Below are positions 1-64,000 of a DNA stretch of 64,000 bases, one piece after another. The stretch's first letter is position 1. Every line of letters begins with the position of its first letter. The stretch is taken from assembly GCA_028281925.1 (NCBI GenBank), contig JANQIX010000073.1, positions 1-64,000 on the forward strand, read 5' to 3'. Under the pieces are notes generated by a model. That model was given only the letters and a program-made list of their open reading frames with translations. It did not search any database and had not been told where the DNA came from. The position numbers were made by a program, and so were the translations under genes. The DNA is from Alphaproteobacteria bacterium. GTDB lineage: Bacteria > Pseudomonadota > Alphaproteobacteria > DSM-16000 > Inquilinaceae.

Positions 1-366
1 CTCGCCATGGGCGAGAACCTGCACACGATCCACGAATTCGGCTACGCTTTCGCCGATGCCAAGCTCTCCTACATCCAGCCCGACGCGTCCAACTGCGGCG
101 GCATCACCGGCTGGCTGAAAGTGGCGGAGCGGTCGATCGCACGCGGGATCCCGGTCTGCAGCCACGGCATGCAAGAGCTGCATGTGAGCCTCGTCTCGGC
201 CCGGCCGAATGCCGGATGGCTGGAGGTGCACAGCTTCCCGATCGACGCCTACACGACACGACCTCTGGTCATCGAAGACCATCTGGCCGTCGCACCCTCG
301 ACCCCGGGTATCGGCGTGGAGTTCGACTGGCCGAAACTTGAAGCTGCGCACAGGCGCGCAGCTTGA
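1..366 (+). CDS. Enolase-superfamily (mandelate racemase type) sugar-acid dehydratase, C-terminal part
   Basis: The reading frame is open from base 1, so the 5' end lies outside the window. About 121 C-terminal residues are visible. They include the end of the enolase-superfamily barrel: a GEN motif (third metal-ligand Glu), [10 protein letters not shown], and CSHGMQELH, which carries the His and Glu expected in mandelate-racemase-subgroup active sites. The gene at 3475-4593 has the same C-terminal layout, so the locus holds two members. The substrate is probably a sugar acid, because a TRAP transporter follows directly, but it cannot be read from this fragment. The family call is secure and the specificity is not. 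Confidence 0.85.
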
Positions 367-465
367 AGCCCGGCCTTGGCCGGTTCCAGCAGTGGGGAGG
401 ATGCGGCACGGGCCCCCGTGGCAAACCCTCTTCAAAGGCAACCTACAGCGAGTGGGAGGATCCAG

Positions 466-1455
466 GTGAAAATCAAGACCCTAACCCAGGGCATCGCGGT
501 TGCGGCGATCGCCGCCGCCGTACCGTTGGCGGGCCAGGCTCAGGAGCAGCTCAGGTTTGCGCATGTCTATGAGACCAGCCATCCGCTGCACGAAGGCGCG
601 CTGATGGCGGCCGAAGAGTTCGCGGCGCGCACCGACGGCCGCTACAGCATCGAAGTGTTCCCGGCTTCGTCGCTGGGCAGCGAAAGCGCGCTCAATGAGG
701 CCATCTCGCTCGGCACCGTCGACATCATCTATACCGGTGCCGGCTTCGCCGGGTCGATTTTCGGCCCGATCTCCATGACCGATTATCCCTTCGTGTTCCG
801 CGGTCTGGACCACTGGCGGGCCTACAGCGAAAGCGATCTCTTCCAGGAACTGGCAGCTGGCTGGGCCGATGCCACCGGCGGCAACACGATCGCGGCCATC
901 AGCTATTACGGCACCCGCCACGTGACGTCGAACGGCGCGATCCTGACGCCGGCGGACATGGAGGATCTGAAGATCCGCGTGCCCGACGCGCCGGCCTATG
1001 TGCTGTTCCCGCAGGCCGTCGGCGCCAATCCAACGCCGATCGCGTTCGCTGAGGTCTATCTGGCGCTTCAGCAGGGCGTGGTCGACGCGCAGGAAAACCC
1101 GCTGCCCACGATCCAGGCCAAGCGGTTCTATGAGGTGCAGTCCGACATCAACCTGACCGGGCACATCACCAATTCCACCTTCACCGCGGTCTCCAGCATC
1201 CGCCTCGCCAGCCTGAGCGATGAGGACCGCGAGATCCTGTTCGAGGTGCTGCAGGAGTCGGCAGACTGGATCACGGAGGAGATCGTCAGCGCCGAAGACG
1301 AACTGGTGGTCTGGTTCCGCGACGAAGGCGTCACGGTCAACGAGGTCGACCGCACGCCGTTCATCAACGCTGTGCAGCCGGCGCTTACCAGCGGCGACCT
1401 GCCGTTCAGCAGCGAACTCTATGAGCGTCTGCAGGCGATCCCGGACGCCAACTGA
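466..1455 (+). CDS. TRAP transporter substrate-binding protein (DctP type)
   Basis: A 329-residue periplasmic binding protein of a tripartite ATP-independent transporter. I chose the GTG at 466 because GGGAGGA precedes it and it opens directly into a signal peptide (VKIKTL, then a hydrophobic run to GQA, cleavage near residue 23). The family signature is present: LKIRVPDAP supplies the conserved Arg that binds the substrate carboxylate, followed by GANPTPIAF and DAQENP. The two membrane subunits follow on the same strand, so 466-3447 is one transporter operon. The gene lies 100 bp after the dehydratase fragment, which suggests the imported organic acid is that enzyme's substrate. Confidence 0.93.
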   Translation: MKIKTLTQGIAVAAIAAAVPLAGQAQEQLRFAHVYETSHPLHEGALMAAEEFAARTDGRYSIEVFPASSLGSESALNEAISLGTVDIIYTGAGFAGSIFGPISMTDYPFVFRGLDHWRAYSESDLFQELAAGWADATGGNTIAAISYYGTRHVTSNGAILTPADMEDLKIRVPDAPAYVLFPQAVGANPTPIAFAEVYLALQQGVVDAQENPLPTIQAKRFYEVQSDINLTGHITNSTFTAVSSIRLASLSDEDREILFEVLQESADWITEEIVSAEDELVVWFRDEGVTVNEVDRTPFINAVQPALTSGDLPFSSELYERLQAIPDAN

Positions 1456-1524
1456 CTTCTCTGACATCGGACCATGCGCCGGCCTCCGCGCGGGGGCCGG
1501 CGCCCCGATCAATGGAGGCGGCCC

Positions 1525-2082
1525 ATGTCGGATACCCCGAAAGCCGGCGGATCGGACGACCTCACGGCAGGGATCGAAGAGATCACCGACGATATCTCGG
1601 ATGTCAGCTGGCTCGACATCCCCGTCCTGATCGTCTTTGCGGCCCTGTTCCTCATCGTCGCGCTACAGTTCTTCACCCGCTACGTCCTCAACGACAGCAT
1701 GGGGTGGACGGAGGAGATCGCGCGTTACTTCCTGATCCTCCTCGGGTTCGTCGGCTCGATCACCTGTGTGCGCCGGCGCAAGCACATCTTCCTGGAGTTC
1801 TTCTTCCGGTACCTTTCGGCGCGCGTGATCAAGCCGATCGTGGTTGCCACCGAGGTGCTGGTTTTGGGGTTCTTCGGCTATGCCGGCGTGCTCGGCATCG
1901 AGCTGGCTGAGCGCACCACCAGCAACATGATCTCAGTCCCCCTGCCCAAGGCGATCATCTTCTACATCGTGGTGGTCTCGTGCTTCCTGATGGCCGTGTT
2001 CTCCATCATCAACATCGTCCGCCTCGTGCGGCAGCCTGCCGCCGAGATCGCGGCGGAAAGGCACAAATCCGCGGGCGCCTGA
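1525..2082 (+). CDS. TRAP transporter small permease (DctQ type)
   Basis: A 185-residue membrane protein with four hydrophobic segments (near residues 33-54, 70-85, 106-128 and 143-167), the usual DctQ topology. The motif RYVLNDSMGWTEEIAR is typical of the family. The ATG at 1525 follows AATGGAGGCGGCCC, a good ribosome binding site. An upstream in-frame ATG at 1474 would add an Arg/Pro-rich leader and has no such site. The protein partners with the large permease that follows and the binding protein that precedes it. Confidence 0.92.
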   Translation: MSDTPKAGGSDDLTAGIEEITDDISDVSWLDIPVLIVFAALFLIVALQFFTRYVLNDSMGWTEEIARYFLILLGFVGSITCVRRRKHIFLEFFFRYLSARVIKPIVVATEVLVLGFFGYAGVLGIELAERTTSNMISVPLPKAIIFYIVVVSCFLMAVFSIINIVRLVRQPAAEIAAERHKSAGA

Positions 2083-2169
2083 GCCTGCGACGGCCGGTCA
2101 CGCCCAATAAAGAACGCACCCCTTCCAGGTTCATCCGCTTGGCTTTCAGTGCGCGTTTCGGAGGATTCG

Positions 2170-3447
2170 ATGGCTTTGACGGTTCTCTTCGTCGTTCTCG
2201 CCGTTCTGCTGATCTTCGGCGTGCCCATTGCCGTGGCACTCGGCCTCGCCTCGCTCGCCTACATCATGATCGCCGGTCTGCCCGACGTCGTGCTGATCCA
2301 CAACATGATCAACGGCATCGACAGCTTTCCGCTGTTGGCCATCCCCTTCTTCATCCTGGCCGGGCACCTGATGAACACGGGCGGGATCACGTCGCGCATC
2401 TTCGCCTTTGCTCGGGCGATGGTCGGGTGGATGAATGGCGGCCTGGGCCACGTGAACGTGGGCGCCAGCGTCATCTTCGCCGGCATGTCCGGAGCCGCCG
2501 TCGCCGATGCCGGCGGGCTCGGCAATGTGGAAATCAAGGCGATGCGGGATGCCGGATACGACACCGATTTCTCCGTCGGCATCACCGCGGCTTCGTCCAC
2601 CATCGGGCCGATCATCCCGCCCTCGCTGCCGCTCGTGCTCTACGGCGTCATGGCGTCGGCTTCGATCGGCGAGCTGTTCATAGCCGGGCTGGTGCCGGGC
2701 CTGCTGATGGCCGTGTCCCTGATGATCATGGTGACGTGGTACGCCCGCCGCCGGAACTATCCGCGCGACGCCAGCTTCGAGCTGTGCCGCCTCTGGCATA
2801 CGTTCAAGGGCGCGTTTCTGCCGCTTCTGACCCCGGCGATCATCGTCGGCGGCATCGCCACCGGCGCCTTTACGCCGACGGAGGCGGCCGTGGCGGCCGC
2901 CACCTACGCCCTCATCCTCGGCGTGGTCGTCTACCGCAGCCTGACCTGGAGGCACATCGTCCGCGTCTCGATGGACACGATCATCACCTCCGGCGCCATC
3001 CTGATGATCGTGGCCAGCGCCGCCGTCTTCGCCTGGATCCTGACGGCGAACCAGGTCGCGGTGATCCTGGGCGACGCGCTGCTGGGGCTGACCAGCAACA
3101 AGCAGATGCTGCTGTTGATCATGATGCTGATCGTGCTCGCCATCGGCCTGTTCATGGAAACCATCGCGGCGATCACCATCCTGGTGCCGGTGCTGCTGCC
3201 GATCGCCGTCAGCGTCGGGATCGACCCTGTTCACCTGGGCATCATCCTGATCATGAACCTGATGCTGGGCCTGCTGACGCCACCCGTCGGCATGGTGCTG
3301 TTCGTGCTGTCCGAAGTCTCCGGCGTGAAGTTCGAACGCTGCGTCGCCGCAACCATGCCCTTCCTGGTCCCGCTGGTGATCGTTCTGCTGGCCCTGACCT
3401 TCTGGTCCGACCTCGCCCTCTGGCTGCCGAGCCTGATCTACCGGTAG
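2170..3447 (+). CDS. TRAP transporter large permease (DctM type)
   Basis: A 425-residue polytopic protein, the normal length for DctM, which forms the sodium-coupled transport channel in the inner membrane. Family blocks include FPLLAIPFFILAGHLM near residues 51-66, the Gly/Ala-rich VIFAGMSGAAVADAGGLG, and IIPPSLPLVLYG. The ATG at 2170 follows CGGAGGATTCG; the in-frame ATG at 2149 lacks a good site. It is the last gene of this transporter operon. The next gene is convergent, 27 bp away. Confidence 0.94.
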   Translation: MALTVLFVVLAVLLIFGVPIAVALGLASLAYIMIAGLPDVVLIHNMINGIDSFPLLAIPFFILAGHLMNTGGITSRIFAFARAMVGWMNGGLGHVNVGASVIFAGMSGAAVADAGGLGNVEIKAMRDAGYDTDFSVGITAASSTIGPIIPPSLPLVLYGVMASASIGELFIAGLVPGLLMAVSLMIMVTWYARRRNYPRDASFELCRLWHTFKGAFLPLLTPAIIVGGIATGAFTPTEAAVAAATYALILGVVVYRSLTWRHIVRVSMDTIITSGAILMIVASAAVFAWILTANQVAVILGDALLGLTSNKQMLLLIMMLIVLAIGLFMETIAAITILVPVLLPIAVSVGIDPVHLGIILIMNLMLGLLTPPVGMVLFVLSEVSGVKFERCVAATMPFLVPLVIVLLALTFWSDLALWLPSLIYR

Positions 3448-3474
3448 GGCGCCAACCACCTGCAGCCGGAACGC

Positions 3475-4593
3475 TCACCCGCCCCGGCTGACGGTGTGGT
3501 TCAGGTCCGCGATGCGGCGGGCGTCGATCTGCGGCCAGTCCCAGTCGATGCCCAGGCCCGGCGCGGATGATGCCAGCGCGTGGCCCTCGGTGACCTCCAT
3601 CGGGCTTGCCGTTAGCTCGTCCAGCTGCGGGATGTATTCGACCCAGCGCGCATTGGGCACGGCGCAGCAGAGCGCGACATGCAGCTCCATCAGGAAATGC
3701 GGGCATATGGGCACGTTGAACGTCTCGGCCAGATGCGCGGTCTTCAGCCATGGCGTGATGCCGCCGATGCGCGCCACATCGGCCTGCACGATCGCGCAGG
3801 CCTCGCGCTGCAGGTATTCCCGGAAATGGCTGGTGCTGTAGAGGCTCTCGCCCACCGCGATCGGCACCGAAGTGCTGGCCGCGAGCCGCACATGCCCGCC
3901 CAGATCGTCCGCCGGCAGCGGCTCCTCGAACCAGGCGATGTCCAGCGCCTCGTAATGCCGCGCTCGGCGGATCGCTTCGTCCACGGTAAAGGCCTGGTTG
4001 GCGTCGACCATGATCTCGAAGCCGTCGCCCACCGCCTCGCGCACGGCGCGCAACCGGGCCACATCCTCCGACACATGCGGCCGCCCGACCTTGATCTTGC
4101 AGCCGCCGAACCCCTTGGCCTTGGCCGCCACCGCGTCTTCCACCAGCGCGTCGGCGGCCAGATGCAGCCAGCCGCCCTCGGTGGTGTAGAGCGGCGTGCG
4201 GTCCTTCGCCCCACCGGCGGCCCGGTGCAGCGGCAGGCCCGTGCGCCGGCAGCGCAGGTCCCACAGCGCCGTGTCGACGGCCGCCAACGCCAGCGAGGTG
4301 ATGGCCCCCACTGTCGTGGCATGGGTCAGGAACATCAGGTCTCGCCAGATCCGTTCGATCTCATCCGCCTCGCGCCCGACCAGCGCCGAAGCAAAGGTGT
4401 GGCGCAACAGCTCAACGACGGACCGCCCACCGGTGCCGATGGTGTAGGTGTATCCCGTGCCCACCGCCCCGTCGGCATCGGTGAGGCGCACCATCGGCGT
4501 TTCCTGACTGACGAACGCCTGGATCGCATCCGACCGCGGCACCTGCGGCCGCAGATCCACCATCAGGATTTCCACCCTGTCGATAACCGCCAA
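3475..4593 (-). CDS. Enolase-superfamily sugar-acid dehydratase (mandelate racemase/muconate lactonizing family)
   Basis: About 372 residues. The whole superfamily signature is visible: a KIK base motif (GGCKIKVGR), metal ligands in MVDANQ, WFEEPL and VGES, and a C-terminal CPHFLMELH with the active-site His and a Glu. This set is typical of acid-sugar dehydratases such as galactonate-, gluconate- or aldarate-type enzymes. The start is uncertain: the frame is open upstream to 4695, but the conserved sequence begins at VIDRVEIL. A TTG at 4593 preceded by AGGAAA is chosen, and an ATG at 4629 is the alternative. It lies just downstream of the second TRAP operon, on the same strand. Confidence 0.88.
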   Translation of the reverse strand: MAVIDRVEILMVDLRPQVPRSDAIQAFVSQETPMVRLTDADGAVGTGYTYTIGTGGRSVVELLRHTFASALVGREADEIERIWRDLMFLTHATTVGAITSLALAAVDTALWDLRCRRTGLPLHRAAGGAKDRTPLYTTEGGWLHLAADALVEDAVAAKAKGFGGCKIKVGRPHVSEDVARLRAVREAVGDGFEIMVDANQAFTVDEAIRRARHYEALDIAWFEEPLPADDLGGHVRLAASTSVPIAVGESLYSTSHFREYLQREACAIVQADVARIGGITPWLKTAHLAETFNVPICPHFLMELHVALCCAVPNARWVEYIPQLDELTASPMEVTEGHALASSAPGLGIDWDWPQIDARRIADLNHTVSRGG

Positions 4594-4739
4594 GACCGTT
4601 TCCTTTTCTCTTCCGCTAGCACCTGGCATTGCGGCGGAGGCGCACCGACGCCCGCTCGCCGCGGCACGTTGGATGAGGTGCTTTGTATACGCCAACGCGG
4701 ACCGCTTGCCGCGTCGCCTCTCCGCATCCCGTTACAGAA

Positions 4740-6002
4740 TCACAAGAACGCGTTCGTGATCGCCGGCAGGTAGCTCACCAGCCCCAGCACCGCCAGACTG
4801 ACCAGATAGAACGGCCCCAGTTCCAGCACCACGCGGCCGATCGAGGTCTGGGCGATGGTCGACGAGATGAACAGCGTCGTGCCCACCGGCGGCGTGTAGA
4901 GGCCGATGGACAGGTTCACCACCATCATCACGCCGAGCTGGATCGGGTCGAGACCGATGGAGCCGGAGACGCTGACGAAGAGCGGGCCGAGCAGCAGGAT
5001 CGCGGCGGGCAGGTCGAGAAAGGTACCCACCACCAGCATGATCACGTTCATGCACAGCAAGACCATCCAGTCTTGGCTGAACGTGCCGATCAGCCAGTCC
5101 GATAGGGCCTGGGGCACGCGCTCCAGGGTCAGGATCCACTGCACCAGGCTTGAGGCCATGATCACCAGCATCACGGCCCCGGTCATGATGCCGGTCTGGA
5201 TCAGGCATTTCAGGATATGGCGCCAAGTGAGGTCGCGGTAGACCACCTTGGCCACGAACAGCGCATAGGCCACGGCCATCACGCTGACCTCCGTCGGCGT
5301 GGCGATGCCCAGGCGAAGCGTCATCACCACGAACACCGGCATGATCAGAGCTGGCAGCGCATAGCCCAGATTGCGCACGAACGCGCGCACGCCGCCCGCG
5401 GGCGGTGTCAGTGGGAAGCCGCGCACGGTGCCGGAGATCCAGCAGACGCTGAGCAGGCCCACGGCCAGCATCAGCCCCGGGATGATGCCAGCGATGAACA
5501 GGTCCAGGATCGAGGCGTTGGAAACGAGGCCGAACAGGATCAGCGGGATCGACGGCGGGATCAGCACCGAAATGGTGGCCGACGAAGCATTGACCGCGGC
5601 GGCGAAACCGGCCGGATAGCCTTCGCGCTTGGTCATGGGGATCAGCGCGTTGCCCAGCGCCGAGGCATCCGCCACGGCGGAGCCAGACACACCGCCGAAC
5701 ATCACCGAGCCAACCACGCTGACCTGGCCCAGCCCGCCGCGCAGGCGCCCCACCAGCAGTTTCGCGAACTGGATCAGATAGTCGCCGAACCGGCCCGACA
5801 TCATCAGGTTGCCGGCGAGGATGAAGAACGGGATCGCCAGCATCGGGAACGACTGCGTCGGTGTATAGAGGCGCTGGACGGACACGGCCAGCGGCCGGTC
5901 GGCGATCAACAGCGCCCCGCCAGCGGCGATCAGCAAGGCATGGGCGACGGGCACCGCCAGAAACAGCAGGATCGGAAACAGCCACGCCAGGGTCAGCGCC
6001 AT
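4740..6002 (-). CDS. TRAP transporter large permease (DctM type), second system
   Basis: A 420-residue polytopic membrane protein with the DctM hallmarks FPMLAIPFFILAGNLMM, VMFGGVSGSAVADASALG and LIPPSIPLILFG. The ATG at 6002 is preceded on its strand by AGAGGACGTGTC, a usable ribosome binding site; a longer frame reaches 6050. The small permease ends 10 bp upstream, and small permease and binding protein lie upstream in the order DctP-DctQ-DctM on the minus strand. The protein aligns in outline with the large permease at 2170-3447, so the two systems are paralogous but not recent copies. Confidence 0.94.
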   Translation of the reverse strand: MALTLAWLFPILLFLAVPVAHALLIAAGGALLIADRPLAVSVQRLYTPTQSFPMLAIPFFILAGNLMMSGRFGDYLIQFAKLLVGRLRGGLGQVSVVGSVMFGGVSGSAVADASALGNALIPMTKREGYPAGFAAAVNASSATISVLIPPSIPLILFGLVSNASILDLFIAGIIPGLMLAVGLLSVCWISGTVRGFPLTPPAGGVRAFVRNLGYALPALIMPVFVVMTLRLGIATPTEVSVMAVAYALFVAKVVYRDLTWRHILKCLIQTGIMTGAVMLVIMASSLVQWILTLERVPQALSDWLIGTFSQDWMVLLCMNVIMLVVGTFLDLPAAILLLGPLFVSVSGSIGLDPIQLGVMMVVNLSIGLYTPPVGTTLFISSTIAQTSIGRVVLELGPFYLVSLAVLGLVSYLPAITNAFL

Positions 6003-6012
6003 GACACGTCCT

Positions 6013-6585
6013 CTACGCCTGGGCGCCCGGCACCCCTGCGGCGTCGGCATCGAAGATCAGCCGATAGCCGGTGGTCAAAGCCGTCAGGCCGATCATGACG
6101 AAGCCGTAAACCAGGCTGGCATAGCCGTAGGACTGCGCGATCCCCGTCTCCGCCAGACGGCTGGAATGGGCGGCCTTGATGATCGGCCACGCGGCCTCGA
6201 CCACGAACACCGACGCAACGGCGATCAGCAGGTTGACGGCGATCAGCAACACCCGCTGCACGGCCCCCGGCAGCACCTTCAACAGCGCGACGACGGCGAT
6301 GTGGCGGCCGGCCTGGGCGGCCATCACCGCACCGGCCACGACGATCCACGGGAACAGGATCGACGGGATCTCATACGCCCAGGTGATGCCCTCGGCGAAC
6401 AGGTACCGCAGCAGCACATTGATGAAGATCGCAAGGAACAGGAACGTCAGCGCCGACACCACGATCGCCGCCGACGCCCAGTAGATCGCGCGGTCCACGA
6501 CCGCGACGACCGAAGGGATGGGGCCGCCCGGCCCCATCCCGGTGCGGACGCTGGCAGACCCCGAAGGGTCCGGCAGGTCCGTCAT
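6013..6585 (-). CDS. TRAP transporter small permease (DctQ type), second system
   Basis: A 190-residue protein with a polar Gly/Pro/Ser-rich N-terminus of about 30 residues and then four hydrophobic segments. The stretch FINVLLRYLFAEGITWAYEI matches the DctQ motif around the first loop. Its ATG overlaps the stop codon of the binding-protein gene by four bases (ATGA), so translation is probably coupled. It should form the membrane core with the large permease at 4740-6002. Confidence 0.92.
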   Translation of the reverse strand: MTDLPDPSGSASVRTGMGPGGPIPSVVAVVDRAIYWASAAIVVSALTFLFLAIFINVLLRYLFAEGITWAYEIPSILFPWIVVAGAVMAAQAGRHIAVVALLKVLPGAVQRVLLIAVNLLIAVASVFVVEAAWPIIKAAHSSRLAETGIAQSYGYASLVYGFVMIGLTALTTGYRLIFDADAAGVPGAQA

Positions 6586-7568
6586 TGCGCCGCCTCGTCG
6601 GCCGCGGCGCGCAGGCGGCTGACGAAGTCGCCCAGCTCGGCCTGCCAGGCGTCATAGACGCCGGCCGTGGCCGCCTTGAACGCCTCGGTGTCGACCTCGG
6701 CGAACTGCGCACCTTCGGACTCCAACGTGGCCACCAGGGTCACGGCATCGATCATGCTGCGGCCGCGCTGGTACCAGCCCGCCTCGGTCACTGCGCGCTG
6801 GATGACCGCACGCTCGTCATCGCTCAGGCCGTCCCACCAGTCGAGACTGGCGATGATGGGCGTGCCTTCGTACTTGTGGGCCGAGAGCGAGATATAGGGC
6901 GTGATCTCGTGCAGGCGTGCGGAATAGATGTTGGTCAGCGGGTTTTCCTGGCCCTCGAACGTGCCGTTGCGCAGCGCCGTGGGCAGCTCGCTCCACGCCA
7001 GCGGGGCCGGGTTGGCGCCCAGCGCCTCGAAGGCGTCGATGGTGGCCCGGTCCGGCGGGGTGCGGATCTTCATGCCCTCGATGTCCGCCGGGGTAGCCAT
7101 ATGGGCTTCCACATGGGTGATGTGGCGGATGCCGTTGTCCCACCAGCCGAGGATGACCATGCCATGCTCGCGGGCGAGGCCATCCAGCTCTTCCCCGATG
7201 GGGCCGTCGAGCACCGCCCACGCGGCGGGCAACTCGGCGAACAGGAAGGGCAGGCCCAGCGCGCCCACCTCGGGCACCACCTGCGAGAACGCGCCTTGCG
7301 AATTCGCCGTCATGTTGATGACACCGGCCTGCACCGAGGTGATCATTTCCGCATCATCGCCCAGTGTGGCACTGGGTGCCACGTTCACGGTCCAGGCACC
7401 GCCGGAATACTGCTCCACCAGGGCTGCGAACATGTCGGCGGCGTCATAGCGCGGATTGCCCGGATTGGCGCCGTGGGTAAACACGATCTCGTCGGCCGCG
7501 GCCGGCGCCGCAATGCCGGCGGCCAAGGCCAGCGCACTCGCCCAAGCCAGTTTACGGATATGGGTCAT
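6582..7568 (-). CDS. TRAP transporter substrate-binding protein (DctP type), second system
   Basis: A 328-residue periplasmic binding protein. The ATG at 7568 has GGGAGGT upstream and opens into a clear signal peptide ending APAAA-DE (cleavage near residue 25). The frame is open to 7640 but the extension is not signal-like. The family signature MKIRTPPDRA, GANPAPLAW and EGQENP includes the conserved ligand-binding Arg. It is the first gene of a DctP-DctQ-DctM operon and lies 102 bp downstream of the transketolase pair on the same strand, so the whole stretch from 9543 down to 3475 may be one long transcript. Confidence 0.93.
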   Translation of the reverse strand: MTHIRKLAWASALALAAGIAAPAAADEIVFTHGANPGNPRYDAADMFAALVEQYSGGAWTVNVAPSATLGDDAEMITSVQAGVINMTANSQGAFSQVVPEVGALGLPFLFAELPAAWAVLDGPIGEELDGLAREHGMVILGWWDNGIRHITHVEAHMATPADIEGMKIRTPPDRATIDAFEALGANPAPLAWSELPTALRNGTFEGQENPLTNIYSARLHEITPYISLSAHKYEGTPIIASLDWWDGLSDDERAVIQRAVTEAGWYQRGRSMIDAVTLVATLESEGAQFAEVDTEAFKAATAGVYDAWQAELGDFVSRLRAAADEAAQ

Positions 7569-7670
7569 GGCATACCTCCCGTTGCCTGTTGTTGACGTTC
7601 GGGCGACTGACCTGATCGGGGCTTCCGGCTGGCGGCGCACGCCCGGCTCACCGCCGGCCGGGTCTCCTTC

Positions 7671-8684
7671 TCAGCCCTTCAGCTCTTCGCGGACGCGCTT
7701 GGCCACACCTTCGCCGTCCAGCCCATAGTGGTGGTAGAGGTGGGTCGGCGGCCCGAGGATGGAGTACTGGTCGGGCATGCCGATGCGCACCAGGCGGACA
7801 CCTGCGCCTGCTTCCGCCAGCACCTCGGCCACCGCGGCACCGAAGCCGCCGGTGACGTTGTGCTCCTCCGCCGTGAACAGGACCTTCTGCCGGCCCGCCG
7901 CACTCAGGATCGCCTCGCGGTCGATCGGCCGGATCGAGTACATGTCGATCACACGCAGGCCGATGCCCTCGGCCTTCAAGAGATCGTGCGCCTCCAGGGC
8001 GGCACTCACCAGATTGCCGATGGCGAACACCGTGGCGTCATCGCCTTCGCGCAGGCTGTGCGAGCCGCCGACGCGCCAGTCCGGCGGCGCGTCATAGACC
8101 GGTGTCTCGCGCCCGCGCCCCACCCGGAAATAGACCGGGCCCGGATGGTCCATCATCGCCGGCAGGGCCGCCCGGATGGCGTTGCCGTCGCACGGGGCCA
8201 TCAGCGTCAGATTGGCCATGGTGCGCAGCACACCGATGTCTTCGTTGCAGTGGTGGGAGGTTCCGTAGAACCCCATGGCGATGCCGGAATGGGTGCCCAC
8301 CATGCGCACCGGCAGATTGGTGTAGCAGATATCGTTGCGGATGTTCTCGCAGGCCATCAGCGCCAGAAAGAACGAGTAGTTGGAGATAACCGGCGTGAGG
8401 CCGATGGTGGCGAGGCCCGCCGCGGCCCCCACCATGTTCCGCTCGGCAATGCCGAAGTTGAAGTAGCGCTCCGGATAGCGCTCTCCGAAGCCGTGCACCT
8501 GGGTCGGGCGGCCGAGATCGGCGGTACAGACCACGATGTCGTCGCGCCCATCCTCAGCCATGGCGATCAGCGCCGATCCGGTGGTGAGCTGGCGCGACAG
8601 GTTCAGCGATCCGACCATGTCCCATGACTTCTCGTCGAAGCCCTCGCGCACGGTCGTCTCGGGCGGAAAGTCGATCGTGGTCAT
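7671..8684 (-). CDS. Transketolase, C-terminal (pyrimidine-binding) subunit
   Basis: A 337-residue protein matching the second half of transketolase. FNFGIAERNMVGAAAG carries the Glu that activates the thiamine diphosphate aminopyrimidine ring, and a C-terminal transketolase domain follows. The gene starts one base after the stop of the N-terminal subunit gene, so the two halves are co-translated. Split transketolases occur in dedicated catabolic clusters (for example apulose-4-phosphate or sulfofructose transketolases) as well as in general sugar metabolism. No sugar kinase lies nearby, so the true substrate is open. Confidence 0.92.
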   Translation of the reverse strand: MTTIDFPPETTVREGFDEKSWDMVGSLNLSRQLTTGSALIAMAEDGRDDIVVCTADLGRPTQVHGFGERYPERYFNFGIAERNMVGAAAGLATIGLTPVISNYSFFLALMACENIRNDICYTNLPVRMVGTHSGIAMGFYGTSHHCNEDIGVLRTMANLTLMAPCDGNAIRAALPAMMDHPGPVYFRVGRGRETPVYDAPPDWRVGGSHSLREGDDATVFAIGNLVSAALEAHDLLKAEGIGLRVIDMYSIRPIDREAILSAAGRQKVLFTAEEHNVTGGFGAAVAEVLAEAGAGVRLVRIGMPDQYSILGPPTHLYHHYGLDGEGVAKRVREELKG

Positions 8685-8685
8685 G

Positions 8686-9543
8686 TCACGTCAGCTCCCG
8701 TTCCAGCTCGGCATAGGCGCGATCGCGATCCGCGGGCCCGAGGAAGCCCAGGTGCCACTGCCAGGTCCCTTCCATGAAGCTCACCCCCTTGCCGGCAACG
8801 GTATCGGCCAGCACCACGGTCGGCTGATCGGTGGGCGCGTTCAGAGCCGTGTTCAGGGCATCGAAGACCTGATCCAGATCATGCCCGTCGACGAGGTTCA
8901 GAACCCGCCAGCCGAAAGCGCGCCACTTATCGTCAAGCGGGGCGGTGTCCATGATCTCTCTGGTCGCGCCGTCTGAGCCCACCTTGTTGATGTCGACGAT
9001 GCCGACAAGGTTCGACAGCTTCCAATGGCCGGCGGCGATTGCAGCTTCCCACACCTGCCCCTCGGTCTGCTCGCCATCGCCCATCATGCAGACCACACGG
9101 CCCGGCGAGCCCTTCAGGCGCAGGCCCGACGCCATGCCGACGGAGACGGACAGGTTGTGCCCGATGGAGCCGGAGGAGAAGTCCGCCCCCTTCACCTTGC
9201 GCATGTCCGGGTGATCGCCCAGCGGGCTGCCCAGGCGCGTGTAGTGGTCGAGATCGCGGGTCGGGAAGAAGCCGAGATCGGCCAGCACCGGATAGAGCCC
9301 GATCGCCGCGTGGCCCTTGCCCATGGTGAACCGGTCGCGGTCCGCCCAATGGGGGTCGTCCGGCCGCACATGCAGCAGCTGGTAATAGAGAACCGCCAGC
9401 AGCTCCGCGATGGAGAAGGCCGAACCGTAGTGGCCCGAGCCGCAGATATCCGTCAGCCGCACGACTTCCTTCCGGATCATGCGGGCTTTCTCTTTCAGCT
9501 CATCCTTCGGCACGTTGCGCACGGGCCGGCTGGTGTGAGCCAT
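8686..9543 (-). CDS. Transketolase, N-terminal (thiamine diphosphate-binding) subunit
   Basis: A 285-residue protein matching the first half of transketolase. The thiamine diphosphate motif begins at GDGEQTEGQ and ends with the Asn of NKVG, and GSGHYGSAFS near the N-terminus matches the phosphate-binding region. The ATG at 9543 follows AGGGAGATTTGGC; the frame is open to 9585 without a ribosome binding site. The C-terminal subunit gene follows after one base. Both would be needed for activity, moving two-carbon ketol units between sugars. The gene is 19 bp from the upstream dehydrogenase gene. Confidence 0.92.
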   Translation of the reverse strand: MAHTSRPVRNVPKDELKEKARMIRKEVVRLTDICGSGHYGSAFSIAELLAVLYYQLLHVRPDDPHWADRDRFTMGKGHAAIGLYPVLADLGFFPTRDLDHYTRLGSPLGDHPDMRKVKGADFSSGSIGHNLSVSVGMASGLRLKGSPGRVVCMMGDGEQTEGQVWEAAIAAGHWKLSNLVGIVDINKVGSDGATREIMDTAPLDDKWRAFGWRVLNLVDGHDLDQVFDALNTALNAPTDQPTVVLADTVAGKGVSFMEGTWQWHLGFLGPADRDRAYAELERELT

Positions 9544-9562
9544 GCCAAATCTCCCTGTAAGC

Positions 9563-10312
9563 TCAGTGGATATGGGAACCGCCATTGATGTCGATGGTGG
9601 CTCCGGTCACGTAGGCGGCGAGGTCGGACGCCAGGAAGACGCAGACCCCGGCGACATCGCTCGCCTCGCCCAGCCGGCCCAAGGGCACACCTTCCAAAAT
9701 CTGCGCCTTCATCGCGTCGGTCAGCTTGCCGCCGGTGATATCCGTCTGGATCATGCCCGGAGTGACCGAGTTGACGCGGATGCCGTCCGGCGCCAGCTCG
9801 CGCGCCATAGCACGGGCGAGCCCAAGGACGCCCGCCTTGGCGGCGCTATAGTGCGGGCCGCCGAAGATGCCGCCGCCGCGCTGGGCGGATACGGACGACA
9901 TGCAGATGATCGAGCCGGAGCGCTGTGCCCGCATCGCCGGGATGACGGCCTGGGACATCTGCAGCGTGCCGCGCAGGCTGACGTCCAAGACGGCGTCATA
10001 ATCCGCCGGCGAAATGTCCATCACCTTCAGCGGCTGGGTGATGCCGGCATTGTTGAACAGCACATCGATGCGGCCACAGACCTCAAGCACCCTGGCTGCC
10101 GCTGCCTCGCACTGATGCCGATCGGTCACATTGCAGGCGAAACCCAGATGGTCCGGGCCGAGATCGGCCGCAGCCGCCGCCGCCTCTTCGCCGTTGAGAT
10201 CGAGGATGACGGTGCGGGCCCCGTGATCGGCCATGGCAGCGGCCGTGGCCTTGCCCAGCCCGCGCGCCGACGACGCACCCGTAATGACGCAAACCTTGCC
10301 GTGCAGAAGCAT
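9563..10312 (-). CDS. Short-chain dehydrogenase/reductase, probably sugar or sugar-acid oxidising
   Basis: A 249-residue classical SDR. The NAD(P)-binding Gly motif TGASSARGLG is at residues 11-20, NNAG at 87-90, the catalytic Ser in ICMSS, and Tyr155/Lys159 in YSAAK. An Asp at the end of strand beta-2 (VILDLN) favours NAD over NADP. A good ribosome binding site, GGGGGAGGACG, precedes the ATG. It is the first gene of the minus-strand catabolic run and is divergent from the LysR regulator, which probably controls it. It may oxidise the imported polyol or sugar acid before the dehydratase or transketolase step. Confidence 0.92.
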   Translation of the reverse strand: MLLHGKVCVITGASSARGLGKATAAAMADHGARTVILDLNGEEAAAAAADLGPDHLGFACNVTDRHQCEAAAARVLEVCGRIDVLFNNAGITQPLKVMDISPADYDAVLDVSLRGTLQMSQAVIPAMRAQRSGSIICMSSVSAQRGGGIFGGPHYSAAKAGVLGLARAMARELAPDGIRVNSVTPGMIQTDITGGKLTDAMKAQILEGVPLGRLGEASDVAGVCVFLASDLAAYVTGATIDINGGSHIH

Positions 10313-10462
10313 GGGCAGCGTCCTCCCCCGTTGAGCTGACTGTGGTGCCGGTTGATCCGGCCCGGTTCGGTGGGGCGTCCGCCGCCGTCGGCAAGCATGG
10401 CGCCCTCTTTAGAACTTCTGTTGCGATTTGACTGTTGACAAACGAATAAAATTGCTCACTCA

Positions 10463-10479
10463 AGTGAACTGAATTCACT
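10463..10479. promoter_or_regulatory. Palindromic LysR operator candidate
   Basis: A perfect 17-bp inverted repeat, AGTGAA-CTGAA-TTCACT, lies 11 bp before the LysR start codon, in the 178-bp gap between that gene and the divergent dehydrogenase. A second, overlapping repeat, CACT-CA-AGTG, covers 10457-10466. LysR-family regulators usually bind interrupted dyads in exactly this position, repressing themselves and activating the divergent operon. No binding data are available here. Confidence 0.5.
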
Positions 10480-10490
10480 CGAGAACCACG

Positions 10491-11381
10491 ATGGACAAAT
10501 TGCCATCACTTCGCGCATTGCGCGCGTTCGAAGCCTCGGTCCGGTGCGGTGGCTTCGCGCTGGCCGCGGCGCAGCTGCGGCTGACGCCCTCTGCCGTCAG
10601 CCACCAGATCAAGCTGCTGGAGGAGGAACTGGGCGTGCAGCTCTTCCACCGGCGCCACCGCAAGGTCGAACCCACGGCGGCCGGCCGCCGCTATTTCGCG
10701 GAGATCGAGGCGGCGTTCGAGCGCATCGCCCGCGCCACGTCGCAGGTGCGTTCGGCGACGCGGGAACTGTTGGCCGTGCATTCCGCGCCCAGCTTTGCCA
10801 CCTTGTGGCTGATGCCGCGGCTGAAGCAATTCTTCTCCGCCCATCCGGAGATCGATGTCAGGGTTAGCGCCAGCGCGGAATTCATCGATCTGGCCGACAG
10901 CGCCTTCGACGTCGCCATCCAGTACGGTACGCGCCCCGGCTCCCCCCTGCAGGCGATCACGCTGATGGGCGAACGCGTGACGCCGATGGCCAGCCCCACC
11001 CTGCTCGACGGCCCGGTCGCGCTCTCCGCACCCGACGATCTGGGCCACCATCTGCTGATCCATTCCGACAACTGCATGGTGCAGTGGTCGGACTGGCTTC
11101 GGGAGTACCAAGTGCCTCCCCTTGACCTCAGTCGCGGCCCACATTTCGACCGTTCGTACATGTCCATCGCCGTGGCGGTGGAGGGGCTGGGCGTGTGCCT
11201 GGAAAGCACGCTCTTGGCCCAGCGCGAGCTGGCCGCGGGCCGGCTGGTCGCGCCCTTTGCCGACCGGATTATGGCGGTCGCCGGGCACCATGTGGTCGTC
11301 CACCGCTCGAAGGCCGGGCTGCAGAAGATCCGAACCTTCGTCGACTGGATCACGCGACAGACGGCCGCGGCGGCGGCGTAA
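10491..11381 (+). CDS. LysR-family transcriptional regulator (GcvA-like)
   Basis: A 296-residue regulator. The N-terminal winged helix-turn-helix is clear (residues 1-60, with LTPSAVSHQIKLLEEELGVQLFHR) and is followed by a type-2 periplasmic-binding-like effector domain with the ATLWLMPRL segment seen in GcvA-type members. It is divergent from the dehydrogenase/transketolase/TRAP run at 3475-10312 and is the obvious local regulator of that operon. The inducer is probably a sugar acid or one of its intermediates, by inference from context. Confidence 0.92.
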   Translation: MDKLPSLRALRAFEASVRCGGFALAAAQLRLTPSAVSHQIKLLEEELGVQLFHRRHRKVEPTAAGRRYFAEIEAAFERIARATSQVRSATRELLAVHSAPSFATLWLMPRLKQFFSAHPEIDVRVSASAEFIDLADSAFDVAIQYGTRPGSPLQAITLMGERVTPMASPTLLDGPVALSAPDDLGHHLLIHSDNCMVQWSDWLREYQVPPLDLSRGPHFDRSYMSIAVAVEGLGVCLESTLLAQRELAAGRLVAPFADRIMAVAGHHVVVHRSKAGLQKIRTFVDWITRQTAAAAA

Positions 11382-11569
11382 CACTGCGGCGACTGGCTTC
11401 GGATCATCATCGATTGCCGGTCGGCCGTCAGGGATGCCAGGCCGCCGGCGGCACCTAACGCCGGATGTCCGCAACCTCGCGAACTGCCTCGGAAAGAGAC
11501 CCCACGTTTTGAAGATGCGAAAATGAAGGGCGCAGAATATGGAGATGGCACTTGATTTACGAGCATCAA

Positions 11570-11598
11570 TTGACATTCGTCTCTAACATCAATCAAAT
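11570..11598 (+). promoter_or_regulatory. Sigma-70-type promoter candidate for the PAS protein
   Basis: TTGACA at 11570-11575 and TCAAAT at 11593-11598 are separated by 17 bp, in a locally AT-rich stretch 78 bp before the PAS gene. The -35 box is a perfect match and the -10 matches four of six positions. The rest of the 294-bp gap from 11382 to 11675 shows no gene. Confidence 0.4.
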
Positions 11599-11675
11599 GT
11601 TCATGCGATTGGCGTCGACTGAAACACTACCATCCTGGGGCGAGACGCCATAAAATTATCTCGGAGTCGAAGTGT

Positions 11676-12230
11676 TTGATTATGGACAATTCGAAAGATA
11701 TCGCAGGAAGTGTTACGTTTTTGACATCATTGGTCTCTGCAAGCGCACTAAGCGACGCGCAACTCGAACAGTCGCTTGGTGTCGAAACCGTCAGGCAAGG
11801 CGGGTCTTACCGACACTCTCTGAACGCGGCCTTCTTTGACTGGTGGTCCACGATCAATGCGGGAGACTGCCCTTTCAGACGCCAATTCGACATCGTCGAC
11901 CATCCCACCTGGGCACCGCACATTTTCCTAATCGGCGTCGAATCCAGGCATCCCTGGATGTATCGGTTCCGGCTGATCGGCGAAGAGGTGAAGATCCTTC
12001 TCGGCCGCAACGATGTCGGCCTAACCCTGGCGGAATCGAACTGGGACCTTGAGGACGATCTGGCGTCGAAGGCCTATGACGAAATGATGGTTCACCGGCA
12101 GCCCTTGCGGTTCCACGGCTCGCTCAGCGTCTATCAAAAGCACTACGCGGAGTTCGAGAGCATCGACGCGCCGTTCCTTGGCGAAGACGGCGCGGTGGAT
12201 TACGTGATCGGCCTGATCTGCCGGCTTTAG
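11676..12230 (+). CDS. PAS-domain protein (PAS_5 type)
   Basis: A 184-residue soluble protein. The layout (FFDWWSTINAG, then a PAS-like core with RFRLIGEEV and GRNDVGLTL, ending in VDYVIGLICRL) matches the short alphaproteobacterial PAS_5 family, whose members consist of one PAS domain with no output domain. A second ATG lies at 11682. Ligand and partner are unknown. It stands alone between two regulator genes and has its own promoter candidate. Confidence 0.75.
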   Translation: MIMDNSKDIAGSVTFLTSLVSASALSDAQLEQSLGVETVRQGGSYRHSLNAAFFDWWSTINAGDCPFRRQFDIVDHPTWAPHIFLIGVESRHPWMYRFRLIGEEVKILLGRNDVGLTLAESNWDLEDDLASKAYDEMMVHRQPLRFHGSLSVYQKHYAEFESIDAPFLGEDGAVDYVIGLICRL

Positions 12231-12283
12231 GCGACCCCAAGAACGGTGCCGCGGACCACCGCGACCGGTTCACTGCCCGTTGT

Positions 12284-13195
12284 TTACTCTGCCGGATTAT
12301 TAGCAATAACCAAGGCCCAGAACCGGTCGACGATCGGGCGGCTCTTCTCGATCGACCGGTAGATTCTGATATCCATCTCGATTTCCCAGGGCGGTCCGCC
12401 GGCCGGCACCAGCCGCTCGCCTCCGGCCCCCTCGCCTGCCGCCATCCCGGGCAGCCACACCAGGCCGTGGGATTTCTGGGCCAGCGCCTTCAGCACCAGG
12501 GCGATGGAATTCTCGATGCGCGGAACCAGGCACGCCTGTTCGCCGGCCCGTTCCAGGATGATCGACACCAGGCGCCCGTAGAACGACTGGGCCGTGTAGG
12601 CGAGATAGGGCAGCGGCGCGTCCGCCGAGCCGGGCAGCCGAAAGCGGGCATCACCGCCCTCGGTCGCCGCGGACAGGGGCAAGAGCCGGTCGGTCCCCAG
12701 ACGGACGGAGGGAAACAGCCTGGGGTCCAATTCGAACGTGATCTCAGGATGCGCATAGCAGAACAGGAAGTCGCAATCGCCGTCGGTCAACGCCTGCACG
12801 CAGTCCAGCAGGTTGTCGGCCACCAGCCGTGTCTTGAACTCGCCCATGCCGTCTTCGAACTGGCGCAGCCAGCCCGGCAGGAAGCACTGCGCCAGGGTGT
12901 GCAGCGCTGCAAAGCTCAAGGTCGCCTGCGCCGCCCTCTCCCGGTTGCGAAGATGATCGCGCTGGTCGCGCAGCGTGCGGACCATCTCCTGCGCCGTGGT
13001 CAGGAACGCCTGTCCGGCCGGCGTCAGATGCGTGGGATACGAACTGCGGTCGACCAGCGGCACGCCGACCCAGATTTCAAGGGATTTGATGCGGCGGCTG
13101 AACGCCGGCTGGGTGACATGGCGCTCCTCCGCCGACCGGGAGAAGCTGCCGGTCCGGGCCAGGCTCAGAAAATCCTCCAGCCACTTAAGTTCCAC
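12284..13195 (-). CDS. LysR-family transcriptional regulator, divergent from the aspartase operon
   Basis: A 303-residue LysR protein. The helix-turn-helix is at residues 1-60 (MELKWLEDFLSLARTGSFSR, then VTQPAFSRRIKSLEIWVGVPLVDR), followed by an effector-binding domain. The MELKWLEDFLSL opening and EIWVG segment resemble the YjiE/HypT-like branch. It is transcribed away from the aspartase, symporter and racemase genes with 365 bp between, the standard LysR arrangement, so it is the likely regulator of aspartate utilisation. No good ribosome binding site is visible before its ATG. Confidence 0.9.
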   Translation of the reverse strand: MELKWLEDFLSLARTGSFSRSAEERHVTQPAFSRRIKSLEIWVGVPLVDRSSYPTHLTPAGQAFLTTAQEMVRTLRDQRDHLRNRERAAQATLSFAALHTLAQCFLPGWLRQFEDGMGEFKTRLVADNLLDCVQALTDGDCDFLFCYAHPEITFELDPRLFPSVRLGTDRLLPLSAATEGGDARFRLPGSADAPLPYLAYTAQSFYGRLVSIILERAGEQACLVPRIENSIALVLKALAQKSHGLVWLPGMAAGEGAGGERLVPAGGPPWEIEMDIRIYRSIEKSRPIVDRFWALVIANNPAE

Positions 13196-13560
13196 TTGGG
13201 CTCTACCTCAACGGCCGGCGACACATGGCTTTCGATACACCACGGTAACCGGCTGTGACCCAGCCGTCACGCTGCGGACGATCTTCGCTGCCCACATGTC
13301 AGCCCAAGCCCGCCGCCGGGTTGTGCCGTCGGGCAGGCGGCCAAAAATGAGAACTATAAAGAAAACGCATAGAGCTAAACGCGGCAAACATACTATGCCG
13401 CACCCTCATGAACACGAGCGACATCGGCATTGGAAGGCTTAAATCATCTCCGATACAATTACAGACACCCTCTAAGAGATGACAGAATTGGATTGCGAAG
13501 CATTGTGATTGGCTTTGACGGCTGATCACAGCATGCGCAGCCTTGGTCGGGAGATGCCTG
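13196..13560. other. Divergent control region between LysR and aspartase
   Basis: This 365-bp gap is lower in GC than the flanking genes, especially 13340-13500, and holds no recognisable gene. It should contain the promoters of both divergent genes. The only clear symmetric element is the inverted repeat at 13504-13530. A GGGAG ribosome binding site for the aspartase lies at about 13548-13552. Confidence 0.5.
13504..13530. promoter_or_regulatory. Inverted repeat upstream of the aspartase (regulator-site candidate)
   Basis: TGTGAT at 13504-13509 and ATCACA at 13525-13530 form a perfect dyad with a 15-bp spacer, ending 30 bp before the aspartase ATG. The half sites look like CRP half sites, but the spacing is far too wide for CRP (6 bp). 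A wide-spaced dyad fits a LysR tetramer site better, matching the divergent regulator. Confidence 0.3.
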
Positions 13561-15420
13561 ATGAATACTCTTGATCTCATCCGCAAACTGGAAGTGTTTG
13601 CGGATCTCGAGAACCATCAGCTTAGCTCCCTTGCCGAAGCCGGCCGCGGGCAAACCTGCGCCGCCGGCCAATACCTGTTCCGGCAGGGCGAACAACGGGA
13701 TCGGCTTTTCGTTATCCGGTCGGGCGAGGTCGAGACCCTGGGCCATCTCGGGGCCGAGTCAGTGACGCTCGCGCGGCTTGGAGGCGGCCAGTGCATCGGC
13801 GGCGCGCTGGACGACGGTCTTCCGCCTGACGCGTCCTGCAGGGCCGTCGTAGACACCGACGTTGTCGCGTGGCCGTGGGCGGAAGTCGACGCAGTCTTCC
13901 GGCAGGCACCGGGCGCCGCCCGCAGCGCCCTGGCCCGGCTTGCGGAGAAGTCCGCGTCCCGCCCTCCTCAGCCAGATGCGTGCAAGAGCGCGGAGCAGCG
14001 CCTGGAGCATGATCTGCTGGGTGACCGCGCGGTACCGGCCAACGCCTATTTCGGGCTGCAGACCCTGCGGGCGGTCGAGAACTTCCAGATCACGGGTACA
14101 CCGCTCAGCCAGTACCCGACCTTCGTCAGGGCCATCGCCATGGTCAAGAAGGCCGCTGCGCGCAGCAATCGCGCCCTCGGCCTCTTGAAGCCCGAGATCG
14201 CGGAGGCCATCGCCCAGGCCTGCGACGAGATCATTGCCGGACGGCTGATGGATGAATTCGTCGTCGACATGATCCAGGGCGGAGCCGGCACGTCGACCAA
14301 CATGAACGCCAATGAGGTGATCGCAAACCGCGCCCTGGAACTGATGGGCCACGGCAAGGGCGATTATCGGGTCGTCCACCCCAACAACCATGTGAACCTG
14401 TCGCAGTCCACGAACGACGCCTATCCGACAGCCATCCGCCTGGCGATCCTGCTCAGCTACGAAGACCTCGTCCGCGCAATGGACGACCTCTGTTACGAGC
14501 TGAAGCAGAAGGCCGTCGAATTCTCCGACGTCATCAAGATGGGCCGCACCCAGCTGCAGGACGCGGTACCGATGACGCTGGGCCAGGAGTTTGATGCGTT
14601 CTACGCCACCGTGAAGGAGGACATCGCCCGCATCCGCGACCTCGTCGCCCTGTTCCGCGAGATCAATCTGGGCGCGACCGCGATCGGCACGGGCATCAAC
14701 ACCCATCCCGACTATGCCAATCTGGCGGTGGAGGAACTCTCACACATCTCCGGCATCGAACTGGTGCCGGCGTCCAACCTGGTGGAGGCGACGTCGGACA
14801 CCGGCGCGTTCGTCACCTTCTCCGGCGTGCTGAAGCGGGTCGCCGTCAAGATCTCCAAGATATGCAACGACCTGCGCCTGTTGAGCAGCGGCCCCAGGGC
14901 GGGCTTGGGCGAGATCAACCTGCCGCCGATGCAGCCCGGCTCCTCCATCATGCCCGGCAAGGTCAATCCGGTGATCCCTGAGGTCGTCAACCAGGTCGCC
15001 TATCAGGTGATCGGCAATGATCTGACGGTGACCATGGCGGCGGAGGCCGGGCAGCTTCAGCTCAACGTCATGGAGCCGCTGATCGCGTTCAACGTGCTGC
15101 AGTCCATCCGCATGCTGACCCAGGCCATGACGGTTCTGGGCAGCCGCTGCGTCAAAGGCATCTCCGCCAACCGCGAGCGGTGCCGCGAGCTGGTCAACAG
15201 CAGCATCGGCATCATCACCGCGCTGAACCCCTACATCGGATACGAGAATTCCTCCCGCGTGGCCAAGGAGGCACTGCGGCGGGGATGCGGTGTCACCGAA
15301 CTGATCCTCGAAGAAGGCCTGCTCACGGCCGAGCAGCTCGAGGACATCCTGAAGCCGGAGAACATGATCCGGCCCCGTCGCGTGTCCGCACCCGCGACGG
15401 CACACGCGGTGGGTGCCTGA
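13561..15420 (+). CDS. aspA: Aspartate ammonia-lyase with N-terminal cyclic-nucleotide-binding-like domain
   Basis: 619 residues. Residues ~146-619 are a full-length aspartase (about 474 residues, as in classical AspA), with TSTNMNANEVIANRA and the fumarase/aspartase signature GSSIMPGKVNP that covers the flexible catalytic Ser loop. The enzyme converts L-aspartate to fumarate plus ammonia. Residues 1-125 form a CAP/cNMP-binding-type beta roll (LFRQGEQRDRLFVIRSGEVE). In the phosphate-binding cassette the usual GE is IGG (Gly81) and the usual Arg position is Ala91, so canonical cAMP binding is doubtful. GGGAG lies upstream of the ATG; a TTG at 13543 is a weaker alternative. It leads the symporter-racemase operon. 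Confidence 0.93.
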   Translation: MNTLDLIRKLEVFADLENHQLSSLAEAGRGQTCAAGQYLFRQGEQRDRLFVIRSGEVETLGHLGAESVTLARLGGGQCIGGALDDGLPPDASCRAVVDTDVVAWPWAEVDAVFRQAPGAARSALARLAEKSASRPPQPDACKSAEQRLEHDLLGDRAVPANAYFGLQTLRAVENFQITGTPLSQYPTFVRAIAMVKKAAARSNRALGLLKPEIAEAIAQACDEIIAGRLMDEFVVDMIQGGAGTSTNMNANEVIANRALELMGHGKGDYRVVHPNNHVNLSQSTNDAYPTAIRLAILLSYEDLVRAMDDLCYELKQKAVEFSDVIKMGRTQLQDAVPMTLGQEFDAFYATVKEDIARIRDLVALFREINLGATAIGTGINTHPDYANLAVEELSHISGIELVPASNLVEATSDTGAFVTFSGVLKRVAVKISKICNDLRLLSSGPRAGLGEINLPPMQPGSSIMPGKVNPVIPEVVNQVAYQVIGNDLTVTMAAEAGQLQLNVMEPLIAFNVLQSIRMLTQAMTVLGSRCVKGISANRERCRELVNSSIGIITALNPYIGYENSSRVAKEALRRGCGVTELILEEGLLTAEQLEDILKPENMIRPRRVSAPATAHAVGA

Positions 15421-15470
15421 CTGCGACCGGCATTCGCTGCTCCCATGCCCCTAAGTCGGGAGGAACGAAA

Positions 15471-16778
15471 ATGACAACGCAAGAAACGGGTACAGGGAAG
15501 AAGCGACACTTCTTGTCCTTCTGGACCGGCATGAAGCTCTGGCAGCAGATCTTCATCGGCCTGATCGCCGGCCTGATCGTCGGCGCGATCCTTGGGCCGT
15601 CGGCCGCGGCGATCAAACCGATCGGCACCGTCTTCATCAATCTGATCAAGATGCTGATCGTGCCGCTGATCTTCGTGTCGCTGGTCTGCGGCGTCACGGC
15701 GATGCACGACGCCAACAAGATGGGCCGCATCGCGCTGAAGACCATCGTGATCTACCTCATGACCACGGCGGTCGCGATCACCATCGGGCTGGGGCTCGGC
15801 ACGCTGCTGCAGCCGGGGGCCGGCATCGACATCACCGCGGCATCGACGGTGGAAGCCAGAGAAGCGCCGACCCTGGTCGACACTCTGATCGGCCTGTTCC
15901 CGACCAACCCCATCGCCGCGATGGCCAACGGCAGTGTCCTGCAGATCATCGTATTCGCCATTTTGTTCGGTATCGCCATCAACCTCGCCGGCGAAGCCGG
16001 CGCGAAGATCCGGCAGTTCTTCGAGTGGATGGCAGAGGTCATCTACAAGCTGACGGGTGTCATCGTTGCGCTGGCGCCCTATGGCGTGTTCGCGCTGATG
16101 GCCTGGGTCGCCGGCACCTACGGGATGGACGTGCTGCTGCCGCTGGGGATGGTCATCCTTGCGGTCTATCTGGGCTGCGTCATCCACGCGATCGTCGTCT
16201 ATGGCGGTGCGATCTCGCTGGTCGCCAAGCTCAATCCCATCCGGTACTTCCAGGGGATCGCCGAGGCGCAGGCCGTGGCGTTCACCACAACCAGCAGCTC
16301 CGGCACGCTGCCGGTGACGATGAGCTGCACCCAGAAGAACCTCGGCGTGTCGCGGGGCGTGTCCAGCTTCGTGCTGCCGCTGGGGGCGACCATCAACATG
16401 GACGGCACGGCCCTCTATCAGGGCGTGTGCGCCCTGTTCGTGGCCCAGGCCTTCGGCATCAGCCTCGGCTTCGACCAGTATGTGACCATCATCCTGACCG
16501 CCACGCTGGCCTCGATCGGCACGGCGGGCGTGCCGGGCGCCGGTCTGATCATGCTGTCGCTGGTGCTGACCTCCGTCGGCCTGCCGCTGGAAGGTGTCGC
16601 CATCATCGCCGGCATCGACCGCATCCTCGACATGGCGCGCACGGCGCTGAACGTGACCGGTGACGGCATGGTCTCGGTCGTGGTGGCCAAGAGCGAGGGC
16701 GAGCTGGACGAGGCAACCTACGGCAAGCCACACGTCCTGGGAGCCGAGGACGGGGCCGAGGAAGCGGCCGCCCATTAG
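15471..16778 (+). CDS. Dicarboxylate/amino-acid:cation symporter (DAACS family)
   Basis: A 435-residue polytopic transporter of the glutamate/aspartate/C4-dicarboxylate family (GltP/DctA/GltPh fold). The two re-entrant-loop motifs are present, TTSSSGTLPVT (normally SSSATLP) and GATINMDGTALYQG, along with the NMDGT cation site. The ATG at 15471 follows GGGAGGAACGAAA. It is 50 bp downstream of the aspartase and 67 bp upstream of the racemase, so aspartate in either configuration is a reasonable substrate. The polar C-terminal tail is rich in Glu and Ala. Confidence 0.93.
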   Translation: MTTQETGTGKKRHFLSFWTGMKLWQQIFIGLIAGLIVGAILGPSAAAIKPIGTVFINLIKMLIVPLIFVSLVCGVTAMHDANKMGRIALKTIVIYLMTTAVAITIGLGLGTLLQPGAGIDITAASTVEAREAPTLVDTLIGLFPTNPIAAMANGSVLQIIVFAILFGIAINLAGEAGAKIRQFFEWMAEVIYKLTGVIVALAPYGVFALMAWVAGTYGMDVLLPLGMVILAVYLGCVIHAIVVYGGAISLVAKLNPIRYFQGIAEAQAVAFTTTSSSGTLPVTMSCTQKNLGVSRGVSSFVLPLGATINMDGTALYQGVCALFVAQAFGISLGFDQYVTIILTATLASIGTAGVPGAGLIMLSLVLTSVGLPLEGVAIIAGIDRILDMARTALNVTGDGMVSVVVAKSEGELDEATYGKPHVLGAEDGAEEAAAH

Positions 16779-16845
16779 GCGGCAGTTGGGGGCGTCGGCT
16801 GCGCGGCCGGCGCCCCTGCCCCTTCCGCCAACCGAGACGAAACCG

Positions 16846-18294
16846 ATGGAAAAGCAGAGGCTCGGCATTGTCGGCGGGCTGGGCCCCCTTGCCGGGGCCG
16901 ACATCTTCTTCAAGCTGGTGAAGTCCACGCCCGCCGCCAGCGACCGCGAGCATCTGGACATCATCTTCGAGCAGCACCCGTTCGATGACGGCCACGCGGC
17001 CGCGGACGAAACGTTCAGCCCGAATGCTCGGAAGTTCTACATCTACGACACGATCCGGCAGCTGGAGAAGCGGGACGTCGGCGCCATCGTGCTGACCTGC
17101 TTCATCAGCCACACCTTCCTCGATGAGATCCAGTCGGAGATCAAGCCGCCCATCATCAGCATCATGAACGCTCTGACGGCGTATTGCCGGCGCGACTACC
17201 CGACGGTCCGGAGGCTGGGCATTCTCACCTCCACCTACGCGAGCCGGAAGCGGCTGTTCGAAAACGCGTTCGGCGCCGGTGTCGACCTGATCTATCCGAA
17301 CGACCAGGTCCAGCGAGACTGCCTGATGGAAGCCGTCTACGGCCCGCGCGGCATCAAGGCGGGGCATCTGCGCGGCCGGTCCATCGATCTTATCCACCGC
17401 GCCTGCCGCGACGTCATCGACCAGGGGGCCGAGCTGATCCTGCCCGGTTTCACCGAGATCCCAATCGTCATCGACCAACTGCGCCAGGCGTTCAACGTGC
17501 CGATCATCGACTGCAACCAGGTCTATGCCGACCACGCCATCGCCTTCCACGGGCTTGCCGCTGCTCGGCCGTACAAGATCGGGGTCGTCGGCGGCGTCGG
17601 CCCAGCAGCGACGGTCGACTTCATGAACAAGGTGGTCGCGCACACGCCGGCCGACCGCGATCAGGACCACATCAAGATGATCGTGGACCACAATCCGCAG
17701 ATCCCCGACCGCACCGCCAACCTGATCGGCGACGGCGCCGACCCGACGATCCCGCTCTATTCGGCCTGCAAGACGCTGGAGGCTGAAGGCGCGGACATGA
17801 TCGCGATCCCCTGCAACACGGCGCATGCCTATGTGGAGCGGATCCAGCGGTACCTGGCGATCCCCATCGTCAACATGCTGTTCGAAACCGTCGCCCATAT
17901 CCGGCGCGCTCACACGGACTGCCGCACGGTCGGCCTGCTGGCGACGGCGGGAACGGTCGCCAGCCGCGTCTATCACGAGATGCTGGATGCAGGCGGGCTG
18001 CGGACCGTCGCACCCGATCAGGCCCAGCAGGATCTGGTGATGCGCGCGATCTACGGCGAACGGGGCGTCAAGGCCGGCTATACCGACGGGCAGTGCCGGG
18101 AGGATCTGCTGCAGGCGCTTGAAAACGTCGTCGACAAGGGCGCCGAAGTAGCGATCCTCGGCTGCACCGAACTGCCGCTGATCCTGCCGCAGTCGAGCGC
18201 ATTCGAGATCGCCGGCAAGACCGTCGCCCTGATCGACCCCACGGACATCCTGGCCCGCAAGACCGTCGATCTCTCAGGGCAACGGTCTCAGTAA
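16846..18294 (+). CDS. Tandem aspartate/glutamate racemase-family protein (two fused domains)
   Basis: 482 residues, twice the usual ~230-240, made of two racemase domains (1-240 and 242-482), each opening with a Gly-rich strand (LGIVGGLGPLAG and IGVVGGVGPAAT). The C-terminal half has both catalytic cysteines, Cys323 in PCNTAH and Cys440 in GCTELP. The N-terminal half keeps Cys85 (LTCFISH), but the second position is Phe202 (PGFTEIP), so it probably cannot do the standard two-base racemisation. Placement after aspartase and symporter suggests D-aspartate conversion to L-aspartate. The ATG at 16846 has a weak GAGACG site. A hydantoin- or other-substrate racemase is possible. Confidence 0.85.
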   Translation: MEKQRLGIVGGLGPLAGADIFFKLVKSTPAASDREHLDIIFEQHPFDDGHAAADETFSPNARKFYIYDTIRQLEKRDVGAIVLTCFISHTFLDEIQSEIKPPIISIMNALTAYCRRDYPTVRRLGILTSTYASRKRLFENAFGAGVDLIYPNDQVQRDCLMEAVYGPRGIKAGHLRGRSIDLIHRACRDVIDQGAELILPGFTEIPIVIDQLRQAFNVPIIDCNQVYADHAIAFHGLAAARPYKIGVVGGVGPAATVDFMNKVVAHTPADRDQDHIKMIVDHNPQIPDRTANLIGDGADPTIPLYSACKTLEAEGADMIAIPCNTAHAYVERIQRYLAIPIVNMLFETVAHIRRAHTDCRTVGLLATAGTVASRVYHEMLDAGGLRTVAPDQAQQDLVMRAIYGERGVKAGYTDGQCREDLLQALENVVDKGAEVAILGCTELPLILPQSSAFEIAGKTVALIDPTDILARKTVDLSGQRSQ

Positions 18295-18307
18295 GGGATT
18301 CCGAGCG

Positions 18308-18736
18308 TCACTCCACGGGCATCGGCGGCATGCCCTCGAAGCTCATCAGAGCGGCATCGCTGACGGCCCAGGGCGCGGCACTTCTCGTGTACAGGTTCAT
18401 TTGCGGGCGGACAGCGGTCGGATCGTCGAGGCTGAGCAGGCTGATCGACATCAGATCCGGAGCCAGGTCGGGCTTGCCGAACAGCCGCGTGCCGCAGCGC
18501 GGGCAGAAACCGCGGTTCACTATCTTGCCGCTGTCGCCGGGACTCGAATACCAGCTCAACTCGCCGGTCACGCTCACCGTATCGCGGGCAACCGCAACGG
18601 CCGAGGCCCCGGCCGCGCCGCTGATGCGGGCGCAATCGGTACAGTGGCAGGTTGCTGAGATTACGGGCTCGCCAGAGCACTCGTAACGGACGGCGCCGCA
18701 ATGGCAGCCGCCGGTCAGATGCATGTTGGTGGACAT
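18308..18736 (-). CDS. GFA-family (glutathione-dependent formaldehyde-activating type) zinc protein
   Basis: A 142-residue protein with the conserved GFA cysteines: GGCHCG near the N-terminus, CHCTDC in the middle and CPRCGT, which bind structural and catalytic zinc. The family is named for S-(hydroxymethyl)glutathione formation, though that activity is disputed for several members, so only the fold is certain. A strong site, TTTGGAGGTGATCC, precedes the ATG. The gene is convergent with the racemase and 37 bp downstream of the glutathione S-transferase, with which it probably forms an operon. Confidence 0.9.
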   Translation of the reverse strand: MSTNMHLTGGCHCGAVRYECSGEPVISATCHCTDCARISGAAGASAVAVARDTVSVTGELSWYSSPGDSGKIVNRGFCPRCGTRLFGKPDLAPDLMSISLLSLDDPTAVRPQMNLYTRSAAPWAVSDAALMSFEGMPPMPVE

Positions 18737-18773
18737 GGATCACCTCCAAAGGCCAAGGACTGGGGTCGAGGGT

Positions 18774-19442
18774 TCAGGCGGCTTCGCGCCAGTGCGGCGG
18801 ATAGGCGCCGTCGTATCCCGGCAGGGCCTGGATCCGCTGCCGCCAAGCGGCGAGCGCCGGATGGGTCTTCTCAAAAGGCAGCAGCCGCAGGTCCAGCGGC
18901 TGCGCTTCGGGCTTGCCCGCCGCCCGCATCAGAACCTCGATCGACGGATAGACGGCGATGTCGGCGGCCGACAGCGTGTCGCCGGCAAGCCAAGGGCTGC
19001 GGCTGAGCGCCGCTTCTAACGCGGCAAGCTCGGCTCGGACGGCCTCAAGGGCGACAGTCATCTGCTCCCGCGGCTCTGCCACGCGGCCAAAGAAGATAGG
19101 CAGGATCAGGTCGGTGAAGTGGTCGGCGACGTTGTTGTCGAAATCGAGCGCGAGGCGCCAGATGCGCGCCGTCTCCTCCGCCGTGCGGCCGAACAGCGGC
19201 GGCTCCGGGAAGCGGCGGTCGAGATAGGCGAGGATCGCCATCGACTCCGTCACCACCACGTCGCCGTCGCGCAAGACCGGCACCTTGCCGCGCGGGTTCA
19301 TCGCCAGGAACTCCGGCGTGCGATGGTCCCCGGCCGAGGCTTCGATCAGCCGGGACGTGTAGGGCACGCCCTTCAACTCTGCGGCCAGCACGGCTCGCCA
19401 GGCGAAACCGCTGCCGCTAAACCAAAAGATCTCGAGTGCCAT
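18774..19442 (-). CDS. Glutathione S-transferase family protein
   Basis: 222 residues. An N-terminal thioredoxin-like domain (residues 1-80, with FSGSGFAWRA at the active site, the cis-Pro in GKVPVL, and the glutathione-binding TESMAILAYL) is followed by an all-helical C-terminal domain. An active-site Ser in the SGSGFAWR region would fit theta/beta-like bacterial GSTs. GAGGGAGGAGACCC precedes the ATG. The gene is divergent from the ArsR-type regulator with an 85-bp shared gap, so it is probably that regulator's target. Confidence 0.92.
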   Translation of the reverse strand: MALEIFWFSGSGFAWRAVLAAELKGVPYTSRLIEASAGDHRTPEFLAMNPRGKVPVLRDGDVVVTESMAILAYLDRRFPEPPLFGRTAEETARIWRLALDFDNNVADHFTDLILPIFFGRVAEPREQMTVALEAVRAELAALEAALSRSPWLAGDTLSAADIAVYPSIEVLMRAAGKPEAQPLDLRLLPFEKTHPALAAWRQRIQALPGYDGAYPPHWREAA

Positions 19443-19478
19443 GGGTCTCCTCCCTCAGCGCCACAATATGTGCACTAT

Positions 19479-19490
19479 GACACACGTGTC
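19479..19490. promoter_or_regulatory. ArsR-type operator candidate
   Basis: GACAC-AC-GTGTC is a perfect dyad in the 85-bp gap shared by the divergent transferase and ArsR-SRPBCC genes. It starts 37 bp from the transferase ATG and ends 37 bp before the regulator ATG, a central position suited to repress both. An adjacent TGTGCAC lies at 19469-19475. Confidence 0.4.
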
Positions 19491-19527
19491 TCTTGCATCA
19501 ACATAAACTTGCAGGCATGATGCGACC

Positions 19528-20376
19528 ATGACGAAGGCGATCGAACTCCCAGGCGACGACAGGGACAAGGCGTGGAAGGCGCTGGCCGAGCCGGCGCGCA
19601 GGCACATTCTGGCGATGCTGCGCGAAAGCCCGCGGACCACCGGCGAGCTCTGCGATGCGTTCGGGGAGCTCACGCGGTTCGGCGTGATGAACCATATCGG
19701 CGTGCTGAAAGACGCCGGGCTTGTGCGGGTCGAAAAGCGGGGCCGGGAGAGGATCAACAGCCTCGATCCGGAGCCCCTGCGCGACCTCTATGAGAGCTGG
19801 ATGCGGCACTACGAGGTGACCTGGGCGGGCCGGCTGGGCCGGCTGAAGCGCCAGGCGGAACGACTGGAAAGGACGAAGACGATGGATACGCATTGGACCG
19901 GTGCGCCACTGGCGAGCCTGCATATCCGCCAGACGGTCGATATCGACGCATCTCCCGCCACGGTGTTCGAAGCCCTGACGGAAGACCTCTCCGCCTGGTG
20001 GGGCGCACCCTATCTGTTGACCGGGGAGGACGCCGCGGATGTCGTTCTGGAGCCGCGCCCGGGCGGCCTGTTCAAGGAAGTGACGGCAACCGGCGACGGC
20101 TATGTCTGGTGCATGGTCGAGCAGATCCGCCACGCCCGCCTGCTGACGCTTGCGGGCCGCATGGGCATGCGCGAGGCCATCACCGGCAACATCCGCTTCG
20201 AGCTGGAAGACCAGGGCGGCGGCACAAGGCTGACCTTGGAGCATGCGGCCATCGGCCGGCTGACGGCGGAAACCGAGGCTGACTTCTCCGCCGGCTGGCA
20301 GGACCTTTTGGGCAATCGGCTGAAAGCGTTCGTCGAGCGCGGCGAGCGCCTGGGATTGAAGGGAGCGACGGCCTGA
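19528..20376 (+). CDS. ArsR-type helix-turn-helix regulator fused to an SRPBCC (AHSA1) domain
   Basis: 282 residues. Residues ~10-95 are an ArsR winged helix (WKALAEPARRHILAMLRESP, then TGELCDAF and GVMNHIGVLKDAGLV). Residues ~130-275 are an SRPBCC/AHSA1 hydrophobic-ligand fold (RQTVDIDASPATVFEAL, AWWGAPYLL). No metal-binding cysteines of classical ArsR repressors are evident, so a small organic ligand bound in the SRPBCC pocket is the likelier signal. The two domains are commonly found as separate adjacent genes. The stop overlaps the next ATG by one base (TGATG). Confidence 0.9.
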   Translation: MTKAIELPGDDRDKAWKALAEPARRHILAMLRESPRTTGELCDAFGELTRFGVMNHIGVLKDAGLVRVEKRGRERINSLDPEPLRDLYESWMRHYEVTWAGRLGRLKRQAERLERTKTMDTHWTGAPLASLHIRQTVDIDASPATVFEALTEDLSAWWGAPYLLTGEDAADVVLEPRPGGLFKEVTATGDGYVWCMVEQIRHARLLTLAGRMGMREAITGNIRFELEDQGGGTRLTLEHAAIGRLTAETEADFSAGWQDLLGNRLKAFVERGERLGLKGATA

Positions 20377-21119
20377 TGTCTGCGATCGACGAGACCCACC
20401 ACAGCGTCCGCTGGCCCAACGAGAGCCCAGAGTACCGGACGGCGCGTGACCGGTTGCTCGAGGCCGAGATGGCGCTCAGGCGCCAGATCGAGGAGGTGGC
20501 GGCGCTACGCCGCGCCCTGCCCCCAGGCGGCTTTCTGCTTGAGGACTATGTCTTCGAGGAAGGGCCGGAAGACCTTGCCCAGGACGGCCCCACGCGGCCC
20601 GTACGCCTCTCCGAGCTGTTTGCCGAGGGGCAGGATACGCTGGTCCTCTACGGCCTCATGTACCGGGCCGATGGCAACCCCTGCCCCGGCTGCACCGGGC
20701 TGCTCGACGGCCTTTCGGGCAGTCTGCGCCAGATCACCGAGCGTGTGAGCTTCGCCGTTATCGGCAAGGCGCCGGTGGCGATGCTGCGGCGCTGGGCCGT
20801 GCTCAGGCGCTGGCCGCTGCCGCGCCTGCTCTCGTCCGCCGGCAACACCTACAACCGCGACTACCACACCGAAACGGCGGAGGGCGAACAGCAGCCGATC
20901 CTGAACGTCTTCCGCCGTGGTGCCGATGGCATACGCCATGTCTGGGCGTCGGAGCTGTTCTTCGTGCCGCCATGGCCCGCCCAGCATCCCCGCCACCTCG
21001 ACGCGCTATGGCCGCTATGGCCGCTGCTTGACTTCACGCCGGGGGGCCGTGGCGACGACATGCCGATGGCATCGTACCGCGAGAGCCTTGAGCAACTGCA
21101 CGGCGGCGCGACTGCTTGA
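20376..21119 (+). CDS. DUF899-family thioredoxin-like protein
   Basis: A 247-residue protein matching the DUF899 family: a helical N-terminus rich in Glu/Arg, then FLLEDYVFEEG, a thioredoxin-fold core with LYGLMYR and a CPGCTG motif in the active-site position, and a C-terminal FFVPPW...HPRHLDALWPLW. The family has no firm biochemical role. The CxxC supports redox or thiol chemistry. It is translationally coupled to the ArsR-SRPBCC gene. Confidence 0.85.
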   Translation: MSAIDETHHSVRWPNESPEYRTARDRLLEAEMALRRQIEEVAALRRALPPGGFLLEDYVFEEGPEDLAQDGPTRPVRLSELFAEGQDTLVLYGLMYRADGNPCPGCTGLLDGLSGSLRQITERVSFAVIGKAPVAMLRRWAVLRRWPLPRLLSSAGNTYNRDYHTETAEGEQQPILNVFRRGADGIRHVWASELFFVPPWPAQHPRHLDALWPLWPLLDFTPGGRGDDMPMASYRESLEQLHGGATA

Positions 21120-21128
21120 GCGGCGTTG

Positions 21129-21599
21129 TCAGCCTTCGGGGTAGGCCTGCCCGAACCTTTCGAACAGCGCTTCGAAGCTGTCCGGTTGTGCGCGGTAACG
21201 CAGACCTCCATCGGGCACCTGAATCCAAGGTTGGGCGGAGTCCAGCCACAGGTGGCCGATGGGCCGGAGCCACGAGGTGTCATCCAGCGTCCCGGGCTTC
21301 ACGTTCACGACGTCCGGGTTCCTGGAAGGCTCGTGAAACAGCCGCGTCCCGCACCGTTGGCAGAACCGTGCCTTCACGATCCTGTCGCTTGCCGCCTTTC
21401 TTTCCCAGACCCCAAGATCATCGAGATCGCCGGTGAGCGCGTTCCTCAAAACCGGCATGGACAGTCCAAACGCGCTGCCGCTCTGCGTCTGGCAGTCGCG
21501 GCAATGGCAGGCGTACACCGTCAGCGGCGACGCGGAGATGGCGTAGCGATGGCGTCCGCATTGGCAGCCTCCGGTCAGTGGCAGCGTGAAGTGGCGCAT
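21129..21599 (-). CDS. GFA-family zinc protein, second copy
   Basis: A 156-residue paralogue of the protein at 18308-18736, with the same cysteine plan (GGCQCG, CHCRDC, CQRCGT). The C-terminal half diverges. It is convergent with the DUF899 gene (9-bp gap) and lies 48 bp downstream of the Ada-cyclase fusion on the same strand, so it may be the last gene of the alkylation-repair operon. If it does handle glutathione-bound formaldehyde, it would suit dioxygenase-type DNA demethylation, which releases formaldehyde; this link is inference. Confidence 0.9.
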   Translation of the reverse strand: MRHFTLPLTGGCQCGRHRYAISASPLTVYACHCRDCQTQSGSAFGLSMPVLRNALTGDLDDLGVWERKAASDRIVKARFCQRCGTRLFHEPSRNPDVVNVKPGTLDDTSWLRPIGHLWLDSAQPWIQVPDGGLRYRAQPDSFEALFERFGQAYPEG

Positions 21600-21647
21600 G
21601 TGTCGGCTTCCGCGCAGATATTGGTCTCTCAGCGACCCGACGGTCAG

Positions 21648-22496
21648 TCAAACACCATGGACGGCACGGGCGCCACACCCCTTCAGCTCGACACGGGCTG
21701 ACCACCTGAAACGGTTACGCAGCCGATGCGCTCCGTCGCAGCCCGTCGCACGCATCACCTCGTCGCTGACGATGATCTCGGCATCCATGCGGCGCGTCAG
21801 GCGTTCCAATCGATGGGCGATGTTCACCGTATCGCCGACGATCAGTCGGTCGGTTTCGCTCGCGCGGATCGCAACGGCACCGTAGTGAACGCCGATCCCG
21901 ATGCCGATCGGCGCTTCACCGGCCTCTTGGCGATCGCGGTTCCAGAGCCGCATGCGCCAGGAGATCATCAGGGCCGCTTCAATGGCATGACGGGCGTCGC
22001 CGAGCTTGGATCTCCGGTCGCCGAAAACCGCCATGAACCCGTCGCCGAGTTGCTTGTGAATGGTGCCCCCTTTGGCGGCGACGGCTGTGCCGAGACGGCT
22101 CTGCATCGCCTCGATCAGCCCGATTGCCTGATCGGGCGGCCACGTCGCGACCAGCCTTGAGTATCCCTTGATGTCGGCGAACAGGACGGCCGCCGGACGG
22201 ACCGAGAGTTGCCGGCCGAGGCGCAGCTGCGAGTCCGCATCCGGCTTGCACAGCTTGCAGGGCCGGAACCCGGCGCGTTCGGCTTCCGTAGCCCCCGCAT
22301 AGAACCGGACGTTCTCCACCCGCGGCTTCCTGGCATGGCAGACGGGGCGGCAATAGACGCCGGTCGTGCGGACCGCATAGACGAACATGCCGTCGGCGCG
22401 CGGGTCTCGGCAGAGAACCGCCTGCATGCGTGATCTGTCGTCCCCGAATGGGGCGTCGAACCGTTCATCGATCGCGCCGGCTGCTGCGATCGCCAT
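21648..22496 (-). CDS. Ada-type zinc domain fused to class III adenylate/guanylate cyclase
   Basis: 282 residues. Residues ~24-88 closely match the Ada N-terminal domain that repairs methylphosphotriesters: TTGVYCRPVC (Cys49, Cys53) and GFRPCKLC (Cys80, Cys83), the full four-cysteine zinc set including the methyl-accepting Cys position. Residues ~101-280 are a class III cyclase with Asp108 (FADIKGYS) and Asp152 (GDGF) as metal ligands, Lys148 and Asp222 at base-selecting positions typical of adenylate cyclases, and Asn225/Arg229 (VNIAHR) for catalysis. Neither an AraC-type DNA-binding domain nor a methyltransferase domain is present. ATG 22496 has AGGAGGGAGCC upstream; the frame extends to 22829. 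It follows ada and the oxygenase gene on the same strand. Confidence 0.93.
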   Translation of the reverse strand: MAIAAAGAIDERFDAPFGDDRSRMQAVLCRDPRADGMFVYAVRTTGVYCRPVCHARKPRVENVRFYAGATEAERAGFRPCKLCKPDADSQLRLGRQLSVRPAAVLFADIKGYSRLVATWPPDQAIGLIEAMQSRLGTAVAAKGGTIHKQLGDGFMAVFGDRRSKLGDARHAIEAALMISWRMRLWNRDRQEAGEAPIGIGIGVHYGAVAIRASETDRLIVGDTVNIAHRLERLTRRMDAEIIVSDEVMRATGCDGAHRLRNRFRWSARVELKGCGARAVHGV

Positions 22497-22629
22497 GGCT
22501 CCCTCCTGGATGTGGCCGGTGAGGTGCGATCGCTCGATCCGCCCGCCCGGCACTGAACCTGATCGGACAGGTAGCGCCACCGGCACCGCCATACGCTCCG
22601 GCTCTTGCGGCCAAATCGCGTGGCTCACG

Positions 22630-23352
22630 TCACCGCGCGTCGTGGAAGATGATGCCGGCCGTAAAGCGCTGGCCCTTGCGCACGCGGCTGACGCCGTGGC
22701 GCAGCGTGACCTTGTAGACACCGCGCTTGCCCATGGCCGGCCGGTGCTGGACGGCGAAGATTGCAGCCTCGCCGCAGCTGAGCGGCACGACCTCCGGCCG
22801 CGACTGCATGCGCGGCCGCTGTTCCACAATCGTGAACTCCCCGCCTTCGAAATCGCTGCCCGGCTGCGACAGCAGGATCACCATCTGGAACGGAAAGAAC
22901 AGGTCGCCATAGAGATCCTGGTGCAGGCAGTTGAAGTCGCCGGGCCCGTATTTCAGCATCAGCGGCGTCGGCCGGGTCTGCCCCTGCGCGTGGCACTCGG
23001 CGAGGAAACGATCCAGCGAGGCCGGATAGCGGCGATCGATGCCCAGGGCCGCGTTCCAGCGATTTGCTATGGGCGCAAGCCGGGCATAAACGGCGTGCCG
23101 CAGGTCTTCGATCACGGGCGGCAGGGGCCGCGCGAAGTACTGGTATTCCCCCTGCCCGAAACCATGGCGAGCCATCACGATACGGCTGCGGAAACTGGTG
23201 TCGTCGTCGTAGAGCGCGGCCAGCGCCCCACAGTCTCGTTCACTCAGAATCGGCCCGGCGAGGCCGACGCCGAAGGCGTCGAGCTCCGCCTCAATACGGC
23301 GCCAGTCCAGCGTCTCAATCGGGTCCGCAAGGCAGGCTTCTGCAGCCGTCAT
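22630..23352 (-). CDS. Oxygenase-NA family 2-oxoglutarate/Fe(II) dioxygenase, DNA-repair associated
   Basis: A 240-residue double-stranded beta-helix dioxygenase. The iron ligands are His144 and Asp146 (HQDLYGD) and His219 (RHGVSRV), with Arg224/Arg229 placed for 2-oxoglutarate. The sequence fits the Oxygenase-NA family, which is proposed to act on alkylated nucleic acids and is usually found beside ada. Its ATG overlaps the ada stop by four bases (ATGA), so the two are co-expressed. The usual AlkB sequence features are not evident, so it is a distinct family. Confidence 0.88.
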   Translation of the reverse strand: MTAAEACLADPIETLDWRRIEAELDAFGVGLAGPILSERDCGALAALYDDDTSFRSRIVMARHGFGQGEYQYFARPLPPVIEDLRHAVYARLAPIANRWNAALGIDRRYPASLDRFLAECHAQGQTRPTPLMLKYGPGDFNCLHQDLYGDLFFPFQMVILLSQPGSDFEGGEFTIVEQRPRMQSRPEVVPLSCGEAAIFAVQHRPAMGKRGVYKVTLRHGVSRVRKGQRFTAGIIFHDAR

Positions 23353-24458
23353 CGCGCGCCCTCCCGCGCCAGCAGTGCTTGCTTACGTTCGACACCCCAA
23401 CGATAGCCGGACAGCGCACCGTCGGACCGCACGACGCGGTGGCACGGAATTGCCACGGCGGTCGGATTCTGGGCGCAGGCCTGGGCAACGCCCCGCACGG
23501 CCTTGGGCTGGCCGATCGCCTCGGCAATGGCGGCATAGCTGGCGGTCTTGCCAACCGGGATCGCCCGCAGCGCCTGCCAGACGCGTTCCTGGAACGCCGT
23601 GCCGCGCACGTCCAGCGGCAGGGCGTGACCCCGGCCGGGCCGCTCTATCAAATCCACCACGCTCTCGACCGTCGCCGTCAGGTCGTTGTCGTTCGATACC
23701 AGGTCCGCCTTGGGAAATCGCTGGTGAAGCTCCTCCACCAGCGCCGCCCTCTCCTCGCCGAAGCTGATGGCGCAGACACCCTTGTCGGTGGATGCCACCA
23801 GCACCAGCCCCAGCGAGCAGGAGGCGACGGCATAGCGGATCGCCTCCCCTTCCCCACCGCGGCGGTGCGTGCTGGGCGCCATGCCCAGGCGCGCGGCGGC
23901 AGCCTCATAGAACCGGCTGCTGGAGGAATAGCCCGCGCCATAGATTGCGTCGGTCACCGAGGTGCCGTCGCGCAGCTCCGCCTCCATGCGCCGGCTGCGC
24001 GCGGCAGCGCCATAAGCCTTCGGCGTCACGCCCAGCGCGCGCTTGAACATGCGGTGGAAGTGGAACTTTGAGAACCCGGCCCGGTCGGCCAAGGCCTCAA
24101 GCGGCGGCACCGGCTCGTTGGCCGCCACGGCCTCGTCGATCAGCCGCGCCGCTGCCGTCACCGCCTGCACCTCCAGCGCATCTTCCGCCGCCTCGCCCGG
24201 GCGACAGCGCTTGCAGGGCCGAAAGCCGAGCCGCCGGGCCTCCTCCTCCGTCTCGACAAAGATGACATTGGCCCGCTTCGGCGTGCGTGCCGGGCAGGCC
24301 GGCCGGCAATAGACCCCGGTCGTCCGCACGGCGAACAGGAACACGCCGTCGGCGCGCTTGTCCCGCGTCGCAACGGCCTGCCAGCGGGCGTCCGGCGTAT
24401 CGTAGGCGTGGTCGGCCATGGGCGTTGAGTCGTTGGCAAGAGCTCTGTGCGTCAGCAT
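23349..24458 (-). CDS. ada: Bifunctional Ada: DNA repair methyltransferase and transcriptional activator
   Basis: 369 residues with all Ada modules: zinc/methylphosphotriester domain (Cys51, Cys55, Cys82, Cys85), AraC-type helix-turn-helix (about 95-200), and a C-terminal O6-methylguanine-DNA methyltransferase with the PCHR active site (Cys339). Methylation of Cys51 would convert it into an activator of the operon. The ATG at 24458 is preceded by GGAAGGGAC; an internal ATG at 24419 has none. It heads a minus-strand run with the dioxygenase and the Ada-cyclase fusion. I found no clear Ada box upstream. Confidence 0.95.
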   Translation of the reverse strand: MLTHRALANDSTPMADHAYDTPDARWQAVATRDKRADGVFLFAVRTTGVYCRPACPARTPKRANVIFVETEEEARRLGFRPCKRCRPGEAAEDALEVQAVTAAARLIDEAVAANEPVPPLEALADRAGFSKFHFHRMFKRALGVTPKAYGAAARSRRMEAELRDGTSVTDAIYGAGYSSSSRFYEAAAARLGMAPSTHRRGGEGEAIRYAVASCSLGLVLVASTDKGVCAISFGEERAALVEELHQRFPKADLVSNDNDLTATVESVVDLIERPGRGHALPLDVRGTAFQERVWQALRAIPVGKTASYAAIAEAIGQPKAVRGVAQACAQNPTAVAIPCHRVVRSDGALSGYRWGVERKQALLAREGAR

Positions 24459-24647
24459 AGCCGGTCCCTTCCCGAGATCGAGTGGTGCTGGTGGAGAGAA
24501 TAGAGATTGCCGGTTCCGAAGAAGCTCCGGTGCTTGCGGTCAAACTCGGGGCCGAGGTGCGGCCCGCGATCGCTTCCACCGACGGCCCCGATCCTCTACG
24601 TTCGCCGACATATCTCCCAATCGCACATCGCCGGGCCGCGCACAGCG

Positions 24648-25418
24648 ATGAACCGCCTCCAGCGACGACGCCAGCAGCGCATGACGGCCACGCGGCCTTC
24701 GGACAAGGCGACCCGTGCGGCAACCTTGCAGTTGGAAGGGCTTACCGCGCTGCAGGCGGGCCGCGCTCGGGACGCCGTGGCGCTGCTGTCGCGCGCCGCA
24801 GCGCTGGCGCCCGGTGACGGCGGCCTGCTGGTCAATCTCGGCATTGCGTCGGACCGTGCCGGCGATGCTGCGGCGGCTGAAGCGGCATTTCGGAAAGCCT
24901 GCCGGTCGGCCCCGAACCTGGCGCCAGCGCACTACAATCTGGGGGCCCTGCTGCGGCGTCGCGGTGACGGCGACGGCGCCTCGGCGGCGCTGCGCCAAGC
25001 AACGGGGCTTCAGCCCGGATACGTCAAGGCTTGGGCGGAGCTGGCCCGCCTGGCAGCGGATGCGCGCGACTTCGACACGGCGCTCTCGGCTGCCGATCAG
25101 GGCCTGGCGCACGCCCCCGGTGATCCGGCCCTGCTGCAGGAAGCGGCCCAGGCCGCCCAGTCCCTGGGCGACTATGCTCGAGCGGCCGAGGCCTATCGCG
25201 CCTGCCTGGCCGCAACACCCGAGAGACCAGAGACCAGGGTCAATCTCGGCTTCTGCCTACAGGAACTGGGGCGGTTGGACGACGCGATGGCTGCGTATCG
25301 CTCCGCCCTCGCCGCCGACAACCGCCTCTACGCCGCGGTTGTGAAAAACCTCACGACCGCATCGCATGGGCGCCTGCCTCTAAACCCGCGGGCGCTGCGG
25401 CAGATGCTGATGGCCTAG
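24648..25418 (+). CDS. TPR-repeat protein
   Basis: About 256 residues of tandem tetratricopeptide repeats, from ALQAGRARDAVALLSRAAALAP through APAHYNLGALLRRRGDGDGA to VNLGFCLQELGRLDDAMAAYRSAL, with an Arg/Gln-rich N-terminus (MNRLQRRRQQRM). There is no signal peptide, so it is probably a cytoplasmic scaffold. It is short of the C-terminal catalytic domains of O-GlcNAc-transferase-like or prolyl-hydroxylase TPR proteins. The start could also be the Met at residue 12. It is divergent from ada, with 189 bp between. Function unknown. Confidence 0.8.
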   Translation: MNRLQRRRQQRMTATRPSDKATRAATLQLEGLTALQAGRARDAVALLSRAAALAPGDGGLLVNLGIASDRAGDAAAAEAAFRKACRSAPNLAPAHYNLGALLRRRGDGDGASAALRQATGLQPGYVKAWAELARLAADARDFDTALSAADQGLAHAPGDPALLQEAAQAAQSLGDYARAAEAYRACLAATPERPETRVNLGFCLQELGRLDDAMAAYRSALAADNRLYAAVVKNLTTASHGRLPLNPRALRQMLMA

Positions 25419-25452
25419 CGACCACGATTTGATAACGACAGGATCGAGTGCC

Positions 25453-26355
25453 ATGAAGATCGGCGTCGTGACAGCCGGCGTTCTGGACGTCACCTACCAC
25501 GAATATGGCCCCCCCAACGGTTGGCCGTGCGTCCTGGGTCATGGCTTTCCCTATGACGTCCACGCCTATGTCGACGCGGCTACCATACTGGCGGAGGCCG
25601 GAGCACGGGTGGTCGTGCCCTATCTGCGCGGCTATGGTCCGACCCGGTTTCTTTCAGAGGATACGCCGCGGTCGGGAGAGCAGGCAGCCCTCGGCGCGGA
25701 CATGCTGGCCCTGATGGACGCGTTGGGCATCGAGCGAGCGGTTGTCGGCGGCTATGACTGGGGCGGGCGCGCCGCCTGCATCGTCTCGGCACTGTGGCAG
25801 GACCGCGTCGAGGCCCTGGTCTCCGGCAGTTCCTACAACATTCAGGACATCGCGCAGTCGTGGGAGCCGGGACCGCCGGAAGAGGAAGCCGCCTATTGGT
25901 ACCAGTACTATTTCCATGCCGAGCGCGGGCGCCGAGGATTGGCCAAGGACCGCCGCGGCATCACCCATCTGCTCTGGCAGATGTGGTCGCCCACATGGGC
26001 GTTCGACGAAGAGACTTTCGGCCAGACTGCTGCCGCGTTCGACAACCCGGATTTCGTCGATGTCGTGATCCACTCCTACCGCCACCGCTACGGACTGGTG
26101 CCCGGAGACCCTGCGGTCGCGCATATCGAGACGCAGCTTACCGCACAGCCGGACATCTCCGTCCCGTCGATCACGATCGACGGCGACAAGGACGGTGTCG
26201 CCGGCCTCACCCACCACCAAGCAAAGAAATTCACCGGCCCCCACGAACACCGGATCTTCAGGCAGGTGGGCCATAACCTGCCGCAGGAGGATCCGCTGGG
26301 CTGGGCCCAGGCGGTCGTCGACGCACGGGCTATGGCAGAATCCGCCGGGCCCTAG
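25453..26355 (+). CDS. Alpha/beta hydrolase, epoxide-hydrolase/haloalkane-dehalogenase-like
   Basis: A 300-residue alpha/beta hydrolase. The nucleophile elbow is GGYDWGG with Asp102 rather than Ser, which points to epoxide hydrolase or haloalkane dehalogenase chemistry, not an esterase. The oxyanion loop HGFP is at 30-33, the acidic helper is near DGDKD (about 243-247), and the base is His274 in GHNLPQ. A Tyr-rich cap (YWYQYY) offers the acid tyrosines of epoxide hydrolases. The ATG at 25453 has AGGATC upstream. Confidence 0.88.
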   Translation: MKIGVVTAGVLDVTYHEYGPPNGWPCVLGHGFPYDVHAYVDAATILAEAGARVVVPYLRGYGPTRFLSEDTPRSGEQAALGADMLALMDALGIERAVVGGYDWGGRAACIVSALWQDRVEALVSGSSYNIQDIAQSWEPGPPEEEAAYWYQYYFHAERGRRGLAKDRRGITHLLWQMWSPTWAFDEETFGQTAAAFDNPDFVDVVIHSYRHRYGLVPGDPAVAHIETQLTAQPDISVPSITIDGDKDGVAGLTHHQAKKFTGPHEHRIFRQVGHNLPQEDPLGWAQAVVDARAMAESAGP

Positions 26356-26365
26356 GCTGCCGACC

Positions 26366-27316
<951 letters not shown>

Positions 27317-27478
27317 CTCTCGCTCCTCCACGGTGTCAGGGTCGCGCCTGCTGGCTTCGTCATACAGCGGCTTCACATTTTCGGTTCGATCGGTGACCAC
27401 CACCGAAGACCAGTAGGACGCCCCTAACGAAGTTGCTTCACCGCAACTGGCAACGCACCAGAATGCAGGGAACAGGCT

Positions 27479-28207
27479 CTAGTCTTCAGCAGAAATTCGC
27501 ACCAGACGCCTGTATGCCCCCGGCGCTTCGGCCAGTGCCCGTTCCGTCTCGGTGAATCCGGCCATCGCCTCGCCCTCCAGCGGCCCGCAGACCAGCTCCA
27601 GCGGCTGGCGCGGGACGGGCACGCATTGCGCGACCGGCGTGCCCGCCGGCAGCACACCGTCGAAATCCGGATCGGTCCACTGCGCCGGAAAGTGGACCAG
27701 CCCGTGGGCATAGGCGTCGGCATGCACCAGGCCGGTCATGGTGCGGAAGGGCAGATCGGCGCGGTTTACGGGGTGAGTACACAACAGCGACCAGCCTTCG
27801 GGCAGCGCGATCGTCCAGAAATTCATGAACTTCAAGATCATGGCTTCCGCATCGAACAGCGGCGTGCCAACGGCCTGGCTGTTGGTATGGACGCCGATGG
27901 GCGCGCGGCCGAAGGTGCCGCTGGGGGTGGCCCCCGGCGCCCAATCCCATTCGAAGGCGCCGGCCCGCATCCGAACATCCGCTGCCAGCGGCATCAGGAA
28001 GCCGCACGACATGGCGTCGACAAAGGGCGGGCACTGCTTGACGGTGCGCACCTCGAAGCCGAGATCTTCGTCCGGCGCCGTCATCGCCATGGTCTTCAGC
28101 CAGTCGGGCAGGCCGCGCTTGGCCGGTTGGGGTCGCGGCAGCAGCCCCTCCAGCTCCGGCGGGCAGCGGAAGACGACGCGCATCGGCGTTCCCGGCCGGC
28201 CGGTCAC
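27479..28207 (-). CDS. Conserved protein of unknown function, downstream of polyamine-type ABC transporter
   Basis: Up to 242 residues with no signal peptide, membrane segment or motif I can assign. It is rich in Pro and Trp (PDWLKTMAM, FEWDWAPG, FMNFWTIALPEGWSLLCTHPVNRADLPFR, VHFPAQW). It may belong to a DUF6065-like family, which I hold at low confidence. A GTG at 28207 overlaps the permease stop by four bases (GTGA); the ATG at 28183 with GGGAACGCCG upstream is equally good. Coupling to the ABC operon suggests a link to it. Confidence 0.7.
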   Translation of the reverse strand: MTGRPGTPMRVVFRCPPELEGLLPRPQPAKRGLPDWLKTMAMTAPDEDLGFEVRTVKQCPPFVDAMSCGFLMPLAADVRMRAGAFEWDWAPGATPSGTFGRAPIGVHTNSQAVGTPLFDAEAMILKFMNFWTIALPEGWSLLCTHPVNRADLPFRTMTGLVHADAYAHGLVHFPAQWTDPDFDGVLPAGTPVAQCVPVPRQPLELVCGPLEGEAMAGFTETERALAEAPGAYRRLVRISAED

Positions 28208-29397
28208 GCGGTCGCCGGTTGGGTCGCCGGCGCCGCGTCGTCGACGCCGGTAGTTTCCTCCGTCGCGATGCGGGCGTCGGCGGCCTTGGCCAGTTCCTTC
28301 TGCACCTCCGCCCGCGCCCGTTCCGCGCGCCGCTTCAGCTCGTAGGCCACGGCGATCGTCACCGTGGCGACGATGAAGATCACCGCCAGCGCATTCACCT
28401 CCGGGCTCAGGCCGAGCCGCACCATGGAGGCGATCTGGATCGTCAGCGTCGATTCCGGCCCGATGGCGAAAACTGTGGTGTTGAAGTTCTCGAAAGACTG
28501 CAGAAAGGCCAGCACACCGGCCGTCAGGATGGTGGGCCGCAGGAAGGGCACCAGGATCTTCCAGAACACCTGCTGGTGCGAGGCACCGAGATCAAGCGCG
28601 GCCTCTTCCAATGCCGGATCGAAGCGCTGCAGCCGGGCCATGAACAAGAGCATGGCAAAGGCGGAGATGAAGGTGCTCTGCGCCACGATCGCCAGGAAGA
28701 TCCCGCCGCCGATGCCGAGATTGTTCCAGAACACCAGCGTGGAGATGCCGAGGATGATGCCCGGCGTCAGCAGCGGCGACACCAGCACGGCGTAGATGAA
28801 GGTGCGCGCGCGGGTGTGCAGCCGGGTGAGCACCAGCGCGCCGCCCAGGCCAAGCGGCACCGTCAGGCAGATCACGCCGATGCCGATGATCACGCTGTTC
28901 AGCGCCGCTTCCCAAAGCTGGCTGTTGCCGAATAGCTCACCGAACCAGCCGAAGGTGATCTCGCGGATCGGAAAGGCCGTGGGGATGGTCGGCGAATTGA
29001 ACGCCGCGATCATCATGAAGATCAGCGGCAGAAACATGTAGGCGAAGAAGATCACCAGATAGATGTTGGTGCCCAGCTTGATGATCTGGCCGCTGGTCAG
29101 GCCCAGGAAGCCGGTGGCCGCGCGTGTGGTGCGCATGGCGACCTCCGCCCGCTCCGGCCCCAGCCGCTGAACCAGCAAGAGTTGGCTGGTGTTGCGGTGG
29201 ATGCCGAGCGCCAAGAGCGCAAGCCCGAACACCAGGGTGGCCACCACCAGCCCCAGCACCAGGCCCCCGACCACGCCCAGGAAGACGCTCTCGTTGCCGA
29301 TGCCCCAGCGCCAGCCCCAATAGGTGAAGGCGAGGATCAGCACGAGATAGCCGATGCTGCTGAGCGACTCCAGCGAACGGATGATGAAGTCCTTCAT
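28204..29397 (-). CDS. ABC transporter permease (PotC-like), long form
   Basis: A 397-residue inner-membrane permease, well above the ~265-280 residues of PotC. The canonical MetI-type domain (about 110-370) has the cytoplasmic-loop motif EEAALDLGASHQQVFWKILVP. The N-terminal ~100 residues add two extra membrane segments (about 14-33 and 38-66) and a basic linker. The C-terminus has a charged, Ala-rich tail. It pairs with the permease at 29417-30499 in a spermidine/putrescine-type importer. Confidence 0.9.
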   Translation of the reverse strand: MKDFIIRSLESLSSIGYLVLILAFTYWGWRWGIGNESVFLGVVGGLVLGLVVATLVFGLALLALGIHRNTSQLLLVQRLGPERAEVAMRTTRAATGFLGLTSGQIIKLGTNIYLVIFFAYMFLPLIFMMIAAFNSPTIPTAFPIREITFGWFGELFGNSQLWEAALNSVIIGIGVICLTVPLGLGGALVLTRLHTRARTFIYAVLVSPLLTPGIILGISTLVFWNNLGIGGGIFLAIVAQSTFISAFAMLLFMARLQRFDPALEEAALDLGASHQQVFWKILVPFLRPTILTAGVLAFLQSFENFNTTVFAIGPESTLTIQIASMVRLGLSPEVNALAVIFIVATVTIAVAYELKRRAERARAEVQKELAKAADARIATEETTGVDDAAPATQPATA

Positions 29398-29416
29398 GGC
29401 CGAACCCCGCCAGCGC

Positions 29417-30499
29417 CTATCGTGAGATGTCGTCGAGGCCGACCTTGAACACCCGCATCATCGTCAGGATGAAGATCACGCAGATGGCCAGCAGCAGGAA
29501 GGCATAGGCCGATCCCACATTCCAGTCGCCGCCCTCGAAGAACCAGTTGTAGATGATCTGGGTGAACCACAGGCTGGACGTACCGCCCAGAATCTGCGGC
29601 ACGGCGTACGAGCCCGCAGCCAGCATGAAGGTCATGATGCACCCCACCGCAATGCCCGGCTTGGCGTGCGGAATGACAATGCGCCAATGGATGCGCCACC
29701 AGGGCGAGCCAAGGTCGCGCGCCGCCTCCAGCTGGTTCTTATCGAGCGTGTCGATGGTGTTGTAGATCGGGAAGACCATGAACAGGATGTACGTGTAGGT
29801 CATGCCGATGACGACGCCGATATTCTGATTCAGGAAGTCGATCGGCTCTTCGATCACGCCCAGGCCCGTGAACGCCTGATTGAAGATCCCGTTGTACGAC
29901 AGGATCATCAGCCAGGCGAAGGTGCGCAGGATCTCGTTGATCCAATAGGGGATGATCAGCGCCAGCATCAGCAGTGCCGCCCGCTCGCCCGGTGCCACCT
30001 TGGCCAGATAGAATGCGATCGGATAGCACATCAAGAGGGCGATGAAGGTGACCAGAGCACTAGCCCAGATGGTCTTCAGGAAGATCGCCCGGTGCAGCGA
30101 GTTGGTGAACAGGTATTCGTAATTGGCGAAGCTGTAGACGGGTTCAGCTTCGACGAAGGTGTTCTCAAGCTCGGTGATCAAGCCTTCGATCTGCTCGATC
30201 TCCCGCTCCCGTTCGCCGATCTGGGTCTCGATCGCCGGGCGATCCGCCTCTGCGGCCGCCTCCAGGTCGCGATTCAGGCCGCGCAGGCCCGACTGGGCCC
30301 GCTGCAGTTCGATGTATTGCTGCTCGATCTGCTGATCGATCCGCGATTCCTCGCTGCGATCCAGATGCTGCAGCGAATAGTCGACCATCAAGAGCTGCGG
30401 CATGATGATCATGCCGACCATCCACACGCCGCAGGCGACGACCATGTACGAGGTCATGATCATGCCGTAGCGGCGGGCGAAGTCCTTCAGCGCGCCCAT
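29417..30499 (-). CDS. ABC transporter permease (PotB-like) with periplasmic coiled-coil insertion
   Basis: A 360-residue permease. The first membrane segment (about 12-34) is followed by a 70-residue Glu/Gln/Arg-rich insertion (about 48-115, with QQIEQQYIELQRAQSGL and IGEREREIEQIE) that looks like a helical coiled coil in the periplasm, then the usual MetI domain with EAARDLGSPWWRIHWRIVIP. PotB proteins are usually about 285 residues and lack this insertion. The rest of the fold looks normal. It lies between the ATPase gene and the second permease. Confidence 0.9.
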   Translation of the reverse strand: MGALKDFARRYGMIMTSYMVVACGVWMVGMIIMPQLLMVDYSLQHLDRSEESRIDQQIEQQYIELQRAQSGLRGLNRDLEAAAEADRPAIETQIGEREREIEQIEGLITELENTFVEAEPVYSFANYEYLFTNSLHRAIFLKTIWASALVTFIALLMCYPIAFYLAKVAPGERAALLMLALIIPYWINEILRTFAWLMILSYNGIFNQAFTGLGVIEEPIDFLNQNIGVVIGMTYTYILFMVFPIYNTIDTLDKNQLEAARDLGSPWWRIHWRIVIPHAKPGIAVGCIMTFMLAAGSYAVPQILGGTSSLWFTQIIYNWFFEGGDWNVGSAYAFLLLAICVIFILTMMRVFKVGLDDISR

Positions 30500-30534
30500 T
30501 CATCTGCCCCCGATCACGGGCTACCCGCCGGCGG

Positions 30535-31617
30535 TCATTGCCGCGACAGCCCGCTTTCCTGCAACACCAGCGCGTCGTCGGCGTCAAAGCCGACGTTGAT
30601 CCGCTGCCCTGGCATCAGATCGCCGATCATGCCGTCATTCGTCTGGTGCACGACGATGTCGCGCGATCCCTCGCCCCGCACGAACAGGTTGCGGAATGCG
30701 CCCTCCAGATCGATCCGGTCGACGGAGGACGCGATCACGTTGTCCAGCTCTTCGCCATTGGCCAGGCGGCAGCGCTCCGGCCGCACGAACAGGATTGCCC
30801 GGTCCCCGACGATCAGCCGCTGCTTGTTGCGGCCGCGCAGCGGCCCTAGCATGGAATCGATCACGGCATAGGGCCCGTCGGTGGACATGACGCGGCCGTA
30901 GAACGGGTTGTTTTCGCCCACGAAGGTGGCGACGAAGGCGGTCGCCGGCTCGTCATAGATCTTCTCGCCGCTGTCCACCTGCTCGATCACGCCTTGGGAC
31001 ATCACGGCGATGCGGTCCGACATGGTCAGCGCTTCGCCCTGGTCATGCGTGATGTAGATGAAGGTGACACCGGTGCGCTTCTGGATCGCCCGCAGCTCCG
31101 CGCGCATGTGCTGGCGCAGCTTCAGGTCCAGGGCCGACAGCGGCTCGTCCAACAGCAGCACGGCCGGCTCCACGGCAAGGGCGCGGGCGATGGCGACACG
31201 CTGGCGCTGGCCGCCCGACAGCTCGGTCACCAGCTTATCCCCCTGGCCCTGCAGCGCCACCAGATCGATCAGTTCCTCCGCCCGGCGCCGCCGTTCACCT
31301 TTAGAGATGCCGCGCACTTCCAGCCCGAAGGCGATGTTCTCCCAGACCTTCATCAGCGGGAACAGCGCCAGGTTCTGGAAGATCAGCGCCGTCGGCCGCC
31401 GATTGGGACCAATGCCGCGCATGTCCTGCCCGCCGATGCGGATGGCCCCTTCCGTCGGCTCCAGAAAGCCGGAGACCATGCGCAGGATCGTCGTCTTGCC
31501 GCAGCCGGACGGGCCCAGGAAGCTGAAGAACTCTCCGGCCGGGATCTGCAGGCTGGTCTGCTTGACCGCGGTGAAGTCGCCGAACTGCATGGAGACGTTG
31601 TCGATATCAATATCCAT
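30535..31617 (-). CDS. ABC transporter ATP-binding protein (PotA-like)
   Basis: A 360-residue ATPase. Walker A is GPSGCGKTT, the Q-loop is FQNLALFP, the signature LSGGQRQRVAIARAL, Walker B VLLLDEPLS and the H-loop THDQGEAL. A C-terminal TOBE-type domain (about 235-360) is typical of polyamine, sulfate, maltose and iron importers. It sits between the binding protein and the two permeases in one minus-strand operon, which favours a polyamine-type substrate. Confidence 0.94.
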   Translation of the reverse strand: MDIDIDNVSMQFGDFTAVKQTSLQIPAGEFFSFLGPSGCGKTTILRMVSGFLEPTEGAIRIGGQDMRGIGPNRRPTALIFQNLALFPLMKVWENIAFGLEVRGISKGERRRRAEELIDLVALQGQGDKLVTELSGGQRQRVAIARALAVEPAVLLLDEPLSALDLKLRQHMRAELRAIQKRTGVTFIYITHDQGEALTMSDRIAVMSQGVIEQVDSGEKIYDEPATAFVATFVGENNPFYGRVMSTDGPYAVIDSMLGPLRGRNKQRLIVGDRAILFVRPERCRLANGEELDNVIASSVDRIDLEGAFRNLFVRGEGSRDIVVHQTNDGMIGDLMPGQRINVGFDADDALVLQESGLSRQ

Positions 31618-31709
31618 GCTCTGACACTCAGGCAGCGGGAATATGCGATCGTTCCAAAACCGGTGGGGGCGGCCGGGCTTCCGCTGCGGCCACCCCCACC
31701 CGACTCAGG

Positions 31710-32864
31710 TCAAGCGGCTTCGTAGCGCTCGATGTATTCCTGGCGAAGCTGCTGGAACCACTGCGGCTCCGGCTTCCACCAATAGAGGTTCGCGATCAAC
31801 TCGCCGTTATTGTAGGCGTAGTTGAACTTCTCCTGAGCGTCCGCCTCCAGGAAATCGGCAGCACCCGAGGCCGCGGAGTTGTAGCCGGAGTGGTTGGCGT
31901 GGGCCGCGCCCATTTCCGAGGTCGTCACGAAGTTGATGAATTCGTAAGCCTCATCAACATGCGCTGCACCCGACGGGATGCACATGGTGTCCAGCCAGGT
32001 CAGCGCGCCTTCGTTCGGCGACAGATACTTGATCCGGCCGTCGGTCTCGCGCCACAGGTTCAATGACGGACCGTCCCAGCAGATGCCCACCAGGGCGCCG
32101 TTCTGCAGGAATGCGTTCTGGATCGCCGGCGTGTCCTTCCAGAACTGGCGGATCCAGCTCTTGTGCTCCATGGCGAATTCCAGCGCCTGGTCCAGCACCT
32201 CGCGGGCCACGCCCTCTTCCTGGTGGGCCTGGTCCATCATCTCGCCGGTGCCGTCGAGCATCACGCCCATGGCGGTCAGGGCCGAGCGCGGGCGCACGGT
32301 CACGACGCCGGAGTTCTCGTCCGACCAGACATCGTTCCACGAGGTGCTGCCGGGCGCATAGTCGCGCTCGGTGCTGTCGAAGGCGACGCCCTCGGTGCCC
32401 CAGTTGAAGGGCACGGCATAGCGCTGGCCACGGCGGGTGGCGCCGAGGTCGAGCGACCGCTCCCAGATCGCCGGGACGATGTTGTCCACCGCCACACGGC
32501 CTTCGTCGATCGGCTGCAGCAGGTCGCCGGCATCGTACCAGGCTTGCAGCGTCGTCACCGACGGGAAGACCACGTCGTAGCCGGCACCCTGCGAGGCGCG
32601 CAGCACGTTCAGCACTTCGTTGTTGGTGCCATAGACGGACAGGTTCACCCGAATGCCGGTCGCCTCGGTGAAGGCATTGGTCATCTCTTCGGTGACGTAG
32701 TCGTTCCAGACATAAACGTCGACCTCACGCTCCTGCGCCACCGCGCGGCGCGCGAAAGCCGGGGCGACGGTAGCCAGAGCACCGGCAGCGCCGGCCTTCA
32801 ACAGGGTACGACGCCGGAATTCTCCCGCGGCCAATGCCGTCGGGTGATTTGCTTTCGTCTCCAC
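31710..32864 (-). CDS. Polyamine-type ABC transporter substrate-binding protein, Tat-exported
   Basis: 384 residues. The N-terminus has a twin-arginine signal, FRRRTLLKAG, then a hydrophobic run ending RRAVAQE, so folded export through Tat is likely. The mature part (VDVYVWNDYVTEEM through TNAFTEATGIRVNLS) matches the PotD/PotF group. GGGAGGCATTCGTG precedes the ATG. It is the first gene of the operon and has its own promoter candidate at 32957-32986. Confidence 0.92.
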   Translation of the reverse strand: METKANHPTALAAGEFRRRTLLKAGAAGALATVAPAFARRAVAQEREVDVYVWNDYVTEEMTNAFTEATGIRVNLSVYGTNNEVLNVLRASQGAGYDVVFPSVTTLQAWYDAGDLLQPIDEGRVAVDNIVPAIWERSLDLGATRRGQRYAVPFNWGTEGVAFDSTERDYAPGSTSWNDVWSDENSGVVTVRPRSALTAMGVMLDGTGEMMDQAHQEEGVAREVLDQALEFAMEHKSWIRQFWKDTPAIQNAFLQNGALVGICWDGPSLNLWRETDGRIKYLSPNEGALTWLDTMCIPSGAAHVDEAYEFINFVTTSEMGAAHANHSGYNSAASGAADFLEADAQEKFNYAYNNGELIANLYWWKPEPQWFQQLRQEYIERYEAA

Positions 32865-32956
32865 GAATGCCTCCCGATTGATCGGTGTTCGGTAAGTGAG
32901 AATGGGAATTGTTCGCCCAGCCGGACTTTAACCGGCATTCGTGGCATTATTGTTAC

Positions 32957-32986
32957 ATTATTGCTTCAGATTAGAAAACCTCGCAA
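32957..32986 (-). promoter_or_regulatory. Promoter candidate for the polyamine-type ABC operon
   Basis: Read on the minus strand, TTGCGA (32981-32986) and AATAAT (32957-32962) lie 18 bp apart in an AT-rich stretch about 95 bp before the binding-protein ATG. The -35 matches four and the -10 five of six consensus bases. Nothing else stands out in the 163-bp gap from 32865 to 33027. Confidence 0.4.
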
Positions 32987-33027
32987 GAAACTTAACTGTC
33001 ACATTCTTGTCCACGCGCGCCGAACCG

Positions 33028-33945
33028 TCACTGCGCCCAGATGTTGACCTCGCCGAGATAGTCGCGGGTCGAGCGGTCGAGCGGATAGACCAGGGCGCCG
33101 TCACGCCCGAACCAGCGCTCGTAGACTTCGACATACCGGCCCCGATAGTCGCCAATGCCCTGGTAGAGGCTGACCAATGTCTGGTTGACCATGTCGCGCC
33201 AGGCGCTGTCATCCTCCGGCACAACGCAGGCCAGCGCTTCGGTGCCCAGCGGCGCGGTTCGCGGCAGCAGCACCACGCTGCGGCGGGGCTCTGCACGCTG
33301 GGCCATTCCCAGCAGCACCACGCCGATGTTGGCGATGCCATCCACCTCACCTGCTTCCATCGCAGCCATGGCCGATTCCATATCGCTGAACGTCTGGATT
33401 TCCGATGTCGGCAGGTCGTCTGCAACAATGTCCCGAGTAATCGTGCCGGCGACCACGCCGATACGCATGTAATCAATGCCGATGCCGCTCTCGACCGTTT
33501 CGCGGTAGCTCAGCACGCGGGTGCCGTCACGAAAGAACGGGATCGTGAAGTCCACCTGTTGCTCGCGCTCCCAGGTCGGGGTGGTGATCCCGCAGACGAT
33601 GTCGAGTTCGCCCGATTCGATCCTGTCCAGCCGGTCGGCCGCCGTCACCACCTTCAGCTGCAATTCTACCGGGCGGCCCAGGGTCTCCTCCACCGATCCC
33701 CGGATGATCTCAAGCAGGTCGATGGAAAAGCCCTCGATGCTGCCATCGGCCTGCATCATCGCAAACGGGCGGGCGTCCGCGCGCGTCCCGGCGGTCAACT
33801 GCCCGGTTTCGGCAATCCGCTCCAGCACGCCCGCCGACGCCGCCGACATCGTGGAACACGCCCAGATCCCGGCAAATGCGACCGCTGCCGTCAGCCGAGC
33901 GCCAGTCTTGCACAAGGAATTGATCGTCCGAAGGTCGATGCGCAT
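33028..33945 (-). CDS. Amino-acid-type ABC transporter substrate-binding protein
   Basis: A 305-residue periplasmic binding protein of the amino-acid (family 3) type: ETGQLTAGTRADARPFAM, then DIVCGITTPTWEREQQVDFTIPFF, DSAW and GDYRGRYVEVYERWFG. A signal peptide ending MSAASA is clear. The ATG at 33945 follows AAGGGGACATTG; the frame reaches 33963. It has no partner permease on its own strand. The neighbouring plus-strand system at 34937-37281 is the only nearby candidate. Confidence 0.88.
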   Translation of the reverse strand: MRIDLRTINSLCKTGARLTAAVAFAGIWACSTMSAASAGVLERIAETGQLTAGTRADARPFAMMQADGSIEGFSIDLLEIIRGSVEETLGRPVELQLKVVTAADRLDRIESGELDIVCGITTPTWEREQQVDFTIPFFRDGTRVLSYRETVESGIGIDYMRIGVVAGTITRDIVADDLPTSEIQTFSDMESAMAAMEAGEVDGIANIGVVLLGMAQRAEPRRSVVLLPRTAPLGTEALACVVPEDDSAWRDMVNQTLVSLYQGIGDYRGRYVEVYERWFGRDGALVYPLDRSTRDYLGEVNIWAQ

Positions 33946-34088
33946 CAATGTCCCCTTAGCCATTTATTCAGATCCTGCGACAATGATCGCGGCGAGAACC
34001 CGTCGATACGCTCACATGTGATTGTCGGCAAATCGAAATACCGATCATCGATCTGCTCGGGTCTAGGGCCAACCGCGGAAACAGGATT

Positions 34089-34937
34089 ATGGACGGATTC
34101 TGCTCGCTGCCATCATTGCCGGCTGAAGCGGCCGACGTCGAGGCGGCTCTCCGTCCGGACATTGCCCGCAGCTATGACCAGTACATCGCATCCGGCCTTT
34201 ATGACAGCCGGTACCCCAAGCCGAACAGGCGCGTATTGCGCCAGGCGCTGCAGATGCTGCCCGCAGGCGGCACGTTCCTGGACTTCGGTGCCGGAACCGG
34301 GCGGTACACGCTGCCTCTCCTGGCGCTCAGCGGCGCTACCGGCGTCGCCTATGATATCTGTCGCGCGGCCTGCAGCACGCTTACCTCGCGCGCCCGGGAT
34401 TATGTGGCGGCCGGTCGCCTGAAGATCGTCGATGGCCCCATCGGCGCCATCCACCATACCGCCGATCCGCCGTTCGATCTCGCCCTGCTGGCCTTCGGCG
34501 TGCTCGGCCACATCGCGGGACGCAGGGAACGTCTTTCGGTGCTCAGGGCCGTGCGCGAAATGCTGCACCCCGATGGGCGCATCCTGCTGGGCTTGCCCAA
34601 TGCCCGCCGCCGGTTCCTGGCGGAACAGATCGCCGCCAGGCCACTGATCCGCGATGGCGAACTGGAGCCCGGGGATATCCTGTACCACCGGGTCTCAGAC
34701 GAGGAGCGGATTGAGCTCTTCTATCACCTCTACACGGCGGCGGAGGCCCGGCGCGATCTCGCCGAGGCCGGGTTCCGTGTCGACCGGATCGGGCCGGAGA
34801 GCATCCTGCCGGAGAGCGACGCCGTCGGGCGACGTTCCACCGGCATTCTGGACGACGTCCTTTCAGGCCTGGTCCCCACATGGCTGGCTTACGGACTTCT
34901 TGTCGCGGCCAGGCCGGCCGGCAGCGAGAATCGGTAA
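34089..34937 (+). CDS. SAM-dependent methyltransferase
   Basis: A 282-residue class I methyltransferase. The SAM-binding motif is FLDFGAGTGRY (motif I), followed by GVAYDI (acidic residue at the end of strand 2) and LLAFGVLGH. The C-terminal part resembles small-molecule methyltransferases. AACAGGATT precedes the ATG. The stop TAA overlaps the next ATG by one base (TAATG), so it is coupled to the ABC fusion protein. The methyl acceptor is unknown. Confidence 0.85.
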   Translation: MDGFCSLPSLPAEAADVEAALRPDIARSYDQYIASGLYDSRYPKPNRRVLRQALQMLPAGGTFLDFGAGTGRYTLPLLALSGATGVAYDICRAACSTLTSRARDYVAAGRLKIVDGPIGAIHHTADPPFDLALLAFGVLGHIAGRRERLSVLRAVREMLHPDGRILLGLPNARRRFLAEQIAARPLIRDGELEPGDILYHRVSDEERIELFYHLYTAAEARRDLAEAGFRVDRIGPESILPESDAVGRRSTGILDDVLSGLVPTWLAYGLLVAARPAGSENR

Positions 34938-36544
34938 TGGCCCGGGCGCCGGGATCCGCGCTCCGTCATTTGTTCCCGCTGCTCGCAGGCTTTCTTCTGA
35001 TCATCGCGTCCCCGCCGGCCGTCGCCGATCGGCTGGCCGAGATCCTTGAGCGCGGCATCCTGATCGCGGGCGTGAAGTCGGACTACGCGCCCTTCGGCTC
35101 GCGCGATCCCGACGGCTCCATCGTGGGCTTCGATGTCGACGTCGCCCGCGGTTTCGCGGACCGGCTGGAGGTGGACCTGGAACTGGTGCCCGTCACAAGC
35201 ACCGACCGATTGCAGCGGCTGCAGCGTGGCGATATCGACGTTGTGGTGGCCACGCTGGGCGACACGCGCGAACGACGCGCGCTCGTCACCATGGTCGAGC
35301 CGCAATACTACGGCGACGGCGCCAACCTGCTACTGCGCCCCGGCAGCCCTGTGACGACCTGGAATGACCTGCGCGGCCAGACCGTCTGCGGCGTGCAGGG
35401 ATCGCTGTGGAACCGGCCGGCCGCCGAGCGCCTGCTGGTCGACGTCATCTCGTTCAACACCACGCGCGAGACGCGGCTGGCGTTGCGCGACGGCCAGTGC
35501 GCCGGCTGGCTCTATGACGAGGTCGCCCTGCTGCATGAGCTGGAGACGGGGGCGTGGCCGGATTACACGGTCAACCTGCCGACGATGATGATGCTGCCCT
35601 GGGCCGTGGCCGTCACCAAGCAAGAGGCCGGCGGGCCGCTGGACCGGTTCCTCGGCGACACCATTGCCGAGTGGCATGAAACCGGATGGCTGCGGGACCT
35701 GGAACAGCGCTGGGACCTACCGCCGTCGCCGTTTCTGCGCGAGGCGCACGAACTCTGGCGCGAGACGGATGAAGCCGGCGAACGAGCCTGTGGCCGAGAC
35801 AACACGGGGATGTGGCCGGTCGAGTGCCGGGAGCTCGCGCTGGTCACGTCGACCGAGGTGGGCGGCCTGACCGGCCTGTCGCTGCTGATCCGCGAAACGA
35901 CGGGACTGGACATCAGTGTCCTGCACGATCCCTTCGATCGATCTCTGTTCCTGGTCGGTTTGGCCCAGACCGTGGCACTCACCGTGGCCTGCACGGTCGC
36001 CAGCGTCGTTCTGGGCATAGGGCTCGGCTGGCTGATCCACCGCCGCGTTGCCGTTGTGAGGCCCGTGCTGCTGGGGGCTGCTGCACTGCTGCGCATGACG
36101 CCACCACTTCTGCAGCTCTATGTGGTCTTCTTCGGCGTCGGCGCTCTGCTGGCGACGGCCGGCTTCACGATCGACGGGTTCGCCGTCGCCGTCCTGATCC
36201 TCTCGTTCTATGCCGGATCGGCCAATGCGGTGGCGTTTGCAGAGGCGGCCGATGTCGAAGCCAGGGACGAACATCGCCGGCTTCGCTTCAACCTCCACGA
36301 CGTAAAGGGAGCATTCGCGCTGGCTTACGCCACGATCATGGGCAATTCGGTCAACGTCGTGAAGGCGACAGGCCTTGCAAGTACCATTGCCGTGCCTGAG
36401 CTGATCCACGCCAGCACCTCCATCGTCGCCGACAAGGGCAACTCGGTCGCGATGATGAACATTCTGCTGGTCTGCTACTTCGCGCTGATCCTCATGACGG
36501 TGAAGGCGTTCCAGTTCCTGCAGAAGCGGGCGGTCAACCCGTGA
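34937..36544 (+). CDS. ABC transporter substrate-binding/permease fusion, amino-acid type
   Basis: 535 residues. Residues 1-34 are a signal sequence. Residues ~35-300 are a family 3 binding domain (LIAGVKSDYAPFGSRDPDGS, DVDVARGFADRLEVDLELVP). Residues ~330-535 are a His/Glu/Gln-type permease domain with about five membrane segments (VGLAQTVALTVACTVASVV). In this arrangement the receptor domain stays tethered to the membrane channel. The next gene encodes a second permease. No ATPase gene lies in or next to this set, so it must use one encoded elsewhere. Confidence 0.9.
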   Translation: MARAPGSALRHLFPLLAGFLLIIASPPAVADRLAEILERGILIAGVKSDYAPFGSRDPDGSIVGFDVDVARGFADRLEVDLELVPVTSTDRLQRLQRGDIDVVVATLGDTRERRALVTMVEPQYYGDGANLLLRPGSPVTTWNDLRGQTVCGVQGSLWNRPAAERLLVDVISFNTTRETRLALRDGQCAGWLYDEVALLHELETGAWPDYTVNLPTMMMLPWAVAVTKQEAGGPLDRFLGDTIAEWHETGWLRDLEQRWDLPPSPFLREAHELWRETDEAGERACGRDNTGMWPVECRELALVTSTEVGGLTGLSLLIRETTGLDISVLHDPFDRSLFLVGLAQTVALTVACTVASVVLGIGLGWLIHRRVAVVRPVLLGAAALLRMTPPLLQLYVVFFGVGALLATAGFTIDGFAVAVLILSFYAGSANAVAFAEAADVEARDEHRRLRFNLHDVKGAFALAYATIMGNSVNVVKATGLASTIAVPELIHASTSIVADKGNSVAMMNILLVCYFALILMTVKAFQFLQKRAVNP

Positions 36545-37281
36545 CGGCGGCAGAGATCGCGGATGTCCTGTGGACATGGACGCCCTACATGGCGGCCGGC
36601 TTCGTCTGGAACATCGTCCTGTCGGTGACCACCATGGCGATCGGCACGCCGGTCGGACTGATGCTGGCCTTCATGCGGGCATCGCCCCGCCGCCGCATCA
36701 GCCGTTCGGGAGAGCTGGCCACTGGGCTTGCGCGCAATCTGCCGACCTTCGTGATGCTGTTCTATCTGGCCTATGTGCTACCGCCGGAGTTCAAGGTTCT
36801 CGGAGAGACGGTCACGATCGCACCGTGGCTGAAGGCCTCTCTGGCGCTGGCGATCGCGGTGGCCGGCTTCGTCTCCGACAACGCGCTGCCGGCGATCCGC
36901 CATCTGCGTGCGCATGACACGCCGGCCGCCCTGCTGTTCGTGCCGGCCTGGACCAATTATTTCCTGATCATCGTAATGGCCTCCAGCACGGCCTCGGTGA
37001 TTGGCGTGCCGGAGATCGTGCAGCGTGCCAACACGGTCGTGGGCGCCGTCGGCAACGTCGATGTGATGCTCTGGGTCTATCTCTATGCGATGGTCTGGTT
37101 CTTTGCGGCGTGCTGGCCGCTGGCGCGGGCGATGCATGTGGTCCGCCGCCGGCTCAAGCACCATGCCGATGCAAGGCAGTCTCGCATCGCTGGCGATGCG
37201 CCGTCCGCAGACGACGGATCGGGCGGCAATGGCGCGCGCGCCACACCAACATCTACCGTTCCGGCCGGTCACGCGCCATAG
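36541..37281 (+). CDS. ABC transporter permease, amino-acid type
   Basis: A 246-residue permease with about five membrane segments and the family motif ARNLPTFVMLFYLAYVLPP (a member of the His/Glu/Gln group). The GTG start overlaps the stop of the fusion gene by four bases (GTGA). The C-terminal ~35 residues are a polar Ala/Thr/Ser/Pro-rich tail. It should form a heterodimer with the permease half of the fusion protein. Confidence 0.88.
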   Translation: MTAAEIADVLWTWTPYMAAGFVWNIVLSVTTMAIGTPVGLMLAFMRASPRRRISRSGELATGLARNLPTFVMLFYLAYVLPPEFKVLGETVTIAPWLKASLALAIAVAGFVSDNALPAIRHLRAHDTPAALLFVPAWTNYFLIIVMASSTASVIGVPEIVQRANTVVGAVGNVDVMLWVYLYAMVWFFAACWPLARAMHVVRRRLKHHADARQSRIAGDAPSADDGSGGNGARATPTSTVPAGHAP

Positions 37282-37350
37282 TGGCAAGGTGGTCGAGCGA
37301 CGGGCCGGCCATAACCTGAATTCGTCCCACGGCAACAACCGTATGGACCC

Positions 37351-39333
37351 ATGACGACACTGACCGCACGGCTGATCACGATCCTCACGGTGTGCCTGGG
37401 CCTCGCAATTGCCGGCGTCACCTTCGCCCTCGGCTATCTCGCCCGTAGCGCGCTGATCGAACAGGCGGAGGACCGCGCCCGGCTGGTGGCCGGGCTGATC
37501 TCGGAAAGCGCAAATCGGGCAGAGGTGGCGACGGCGGAGATCTATCGCATTCTTCGCCAAGAGCGGGAGGCGACGGCCGTCGCCATCACGCACCTGTCGG
37601 AAGCGATGGCCGACATCCCCAATCCCGCGGTGCCATTGACGACCCATCTGGCGGAGATCGACGCGCGATCCGTGATCGACGATATCTGGGTCGTCAACCG
37701 CTTCGAAGGCGTCGTTGCCCGCACGATCGGCGGATTGGGTGAGCCTGTTCTGGGCGACCTGTGGTCCGCCGGCATCAACCCGCGCGTGGCGGATCTGCTG
37801 ACGTCCGGACAAAAATTCTCCATCGCCACCACGGCCGCCCCGCAGGGGGCGCTGGAAGAACCGATGCGGTATGTCGGTGTTCGCGGTGCCGAGGGCGAGG
37901 CCGTGCTTGTCGGCCGGCGGTCGGACCAGTACCGGGCGGTCCGCGATGCCGTCGGACTGCACACGACGCTGGAGTCGCTGTCCGGTATCGGGGCCTTCAA
38001 CGGTGTCTGGGTCGTCAACGACCGCATGCGGGTGACCGCCTCTACGGACGACGCCGGCGAGCTTGACCACGAAGAGATCGAGCTTGCCGCTGACTCCATC
38101 CGGGAAGAAGAGGCGACGTCCAGCCTCGCGCCGAATGCGCTGCTTGTGGCAGCCCCAGTGCTGGACGGCAACGGCATCCCGATTGGCGCGTCTGTCATCA
38201 GCATGCCGCGGTCCTCGCTCGATACGCTGGTCAATGACACCCTGAAAGCGGGTGGCATCGCGGCCCTAGTAGCATTCCTCCTGGGCTCGCTGGTTGCCGC
38301 CCTGTTCGCCCGCCGGATCACCCGCCCCGTGGCGGCGCTCACACAGGCCGCTGCGGAGATCGATGCCCGCGCCTTCGAGCCGGACTCTCTGAACACGATT
38401 TGCCGACGGAGCGACGAGCTGGGACATCTGGCGAGCGTGTTCCAGACCATGGCCCGCGACATGCAGGCCCGCGAAGACCACCTGGAAGGGCTGGTGCAGC
38501 AGCGCACGCAGGACCTGCAGGACAAGAACGCCCTCTTGGCCGAGGCGAACAACCGCATGGAAGCGGAACTGCAAATCGCCCGGTCTATGCAAGCGGCGAT
38601 CCTGCCCCAGACCATGCCGAGCCATCCCAGCTATGCCGGCCGCGCCTTCATGACCCCGGCACTGGAGATGGCCGGGGACTTCTATGACTTTTTCAGCATT
38701 ACCGAAGACCGCCTTGGTCTGGTCATTGCCGATGTGTCGGGAAAGGGCGTCTCGGCGGCCTTCTTCATGGCGATCTGCCGCACCGTGCTGCAGTCGAGTG
38801 CCCGCGAACATATGTCGGCGGGCGAATGCCTGCGCGCGGTGAACGACATCCTATGCGAACAGAACCCCCTGACGCTGTTCGTGACCGTGTTCTATGGGAT
38901 TCTCGATGTGCAGACCGGCAAGGTCACCTATGCCAATGCCGGGCATAACCCGCCCTTGCGTGTGAAGCCCGACGGCACCGTGAACACGCTGCCGCTGACG
39001 GGCGGCATGGCCATGGGGATCATGCCCGATCTCGACTATCACGAAGCCTCCATCGAACTGGAGCCCGGCGACACGATCTTCCTCTATACCGACGGCCTTT
39101 CAGAGGCGATGGACCGCGAGGGGCACGAGTTCACCGACGCCCGCCTCATGCAGTCGCTGTCGGCAAGTCACCGCCAGTCGCTGGACGTCATGTTGGAAAC
39201 GGTGACGGGTGCGGTGCACGACTTCGTCGGTGACGCACCGCAGTCCGACGACATCACCTGTCTGGTGCTGCGCTACCGCGGCGCGCCGACCCAAGAAGCC
39301 GACCAGCTCGAACCCATCGACTCGGCCGCCTGA
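37351..39333 (+). CDS. Membrane-bound PP2C-type (SpoIIE/RsbU) serine phosphatase with HAMP domain
   Basis: 660 residues. Membrane segment 1 is at about 5-30, an extracytoplasmic sensor domain runs to ~305, membrane segment 2 is at ~308-328, HAMP at ~329-380, a short coiled coil (EGLVQQRTQDLQDKNALLAE), and a PP2C-type domain at ~415-645. Metal-binding acidic residues appear in MAGDFYDFF, ADVSGKGVSAAFFM, ANAGHNPP, YTDGLSEAMD and DDITCLVLR. Such proteins dephosphorylate anti-sigma-factor antagonists in partner-switching cascades. The stop overlaps hpt by one base (TGATG). No anti-sigma partners are nearby. Confidence 0.9.
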   Translation: MTTLTARLITILTVCLGLAIAGVTFALGYLARSALIEQAEDRARLVAGLISESANRAEVATAEIYRILRQEREATAVAITHLSEAMADIPNPAVPLTTHLAEIDARSVIDDIWVVNRFEGVVARTIGGLGEPVLGDLWSAGINPRVADLLTSGQKFSIATTAAPQGALEEPMRYVGVRGAEGEAVLVGRRSDQYRAVRDAVGLHTTLESLSGIGAFNGVWVVNDRMRVTASTDDAGELDHEEIELAADSIREEEATSSLAPNALLVAAPVLDGNGIPIGASVISMPRSSLDTLVNDTLKAGGIAALVAFLLGSLVAALFARRITRPVAALTQAAAEIDARAFEPDSLNTICRRSDELGHLASVFQTMARDMQAREDHLEGLVQQRTQDLQDKNALLAEANNRMEAELQIARSMQAAILPQTMPSHPSYAGRAFMTPALEMAGDFYDFFSITEDRLGLVIADVSGKGVSAAFFMAICRTVLQSSAREHMSAGECLRAVNDILCEQNPLTLFVTVFYGILDVQTGKVTYANAGHNPPLRVKPDGTVNTLPLTGGMAMGIMPDLDYHEASIELEPGDTIFLYTDGLSEAMDREGHEFTDARLMQSLSASHRQSLDVMLETVTGAVHDFVGDAPQSDDITCLVLRYRGAPTQEADQLEPIDSAA

Positions 39334-39857
39334 TGACCGGCACGCGACTGCTCTTTGACGAGACGCGGATCGCCGAGCGCGTCGACGTGTTGGCCCGCGA
39401 TGTGGTCGCCCAGGTCGGCACCAGCTTCGTCGTCGTTGGCCTATTGAAGGGCAGCTTCGTCTTCGTGGCCGACTTGGTGCGCGCACTGGACCGGGCAGGA
39501 GCCGAGCCGCGCGTAGAGTTCATGCGGCTTTCCAGCTACGGCCTCGAGCGGCAGAGCTCCGGCGAGGTGCATCTGCTGGGTGACATTCCCACCCACGTGG
39601 CGGGCAAGCGCATCCTATTGGTCGACGACATCGTCGATACTGGCCGATCGATCGCCTATGCCGTGGCCCTGCTACGCCAGCGTGATGTTGCGGGCCTCTG
39701 GACCTGCGCCCTAGTCGATAAGCCCAGCCGGCGGGAGGTCGACATGACCACCGACTTCGTCGGCTTCACCGTCGACGACGTGTTCATCGCCGGGTACGGC
39801 ATCGATTATGCAGAGAAGTACCGTCACCTGCCCCATATCTGCGCGGTGGAGGATTGA
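39333..39857 (+). CDS. hpt: Hypoxanthine phosphoribosyltransferase
   Basis: A 174-residue purine salvage enzyme. The PRPP-binding loop ILLVDDIVDTGRS is complete, and the flexible active-site loop RLSSYG, the GLLKGSFVF segment and the base-binding VDKPSRREV region are in place. It makes IMP or GMP from hypoxanthine or guanine. It is translationally coupled to the phosphatase gene. The 74-bp AT-rich stretch after it is a likely termination region. Confidence 0.93.
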   Translation: MTGTRLLFDETRIAERVDVLARDVVAQVGTSFVVVGLLKGSFVFVADLVRALDRAGAEPRVEFMRLSSYGLERQSSGEVHLLGDIPTHVAGKRILLVDDIVDTGRSIAYAVALLRQRDVAGLWTCALVDKPSRREVDMTTDFVGFTVDDVFIAGYGIDYAEKYRHLPHICAVED

Positions 39858-39931
39858 CCCAACCAACCTTGAGATATTACCTCAGAAAAATTCCCTATCT
39901 GTCTATTTTATAACAATATTTTTCGTGTTGT

Positions 39932-40696
39932 TCAAACATCAGATACCCGCGCCAGGATCGCATCCAGCACCGGATTCAGTGTCTCGAACCAGCCAGTATC
40001 GGTCAGCGTCCGCAACGCCTGCTCGTTGAGGCCGCCCGGCGTCTGAGCTTCCGCGATCAGTGGTGCAAAGTCGTCCGCACCGTCCAATGCCTGTGCGATT
40101 GAGTGATAGAATCCCGCCGCATAGCTCCGCGCCGCACCGGGTTCGACGCCATGCCCCTCCGCCCAGGTCGCCGAGCGCTGCACCAGGGCATAGTATGGGG
40201 CAATCATCGCCGTCATCGCCCAGAGAACCTCAAACTGCCGCTCGTCGGGGACGGTCACCGGAGTGCCCAACGCACCCAGGAACGCCGCGAACTCCTCGTT
40301 GCCCGGGCAGACCAGAACCGGCCCGGACCGCCCAGCAACGGAGGGAAGCGTCAACGCTCGTACGAAAGAGCGTGCCGGGGCGGCAAGGCGCTGCAGCGCC
40401 GCCAACGGCACCATGGCCATGACGCTGATCACCCGGTGCTCTGCTCGGAACAGCAGGCCAGAGACCACGTCCTCCGCCATCGGCGGCCGGAGCGACAGTA
40501 CCACCCAATCGCTGCCGTCCAGCACCGACTGGTTGTCCGGAGCGACCGAGACCTGGGGAAAACGGTCCGTCAGCCGCGCCGCCACCTCCGCATTGCGTGG
40601 CGAAATCAGAATCGAACGCGGTGACAGTCCCGCCGAACACAATCCGGTCACCAGGGCTGAAGCAATCCGCCCCGTCCCAACAAACCCGATACGCAC
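39932..40696 (-). CDS. Pyrroline-5-carboxylate reductase-like oxidoreductase
   Basis: A 254-residue protein of the ProC family. The NADP-binding GFVGTGRIASALV is at the N-terminus, VVLSLRPP follows the dinucleotide domain, and the C-terminal EAQTPGGLNEQALRTL corresponds to the PGG signature. It would reduce pyrroline-5-carboxylate to proline, but the C-terminal motif is divergent (TPGGLNEQAL, where ProC has TPGGTT), so another substrate is possible. The GTG at 40696 is preceded by AGAGAGG. Confidence 0.85.
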   Translation of the reverse strand: MRIGFVGTGRIASALVTGLCSAGLSPRSILISPRNAEVAARLTDRFPQVSVAPDNQSVLDGSDWVVLSLRPPMAEDVVSGLLFRAEHRVISVMAMVPLAALQRLAAPARSFVRALTLPSVAGRSGPVLVCPGNEEFAAFLGALGTPVTVPDERQFEVLWAMTAMIAPYYALVQRSATWAEGHGVEPGAARSYAAGFYHSIAQALDGADDFAPLIAEAQTPGGLNEQALRTLTDTGWFETLNPVLDAILARVSDV

Positions 40697-40777
40697 TGAT
40701 ACCTCTCTGCGCCAACCGCCCGATCAACAAACCCTGTCTAGGCCATCCGATCCGGCGGCGACAAGGAAAGGCGCCGA

Positions 40778-41233
40778 CTACTCCACCGCCGCGTCGGTGA
40801 AGTTGCCCAGTGCACCGGTGATCCGTGCCAACACCTCGTCCTGGCCCTCAAGGCCATGGCGCTCTGCGAGGTAAGCAGGGTCGTTGTAGGCCAGGAAGAC
40901 GTTGCCGTTCTCATCTTCGTAGGCCAGCGCCTTCTGCGGCAGATCGATGGCGACCGTCGGCGCCCCGTTCATCAGCGGCGTTCCCAGGTTCGGATTGCCG
41001 AAGATCAGCACCGTTGTCGGCCGCAGGCTCAGACCCGCGCTCTCAGCCCCGGCCGCGTGGTCGATGCGGGCAAAGATCGTCAAACCGGCTTCCGACAAGG
41101 CACTTTCCAGTCTGTCGATCGTCTCGGTGACGGAATGATTGCTCTCTTTGACGATCACCCCCTCTGCGGCTTGCGCGCCGGCTGGCAGAAGAATGACGGC
41201 TGCAGTCAGCAGGATCGCGGCAAGTCTCGACAT
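40778..41233 (-). CDS. DUF302-family secreted protein
   Basis: 151 residues. A signal peptide (SRLAAILLTAAVILLPAGAQA) precedes a DUF302 domain: TVLIFGNPNLGTPLMNGAPTVAIDLPQKALAYED is typical of the family. The fold is known structurally but the function is not. It is 81 bp from the ProC-like gene on the same strand and divergent from the ammonia-lyase. Confidence 0.88.
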   Translation of the reverse strand: MSRLAAILLTAAVILLPAGAQAAEGVIVKESNHSVTETIDRLESALSEAGLTIFARIDHAAGAESAGLSLRPTTVLIFGNPNLGTPLMNGAPTVAIDLPQKALAYEDENGNVFLAYNDPAYLAERHGLEGQDEVLARITGALGNFTDAAVE

Positions 41234-41432
41234 CGGTGGTCTCCCTCGTCGTCCGGGTGGCAGGTCTTGGCACCGCTAGATCTGGCGCGGCAGCCCGGCC
41301 GCCGCAAGCCTGAACAGCAAAGACGCACAACCGGCGCTCTTGACGGCACCCCGGATGCGATCCGATGTTGTCGGAGGGCCGAGGCCGCACATTGCCTCGC
41401 ACCGTTCCCCGGCCGGCCCCGCATTGCCAGAG

Positions 41433-42650
41433 ATGCCGCCGCTCTTCGCCGATCTGCCCGTTGCACAGTTTGCCAATCCTACTGCGGCCGCGGGAAACCC
41501 CTATCTCGACCGCCATCGGGAGATCATCGACCGCCGCAAGTTCGAGAGCGCGTTCAGTCAGATCGCCGCATGGCCGGGCTATGTTCCAACGCCGCTGATC
41601 CAGCTTGAAGGGCTGGCCAGCGAGCTTGGCATTCGCGACCTCTGGTACAAGGACGAAAGCGCACGCTTCGGCCTCGGCAGCTTCAAGGCCCTGGGCGGCG
41701 CCTATGCCGTGCTGCGGCAGTTGACCCGGATCGCGGAAGAGCGTCTCGGCCACGCGGTCGACGCCGCTGGTCTGGCTGCGGGCGAAGACAGCGGCGTGGT
41801 CGGCGATGTCACAGTCGCCTGCGCTACCGACGGCAACCATGGCCTATCCGTTGCCTGGGGCGCCCAGATCTTCGGCTGCCGCGCCGTCATTCTGGTGCAT
41901 GAAAATGTCAGCGAGGCCCGCATGGCCGCCATCCGGCGGTACGGGGCGGAGGTCCGGCGTGTCCCGGGCAACTACGACGACAGCGTGCGGATGGCCGATC
42001 GACAGGCCAGCGCCAACAACTGGATCGTCGTGTCCGACACATCGTATCCCGGCTATGTCGAGATCCCGAAAGACGTCATGCAGGGTTACACCGTCATGGC
42101 GGACGAGATCCTGTCGCAACTCCCGGCCGCCACCCTGCCGACGCATGTCTTCGTGCAGGCCGGGGTCGGCGGCTTGGCCGCCGCCGTGTGCGGCCATTTC
42201 TGGGAGGCTTTGGGGCCGCGGCGCCCGCGCCTGATCGTGGTGGAGCCCGACCATGCGGCCTGCCTGTTCGCCAGCGCGCGCGCCAGCCGCCCGACGCGCA
42301 TAAGGGGCGCGCTCGATACGGTCATGGCGGGGCTGGCCTGCGGCGACCCGTCACGGCTTGCCTGGGATATCCTTCACGACGGTGCCGACCACTTTCTGAC
42401 CCTTCCCGATGCCGCGGTGGCACCGGTGATGAGGCTCCTGTTCGACGGTGTTGCCGGGGGGCCGCGCATCGTGGCCGGGGAAAGTGCCGTTGCCGGGCTG
42501 GCCGCCCTGATCGCCGCCACTGCGCAACCGACCCTCACCGATCAACTCGGCTTGGCGCCTGACAGCCGTGTGCTGGTTCTGGGTACGGAGGGCGCGACGG
42601 ACCCGGAACAGTTCCAGCGCCTGACTGGCCGGCAGGCGAGCGAAAGATAG
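41433..42650 (+). CDS. dpaL: Diaminopropionate ammonia-lyase
   Basis: A 405-residue fold-type II PLP enzyme closely matching E. coli YgeX in layout. The PLP lysine is Lys85 in FGLGSFKALGGAY, with TDGNHG, QAGVGGLA and the C-terminal VLGTEGATDPEQF. It converts 2,3-diaminopropionate to pyruvate and ammonia. The start is uncertain: the ATG at 41433 fits the family N-terminus, but in-frame ATG 41355 and TTG 41340 lie upstream and no ribosome binding site is strong. Confidence 0.9.
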   Translation: MPPLFADLPVAQFANPTAAAGNPYLDRHREIIDRRKFESAFSQIAAWPGYVPTPLIQLEGLASELGIRDLWYKDESARFGLGSFKALGGAYAVLRQLTRIAEERLGHAVDAAGLAAGEDSGVVGDVTVACATDGNHGLSVAWGAQIFGCRAVILVHENVSEARMAAIRRYGAEVRRVPGNYDDSVRMADRQASANNWIVVSDTSYPGYVEIPKDVMQGYTVMADEILSQLPAATLPTHVFVQAGVGGLAAAVCGHFWEALGPRRPRLIVVEPDHAACLFASARASRPTRIRGALDTVMAGLACGDPSRLAWDILHDGADHFLTLPDAAVAPVMRLLFDGVAGGPRIVAGESAVAGLAALIAATAQPTLTDQLGLAPDSRVLVLGTEGATDPEQFQRLTGRQASER

Positions 42651-42818
42651 ATCCCAGGCCTCAACGCAAGGGGTGCGGTTCAGCTTGTCGCCCCCTGGGC
42701 CGCGGTGGTAGGACAGTGCCGGCAAGCCGGGTACATCGGATTTAGTCGGCGCCGGCGGCCGAAACGAACGCGACCGCACATTTCAGTCGCACTTCGGCAA
42801 GGGGTTGGAGAGGGTTTC

Positions 42819-43742
42819 GTGCTTTCGGAAGCGTTGTCGGCGAAGTTTCTGCTGCTCTACACGTTCATCCTCTCCGCTGTGTTTGTTCACTACCGGGGAA
42901 AGGAACGGCATAAGTTCACGCGCCAGTTGACCGACCATTCCACCTTCATGGCGCCGATCAACTGCTTCATGTACCTGTTCTCTGCGGTTCCGAACAAGCC
43001 GATCCTGGATATGGCCGGGTTTCCGGACATCAAGCCCCTGCGGGACAACTGGCAGACGATCCGTGACGAGGCCCTTGCTCTCTTTGAAGAAGGCGAAATC
43101 AAGCGGTCAGAGAGTTATGACGATCTTGCATTTAATTCTTTCTTCAAGAAGGGATGGACGCGCTATTATTTGAAATGGTATGAGGAGTTTTATCCTTCCG
43201 CCGTCGAATCTTGCCCGAAGACTATTGAACTTCTGAAGCAAGTTCCTTCGCTGAACGCGGCAATGTTCACCGTTCTGCCGCCGGGCAGCGAGCTGGTGCG
43301 CCATCGCGACCCCTATGCCGGATCGCTGCGGTACCATCTGGGCTTGGTCACGCCAAACGACGATGCTTGCCGCATCTACATCGACGGCACGCCCTATAGC
43401 TGGCGCGACGGCGAAGACATCGTGTTCGATGAGACCTATATCCACCGCGCGATGAACGAGACCGATCAGCATCGGCTGATCCTGTTCTGCGACATCACCC
43501 GGCCGATGCGGTACCGCTTCGCCGATGCGGTCAATCGCTTCTTCTGCCGCCGCCTGCTGCGGGCCGCTGCGACGAAGAACCAGAGCGGTGAGCGCGTCGG
43601 CATGCTGAACCGGCTGTTCGGATACATTTATCCGCTACGACTCAAGGCGAAGGCCCTGAAGAAGAGAAATCGCAAGCTTTATTATGCGTTGAAATATCTC
43701 CAATTCGGCTCGATCTTCTTTCTCATCTTCTACTTCCTCTGA
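42819..43742 (+). CDS. lpxO: LpxO-type aspartyl/asparaginyl beta-hydroxylase (lipid A hydroxylase)
   Basis: 307 residues. An N-terminal membrane anchor (LLLYTFILSAVFVHYR) is followed by the dioxygenase domain: RHRDPYAGSLRYHLGL (His-x-Asp iron ligands) and YIHRAMNETDQHR (second His). LpxO adds a 2-hydroxyl to a lipid A acyl chain. The GTG at 42819 has GGAGAGGG upstream and fits the family length; the frame is open to 42705. The C-terminus ends in a basic/aromatic segment that could be a second anchor. Confidence 0.88.
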   Translation: MLSEALSAKFLLLYTFILSAVFVHYRGKERHKFTRQLTDHSTFMAPINCFMYLFSAVPNKPILDMAGFPDIKPLRDNWQTIRDEALALFEEGEIKRSESYDDLAFNSFFKKGWTRYYLKWYEEFYPSAVESCPKTIELLKQVPSLNAAMFTVLPPGSELVRHRDPYAGSLRYHLGLVTPNDDACRIYIDGTPYSWRDGEDIVFDETYIHRAMNETDQHRLILFCDITRPMRYRFADAVNRFFCRRLLRAAATKNQSGERVGMLNRLFGYIYPLRLKAKALKKRNRKLYYALKYLQFGSIFFLIFYFL

Positions 43743-43764
43743 TCCGTTGACGCGGTGATCGGTA

Positions 43765-44979
43765 TTGCATGAAAGTCGGCCACGTTCATTGGCGTCGCGG
43801 CACCTAGTGTTGTCCCTGATCTGCGTCATCTTGGTCGCCGCGGGCCCGGCCCTGGTACTGGGCCCGCGGGGCTCGTGGATCATGCTGGTGGTGTTGGCCG
43901 TGTTGGGCATCACCTGGCAGCTTTGGCGCGAGCGCCGGCTGCCGCGACCGTACGGGTTGATCGGTCTCGCGGTCCTGCCCCTGCTGGGCTATTCGGCCGT
44001 GACGATCGCCTGGACGCCCGTCCCGGCGGATGCGCTGCAGCGAATTGCCGAACTCTGCGGATTCTTTCTCGCTTTGATGATCCTGGCCAACGTGTTGCCG
44101 CGACTCCAAGACCGGACACGGCGCTGGCTCGGCACCTCCATGACTATTGCTGTGACCTTGGGCCTGGCGGCGCTGGCCATCGAGGTTTTCCTGGATCAGC
44201 CTCTCCGCCGCTTCACCCATGACTTGTCGCCCCAGGACACAATCCCGGACGCCGTTTTGAACCGGCCGTCGGTGCTCTATGCGGCTTTTGTCTGGCCGGC
44301 GGCACTTTGGCACTGGCAGTACGGGCGGCGCTGGATTGCGGCGGCTCTGTTGGGGGCAACGGCGATCATCCTGGCGGACTCGTCAAGTCAGTCGGCGATG
44401 ATGGGATTGGCGGTCGGATTGGCCGGCTTCTGTGTTGCCCTGATGTCGCCCCGGTGGGCACGCCGGATGGCGGTGGCGACGGTGTTGATCGCCATTCTGG
44501 GCATCCTTCCCATCGCTCGCACACTCTATTCCGCCGGTGGCACCGACTGGGAAACGCTCGGCGTCACGGCGCGCCACCGGGTGGAGATCTGGTACTTCAC
44601 TACCGAGTTCGTAGCCGAGCGACCCGTATTCGGACATGGAATGGCGGCGTCTCGGGCGATCGAGAATGATGGCATACAATCTCAGTTCCAAGAGCCCGGG
44701 CAGCCGGTAATCCCGCTGCATCCCCACAACGTGTTCCTTCAGGTCTGGCTGGAGCTTGGGATCATAGGCGCAGCCGCCGCGCTGGCGTTCGGCTTGGCCG
44801 TCGTCCGGGTCATGCTTCGCCTGCCAGCGCCGACCCAGACATTCGCCATCGGGCAATTCATGGCGACGATGGCAATGCTGTCCGTGGCCTATGGCGCCTG
44901 GCAATCCTGGTGGGTCGCCGGCCTACTGTCGGCAGCCCTGGCCACGACATTGGCCGCCCCGAAGCCGGACGCCGACTGA
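43765..44979 (+). CDS. O-antigen ligase/polymerase-type membrane protein
   Basis: A 404-residue protein with about 10-12 hydrophobic segments and the Wzy/WaaL-family region RHRVEIWYFTTEFVAERPVFGHG, followed by a periplasmic HPHNVFLQVWLELG motif with the His expected in the ligase active site. It probably transfers or polymerises surface polysaccharide. The start is uncertain: TTG at 43765 is the first in-frame codon and no strong ribosome binding site is seen. It is 22 bp from the lpxO stop, in line with an envelope operon. Confidence 0.85.
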   Translation: MHESRPRSLASRHLVLSLICVILVAAGPALVLGPRGSWIMLVVLAVLGITWQLWRERRLPRPYGLIGLAVLPLLGYSAVTIAWTPVPADALQRIAELCGFFLALMILANVLPRLQDRTRRWLGTSMTIAVTLGLAALAIEVFLDQPLRRFTHDLSPQDTIPDAVLNRPSVLYAAFVWPAALWHWQYGRRWIAAALLGATAIILADSSSQSAMMGLAVGLAGFCVALMSPRWARRMAVATVLIAILGILPIARTLYSAGGTDWETLGVTARHRVEIWYFTTEFVAERPVFGHGMAASRAIENDGIQSQFQEPGQPVIPLHPHNVFLQVWLELGIIGAAAALAFGLAVVRVMLRLPAPTQTFAIGQFMATMAMLSVAYGAWQSWWVAGLLSAALATTLAAPKPDAD

Positions 44980-45063
44980 GCGCAGTGTCCTTAAGCCCTT
45001 GTCGTCCGGCCGGCCGGACCGACATCCCTGGGACCGACCGCCGTCAGGAACCGAACTGCAGCC

Positions 45064-45492
45064 ATGGACACGCTCGCCCAGGCAGACCGCTACGCCCGCT
45101 TCTGGGAGAACCTGTCGGCGAACACGCTCGATGGGCTCGCCGATGTCATGGCGCCCGGCGTGCGCTTCCGGGACCCGTTCAACGACGTCCGCGGGATCGC
45201 GCGCGTCCGGGAAGTGTTCGCGGAGACGTATCGCCGGCTTCGAGACGTGGAGGTTCGGGTCACCGATGTCGCCGCGGGGCAGGAGGCCTGCTATCTGCGC
45301 TGGTCGTTCGCCTACCGCATCGGCCGCAGCCGTCGGCGCTGGCAACTGGACGGGATGACCGAAGTCCAATTCGACGATGATGGGCGGGTGACCGCCCATA
45401 TCGATCACTGGGACGCAGCAACGCAGGTCTATGAGAAGCTGCCCGTCATCGGCGGCGTGCTCAGACTGCTGCGGGCGAAAATCGCCGCGTGA
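45064..45492 (+). CDS. SnoaL/NTF2-like protein
   Basis: A 142-residue protein with the NTF2-like alpha+beta barrel layout: FWENLSANTLDGLADVMAPGVRFRDPFND and IDHWDAATQVYE. Such proteins are often small-molecule isomerases or ligand carriers. It is convergent with the DUF3833 gene. In related bacteria NTF2-like proteins commonly lie in the same photolyase/CFA-type neighbourhood. Function is unassigned. Confidence 0.82.
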   Translation: MDTLAQADRYARFWENLSANTLDGLADVMAPGVRFRDPFNDVRGIARVREVFAETYRRLRDVEVRVTDVAAGQEACYLRWSFAYRIGRSRRRWQLDGMTEVQFDDDGRVTAHIDHWDAATQVYEKLPVIGGVLRLLRAKIAA

Positions 45493-45541
45493 CGGCACGC
45501 GGCATACACCTGCCGCCGTAAGTTACCTATTGAGTGGCTCT

Positions 45542-46072
45542 CTATTGCGCGGCGATGCCGTAGGCGCCAGCGCCGTCCTCTTCGTTCCAGTCGGATTGGC
45601 CGCTTCGAAAGGGCGAGAAGAAGATCGTCGCCTCGCCGATGGTCAGCCCCCACTTCCGCACGGTCGCGCGGTTGATCATCACGCCGCCGGGCTGCAGCAG
45701 CATCCAGTCGTCGAAATGGACCTGGAACGTGCGCCCGCCGACCCGAAGCTCAAAATCGTATTGCCAGTTCAGCGCATTGCCGTAGCTGCGGCCGGTCGCA
45801 AGCCCGACCACACCTTGGGCCTCTCCCTCATAGCGATGCTCGTCCAGCTTGCGAACGTGCCACACGCGCTGCTCTGTCTCGCCATCGCTATAGGTGAAGT
45901 CCTCCACCAGCGTGAGCGTCCGCCCATCCCAGGTGCCGTGGATGTCGACGGAGAACTGCCGCCGCACACGGCCGAACCGGTCCTGGAAGATGCCCCAGGC
46001 CCGAGTCCGCCCAGCGAAGAATTCTTCGAGGACGAAGCGTGGCTCATTTCCGGCGAAATCTTCGGCTCTCAT
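45542..46072 (-). CDS. DUF3833-family protein
   Basis: 176 residues matching DUF3833: FFAGRTRAWGIFQDRFGRVRR, then GTWDGRTLTLVEDFTYSDGE and a C-terminal KWGLTIGEATIFF. The family usually has a lipoprotein signal, which is not visible here, so this copy may be cytoplasmic or the start may be further upstream. It is the last gene in the run from the photolyase (52440). Function unknown. Confidence 0.85.
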   Translation of the reverse strand: MRAEDFAGNEPRFVLEEFFAGRTRAWGIFQDRFGRVRRQFSVDIHGTWDGRTLTLVEDFTYSDGETEQRVWHVRKLDEHRYEGEAQGVVGLATGRSYGNALNWQYDFELRVGGRTFQVHFDDWMLLQPGGVMINRATVRKWGLTIGEATIFFSPFRSGQSDWNEEDGAGAYGIAAQ

Positions 46073-46129
46073 GTTGTCCTATCCGGTCAACGATACTCTA
46101 CGGTCCACTGTCCAGATAACCACCCCAAG

Positions 46130-47497
46130 TCACGCAACCCTCGCCGGAGCCGTTCCATTGTCCACCAACTTGCGCCGGAGAGCGTCCTGCTGCTGTGCGG
46201 TTATCGGATAGTTGACCATCAGTACGATAGCGGCCGCCTTGAAGATCACCGGTGCCAGGCTGTACAGCGCGGTGAGCGCAAATAGCGCACCCCCGTCGTT
46301 GCCACCGTCCTGATCGAAGCCGGCCAGATCCAAGAGCGGGAAGGCGATGCCGACGGCTAGCGCGAGCGCGAGCTTGGTCGCCATGCCCCAGAGCGCGAAG
46401 TAAAGCCCTGTGCGCTGGGCGCCGCTGGCCGACGTATCCAGATCGACCACATCCGCCTGCATGGACGATGGCAGGACGAGATCCGCCCCCAGGCAGAGAC
46501 CGGTCAAAACACAGACGGCCACAAACCACAGAACGTCCCCAGGGCCGAGCAGTGGCACCATCACAAAGATCACACAGGCAAACACCATGGCCGCCGACCA
46601 GACACGGTGCTTGCCGAAGCGGTACGAGAGCCGAACCCAGACCGGCAGCGCCAGAAAGCCGGACAGGAAGTAGATCACCAAGAGGACGCCCACCATCTCT
46701 GGCGCCTGCAACACATGCGATGCAAACAAGAGGAACAGTGTTGCCGGAAGGCCGTTGGCGATGCCGTTCAACAGATAGGCGACCACCAGCCGGCGGAACG
46801 GGCCATTGCCCGCTAGCACGGACCAGCTGCGACGGATCGTCAGCGGCTGCCACGCGACGACGCGGGGCTCGGGCGTTGCGCGCAACAGCGCCGCCACAGT
46901 GATGGGCACGAGGCAGACAAGAACCCAGGCCAAGAGCGCCAGGGCGTCCTTCGCCGCCTCCAACCCCGAATAGCCGAAGGCCGCCGGCAGGCCGAGCGCC
47001 ACCAGCGTGCCGACCAGCACCGCCGCCTCCCGATACCCGGCAATACGGCTGCGTTCGTTGTAGTCGAACGAAAGCTCCGCCCCCCAGGCGCTGAGCGGCA
47101 GGATCATCATCGTCCAGCCGAGATAGAGCACCAGGCTCCAAATCAGCAGATAGGCCCCGCCCGCATCGTCACCCGGCCGGAAGAGGAACCATACGCCCAC
47201 CATCACCAGCGGCGCCCCGGCGGCGACCCACGGCCGGCGGCGCCCGAACCGGCCGCGCCAGCGGTCGCTCAGACTGCCGATCAGCGGGTCGGTGACGACG
47301 TCCCACAGCCGGGCCGCCAGCAACAGGGCACCGACCAAGCCCAGCCCGAGCCCTAGTCCGGTGGCATAGACCGTCGGCAGGTAGATGTAGACGGGCAGCG
47401 TCAGAGCCGCCAGCGGCAGCGCCGGCGCGCCATAGGCCAACAGCGCGCCGCGCCCGAGAGGCGCGTTAGCGCCCGCCGTAGTGGCTGAGACGGACAT
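46130..47497 (-). CDS. MFS transporter, GPH (glycoside-pentoside-hexuronide):cation symporter-like
   Basis: A 455-residue protein with about 12 membrane segments. The conserved loop 2-3 motif DRWRGRFGRRRPW is characteristic of the GPH/MFS-2 group. It is 22 bp downstream of the CFA-synthase-like gene on the same strand. Comparable genes sit in the same relative place in singlet-oxygen-response operons of alphaproteobacteria, where substrate and role are not known. Confidence 0.9.
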   Translation of the reverse strand: MSVSATTAGANAPLGRGALLAYGAPALPLAALTLPVYIYLPTVYATGLGLGLGLVGALLLAARLWDVVTDPLIGSLSDRWRGRFGRRRPWVAAGAPLVMVGVWFLFRPGDDAGGAYLLIWSLVLYLGWTMMILPLSAWGAELSFDYNERSRIAGYREAAVLVGTLVALGLPAAFGYSGLEAAKDALALLAWVLVCLVPITVAALLRATPEPRVVAWQPLTIRRSWSVLAGNGPFRRLVVAYLLNGIANGLPATLFLLFASHVLQAPEMVGVLLVIYFLSGFLALPVWVRLSYRFGKHRVWSAAMVFACVIFVMVPLLGPGDVLWFVAVCVLTGLCLGADLVLPSSMQADVVDLDTSASGAQRTGLYFALWGMATKLALALAVGIAFPLLDLAGFDQDGGNDGGALFALTALYSLAPVIFKAAAIVLMVNYPITAQQQDALRRKLVDNGTAPARVA

Positions 47498-47518
47498 GGG
47501 GAAGATGGGCCCTTCCGG

Positions 47519-48751
47519 TCAGTCGCGAGCGATCGCCAGTTGCTGCACGTCGATATGGCCGACACGGAAACCGGCCGCGCAATAGTGCAGGTACTGCTCC
47601 CACATGCGCTTGAAGCGCCGGTCGAACCCCATGGCCTGGATCTCCGGCCACGCAGCCTGAAAGCGCCGGTTCCAGTCGCGCAGCGTCATGGCGTAGTGCG
47701 CGCCATAGCCGGCCATGTCCTTAAGCATCAGGCCAGCCTGTGCCAGCTCCGCTTTCAGCGCCGAAGGCGATGGCAGCATGCCGCCGGGGAAGATGTAGCG
47801 CTGGATGTAGTCGGCACTGCGCCGATAGGCGTCGAAATGGCGGTCTTCGATGGTGATCACTTGCAGCGCCGCCTGGCCACCGCTCACCAGCCGATCGCGC
47901 ACGGAGGCGAAGAACCGCGGCCAGTAGCGCTCACCGACGGCCTCGAACATCTCGATGGAGGCGATGCGATCAAAATCGCCTTCGACATCGCGATAGTCCT
48001 GCAGGCGTACGCTGACCCGGTCGCCCAGTCCCGCCTCATGGATCCGCCGGCTTGCGAATTCGTGCTGGGACGGGCTGATCGTGATCGCCGTCACGTCCGC
48101 TCCGACCTCTGCCGCTGCGAATTCGGCAAACCCGCCCCAACCGCAACCGATCTCAAGCACGCGGTGGCCGGGCTTCAGCCCCATGCGTGTCGCCAGCAGC
48201 TCGTACTTCCGGCGCTGGGCCAGCGCCAAATCGGTCTCATCTCCGGCGTAGACCGCTGACGAATAGGTCATGGTCCGGTCCAGCCAGGCCTCGTAGAAGG
48301 CGTTGCCGAGATCATAATGCTCCGCGATGTTGCGCTTCGCGCCGCTGCGATTGTTCGCCCGCAACTGATGGCGCAGCCAGCCCAGCGCCCGCGTCCACCG
48401 CTTGCCGGCCATGGCTTCGCTCAACCGGTCCTGGTTCATGAGGAAGAAGACGAACAGCGCCTCGATATCCGGGCTCGACCAGTCGCCTTCCAGATAGCCT
48501 TCGCAGAACCCGAGATTGCCGCGGATCAGGAACCGACGGGCCAGGCGCTCACGGTGGATCGTCAGGAACGCATCCGGCCCGGGCGCCCTGCCGCCGAACC
48601 GGCGCTGGCTGCCGTCCGGCAGCGTCACCGTCAGCGTGCCGCACTCCAGCATCTCGCCCATCCTGAGGAACATCCGGAAGAAGCGGGACACCCTCACGGG
48701 CCGGTACGGCGATGCCAGGATCGGCCGCGGATAGACTTGCGTATCGGTCAC
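47519..48751 (-). CDS. Cyclopropane-fatty-acid-synthase-like SAM methyltransferase
   Basis: 410 residues. The N-terminal lipid-associating domain (about 1-120) precedes the class I methyltransferase domain with NIAEHYDLGNAFYEAWLD and motif I, VLEIGCGWGGFAEFAA. Members of this cluster in Rhodobacter act on membrane fatty acids (cyclopropane or methylated/furan fatty acids). The GTG at 48751 is preceded by GAGGAG; the frame extends to 48772. The substrate is probably a membrane phospholipid acyl chain. Confidence 0.9.
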   Translation of the reverse strand: MTDTQVYPRPILASPYRPVRVSRFFRMFLRMGEMLECGTLTVTLPDGSQRRFGGRAPGPDAFLTIHRERLARRFLIRGNLGFCEGYLEGDWSSPDIEALFVFFLMNQDRLSEAMAGKRWTRALGWLRHQLRANNRSGAKRNIAEHYDLGNAFYEAWLDRTMTYSSAVYAGDETDLALAQRRKYELLATRMGLKPGHRVLEIGCGWGGFAEFAAAEVGADVTAITISPSQHEFASRRIHEAGLGDRVSVRLQDYRDVEGDFDRIASIEMFEAVGERYWPRFFASVRDRLVSGGQAALQVITIEDRHFDAYRRSADYIQRYIFPGGMLPSPSALKAELAQAGLMLKDMAGYGAHYAMTLRDWNRRFQAAWPEIQAMGFDRRFKRMWEQYLHYCAAGFRVGHIDVQQLAIARD

Positions 48752-48813
48752 AACACACGCTCCTCGAACCAAGAAACACCAGTAAGATCAACAGAGTCTG
48801 CCGTCTTGACGCC

Positions 48814-49608
48814 CTATACCGGACGCACCTTGGCGGCGGCCGCAGACCTGGGGTGGTATCGGGCACCCTTGCGCCACAGGCGCAGCGCCTGCCAGTGAAT
48901 GGCGGCGATCACCTTCCACGTCATCATCGGGTGCGTGACGAAGGCCCGGGCCAAGGCGCCATCCGTCAGGTCCAGACGGCGCGCCGTCAGCGTTGCCAGC
49001 AACAGATCGCCGTCGGCGTCGGCCTGGCGGATCAGCATCGACAGCCTGTCGTCGGGTTGCGTCAGCCGGAAATGATAGGTCGCCGTCATGCCGATGAACG
49101 GCGAGACGTAGAAGTCTTTCTCGCAGCTCTGAACCACCGGCATCTGCGCCGGCTGTTTGTCGTCAACCGGCAGCACATAGCTGTGCTGCTCGCCGAAGGT
49201 GTTGGACACCTCATAGATGACCGCGGCCAGGTGCCCGTCGGCATGATGGCAGTAGTAGAGGCTCAGCGGATTGAAGACGTAGCCGAGAACCCGCGGAAAG
49301 GTCAGCAGTCGCACCGGCCCGCCGGCGATGTCGATGCCATGACGGCCGAGCAACCCTTCACACCACGGCCTGAGCGGGCTGCCGTCCCGCGGCCCGTGAT
49401 CCCGGTCGTGAAAGCTGAACAGATTGAACCGATTGTGCGACAACAGGCGGTGCTGCCGGGCCGTCGTGGCCACCTTGTCGATGTCCAACCAGAGCGAAAC
49501 CACGCGGTAGTCGAAGCGGTGCTGGAACGGCCGCAGGCGCTTGTGCATGACCCTCCCGAAATAGAGGGCCGCCGCCTGCGAGCCTGATTCCTGTTGGAAG
49601 ATGTCCAT
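48814..49608 (-). CDS. DUF1365-family protein
   Basis: 264 residues typical of DUF1365: LYFGRVMHKRLRPFQHRFDYRV, LTFPRVLGYVFNPLSLYYCHH, YEVSNTFGEQHSYVLP and KDFYVSPFIGM. The family nearly always lies between an FAD amine-oxidase-like gene and a CFA synthase, as here, and is thought to act with them on membrane lipids. The gene starts two bases downstream of the FAD-gene stop, so the two are probably translated together. Confidence 0.93.
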   Translation of the reverse strand: MDIFQQESGSQAAALYFGRVMHKRLRPFQHRFDYRVVSLWLDIDKVATTARQHRLLSHNRFNLFSFHDRDHGPRDGSPLRPWCEGLLGRHGIDIAGGPVRLLTFPRVLGYVFNPLSLYYCHHADGHLAAVIYEVSNTFGEQHSYVLPVDDKQPAQMPVVQSCEKDFYVSPFIGMTATYHFRLTQPDDRLSMLIRQADADGDLLLATLTARRLDLTDGALARAFVTHPMMTWKVIAAIHWQALRLWRKGARYHPRSAAAAKVRPV

Positions 49609-49610
49609 CG

Positions 49611-50945
49611 CTATTCGGCCGCCGCTGCGAATTTCGGGAAGCGGGGACGCGCGTTGGTCCCGGCGGGCGAGACCTCCTGCACCGCCCAGGGTCGCCGGAC
49701 GCCCAGTCCCTCTGCCACGGCAAGCCCCGAGGCCAGACCGTCTTCATGGAAACCGTGGCCGCAATAAGCACCGCAGAACCACAGACGGTCGCGGCCCTGG
49801 ATATCGCCGAGAGCGGCTTGAGCCGCCGTCGCACCGGCGTCGAACACGGGATGCTCGTAGGTGAACGCCGCAATGGTCTGGCCCGGGTCCGGCTCTTGCA
49901 GCGGGTTCAGCGAGACGAATAGGGGAACCTCCGTGTCCAGCGACTGCAGCCGGTTCATCCAATAGGTTACGGATACCGACTGTGAGAGGTCGCCCTGCTT
50001 GCCGGCCAGATAGTTCCAGGACGACCACACCCGCCGGCGCCTCGGCATCAGGGCCTCGTCACGATGCAGGATGGCCCTGTTGGTCTGGTAGCGGAAGGCG
50101 GCCAGAACCTGGCGTTCCTCAGGCGTCGGATTGGCCATCATCGCCAACGCCTGGTCGGCATGGCAGGCCAGCACGACCTGATCGAACCGGTCCTCTTGTC
50201 CGGAGGCGTCGCGGACCATCACGCCATGCGCCAGACGGGTGACGCGCGCGACCGGGACACCCGACCGGATGCGACCCTCAAGCTGCCCCGTCAGCCGCCG
50301 CACATAGTCCCGGCTTCCCCCTTCGACGGTTCTCCATTGCGGGCGATTGCCGACGCTCAAGAGGCCATGGTTGTGGCAGAAGCTCACATAGCTCTGCAGC
50401 GGGAACCCGAGGATCTCGTCACACCCGCACGACCAGATGGCCGCCGACATCGGCAGCAGATGATCGTGGATGAAGGCGCGGCCGTAGCGCTCTTGCTCCA
50501 GATACTGGCCCAGCGTGACCGCGCTTGCGCTCGGATCCTGTAGCACCGCCGGTGCCTGTCGGTAGAAGCGCAGCAGGTCTGCCAGCATACGATAGTGGCC
50601 GGCGCGAATGAAGTTGTACCGCTGGGCAAACAGGCCACCGATGCCGTCGCCGCTGTATTCCAGCCGCCCATTGTCCACGCTGACGGCAAATGACATGGAG
50701 CTGGGCCGCCACTGCACGCCGATCTGCTGAAACAGCGCCAGCAGATTGGGGTAGGTACGGTCATTGAACACGATGAAGCCGGTATCGACGAGCTGGCTGC
50801 CGCCGCCGGGCGCGGGCGCATCGACGGTGTTGGAATGCCCGCCCAGCCGCCCCTCGGCTTCGTACAGCACGACCTCGTGCCGGCCGTTCAGCAGCCAGGC
50901 GGCCCCCAGTCCGGCAATGCCGGCCCCGATAACGGCTATCCTCAT
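49611..50945 (-). CDS. FAD-dependent amine-oxidase-like oxidoreductase
   Basis: 444 residues. The N-terminal dinucleotide fold is AVIGAGIAGLGAAW, followed by YEAEGRLGGHSNTV. The C-terminus has a matching FAD-binding segment (LWFCGAYCGHGFHEDGLASGLA). Family members found with DUF1365 and CFA synthase probably oxidise or desaturate a lipid chain. It lies 37 bp downstream of the photolyase gene and shares its strand. Substrate is inferred from context only. Confidence 0.92.
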   Translation of the reverse strand: MRIAVIGAGIAGLGAAWLLNGRHEVVLYEAEGRLGGHSNTVDAPAPGGGSQLVDTGFIVFNDRTYPNLLALFQQIGVQWRPSSMSFAVSVDNGRLEYSGDGIGGLFAQRYNFIRAGHYRMLADLLRFYRQAPAVLQDPSASAVTLGQYLEQERYGRAFIHDHLLPMSAAIWSCGCDEILGFPLQSYVSFCHNHGLLSVGNRPQWRTVEGGSRDYVRRLTGQLEGRIRSGVPVARVTRLAHGVMVRDASGQEDRFDQVVLACHADQALAMMANPTPEERQVLAAFRYQTNRAILHRDEALMPRRRRVWSSWNYLAGKQGDLSQSVSVTYWMNRLQSLDTEVPLFVSLNPLQEPDPGQTIAAFTYEHPVFDAGATAAQAALGDIQGRDRLWFCGAYCGHGFHEDGLASGLAVAEGLGVRRPWAVQEVSPAGTNARPRFPKFAAAAE

Positions 50946-50982
50946 GAACTCCCCTCACAGTCCTGGGTGCGGACGCGTGCCT

Positions 50983-52440
50983 TCACGCAGCGTCCGTCTG
51001 TTTGATGCGCTCGAACGCGGCCAGCGCCCGTGCGCGAGCCTCGGAATGGTCGACAATCGGCCCGGGATAGGTTTCCCCCAGCCGGACCCCGGCTGCCTCG
51101 AGTACCTCGCCCGGCGCCTGCCACGGCCGATGCACGAAGCGATCGGGAAGGCGTGCCACCTCCGGCACCCAATGGCGGACATAGGCGCCGGCCGGATCGA
51201 ACTTCTCGCCCTGAAGCACGGGGTTGAAAACGCGGAAATAGGGCGCAGCATCGGCACCGCAACCCGCAACCCATTGCCAGCTCGCCGAATTGCTGGCGAG
51301 GTCCGCATCGACCAGCGTGTCCCAGAACCAAGCCTCACCGGCCTGCCAGGGCAACAGCAGGTCTTTGACCAGGAACGAGGCGACCACCATGCGCACACGG
51401 TTGTGCATCCAACCGGTGGCCCAGAGCTGTCGCATCCCGGCGTCGACGATGGGATATCCAGTCCGGCCGCGCTGCCAGGCGGCCAAGTGTCCGGTCTCGT
51501 CGTCGGTCCAGGGGAAGTCCTCGAACCGGGCATTCAGCGGTCGGTGCGGCAGGTCCGGGTTGTGGAACAGCAGATGGTAGGAGAATTCACGCCAGACGAT
51601 CTCTTTCAAGAAGGTCTCTGCCTGACCCTCTCGGCCCGCCACGGCGCCGGTCTCCAAACGGTCTGCCACCGCGGACCACACCTGTCGCGGGCCGATCTCA
51701 CCCCAATGCAAGTGCGGCGAAAGCCCGGACGTCGCAGGCACACCGGGTTCGTTGCGTCGGTCCCGATACTGTCCGAGTGCCCGATCGAGAAACGCAATCA
51801 GCCGGTCGCGGGCCGCAGCCTCCCCCGGCGTCCAGGCTGTGCGGAGTCCACCCGACCAGTCCGGTGCGGTCGGCAACAGATGCCAATCGTTCAGGCGCTC
51901 GCTGTGCGGCCAGACTGCAGGCGCTTCCAGCCGGTCCGGTGCCGCTTCGGGCGCAGAGGGTCCGCCGGCGGCCCGGCAGGCCCGCCAAAACGGTGTGTAG
52001 ACACGAAACGGTCCCCCAGCGCCGGACCTGATGGTCCAAGGCTCGAACAACAGGCTGGCGTTGAAGCTCTCCACCTGCAGACCGCGGGCCTTCAGGTCAC
52101 CTTTGACCGCCCGGTCGCGTGCGATCGCCCAAGGCTCGTAGCACCGGTTCCAGACCACGCGGGAAACGCCCACCTCTGCAATCAGATCGTCCAGCACGGC
52201 CGGCGCAGAGCCGTGGCGAAGGATCAACCGGCTACCCAAGGCCTGCAGGTTTCGGTCCAGATCGGCGAGGCTATGGTGCAACCACCATTGCGCTGCGCCG
52301 CCCATGGCCCATTCGCCCGCGGCCTGTGGATCATGAATATAGACGGGAATGACACGCCCGCTGGCCGCAGCCTTCAGCGCCGGGTTGTCCGCCAAGCGAA
52401 GGTCCTGACGAAACCAGACCAATGTGATGTTGTCATTCAT
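50983..52440 (-). CDS. phrB: Deoxyribodipyrimidine photolyase (class I CPD type)
   Basis: 485 residues, the usual length. N-terminal antenna domain (VWFRQDLRLADNPAL) and FAD-binding domain with EIVWREFSYHLL, TGYPIVDAGMRQLWATGWMHNRVRMVVASFL and the C-terminal ASNSASWQWVAGCGADAAPYFRVFNP (Trp residues for electron transfer). It uses blue light to split cyclobutane pyrimidine dimers. It is the first gene of the minus-strand cluster. I cannot separate it from a related cryptochrome by eye, but the core is intact. Confidence 0.93.
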   Translation of the reverse strand: MNDNITLVWFRQDLRLADNPALKAAASGRVIPVYIHDPQAAGEWAMGGAAQWWLHHSLADLDRNLQALGSRLILRHGSAPAVLDDLIAEVGVSRVVWNRCYEPWAIARDRAVKGDLKARGLQVESFNASLLFEPWTIRSGAGGPFRVYTPFWRACRAAGGPSAPEAAPDRLEAPAVWPHSERLNDWHLLPTAPDWSGGLRTAWTPGEAAARDRLIAFLDRALGQYRDRRNEPGVPATSGLSPHLHWGEIGPRQVWSAVADRLETGAVAGREGQAETFLKEIVWREFSYHLLFHNPDLPHRPLNARFEDFPWTDDETGHLAAWQRGRTGYPIVDAGMRQLWATGWMHNRVRMVVASFLVKDLLLPWQAGEAWFWDTLVDADLASNSASWQWVAGCGADAAPYFRVFNPVLQGEKFDPAGAYVRHWVPEVARLPDRFVHRPWQAPGEVLEAAGVRLGETYPGPIVDHSEARARALAAFERIKQTDAA

Positions 52441-52819
52441 CGGTGAACGACCTGCCTACCCCACTCGAACGAACTCTATCGCATCTACGCACAAAGAACC
52501 GAAGTAGATCTGAAGTGTTTCCGATCAAAATCCCATTGGATCGACGTGAGCGACGAAAAAGAAAGATAGGGTGTGGCAGCAGGTCGCATCAAACTCTCAA
52601 GATCAGAAGCTTGCCACCAAGGCATATGCCCTGATGTCTGCCGCTATACGTGAACCTAAAGTCATCGGATCACTGGCTGATCAGAAATTTTTTCTAGAGT
52701 CCGGCGATTGATATGTGCACCGACCGTCATACGTCGGTGGCATTCGGTGGCCGGCCGGTTGCAGTGTTGAATGCCGGCTATCGCGAGCCCCAAAGAGAAG
52801 GCAACAGGAGGTCAGGAAA
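52441..52819. other. Gap between photolyase and fasciclin gene
   Basis: This 379-bp stretch is AT-richer than its flanks, with runs such as the A/T-rich tract around 52540-52700, and must hold the divergent promoters of the photolyase operon and the fasciclin gene. TGATC words occur on the photolyase strand near 52525 and on the fasciclin strand near 52677, but no -10 match is convincing. No gene is seen. Confidence 0.4.
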
Positions 52820-53308
52820 ATGTCGAAAACCCTTACGCTTGCCAAGGCGTCCGTCGTGGCATTCGGCGTCGCATTCGGTGCCACCACCGCGCAGGCCGCC
52901 GATATCGTCGATACGGCCGTCGGCGCCGGCACCTTCAACACGCTTGTCGCGGCGGTCGAGGCCGCCGGCCTTGTCGAAACCCTGAAGGGCGAAGGCCCCT
53001 TCACCGTCTTCGCGCCGACCGATGAGGCATTCGCCGCCCTGCCGGAGGGCACGGTGGCCACCCTTCTGCAGCCGCAGAACCGTGACCAGCTGGTCGCCAT
53101 CCTCACCTACCACGTCGTTCCGGGCGCGGTGACCGCGGAGCAGGTGGTCGGCATCACCTCTGCCGAAACGGTCCAGGGCGATACCATCGACATCAGCGTT
53201 GTCGATGGCCAAGTGATGATCGACGACGCCACCGTGGTCACCGCTGATGTGATGGCCGACAACGGCGTCATCCATGTGATCGACACGGTGATCATGCCCG
53301 ACATGTAG
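52820..53308 (+). CDS. Fasciclin (FAS1) domain secreted protein
   Basis: 162 residues. The signal peptide [20 protein letters not shown] ends near TAQAADI, followed by one FAS1 domain with motif H1 ([13 protein letters not shown]) and H2 ([10 protein letters not shown]). Bacterial single-FAS1 proteins are often induced by oxidative or light stress. AGGAGG at 52807-52812 precedes the ATG; the frame is open to 52715. A hairpin follows the gene. Confidence 0.93.
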
Positions 53309-53343
53309 GCCGGTTGGCACTTGATGGTGCCGCCATCCATGAC

Positions 53344-53374
53344 CAGCCCGGCGGAGTCCAACACCGCCGGGCTG
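53344..53374. terminator. Terminator-like hairpin after the fasciclin gene
   Basis: CAGCCCGGCGG (53344-53354) and CCGCCGGGCTG (53364-53374) form a perfect 11-bp GC-rich stem with a 9-nt loop, 35 bp after the stop. The U-tract is weak, so it may be a Rho-independent terminator of low quality or an mRNA stabiliser. Confidence 0.5.
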
Positions 53375-53871
53375 TGAGTATCGTCTTGATACAAGACTCC
53401 GAGGGTTGTCTCGGCATATGCCGGGCGGACGCCGCTGCGGATCCCGTCTTGCGGCTCATTGAGCGTGCACCGACGCCGTTTAGCAGGTTGTCGACGCCCT
53501 TGCTGCGCATACTGCAGCCCTGCCTCGGTGCCCATCCAATACTGGACCTAGACCCATTTTGGACGAAACTGGTTTGCCGACGGACGACAAGCACGCTGAC
53601 CGGTATCGACCATCGATCGAATGGGCGGATAGATCTCCGCTACGGTATCGGCGGCTGAAAGCGGCTTTCAGTCGTAAGCTGCGATGCGTTGCCTTCTAGA
53701 AATTCTATTGTCAGCGCAAATACTGCCTCTCGATGCGGCCGTATCTTAAAGTTCCTTGCGGAACCAGGCAGGTGAACATGCCGGACCACCCGCTGACTTC
53801 TTTCCTAATTCACATTAACCATTACAAAGAAACTGTATCTCGAATATAGATACAATGCCACACGAAATCCC

Positions 53872-53901
53872 TTGACATATTTTTTTCTGTCGATTTATCT
53901 C
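53872..53901 (+). promoter_or_regulatory. Promoter candidate for the alanine-rich small ORF
   Basis: TTGACA at 53872-53877 and TATCTC at 53896-53901 are 18 bp apart, about 175 bp before the small ORF's ATG. The -35 is a perfect match, the -10 is weak. The 53900-53960 stretch remains AT-rich. Confidence 0.35.
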
Positions 53902-54074
53902 CTCTTAACAAATTGCATTTAAACTGAGATGGATTAACGGATAGGACGTCGAGAGTACTTGAGAGAAGCGGGATGAAATTGATCGGCGGTACTCCGCATG
54001 TCGGATCAACGTCGTCACTGGCTATCCCCGCATCGAATGCAACGACGCTCTCGACGACGGCACAGGAGGTGGAA

Positions 54075-54323
54075 ATGGTGGCATTTGCAGCAGCAGCAGC
54101 GGCGTCGGCAGCAGCGTCGGCCGCGGCAGTGACAGCTTCGGCAGCTTCAGCGGCGGCCGCGGCGGCGGCGGCAGCAAGCACCTCAGTGCGGATGAGGGCC
54201 GAGGCACGGCGGGCCGGCGCGGCACCGACGAAATCGGCAGGTGCGGCTGTGAATTCGGTTGTCGTGCGGCCAGAGCTCGCTGTGGTCGTATGGCTTCCAC
54301 AGAAGCCAAAGGCTCGCATCTGA
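54075..54323 (+). CDS. Alanine-rich small protein, unknown function
   Basis: 82 residues. The ATG has AGGAGG at 54064-54069 exactly 5 bp upstream. Residues 3-34 are nearly all Ala and Ser, encoded by GCN triplets, and the rest is basic (SVRMRAEARRAG) then hydrophobic (VVVRPELAVVVWLP). The same frame is open to 53973, giving a 116-residue form with a weaker site. A complementary-strand frame (53822-54583) is also open through the repeat, so real coding is not proven. No similarity recognised. Confidence 0.4.
   Translation: MVAFAAAAAASAAASAAAVTASAASAAAAAAAAASTSVRMRAEARRAGAAPTKSAGAAVNSVVVRPELAVVVWLPQKPKARI
54087..54176 (+). repeat. GCN trinucleotide tract encoding Ala/Ser
   Basis: About 30 consecutive triplets, mostly GCN with interspersed TCN, giving Ala with a few Ser, Val and Thr. 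Short repeats such as four GCA in a row and four GCG in a row are visible, so slippage may change its length. The region also reads as Ala-rich on the opposite strand. Confidence 0.7.
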
Positions 54324-54678
54324 CTGTCGGACCGATGATGGCCGGCGAAATCGATCTGAGTACCGCCTGCTGGTGACGGTGTGGAGAGATTAGGCGAGAG
54401 CCCGACAACTCTCGTTACGTACCCTCCGCTCTTCGGGCAAGTCGCCAGCCGGCGCTTCCCAGCTTGCAGGCTTGCCCCGGTTAGACGTTGCTTGCGCCGT
54501 GTCCCCGGCGCATCTCTCCCTCGCGATCGACTTGCAGAGGGGCTCAACGAAATCCGCTGCCGGGACGCAGGCAGATGCCCCACCCGGCGCTGGAGAGGTT
54601 AGCGGCTTGTCAATCAATTTCATCTAGTGTTCGCCGAGGGACACCTGAGTCCGAGTTCCAACGGTCGACAAGTTCACC
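54324..54678. other. GC-rich, possibly structured leader before the HD-GYP gene
   Basis: This 355-bp stretch has no recognisable gene. It holds a hairpin, TGCGCCG (54493-54499) with CGGCGCA (54506-54512), and an imperfect direct repeat: GGAGAGATTAGGCG near 54383 and GGAGAGGTTAGCGG near 54592. It may be a long 5' untranslated region of the HD-GYP gene. It does not match a riboswitch I recognise. Confidence 0.35.
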
Positions 54679-55890
54679 ATGAACGTTCAGCCAACATCGG
54701 AGACGCAGAAAGGGCAACGCGACCTCGCTCAAGTTGGCATCCCTCTCGGAGAGAACCCGCTCGCCGAGTCACGTCAGCAAGTAATAGTTGCAACAAACCA
54801 GGAAGCTTCCTTCAAGGATTTCTTGGATTTCCTCTCCCATGATTATGATGTGGTTTTGACTGATACAAGGCGATCTGTACTCGACGAACCCCAAAGATCG
54901 AGAACAGCTGCCATCATTCTGTCTGAATATCCAAGCGACCTCGACGCGCGTGACTTCCTGAGGAGATTGAAACAGCCCGGCCACTGCCACCCGATCGTAA
55001 TCGCCATGGGACGCCAATGGTCGCCATGGCTAACGTTCGTTGAACGTCAGACCAGTATCGACGGCGTCATCTATTACGAATCCCCTGTCGAACACCAAAT
55101 CCGGACATTCGGCCTGCTGGCGAGTCGCGGCGTCGATTACTGTATAGACGAACTTGGCGATCGGGCTCAGGCCATCTGGCGCTTGGCAAAGGATCTTGTC
55201 GGACACATTGAAGCGCACATGAAGACTGGCCAACCGGTGCCACGAATGGCTGTTCGAGTGCTGGCACAGTCCGCGGTCGAAGGACCCGATGAGATACTCC
55301 TGATGGACTTCCTATCAAAGTTGCGAAGCCATCATCATGAGACTTTGGTACATTCACTTGATGTCGCGCTGACAGCACTACTTTTGGGTCGTCACGTCGG
55401 TATTCGCATGAAAGGCGACCAATACCTCCTGTTCGAGGCTGGCCTGCTGCACGATATCGGCAAGACCAAGGTACCGCAGAGCATTTTGAGCAAACCCGGG
55501 AAACTGCTGCCCCATGAACTCGCGGCGATGCGACAGCATCCTGAAGCCGGTGAACGCATGCTGCTGGAGAGTGGGGATTACGACAAACAGGTCATCTTTG
55601 CCGCTGGACAGCATCACGAAAAAAACGACGGCACCGGCTATCCTAGAGGGCTTTTCGGTCCGCAGCTCTCCGAGATCGGCCGATTCATGGCGGTCTGTGA
55701 TGTGTTCTGCGCACTCACAGAGCGTCGCTCGTACCGATCGAAGTCATCGGCGATACAAGCGTGCGCCCTCCTCCGGCCACTAGTAGACAACCATCTCGAC
55801 GGAGTACTCGTGGAGCGCCTTGTCGAGATGGTCTATGGCTATATGGCTGCCCGCCAGTTTTCGCGAGATGATTGGGCAGTTACAACCTAG
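54679..55890 (+). CDS. HD-GYP c-di-GMP phosphodiesterase with degenerate receiver-like N-terminus
   Basis: 403 residues. Residues ~30-150 look like a receiver fold with no clear phospho-acceptor Asp. Residues ~205-400 are an HD-GYP domain: HSLDVALTALLLG, LLHDIGKTKVP with His258-Asp259, HPEAGERML, and QHHEKNDGTGYP (GYP at 320-322). This domain hydrolyses c-di-GMP to GMP. The base composition is lower in GC than neighbouring genes. It is separated from the GGDEF gene at 56688 by 797 bp. Confidence 0.92.
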   Translation: MNVQPTSETQKGQRDLAQVGIPLGENPLAESRQQVIVATNQEASFKDFLDFLSHDYDVVLTDTRRSVLDEPQRSRTAAIILSEYPSDLDARDFLRRLKQPGHCHPIVIAMGRQWSPWLTFVERQTSIDGVIYYESPVEHQIRTFGLLASRGVDYCIDELGDRAQAIWRLAKDLVGHIEAHMKTGQPVPRMAVRVLAQSAVEGPDEILLMDFLSKLRSHHHETLVHSLDVALTALLLGRHVGIRMKGDQYLLFEAGLLHDIGKTKVPQSILSKPGKLLPHELAAMRQHPEAGERMLLESGDYDKQVIFAAGQHHEKNDGTGYPRGLFGPQLSEIGRFMAVCDVFCALTERRSYRSKSSAIQACALLRPLVDNHLDGVLVERLVEMVYGYMAARQFSRDDWAVTT

Positions 55891-56687
55891 ACTGCTTCGC
55901 CATCGACTACCACCTGCCCCAAGATCGTCTCGGGGTTTCAAGACGAGAAGGAGGCTTTCTCGTCAAATCGGCCAACTCCCTCACTCAATACAAAGGGCAA
56001 ACACAAGGAAACTAATCCATGTATCACGAAGGAGTCCTGCCAGATTGCTTGCTATATCTGATCTCTTGCCCTGATGCTCGGCGACTTCACGCGATCCGTT
56101 AACGTGATTTTAGGCGCCAACCCTCACAATTCACCTGTTGCGATGAGATATCTTCATTCTTCGGACTCTGAAATCCATGACCCGATCGACGAGAGATATC
56201 CCAACGACTGTGGCGCGCACTGAGGCCGGTCGGATGCATCCGCCAACACCGTCCGCTGGGACCCAAGGCAGCCCAGTTTCCGGTCTCCCTATCTTTCCCG
56301 ATCGCCCGGCGAAGGATCTGCCGAATTGGCACAGCTGGCATACGGCCGTCCCGTCGACCGCGACGACGGCAGCATTCGCCAAACCTTCCTGTCGGATCCG
56401 CGTCTCGCGGACACGCGCCGGCCAGACGGCAGACATGGCGACCGCAGCATCTCGCGCCATGACGCAATCCCGGTCGTCAGTTGCGAACCAACACCTTGGC
56501 AGGTCGGCAAGATCGCGAAGTCCGGCAGCGTCCGGGCCCGTTACGAAACGGTCAACCGGTCACCACGCGGAACGACCGCCATGTTGCGTCACCGTTGGCC
56601 AACTCTGTGTCGACAACCTCTCACTAGTGAATGGAACGCTATAGTGGGGGCGTTATCGTCGGTATCCAGTCACTACTGGTAGATCCA
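55891..56687. other. Long gap with no convincing gene
   Basis: Frames of up to 155 codons exist here (56177-56644 on plus, 56131-56460 on minus), but none has family likeness or a clear start. A 27-codon ORF at 56019-56102 has AAGGAA upstream and could encode a short peptide. A hairpin lies at 55942-55964 (GACGAGA with TCTCGTC), 51 bp after the HD-GYP stop, and may slow or end transcription. Nothing else stands out. Confidence 0.4.
55942..55964. terminator. Hairpin downstream of the HD-GYP gene
   Basis: GACGAGA (55942-55948) pairs perfectly with TCTCGTC (55958-55964) across a 9-nt loop. No T-tract follows, so it is a weak terminator candidate. Confidence 0.25.
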
Positions 56688-57836
56688 ATGACAATGAACG
56701 GATGCGATATCGTCGAAGGTGCTTCGACCCCGATACTCACCGAGCTGAGTGCGGATTGGGACCTGCCGGACCAGCTACCGATGCCGGATCCGATCCGTGT
56801 CATCCAGATCGACGATGACGAGGACGAATACCTGCTGCTCGCCGACTTGCTGAGCGACCTCGGCGATAAGCCTATCGAGTTGTCATGGATCGGGAATTAT
56901 CGGGACGGCGTGAAGGCGGTTGCTGGCAACCAGGCCGACCTGTTCCTGGTCGACTACCGTCTTGGCGCCAAGACGGGGCTCGAACTGCTGGAGGAAGGCC
57001 GGGCGATGGGCGGCCATCGTCCGGCCATCCTGCTTACCGGCGCCGGAAGCCGCGATATCGATCTCCGAGGCATGGCGCTCGGCGCTGCCGACTACCTGGA
57101 GAAGGGGTCGCTGTCTGCGGAGAAGGTTGAGCGTTCCGTCCGGTACGCGGTGCAACACTGGTTGATGATGTCGGCGCTCAGGGATGCCAATCGAGAGCTG
57201 ATGCTGCTGCGCGACCAGCTTGAGGCTGAGAAGGTGGCGCTGGCAAGGACGGCGGCCGATCTTGCCGAGGCAAGGAACCAGTGCGATGCGCAGCGTCAGG
57301 AGATGGAAAGGTTGGCGATGACCGACGCGCTGACGGGCGTCTCTAACCGTCGGCACTTTGAGGAAGTCGCCGCGATGGAGGTTGGCCGTGCCCTGCGCTA
57401 TGGCCATGCCCTCGGCATCCTCTCCCTTGACGTTGATCACTTCAAGTCGATCAACGACCGCTTCGGACACAGCGTCGGCGACCAGGTGCTGAGGCGAATT
57501 GCCGATGCGGTGCGGATCCAGCTTCGACGAAGCGACATGTTTGCCCGCATTGGGGGCGAAGAGTTCGCGGTGCTACTGCCGCAGTCCGAGCTTGCAGCGG
57601 CTTCGGCCCTTGGTGAGCGGTTGCGCGTAATCATCAATCGATTGCCCATACCCGAGGCTGAGGATGGCTCACGCGTCAGCATCAGCATCGGCGCCACCAC
57701 TTGGCATCCGTCGGAAACGCAGATTGACATCGCCTTGGAGCGCGCGGATCAGGCGATGTACGAGGCTAAGAAAACCGGCCGGAATCGAGTCTGCGCAATC
57801 GCTGCTGATGAGACAGACAGTCTGCTAACGGCCTGA
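56688..57836 (+). CDS. Receiver-GGDEF diguanylate cyclase
   Basis: 382 residues. An N-terminal receiver (about 35-155) has acidic residues DDDED and phospho-acceptor Asp89 (FLVDYRLG). After a coiled coil (about 165-210), the GGDEF domain has GGEEF at 289-293 and an RxxD inhibitory site at Arg280-Asp283, so it is probably active and product-inhibited. The receiver's LLTGAGSRDIDL and YLEKGSLSAEKV closely match the receiver of the kinase at 58064-59566, pointing to shared ancestry. The ATG at 56688 has no strong site; the frame begins at 56631. Confidence 0.93.
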   Translation: MTMNGCDIVEGASTPILTELSADWDLPDQLPMPDPIRVIQIDDDEDEYLLLADLLSDLGDKPIELSWIGNYRDGVKAVAGNQADLFLVDYRLGAKTGLELLEEGRAMGGHRPAILLTGAGSRDIDLRGMALGAADYLEKGSLSAEKVERSVRYAVQHWLMMSALRDANRELMLLRDQLEAEKVALARTAADLAEARNQCDAQRQEMERLAMTDALTGVSNRRHFEEVAAMEVGRALRYGHALGILSLDVDHFKSINDRFGHSVGDQVLRRIADAVRIQLRRSDMFARIGGEEFAVLLPQSELAAASALGERLRVIINRLPIPEAEDGSRVSISIGATTWHPSETQIDIALERADQAMYEAKKTGRNRVCAIAADETDSLLTA

Positions 57837-57859
57837 AAGCCAGCTCTGCAAGCCAACTC

Positions 57860-57988
57860 TAGAGCGCTTTCACCTTCGGTGAAAACGGTTCCGGCCCGCT
57901 TCCCTGCCCGGCTATCCAACGACAGTATGCTTGGGGTCGCCGGGCGGGGGAGCGAGCCCGGAACGACCGTGGATCTGAAAACGCTCTA
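57860..57988. repeat. 129-bp palindromic intergenic element (REP/MITE-like)
   Basis: The ends are inverted repeats, TAGAGCGCTTTCA (57860-57872) and TGAAAACGCTCTA (57976-57988), matching 12 of 13. Inside are nested stems: TTTCACC/GGTGAAA (57868-57884), GTTCCGG with CCGGAAC around 57888 and 57957, and GCCCGGC (57906-57912) with GCCGGGC (57939-57945). It would fold as a long cruciform or hairpin RNA. It sits between the convergent diguanylate cyclase and kinase genes, where it may also terminate transcription from both sides. Confidence 0.75.
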
Positions 57989-58063
57989 ACAGAGATATGT
58001 CTTTGATTAGCGGCGCCTCGCCAGGCTGACCGGGCGCATCCCGGTCTCTTGGCAGATGCCCCG

Positions 58064-59566
58064 TCAGGAGACGAGGGCCGCACCGCGGCTGGGAGCCTGC
58101 TCAACCATCGGCCGACACCGGTTTGGCGGAATGGAAACCGTGACCCGCGTGCCCTCGTCCACCACGCTGCTGATCTCAAGCGAGCCGTCGTGAAGCTCGA
58201 TAAGGCGTTTCACGATCGGCAGCCCCAATCCCATACCTTCCCAGCGCCGCACCGAGCCGCTGTCGACCTGCTCGAACGGTTCCATGATGCGCTGAACTGC
58301 ATCCGAGGGGATACCTATTCCGGTGTCGGAAACTGATAGCGCAATTCCGTCACCTGGCCGAAGTTCCAATCCCACTTTCACTTGGCCGCCCGATCCAGTG
58401 AACTTCACCGCATTCGAAAGCAGGTTGATAATGATCTTCTTCATGGCATTTGCATCGGCATAGACCAGCCCGATGCCCGCTTCCATCTTGAGCTGGAGAT
58501 CGACATCCGACGTCTCGGCCTGCGATGTCACCAAGGCGACGGCCATCCGCACGACATGACAAAGGTCGAGCGGTTCCTCTTCAAGCTCCCACCTGCCCGC
58601 CTCGATTTCCGAGAGATCGAGGATATTGTTGATCAGACCGAGAAGGTGGTCGGCGCTCTGCCGGATATGTCCCACATATCCGCGATGCGTCTCATTTGAC
58701 CGGGAATCCGCCAGGTCGCTCTCAATCAGGTCGCTGAAGCCGATGATCGAGTTGAGCGGTGTACGCAACTCGTGGCTTATGCTGGCGATGAAGTTGGACT
58801 TGGCCTGACTGGCGGCTTCCGCCTGTTCCTTCGCCGCTACGAGGTGGTTCTGGAACACAATGCGTTCACTGACGTCGATGCAGACGACAACCCGCCCCCC
58901 GTCAGGGCAGCCTTCGACCCGCACTTCCGTGACATCGCCGCCGCTTCGCCTCAGCTCAAAGGGGCGCCTTCCATGCTCGATGAGATCTCCAAGACGTTTG
59001 CGGACCAAGGCTTCGAACTCTGAGGCCGGTTCCGCTGCGTCGAGATCCAACAGGCTTGCGAAGCGCGAGTTCCAATTGACCAGATTGCCGGCGCGATTAA
59101 ACAGGGCAATACCTGCGCTGGCACTGTTAAGTGTGGTCTCAAGCAGCGCCGACTTCTCGGAAAGTTCCGACCGCGCCCCGGCGGCCTGCATCGCGTACCG
59201 GATCGACCGGTCCAGCAAGCTCGAAGAGAGGCTTCCCTTTTCCAGATAGTCATACGCGCCGGCCTGCATGGCGGCGAAGTCGACATCTTCACTGCCTAGA
59301 CCCGTGAGCAGAATTGCCGGTGTCTCTACGCCGGCATCGACAGCCCGAGTGAGAATCTCAACGCCGGTAGTGCCGCTCACATAATAGTCGACCAGGGCGA
59401 CGTCGAATGCTTGGCTGCAGAGCGCCTGAAGGCCCTCGGCCGGCTCGCGCTCCCAGGTCACGTCATATTGCCGTGCCTTGACTTCCTGCAGGAGCTCACG
59501 CGTCAGGTACAAATCGTCTTCATCATCTTCGATGACGAGAACGCGTATCACATCACCCGATTGCAT
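58064..59566 (-). CDS. Receiver-PAS-histidine kinase
   Basis: 500 residues. A receiver domain at the N-terminus (about 6-128) has phospho-acceptor Asp60 (ALVDYYVSG). A PAS-like sensor domain follows (about 140-235), then a HisKA domain with His265 (ISHELRTPLNSIIGF) and an HATPase_c domain (NLLSNAVKFTG, SDTGIGIP, GMGLGLPIVKRL). A receiver placed first makes it an unorthodox kinase, perhaps modulated by another kinase. It lies 21 bp downstream of the single-domain receiver gene. Confidence 0.93.
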   Translation of the reverse strand: MQSGDVIRVLVIEDDEDDLYLTRELLQEVKARQYDVTWEREPAEGLQALCSQAFDVALVDYYVSGTTGVEILTRAVDAGVETPAILLTGLGSEDVDFAAMQAGAYDYLEKGSLSSSLLDRSIRYAMQAAGARSELSEKSALLETTLNSASAGIALFNRAGNLVNWNSRFASLLDLDAAEPASEFEALVRKRLGDLIEHGRRPFELRRSGGDVTEVRVEGCPDGGRVVVCIDVSERIVFQNHLVAAKEQAEAASQAKSNFIASISHELRTPLNSIIGFSDLIESDLADSRSNETHRGYVGHIRQSADHLLGLINNILDLSEIEAGRWELEEEPLDLCHVVRMAVALVTSQAETSDVDLQLKMEAGIGLVYADANAMKKIIINLLSNAVKFTGSGGQVKVGLELRPGDGIALSVSDTGIGIPSDAVQRIMEPFEQVDSGSVRRWEGMGLGLPIVKRLIELHDGSLEISSVVDEGTRVTVSIPPNRCRPMVEQAPSRGAALVS

Positions 59567-59587
59567 GTCTCCGGATCCACGCCCGAG

Positions 59588-60049
59588 CTAAGCCGCGATG
59601 ATCTCAAAACGGGGTAGTTCGACAATCTGCAGCCAGTAACTGCCCAGCACATTGACGACGTCCACCAAGCCGTCGAACGTTACCGGCTTGGAGATGAACG
59701 AATTGACCCCAAGATTGTAGCTGCGAAGGATGTCTTCCTCCGCCTTCGACGTTGTCAGGACGATAACCGGAATCTGTCGATGGTACGGATCGGCCTTGAT
59801 CGCAGCTAGCGCCTCGCGACCATCCATTCGCGGCATATTCAGATCCAACAGAATGACACCCGGCCGCGGCGCTTTCTCCGGGTCGCTGTACTCGCCCTTG
59901 TGCTGGAGGTACTCGATGAGCTCTACGCCGTCGTTCACGTAGCGGCGCTCGTTCTGCAGCTTGCTCTCAATGAACGCATCCTCAATAAGCATGCGGTCGT
60001 CAGGATCGTCATCGACGACAAGGATTATGATCGGCTTTCCGCTGCTCAT
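59588..60049 (-). CDS. Single-domain response regulator (Rcp1-like)
   Basis: 153 residues with only a receiver domain: VVDDDPDDRMLIEDAF, Asp in LLDLNMPRMDG, Thr in LTTSKAEED and Lys in SFISKPVTF. The PDDRMLIEDAF and long loop (HKGEYSDPEKAPRP) are typical of the Rcp1-like receivers that serve phytochrome-type kinases. It is 13 bp downstream of the kinase at 60063-62261, its probable partner. Confidence 0.93.
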   Translation of the reverse strand: MSSGKPIIILVVDDDPDDRMLIEDAFIESKLQNERRYVNDGVELIEYLQHKGEYSDPEKAPRPGVILLDLNMPRMDGREALAAIKADPYHRQIPVIVLTTSKAEEDILRSYNLGVNSFISKPVTFDGLVDVVNVLGSYWLQIVELPRFEIIAA

Positions 60050-60062
60050 TTCATGACCCCAT

Positions 60063-62261
60063 TCAGCTTTCGGTATGGCTCATCGGGAGCCTGACGATGA
60101 ACGTCGAACCTTCGTCGGGCACGCTCTCGGCGCGAATGGTCCCCCGGTGCCTTTCGACGATCTTCCGGCACGTCGCCAGCCCGATGCCCGTACCGCTGAT
60201 CTCCTGATGATTGTGAAGGCGTTGGAAGATGGCGAAAATCCGCTCGGCATAGGTCATTTCAAAACCGACGCCATTATCGGTCACTCGGATCTCACAGACC
60301 GCCCTGCGTGTGTCGGTCGGCAGGTTTGCGCTGATTACCACGTGCGGCGGAACATCGCTCTTGCGGTACTTCAGCGAGTTGCTGATCAGGTTCTGAAACA
60401 GCTGACGCATCTGCAGGCCGTCGGCTTCGATTATCGGAATTTCACCGATTTCGACCTCTGCGCCAGTTTCCTCAAGCGGCAGCTGCAGGTCGCCAAGAAC
60501 CTCGCTGATGATCTTCTGCAGACTGCATTCCTCAAACGGGCGAGCCTTCGTAGTGACACGCGAATATGTCAGCAGATCGTTGATGAGCGTCCGCATGCGT
60601 CCGGAGGCGTTCTGCATCCGATCGAGATAGAACTGCCCCTGTTCCCCGAGTTGGTCGGCACAACGCGTGCGCAGGCGATCCCCGAAAGCTTCGATCTTTC
60701 TGAGCGGTTCTTGCAAGTCGTGTGAGGCGATGGAGGCAAAATCCTGCAGCTCCCGGTTCGACTTGGCGAGGTCCATCTCACGTTCTTTGAGCTTGGTGAT
60801 CTCGGTGTAGAGGATCACCGTCTCGCCACCGGCAGCCTGGTGTTGTTGAACGAGAAGCCAGTTGCCGTTCCGCAGCTGCCGCTCCTGCGACCGCCCACTG
60901 GTCTCGTCGTCATCTTCGTGGACAATCTCTTCGCCATCGCCGACGAGGTCGCGTTCACGCTCCTCATCCAAGAATGCGTTGAGAGTCGTCCCTGGCACAG
61001 CAATGTCGGTGAGCTCGGGATAGTAGCTCTTCAGCCGCGAATTCGCGATGACGAGGTGGCCGTTGGCGTCGAAGAGCACCAATCCGTGATTGAGATTCTC
61101 TACGATCGCTTCGCGCGTCTGCACTTCCGCCGCAGCGGCGCGCATTTCCGCTTCCTTGATTCGCGTTGCGTCCAGGATCACACCGTTCCAGACGACGGTC
61201 CCGTCCGCCTGTTCAAGCGGTTTCGCAATAGCGTGGGTATACTTCCGCTCGCCATTCCGCTTGACGATCGTCGCTTCCACATCCCAGATCTTGAGATCAC
61301 GCGATGCCTTGATAAGGCGCTCTCGGAAATCCTCTCGATATCCCTCACCATGGCAGTCGAACAGTGCGTTCGGATCAGCCAGGATCTCGTGCGGCGGGAC
61401 TCCGAAGAGGTCCTCTGCCGCATTGCTGATATAGGTGTAGCGGATCTGGCCGTCCGGCGTGACAATGCGCTGGTAGACGACGCCGGGGATGCTGTCGACC
61501 AGAACGGCAAACCGCTCGTCTGAGACTCTCTTCGCTTCTCGGGTGTGGCTGTAGACGACGACGTGGTAGGTAAGATCGGCCAGCCATTCGAGAAGTTGCA
61601 GGTTCTCCGCAGACGCGTGCGTCGATTTATCGAAGTATAGCGTCAACGCGCCGAGCGCGCTTCCGGCCTCATCGACAATCGGCACGGACCACGTTGCCGT
61701 GATGCCCTGCGCAAGCAGCAGATCCTGCAACTCGGGGCCTATGACGCCTGGATTGTCGTCCAGATCGGTAACGATCAGCATGTGGCTTGCGGCGATCGAC
61801 AGGGCGCCGACACTGCAGCCCTCGTTTACCACGCGGAACTTTCCGTGCCGCATTACCTCGGCCGGGACATTGTCCTGAGAAAGATGGTGCACAAGCTGCG
61901 ATCGGTCGCTCTTGAGTTCAGCCCCAACAGCGATGCAGTTCAAACTCTCGCGCGCCAGCTCGAAAATCGGGGCGATCGTGCGACGCGCCGAGGACCGGCG
62001 GGTGATACGATGAAGCACTTGGCTCTGGCATCGCAACAGCTGCGACCACATGCCAACCGCAAGCGGTGGCCAGTCCGCGCCGTTCCCGTCCGCGACGTCG
62101 GCTCCGCAAAGGTCCTCATCGGCTGCGTCGGCTTCGCAAGAGCCGTCATCGACATCCACCGCCGTGACGTCGGATGCCGACGCTGCGCCGGCAGAAGCTG
62201 CGATTTCCATGTTTTGGGATCCCCAGTGATGCAGGGCTACGTGCCCAGCCAGAATGATCAT
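60063..62261 (-). CDS. GAF/PAS multi-domain histidine kinase
   Basis: About 732 residues. An acidic Asp/Ala-rich N-terminus is followed by a GAF-like domain (about 105-245, ending GALTLYFDKSTH), two PAS/PAC domains (about 255-480), a HisKA domain with His514 (IASHDLQEPLRKIEAF) and an HATPase_c domain (NLISNSLKYR, DNGVGF, GTGIGLATC). The SNRELQDFASIASHDLQEPL form is common in phytochrome-like kinases. No chromophore Cys of a bacteriophytochrome is obvious. The start could be the Met at 62210. It has its own gap of 217 bp from the next gene. Confidence 0.92.
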   Translation of the reverse strand: MIILAGHVALHHWGSQNMEIAASAGAASASDVTAVDVDDGSCEADAADEDLCGADVADGNGADWPPLAVGMWSQLLRCQSQVLHRITRRSSARRTIAPIFELARESLNCIAVGAELKSDRSQLVHHLSQDNVPAEVMRHGKFRVVNEGCSVGALSIAASHMLIVTDLDDNPGVIGPELQDLLLAQGITATWSVPIVDEAGSALGALTLYFDKSTHASAENLQLLEWLADLTYHVVVYSHTREAKRVSDERFAVLVDSIPGVVYQRIVTPDGQIRYTYISNAAEDLFGVPPHEILADPNALFDCHGEGYREDFRERLIKASRDLKIWDVEATIVKRNGERKYTHAIAKPLEQADGTVVWNGVILDATRIKEAEMRAAAAEVQTREAIVENLNHGLVLFDANGHLVIANSRLKSYYPELTDIAVPGTTLNAFLDEERERDLVGDGEEIVHEDDDETSGRSQERQLRNGNWLLVQQHQAAGGETVILYTEITKLKEREMDLAKSNRELQDFASIASHDLQEPLRKIEAFGDRLRTRCADQLGEQGQFYLDRMQNASGRMRTLINDLLTYSRVTTKARPFEECSLQKIISEVLGDLQLPLEETGAEVEIGEIPIIEADGLQMRQLFQNLISNSLKYRKSDVPPHVVISANLPTDTRRAVCEIRVTDNGVGFEMTYAERIFAIFQRLHNHQEISGTGIGLATCRKIVERHRGTIRAESVPDEGSTFIVRLPMSHTES

Positions 62262-62478
62262 GAGTCCTTAACATTGTATTGAAGCAAGGGTGCAGCTTCA
62301 TAAGGGTTAACGCATTTTAGTCCTCTTTGACATGGGCAGACTCGGTTAAGAAACGCTTCACTGCCGGAACCCCCTATCGGTTGATTTATCGAAATTTAAG
62401 AGTTGACGCCTTACGGTCATGTCGCGCGCCGCCTCACGTCCTCTGCGGCCATCCTAACCACCATAAGAAGAGTGTCCC

Positions 62479-63711
62479 ATGGATGCCCTGCTCGATATGC
62501 CCCCCGGCAGTGGAGACTTTCCGGTTCTGCGTGACATTGCCGGGGACAGACCGCCAAGGCGACGGAGCCGGGTCGAGAAGCTCGAGGCGCAAATCGCCGT
62601 CTTGAAAGAGCGGATGAACATCGCTGTCATCCATGGCGGCGACAAAGAAGAGCCCGGCGCGGTCATGTACCGCATTCCAAATACACGCCCCTGGAAGAGC
62701 TACCAGTCAGTCGCGGAACAGATCGCCGACTCCCTCCGGACACTCGGCTTCCGGTCTGTCCACGTTCTGGCGGAAAACATGCATCTTTCAGAGGAGATGC
62801 AGGCTCGGCAAATCCACCTTGCCTGGCTGAACACGGGCGGGGTTCAAGGCTTCAACCCTGTTGCCCATGCCCCTTCCATGCTTGAGCTGCTGGGCGTGCC
62901 CTATGTCGGGCACAACCCGCTGATTTCGAGCATTCTCGACAACAAACCGGTGTTCAAGCTCGAAGTCACGAAACTCGGCCTGAACACGGCCAGCTTCACG
63001 ACCTGGCATCCGTCGCAGGGTCGCTTTGATCCGGCGAGCCATTCTGGGTTCCACCGCGCATTTCGTGGCCATGTCGGGCCATATGTCGTCAAGCCGGTGT
63101 CCGGGCGTGCCTCTCTTCATGTTCACGTGGTCGACGAGACGGCGGACTTGGCCGATTGCCTGCAAGAAGTGTTCGACGCCACGCAGAACCACGTGATGAT
63201 CGAAGACTTTCTGCCCGGCCGCGAGTTCTGTATCGCAATCGCCGGTTCGGTGACGGCTCAGGGCCGATCATTGTCGCTTGGCGCGGAGCCGTTCATTTTC
63301 TCGCCGGTGGAGCGCGTTCTCGGCAACGAAGAGCGCATCTTCACATCGATGGACGTGCGTCCGATCTCAACCGATCGCATGCGCCTGCTATCACTCGACA
63401 CGGACGGTGAGGTCATCTCCCGGCTCGAGAAGATCGCTCTGACTGTCTTCTCGGAACTGGGTCTCGAAACACTGATCCGCCTCGACCTTCGCATGTGCGA
63501 CAACGGCGAGATCCATATTCTTGAGGCGAACCCGAAGCCAGATCTGAAAAGGCCTGAGGGGAACAAGACCAGTATCGTCAGTGTCGGCCTGGAACGGTGC
63601 GGCATGGACTATGACGACCTGATCCTCTCGCTGATCGCCGACCGAATCGACCTTCTGTTCAGCCAACGACGTGGCGCCCCTGATCATCTAAGTGCCCTGA
63701 TCCAGGACTAG
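62479..63711 (+). CDS. ATP-grasp enzyme, D-alanine-D-alanine-ligase-like
   Basis: 410 residues. A variable N-terminal helical stretch (residues 1-45) precedes a pre-ATP-grasp domain (MNIAVIHGGDKEEPG) and an ATP-grasp fold with VVKPVSGRASLHVHVV, IEDFLPGREFCIAI and the metal-ligand ILEANPKPDL. The D-Ala-D-Ala ligase Ser/Tyr pattern is not evident, so it probably joins other carboxylate and amine substrates. It is convergent with nothing and stands beside signalling genes. Substrates unknown. Confidence 0.82.
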   Translation: MDALLDMPPGSGDFPVLRDIAGDRPPRRRSRVEKLEAQIAVLKERMNIAVIHGGDKEEPGAVMYRIPNTRPWKSYQSVAEQIADSLRTLGFRSVHVLAENMHLSEEMQARQIHLAWLNTGGVQGFNPVAHAPSMLELLGVPYVGHNPLISSILDNKPVFKLEVTKLGLNTASFTTWHPSQGRFDPASHSGFHRAFRGHVGPYVVKPVSGRASLHVHVVDETADLADCLQEVFDATQNHVMIEDFLPGREFCIAIAGSVTAQGRSLSLGAEPFIFSPVERVLGNEERIFTSMDVRPISTDRMRLLSLDTDGEVISRLEKIALTVFSELGLETLIRLDLRMCDNGEIHILEANPKPDLKRPEGNKTSIVSVGLERCGMDYDDLILSLIADRIDLLFSQRRGAPDHLSALIQD

Positions 63712-63748
63712 TGGATAGGGCTCTGCATGGAAACCTAGGACGCAGATC

Positions 63749-64000
63749 ATGAGGCAGAACGCCGACCCAGTCGGGGCTACCACGAACGGCATTACGATGG
63801 CCGTCGTTACGGCTTTGTCACTGCTGCTTCTGATCTACGTTGGATTCGGGGAAGCGACGCGAACGTTCACGCATTTCCAGACGGAGAAGCTTGCCGCACA
63901 AGGTCGGCTGCTGCAGACGACGATCGAGCAGTTCCTGCGGCCCGGCCTTCCTCTGGAGCAATTCGTGGGCTTCCGCACCAAGGCGGAACCCATCATGGCT
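63749..64000 (+). CDS. N-terminal part of a membrane protein, sensor-type
   Basis: 84 codons are visible before the window ends, so the gene is truncated at its 3' end. CTAGGACGCAG precedes the ATG. A short polar N-terminus is followed by one hydrophobic segment (about 16-32: TMAVVTALSLLLLIYVG) and then a helical stretch (FQTEKLAAQGRLLQTTIEQF) as found in extracytoplasmic sensor domains. It is 37 bp after the ATP-grasp gene, so the two are likely co-transcribed. The C-terminal output domain is unknown. Confidence 0.7.
   Translation, partial: MRQNADPVGATTNGITMAVVTALSLLLLIYVGFGEATRTFTHFQTEKLAAQGRLLQTTIEQFLRPGLPLEQFVGFRTKAEPIMA

Follow-up and report, generated by a model that had tools for sequence, protein, structure and literature searches.

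In the usual teaching, a cofactor-free racemase is a symmetrical machine whose two cysteines work within a homodimer. The tandem Asp/Glu racemase gene at 16846–18294 (plus strand) of the window, that is, the whole stretch of 64,000 nucleotides of alphaproteobacterial DNA analysed here (contig JANQIX010000073.1), raises the question of what becomes of this machine when two racemase domains are joined in one chain and only one of them keeps the cysteine pair. It is approached here through the architecture, residue pattern, conservation, selection, co-inheritance and gene context of the protein, all of which were observed directly. The best reading, with a probability of about 0.66, is that the gene encodes an aspartate racemase of a D-/L-aspartate cluster, with an active C-terminal half (C-half) and a conserved pseudo-racemase N-terminal half (N-half) as its built-in partner. 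No description of a tandem or fused aspartate racemase was found in open-licence PMC papers.

Architecture of the Tandem Racemase

On translation, the open reading frame gives 482 amino acids and a stop, and the protein is recognised by the NCBIfam models TIGR00035 and NF052483. Against Pfam, the whole protein matches PF01177 in two stretches (E 6.4e-73, 245.5 bits, cut-off 31). In a genome search, each half alone also exceeds this cut-off, with 96.0 bits at 16870–17535 and 152.6 bits at 17587–18261, and since both do so separately, the match is not a chance one. The fusion of two full racemase domains that had been read from the sequence alone is thus borne out. The pseudo-racemase N-half comprises residues 1–239 (16846–17562, plus strand) and the C-terminal racemase half residues 242–482 (17569–18291, plus strand; 248 bits on NF052483). 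A Pfam match to AvrPto in one N-half out of 35 (E 0.0052) was taken as chance.

AlphaFold2 modelling of the window protein together with 34 relatives gave a mean pLDDT of 89.6 and a pTM of 0.60, and for the N-half alone a pLDDT of 91.7 and a pTM of 0.90. Both halves take the racemase fold in the models; each is predicted with confidence, their relative placement is not. The best solved match of both is 2dx7 (Z 28.4 with an rmsd of 1.8 over 221 residues for the N-half, Z 31.4 for the C-half), and 5ell matches the N-half with Z 22.8.

In the half-to-half alignment, Cys85 (codon 17098–17100) is paired with Cys323 (17812–17814), and Phe202 (17449–17451) with Cys440 (18163–18165), all on the plus strand. 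Direct residue counting and alignment therefore agree with the earlier observation that the C-half has both catalytic cysteines, and the N-half Cys85 with a phenylalanine in the second place. With gaps counted, Arg289, Cys323, Lys409 and Cys440 correspond to residues 48, 82, 164 and 194 of 1jfl, which we take to serve in substrate holding and proton transfer, Arg48 and Lys164 being those that hold the substrate. The C-half thus carries, in Arg289 and Lys409, the equivalents of Arg48 and Lys164 of the Pyrococcus horikoshii aspartate racemase. This enzyme (1jfl, 2dx7) shares its fold with both halves and all four active-site positions with the C-half; it differs in being a single domain of 228 residues without a fused pseudo-domain. 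The N-half lacks the second cysteine, the substrate arginine and the asparagine of the CNTxH motif, and the NPQIPDRT stretch that contains the substrate arginine is gone from it. On its sequence, it is a member of the PF01177 fold and not a two-cysteine racemase.

Residue Conservation in the Two Halves

Residues were counted in 67 tandem proteins, the window protein included, a set weighted to one family. Left out were L028, which ends after residue 258 at the end of its locus, L031 (Sutterella), whose frame is mostly N, three partial genes, and L036, a single domain. Repeats were counted once (L001, L005, L009 and L038 repeat the window, and L010 repeats L017), and the short loci L039–L073 were replaced by wider versions before counting.

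In the C-half, Arg289, Cys323, Asn324, His327, Lys409, Thr441 and Glu442 are each present in 67/67 proteins, and Cys440 in 66/67. The one exception, L146, has a tyrosine in place of the second cysteine (GYTELP), with the SDF and LysR neighbours still there. In the N-half, Cys85 is kept in 65/67, being replaced by serine in L140 and L144, and position 202 is a cysteine in none of the 67: it holds Leu (36 proteins), Met (14), Ile (7), Ala (4), Phe (3), Val (2) or Ser (1). The comparison of homologues that the sequence-only reading had called for thus confirms the loss of the second cysteine, and the acid/base residue that all homologues might have carried in its place is not there. Six flavobacterial tandem proteins have a cysteine at 201, one place before.

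The N-half also retains His89 (63/67), Thr203 (61/67) and Glu204 (65/67), with Lys171 kept as lysine in 53 proteins and as arginine in 11. Its substrate-arginine position is not conserved among the tandem proteins, and the place of the C-half Asn324 is occupied by Phe86 (66/67). Several conserved residues are specific to the N-half, namely Gln43 (60 of 67), Arg62 (59), Lys63 (65), Phe91 (65), Cys187 (62), Asn224 (64) and Tyr227 (66). Columns that are at least 95% identical number 20 in the N-half versus 82 in the C-half; the N-half is less constrained than the C-half, yet still constrained. As a conserved homologous domain without the catalytic residues, it is, as far as alignment can tell, a probable pseudoenzyme.

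Distribution of the Fusion

The pattern is not a local accident, as the same fusion recurs at 43–54% identity in Alpha-, Beta- and Gammaproteobacteria and in Flavobacteriia. A protein search of genome contigs yielded 15 loci, which by their titles belong to Rhodospirillales, Tardiphaga, Methylobacterium, Pseudomonas quercus, Burkholderia, Sutterella and five flavobacterial genera. The search of plasmid records extends this list by Caballeronia, Burkholderia, Paraburkholderia, Leisingera and Phaeobacter; at least 80% of the query is covered in 12 of the 21 matching records, although one of the 12 (Acetoanaerobium, L036) has just one domain, to which the query aligned two times. One of the 15 loci, titled as an Anaerolineae metagenome-assembled genome (L017, JANQQD010000055.1) has a cluster 92–99% identical to that of the window, so that its title looks misassigned; another close relative of the window, L028, is titled Rhodospirillales.

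In whole-genome searches, the full tandem is found in 2/17 genomes of the family to which the window belongs, namely its own genome and that of a congener. The searches gave 2/385 genomes in the class, the window's own among them, and 4/398 in a phylum sample, including the window's own and one with the C-half only. In a family with Burkholderia-like clusters, the count is 45/249 genomes with 48 places: the tandem form stands at 45, and three hold little beyond the C-half. In another family it is 2/148. These counts make the fusion patchy but widespread.

Loss to a single domain is rare in the Burkholderia-like family (3/48 places), and two of the three cases are truncated remnants; the third, in G784, retains a shortened N-half that lacks Cys85. 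The two remnants, the Cupriavidus-type L154 and L155, were considered as a natural single-domain form and rejected: each has about 38 aspartase residues directly before the C-half. L042 and L074 show the same arrangement. In all four loci, the LysR gene and a frame with the C-half only are what remains after an apparent deletion of the racemase N-half together with most of the aspartase. Apparent fusions of the SDF symporter to the racemase, seen in some genomes as stop-to-stop frames of 836–1036 amino acids, were rejected as well: in the four that were read, the upstream part is GC-rich shadow sequence, and the SDF gene sits there in its own frame.

Selection and Origin of the Halves

Between the window protein and its 95% identical relative L017, the one pair compared, dN/dS is 0.093 for the N-half and 0.084 for the C-half, which suggests that the N-half is under purifying selection as strong as that on the C-half. 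Across 1326 pairs from 52 proteins, the pairwise distances of the two halves are correlated with r = 0.96, with the N-half diverging 1.54 times as much as the C-half (slope). A profile of the N-half, run over 248 related genomes, gave 44 N-half matches, all in fused frames (43 at 252–357 bits and an eroded one at 165), and no stand-alone gene of N-half strength was found in these genomes. The other matches are weaker: tandem C-halves score 138–165 bits, three genes with the C-half only 125–127, and the five single-domain racemases among the matches listed 97–104. These data fit a single ancient fusion that has been passed on as a unit.

How the halves came together was addressed with a tree of 78 rows, built from 34 of the 39 single-domain racemases found (three shorter than 180 amino acids, one duplicate and one very divergent row were dropped) and from 22 of the 52 tandem proteins, picked for diversity. 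The N-halves form one clade (100/100) and the C-halves another (100/99), with stem lengths of 1.61 and 0.60, respectively. A tree uniting the two can be neither dismissed nor preferred (p-AU 0.095), so that a paralogue which had diverged beforehand may have been fused on just as well as a copy made by duplication. The sequence-only reading had proposed duplication followed by loss of racemase chemistry in the first half. The loss is upheld by the missing cysteine, arginine and asparagine, and the duplication is neither shown nor refuted.

The name "degenerate half", given in the same reading, undersells an old, widely inherited and selected domain with conserved residues of its own. Were the N-half only a decaying relic or a passive linker, one would expect the erosion seen in single lineages, such as the shortened N-half without Cys85 in G784 (L153) or the divergent one in L029, and the roughly 1.5-fold faster evolution is in line with it. 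This explanation is nevertheless very unlikely, since the dN/dS of the N-half is similar to that of the C-half, the domain has been kept in two phyla with its own conserved residues and a confident predicted fold, and its deletion is as rare as noted above.

The Gene Cluster and Its Neighbourhood

Upstream of the racemase gene lie two genes of the same orientation. The first (13543–15420) encodes an aspartate ammonia-lyase (PF00206, PF10415; 729.5 bits on the TIGR00839 model aspA, cut-off 681.2) with an N-terminal CRP-like domain of the cNMP-binding type (PF00027), and the second (15465–16778) an SDF dicarboxylate/amino acid:cation symporter (PF00375, 464 bits), probably an aspartate importer. 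The aspartase and symporter genes are separated by 44 bases, and the symporter and racemase genes by 67. A divergent LysR-type regulator (12284–13195, minus strand; PF00126, PF03466) is the probable regulator of the cluster, and downstream of the racemase Pfam identifies a GFA-family protein on the opposite strand. A putative D-aspartate utilisation set (racemase, aspartate transporter, aspartase and LysR regulator) is complete at 12284–18294, and it recurs elsewhere. At the left edge of the window (1–300) lies the coding sequence for the end of an enolase-superfamily protein (MR_MLE_C in Pfam).

The surroundings of 66 other tandem genes were scanned over about 5–13 kb, some stretches being ended by the contig; an SDF gene lies near 44 of them, a related LysR gene near 46, and an aspartase gene near 21, counts that are weighted to one family and not independent. 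The order varies: it is LysR-SDF-racemase-aspA in Burkholderia pyrrocinia, and the racemase gene of Leisingera and Phaeobacter comes directly after aspA, with SDF behind it (on the opposite strand in Leisingera). Near the flavobacterial tandem genes, no SDF, LysR or aspartase gene was present in the stretches scanned.

The CRP-like domain on the aspartase is shared with 1/66 other tandem clusters (L017); PF00027 also precedes the aspartase in L028. Its best match elsewhere, over 190 genomes of the class, is a weak one of 46 bits. Judged by eye, the domain lacks the usual glutamate of the phosphate cassette and may not bind cyclic nucleotides. In Pseudomonas quercus, the tandem gene is followed by a gene for a second racemase-like protein, which has one domain and is extended far at its N-terminus (L030:7724–8893; 109.5 bits on NF052483, below the cut-off).

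For the LysR protein of the window, the best NCBIfam model is PRK10082 (HypT), with 120.5 bits, below the cut-off of 301. The regulators of the window and homologous loci all score best on this model, at 120–154 bits, and the SRL-type regulator, which stands beside a racemase linked to D-aspartate, passes it with 406 bits; the name HypT may be misleading for this LysR branch. The operator ATGC-N7-GCAT, reported for DarR and AalR, has a single occurrence in the window (169), versus 2.36 expected by chance; it is not near the cluster and is absent from the LysR–aspartase intergenic region.

Substrate and Related Systems

That aspartase, SDF symporter and racemase stand together suggests aspartate as the substrate. 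A similar assembly is reportedly known from Acinetobacter baylyi, where Bedore et al. (2022) are said to have described racD, aspA, aspT and aspY with the regulators DarR and AalR in growth on D-/L-aspartate. The likeness extends to the racemase, the aspartase, the aspartate transporters and the LysR regulators.

It is improbable that the C-half acts physiologically on cysteate, as CuyB does, or on another aspartate analogue instead. Such a substrate would explain why the C-half passes the model NF052483 (racemase_CuyB, cut-off 190), which the N-half fails with 122.6 bits, and why a gene annotated as D-cysteine desulfhydrase, presumably a relative of CuyA, lies about 4.6 kb away in Phaeobacter (L035). 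The recurrent neighbours, however, are aspartase and SDF symporter genes, and the window cluster itself has the aspartase, not sulfonate genes (the role of CuyB is described in PMC11382572). Moreover, the single-domain racemase of the SRL type (E. coli copy, L156), linked to D-aspartate by phenotype in PMC6980539, scores 249 bits against 248 for the C-half. The model thus cannot discriminate between the substrates, and it labels D-aspartate-linked racemases as cysteate racemases. CuyA, the cysteate sulfo-lyase, was not among the window neighbours scanned with Pfam and NCBIfam.

The SRL locus of Shigella is tied to D-aspartate use by its phenotype and by orf8-orf9 complementation, and its D-aspartate set, as given in PMC6980539, comprises a HypT-type LysR regulator, a racemase of one domain and a dicarboxylate transporter. 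The E. coli copy was located via a primer from that paper. It resembles the window cluster in the divergent HypT-type LysR gene, the racemase of the CuyB/asp_race type and the dicarboxylate transporter. The differences are that its racemase is a single domain of 239 amino acids (36% identical to the C-half and 27% to the N-half), that the transporter is DcuA according to PMC6980539 and not an SDF protein, and that, unlike in the window, no aspartase gene was seen within the 8 kb examined. The primer given there for orf8 alone starts ATGGGGCCGGCAGCTAC, which matches Met11 (MGPAA) of the 239-amino-acid racemase (L156:4146–4865). The orf8-only clone may therefore miss the fold's initial ten residues, a loss that could contribute to its failure to complement (PMC6980539).

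Proposed Working of the Enzyme and Role of the N-Half

The substrate, the direction of the exchange and every role of the N-half are what we infer from the observations above. Aspartate would be imported by the SDF symporter, and the C-half would interconvert D- and L-aspartate by cofactor-free 1,1-proton transfer between Cys323 and Cys440, with Arg289 and Lys409 holding the substrate. The adjacent aspartase would drain L-aspartate to fumarate and ammonia. Two findings set limits to this scheme: the C-half also passes the CuyB cut-off, and the flavobacterial genes are without the cluster neighbours.

The N-half, missing the second cysteine and the substrate arginine, very probably does not perform ordinary racemase chemistry. 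In the fungal family member OpaE, as reported in PMC12661438, C199S retains at most 0.3% of activity and C90S 4.8%, and loss of the second cysteine should therefore abolish racemisation. The sequence-only reading had cautioned that some single-domain racemases, such as YgeA, lack one cysteine, which is right in substance: PMC12661438 also gives a Thr83/Cys197 pair for EcL-DER. EcL-DER/YgeA (5ell) shares with the N-half the Asp/Glu racemase fold and the lack of one cysteine. It retains the second one, whereas in the N-half the first is retained and the opposite position is without an acid/base residue.

The EcL-DER case makes it conceivable that the N-half is still an enzyme of another kind, in which Cys85, joined by Gln43, Arg62, Lys63, His89, Lys171, Thr203 and Glu204, acts on an aspartate-related ligand, for example in a one-base isomerisation or as an unbalanced racemase pair. 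Cys85, Phe86, Lys63, Glu204, His89, Gln43 and Arg62 are indeed kept in 59–66 of the 67 proteins, like a retained pocket, and EcL-DER functions with its Thr/Cys pair. We regard this as unlikely: position 202 is hydrophobic or small throughout (with one serine), the cysteine kept is the opposite one to that of EcL-DER and is itself a serine in two proteins, and the substrate arginine is not conserved.

Because the N-half is selected, never free in the 248 genomes and provided with conserved residues of its own, a partner role, structural or allosteric, is favoured. The P. horikoshii aspartate racemase is a homodimer, as are the single-domain relatives of the tandem racemase. Most likely, the N-half would be built in as the partner of the active half, in place of the second subunit of such a homodimer. 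The two halves may form an intramolecular dimer, though with a pTM of 0.60 the whole-protein model places them without confidence. That the N-half role is essential is made less probable by the shortened N-half of G784, by Ser85 in two proteins and by single-domain racemases being sufficient elsewhere.

A ligand in the N-half pocket may also tune the active half. A possible, though tentative, extension of the partner role is that the N-half is an aspartate-sensing pseudoenzyme, whose allosteric pocket would bind aspartate in one of its isomeric forms, or a dicarboxylate related to it, and set the rate or direction of the fused racemase half. Cys85/His89, Gln43, Arg62/Lys63, Lys171 and Thr203-Glu204 would line this pocket. 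Cys85, Gln43 and Arg62 are all kept in 44/45 SDF-linked tandem proteins (the window included) versus 12/22 unlinked ones (Fisher p 2e-5, uncorrected for kinship and with the three residues chosen after the alignment had been seen), and the C-half quartet is intact in 44/45 and 22/22, respectively. The residues thus relax where SDF is not adjacent, as a sensor tied to uptake predicts; the same pattern could also stem from shared ancestry.

Biological Meaning

Here, then, is a natural and widespread fusion in which one copy is without the catalytic machinery yet keeps the fold, one thiol and its own conserved residues. It offers a test case for why an inactivated racemase domain is kept, be it for stability, for dimer replacement or for sensing. 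If the sensor role proves true, the enzyme would read the very aspartate pool that it manages. The tandem racemase with the SDF symporter and aspartase may serve as a marker by which soil, plant-associated and marine bacteria that use D-aspartate can be spotted.
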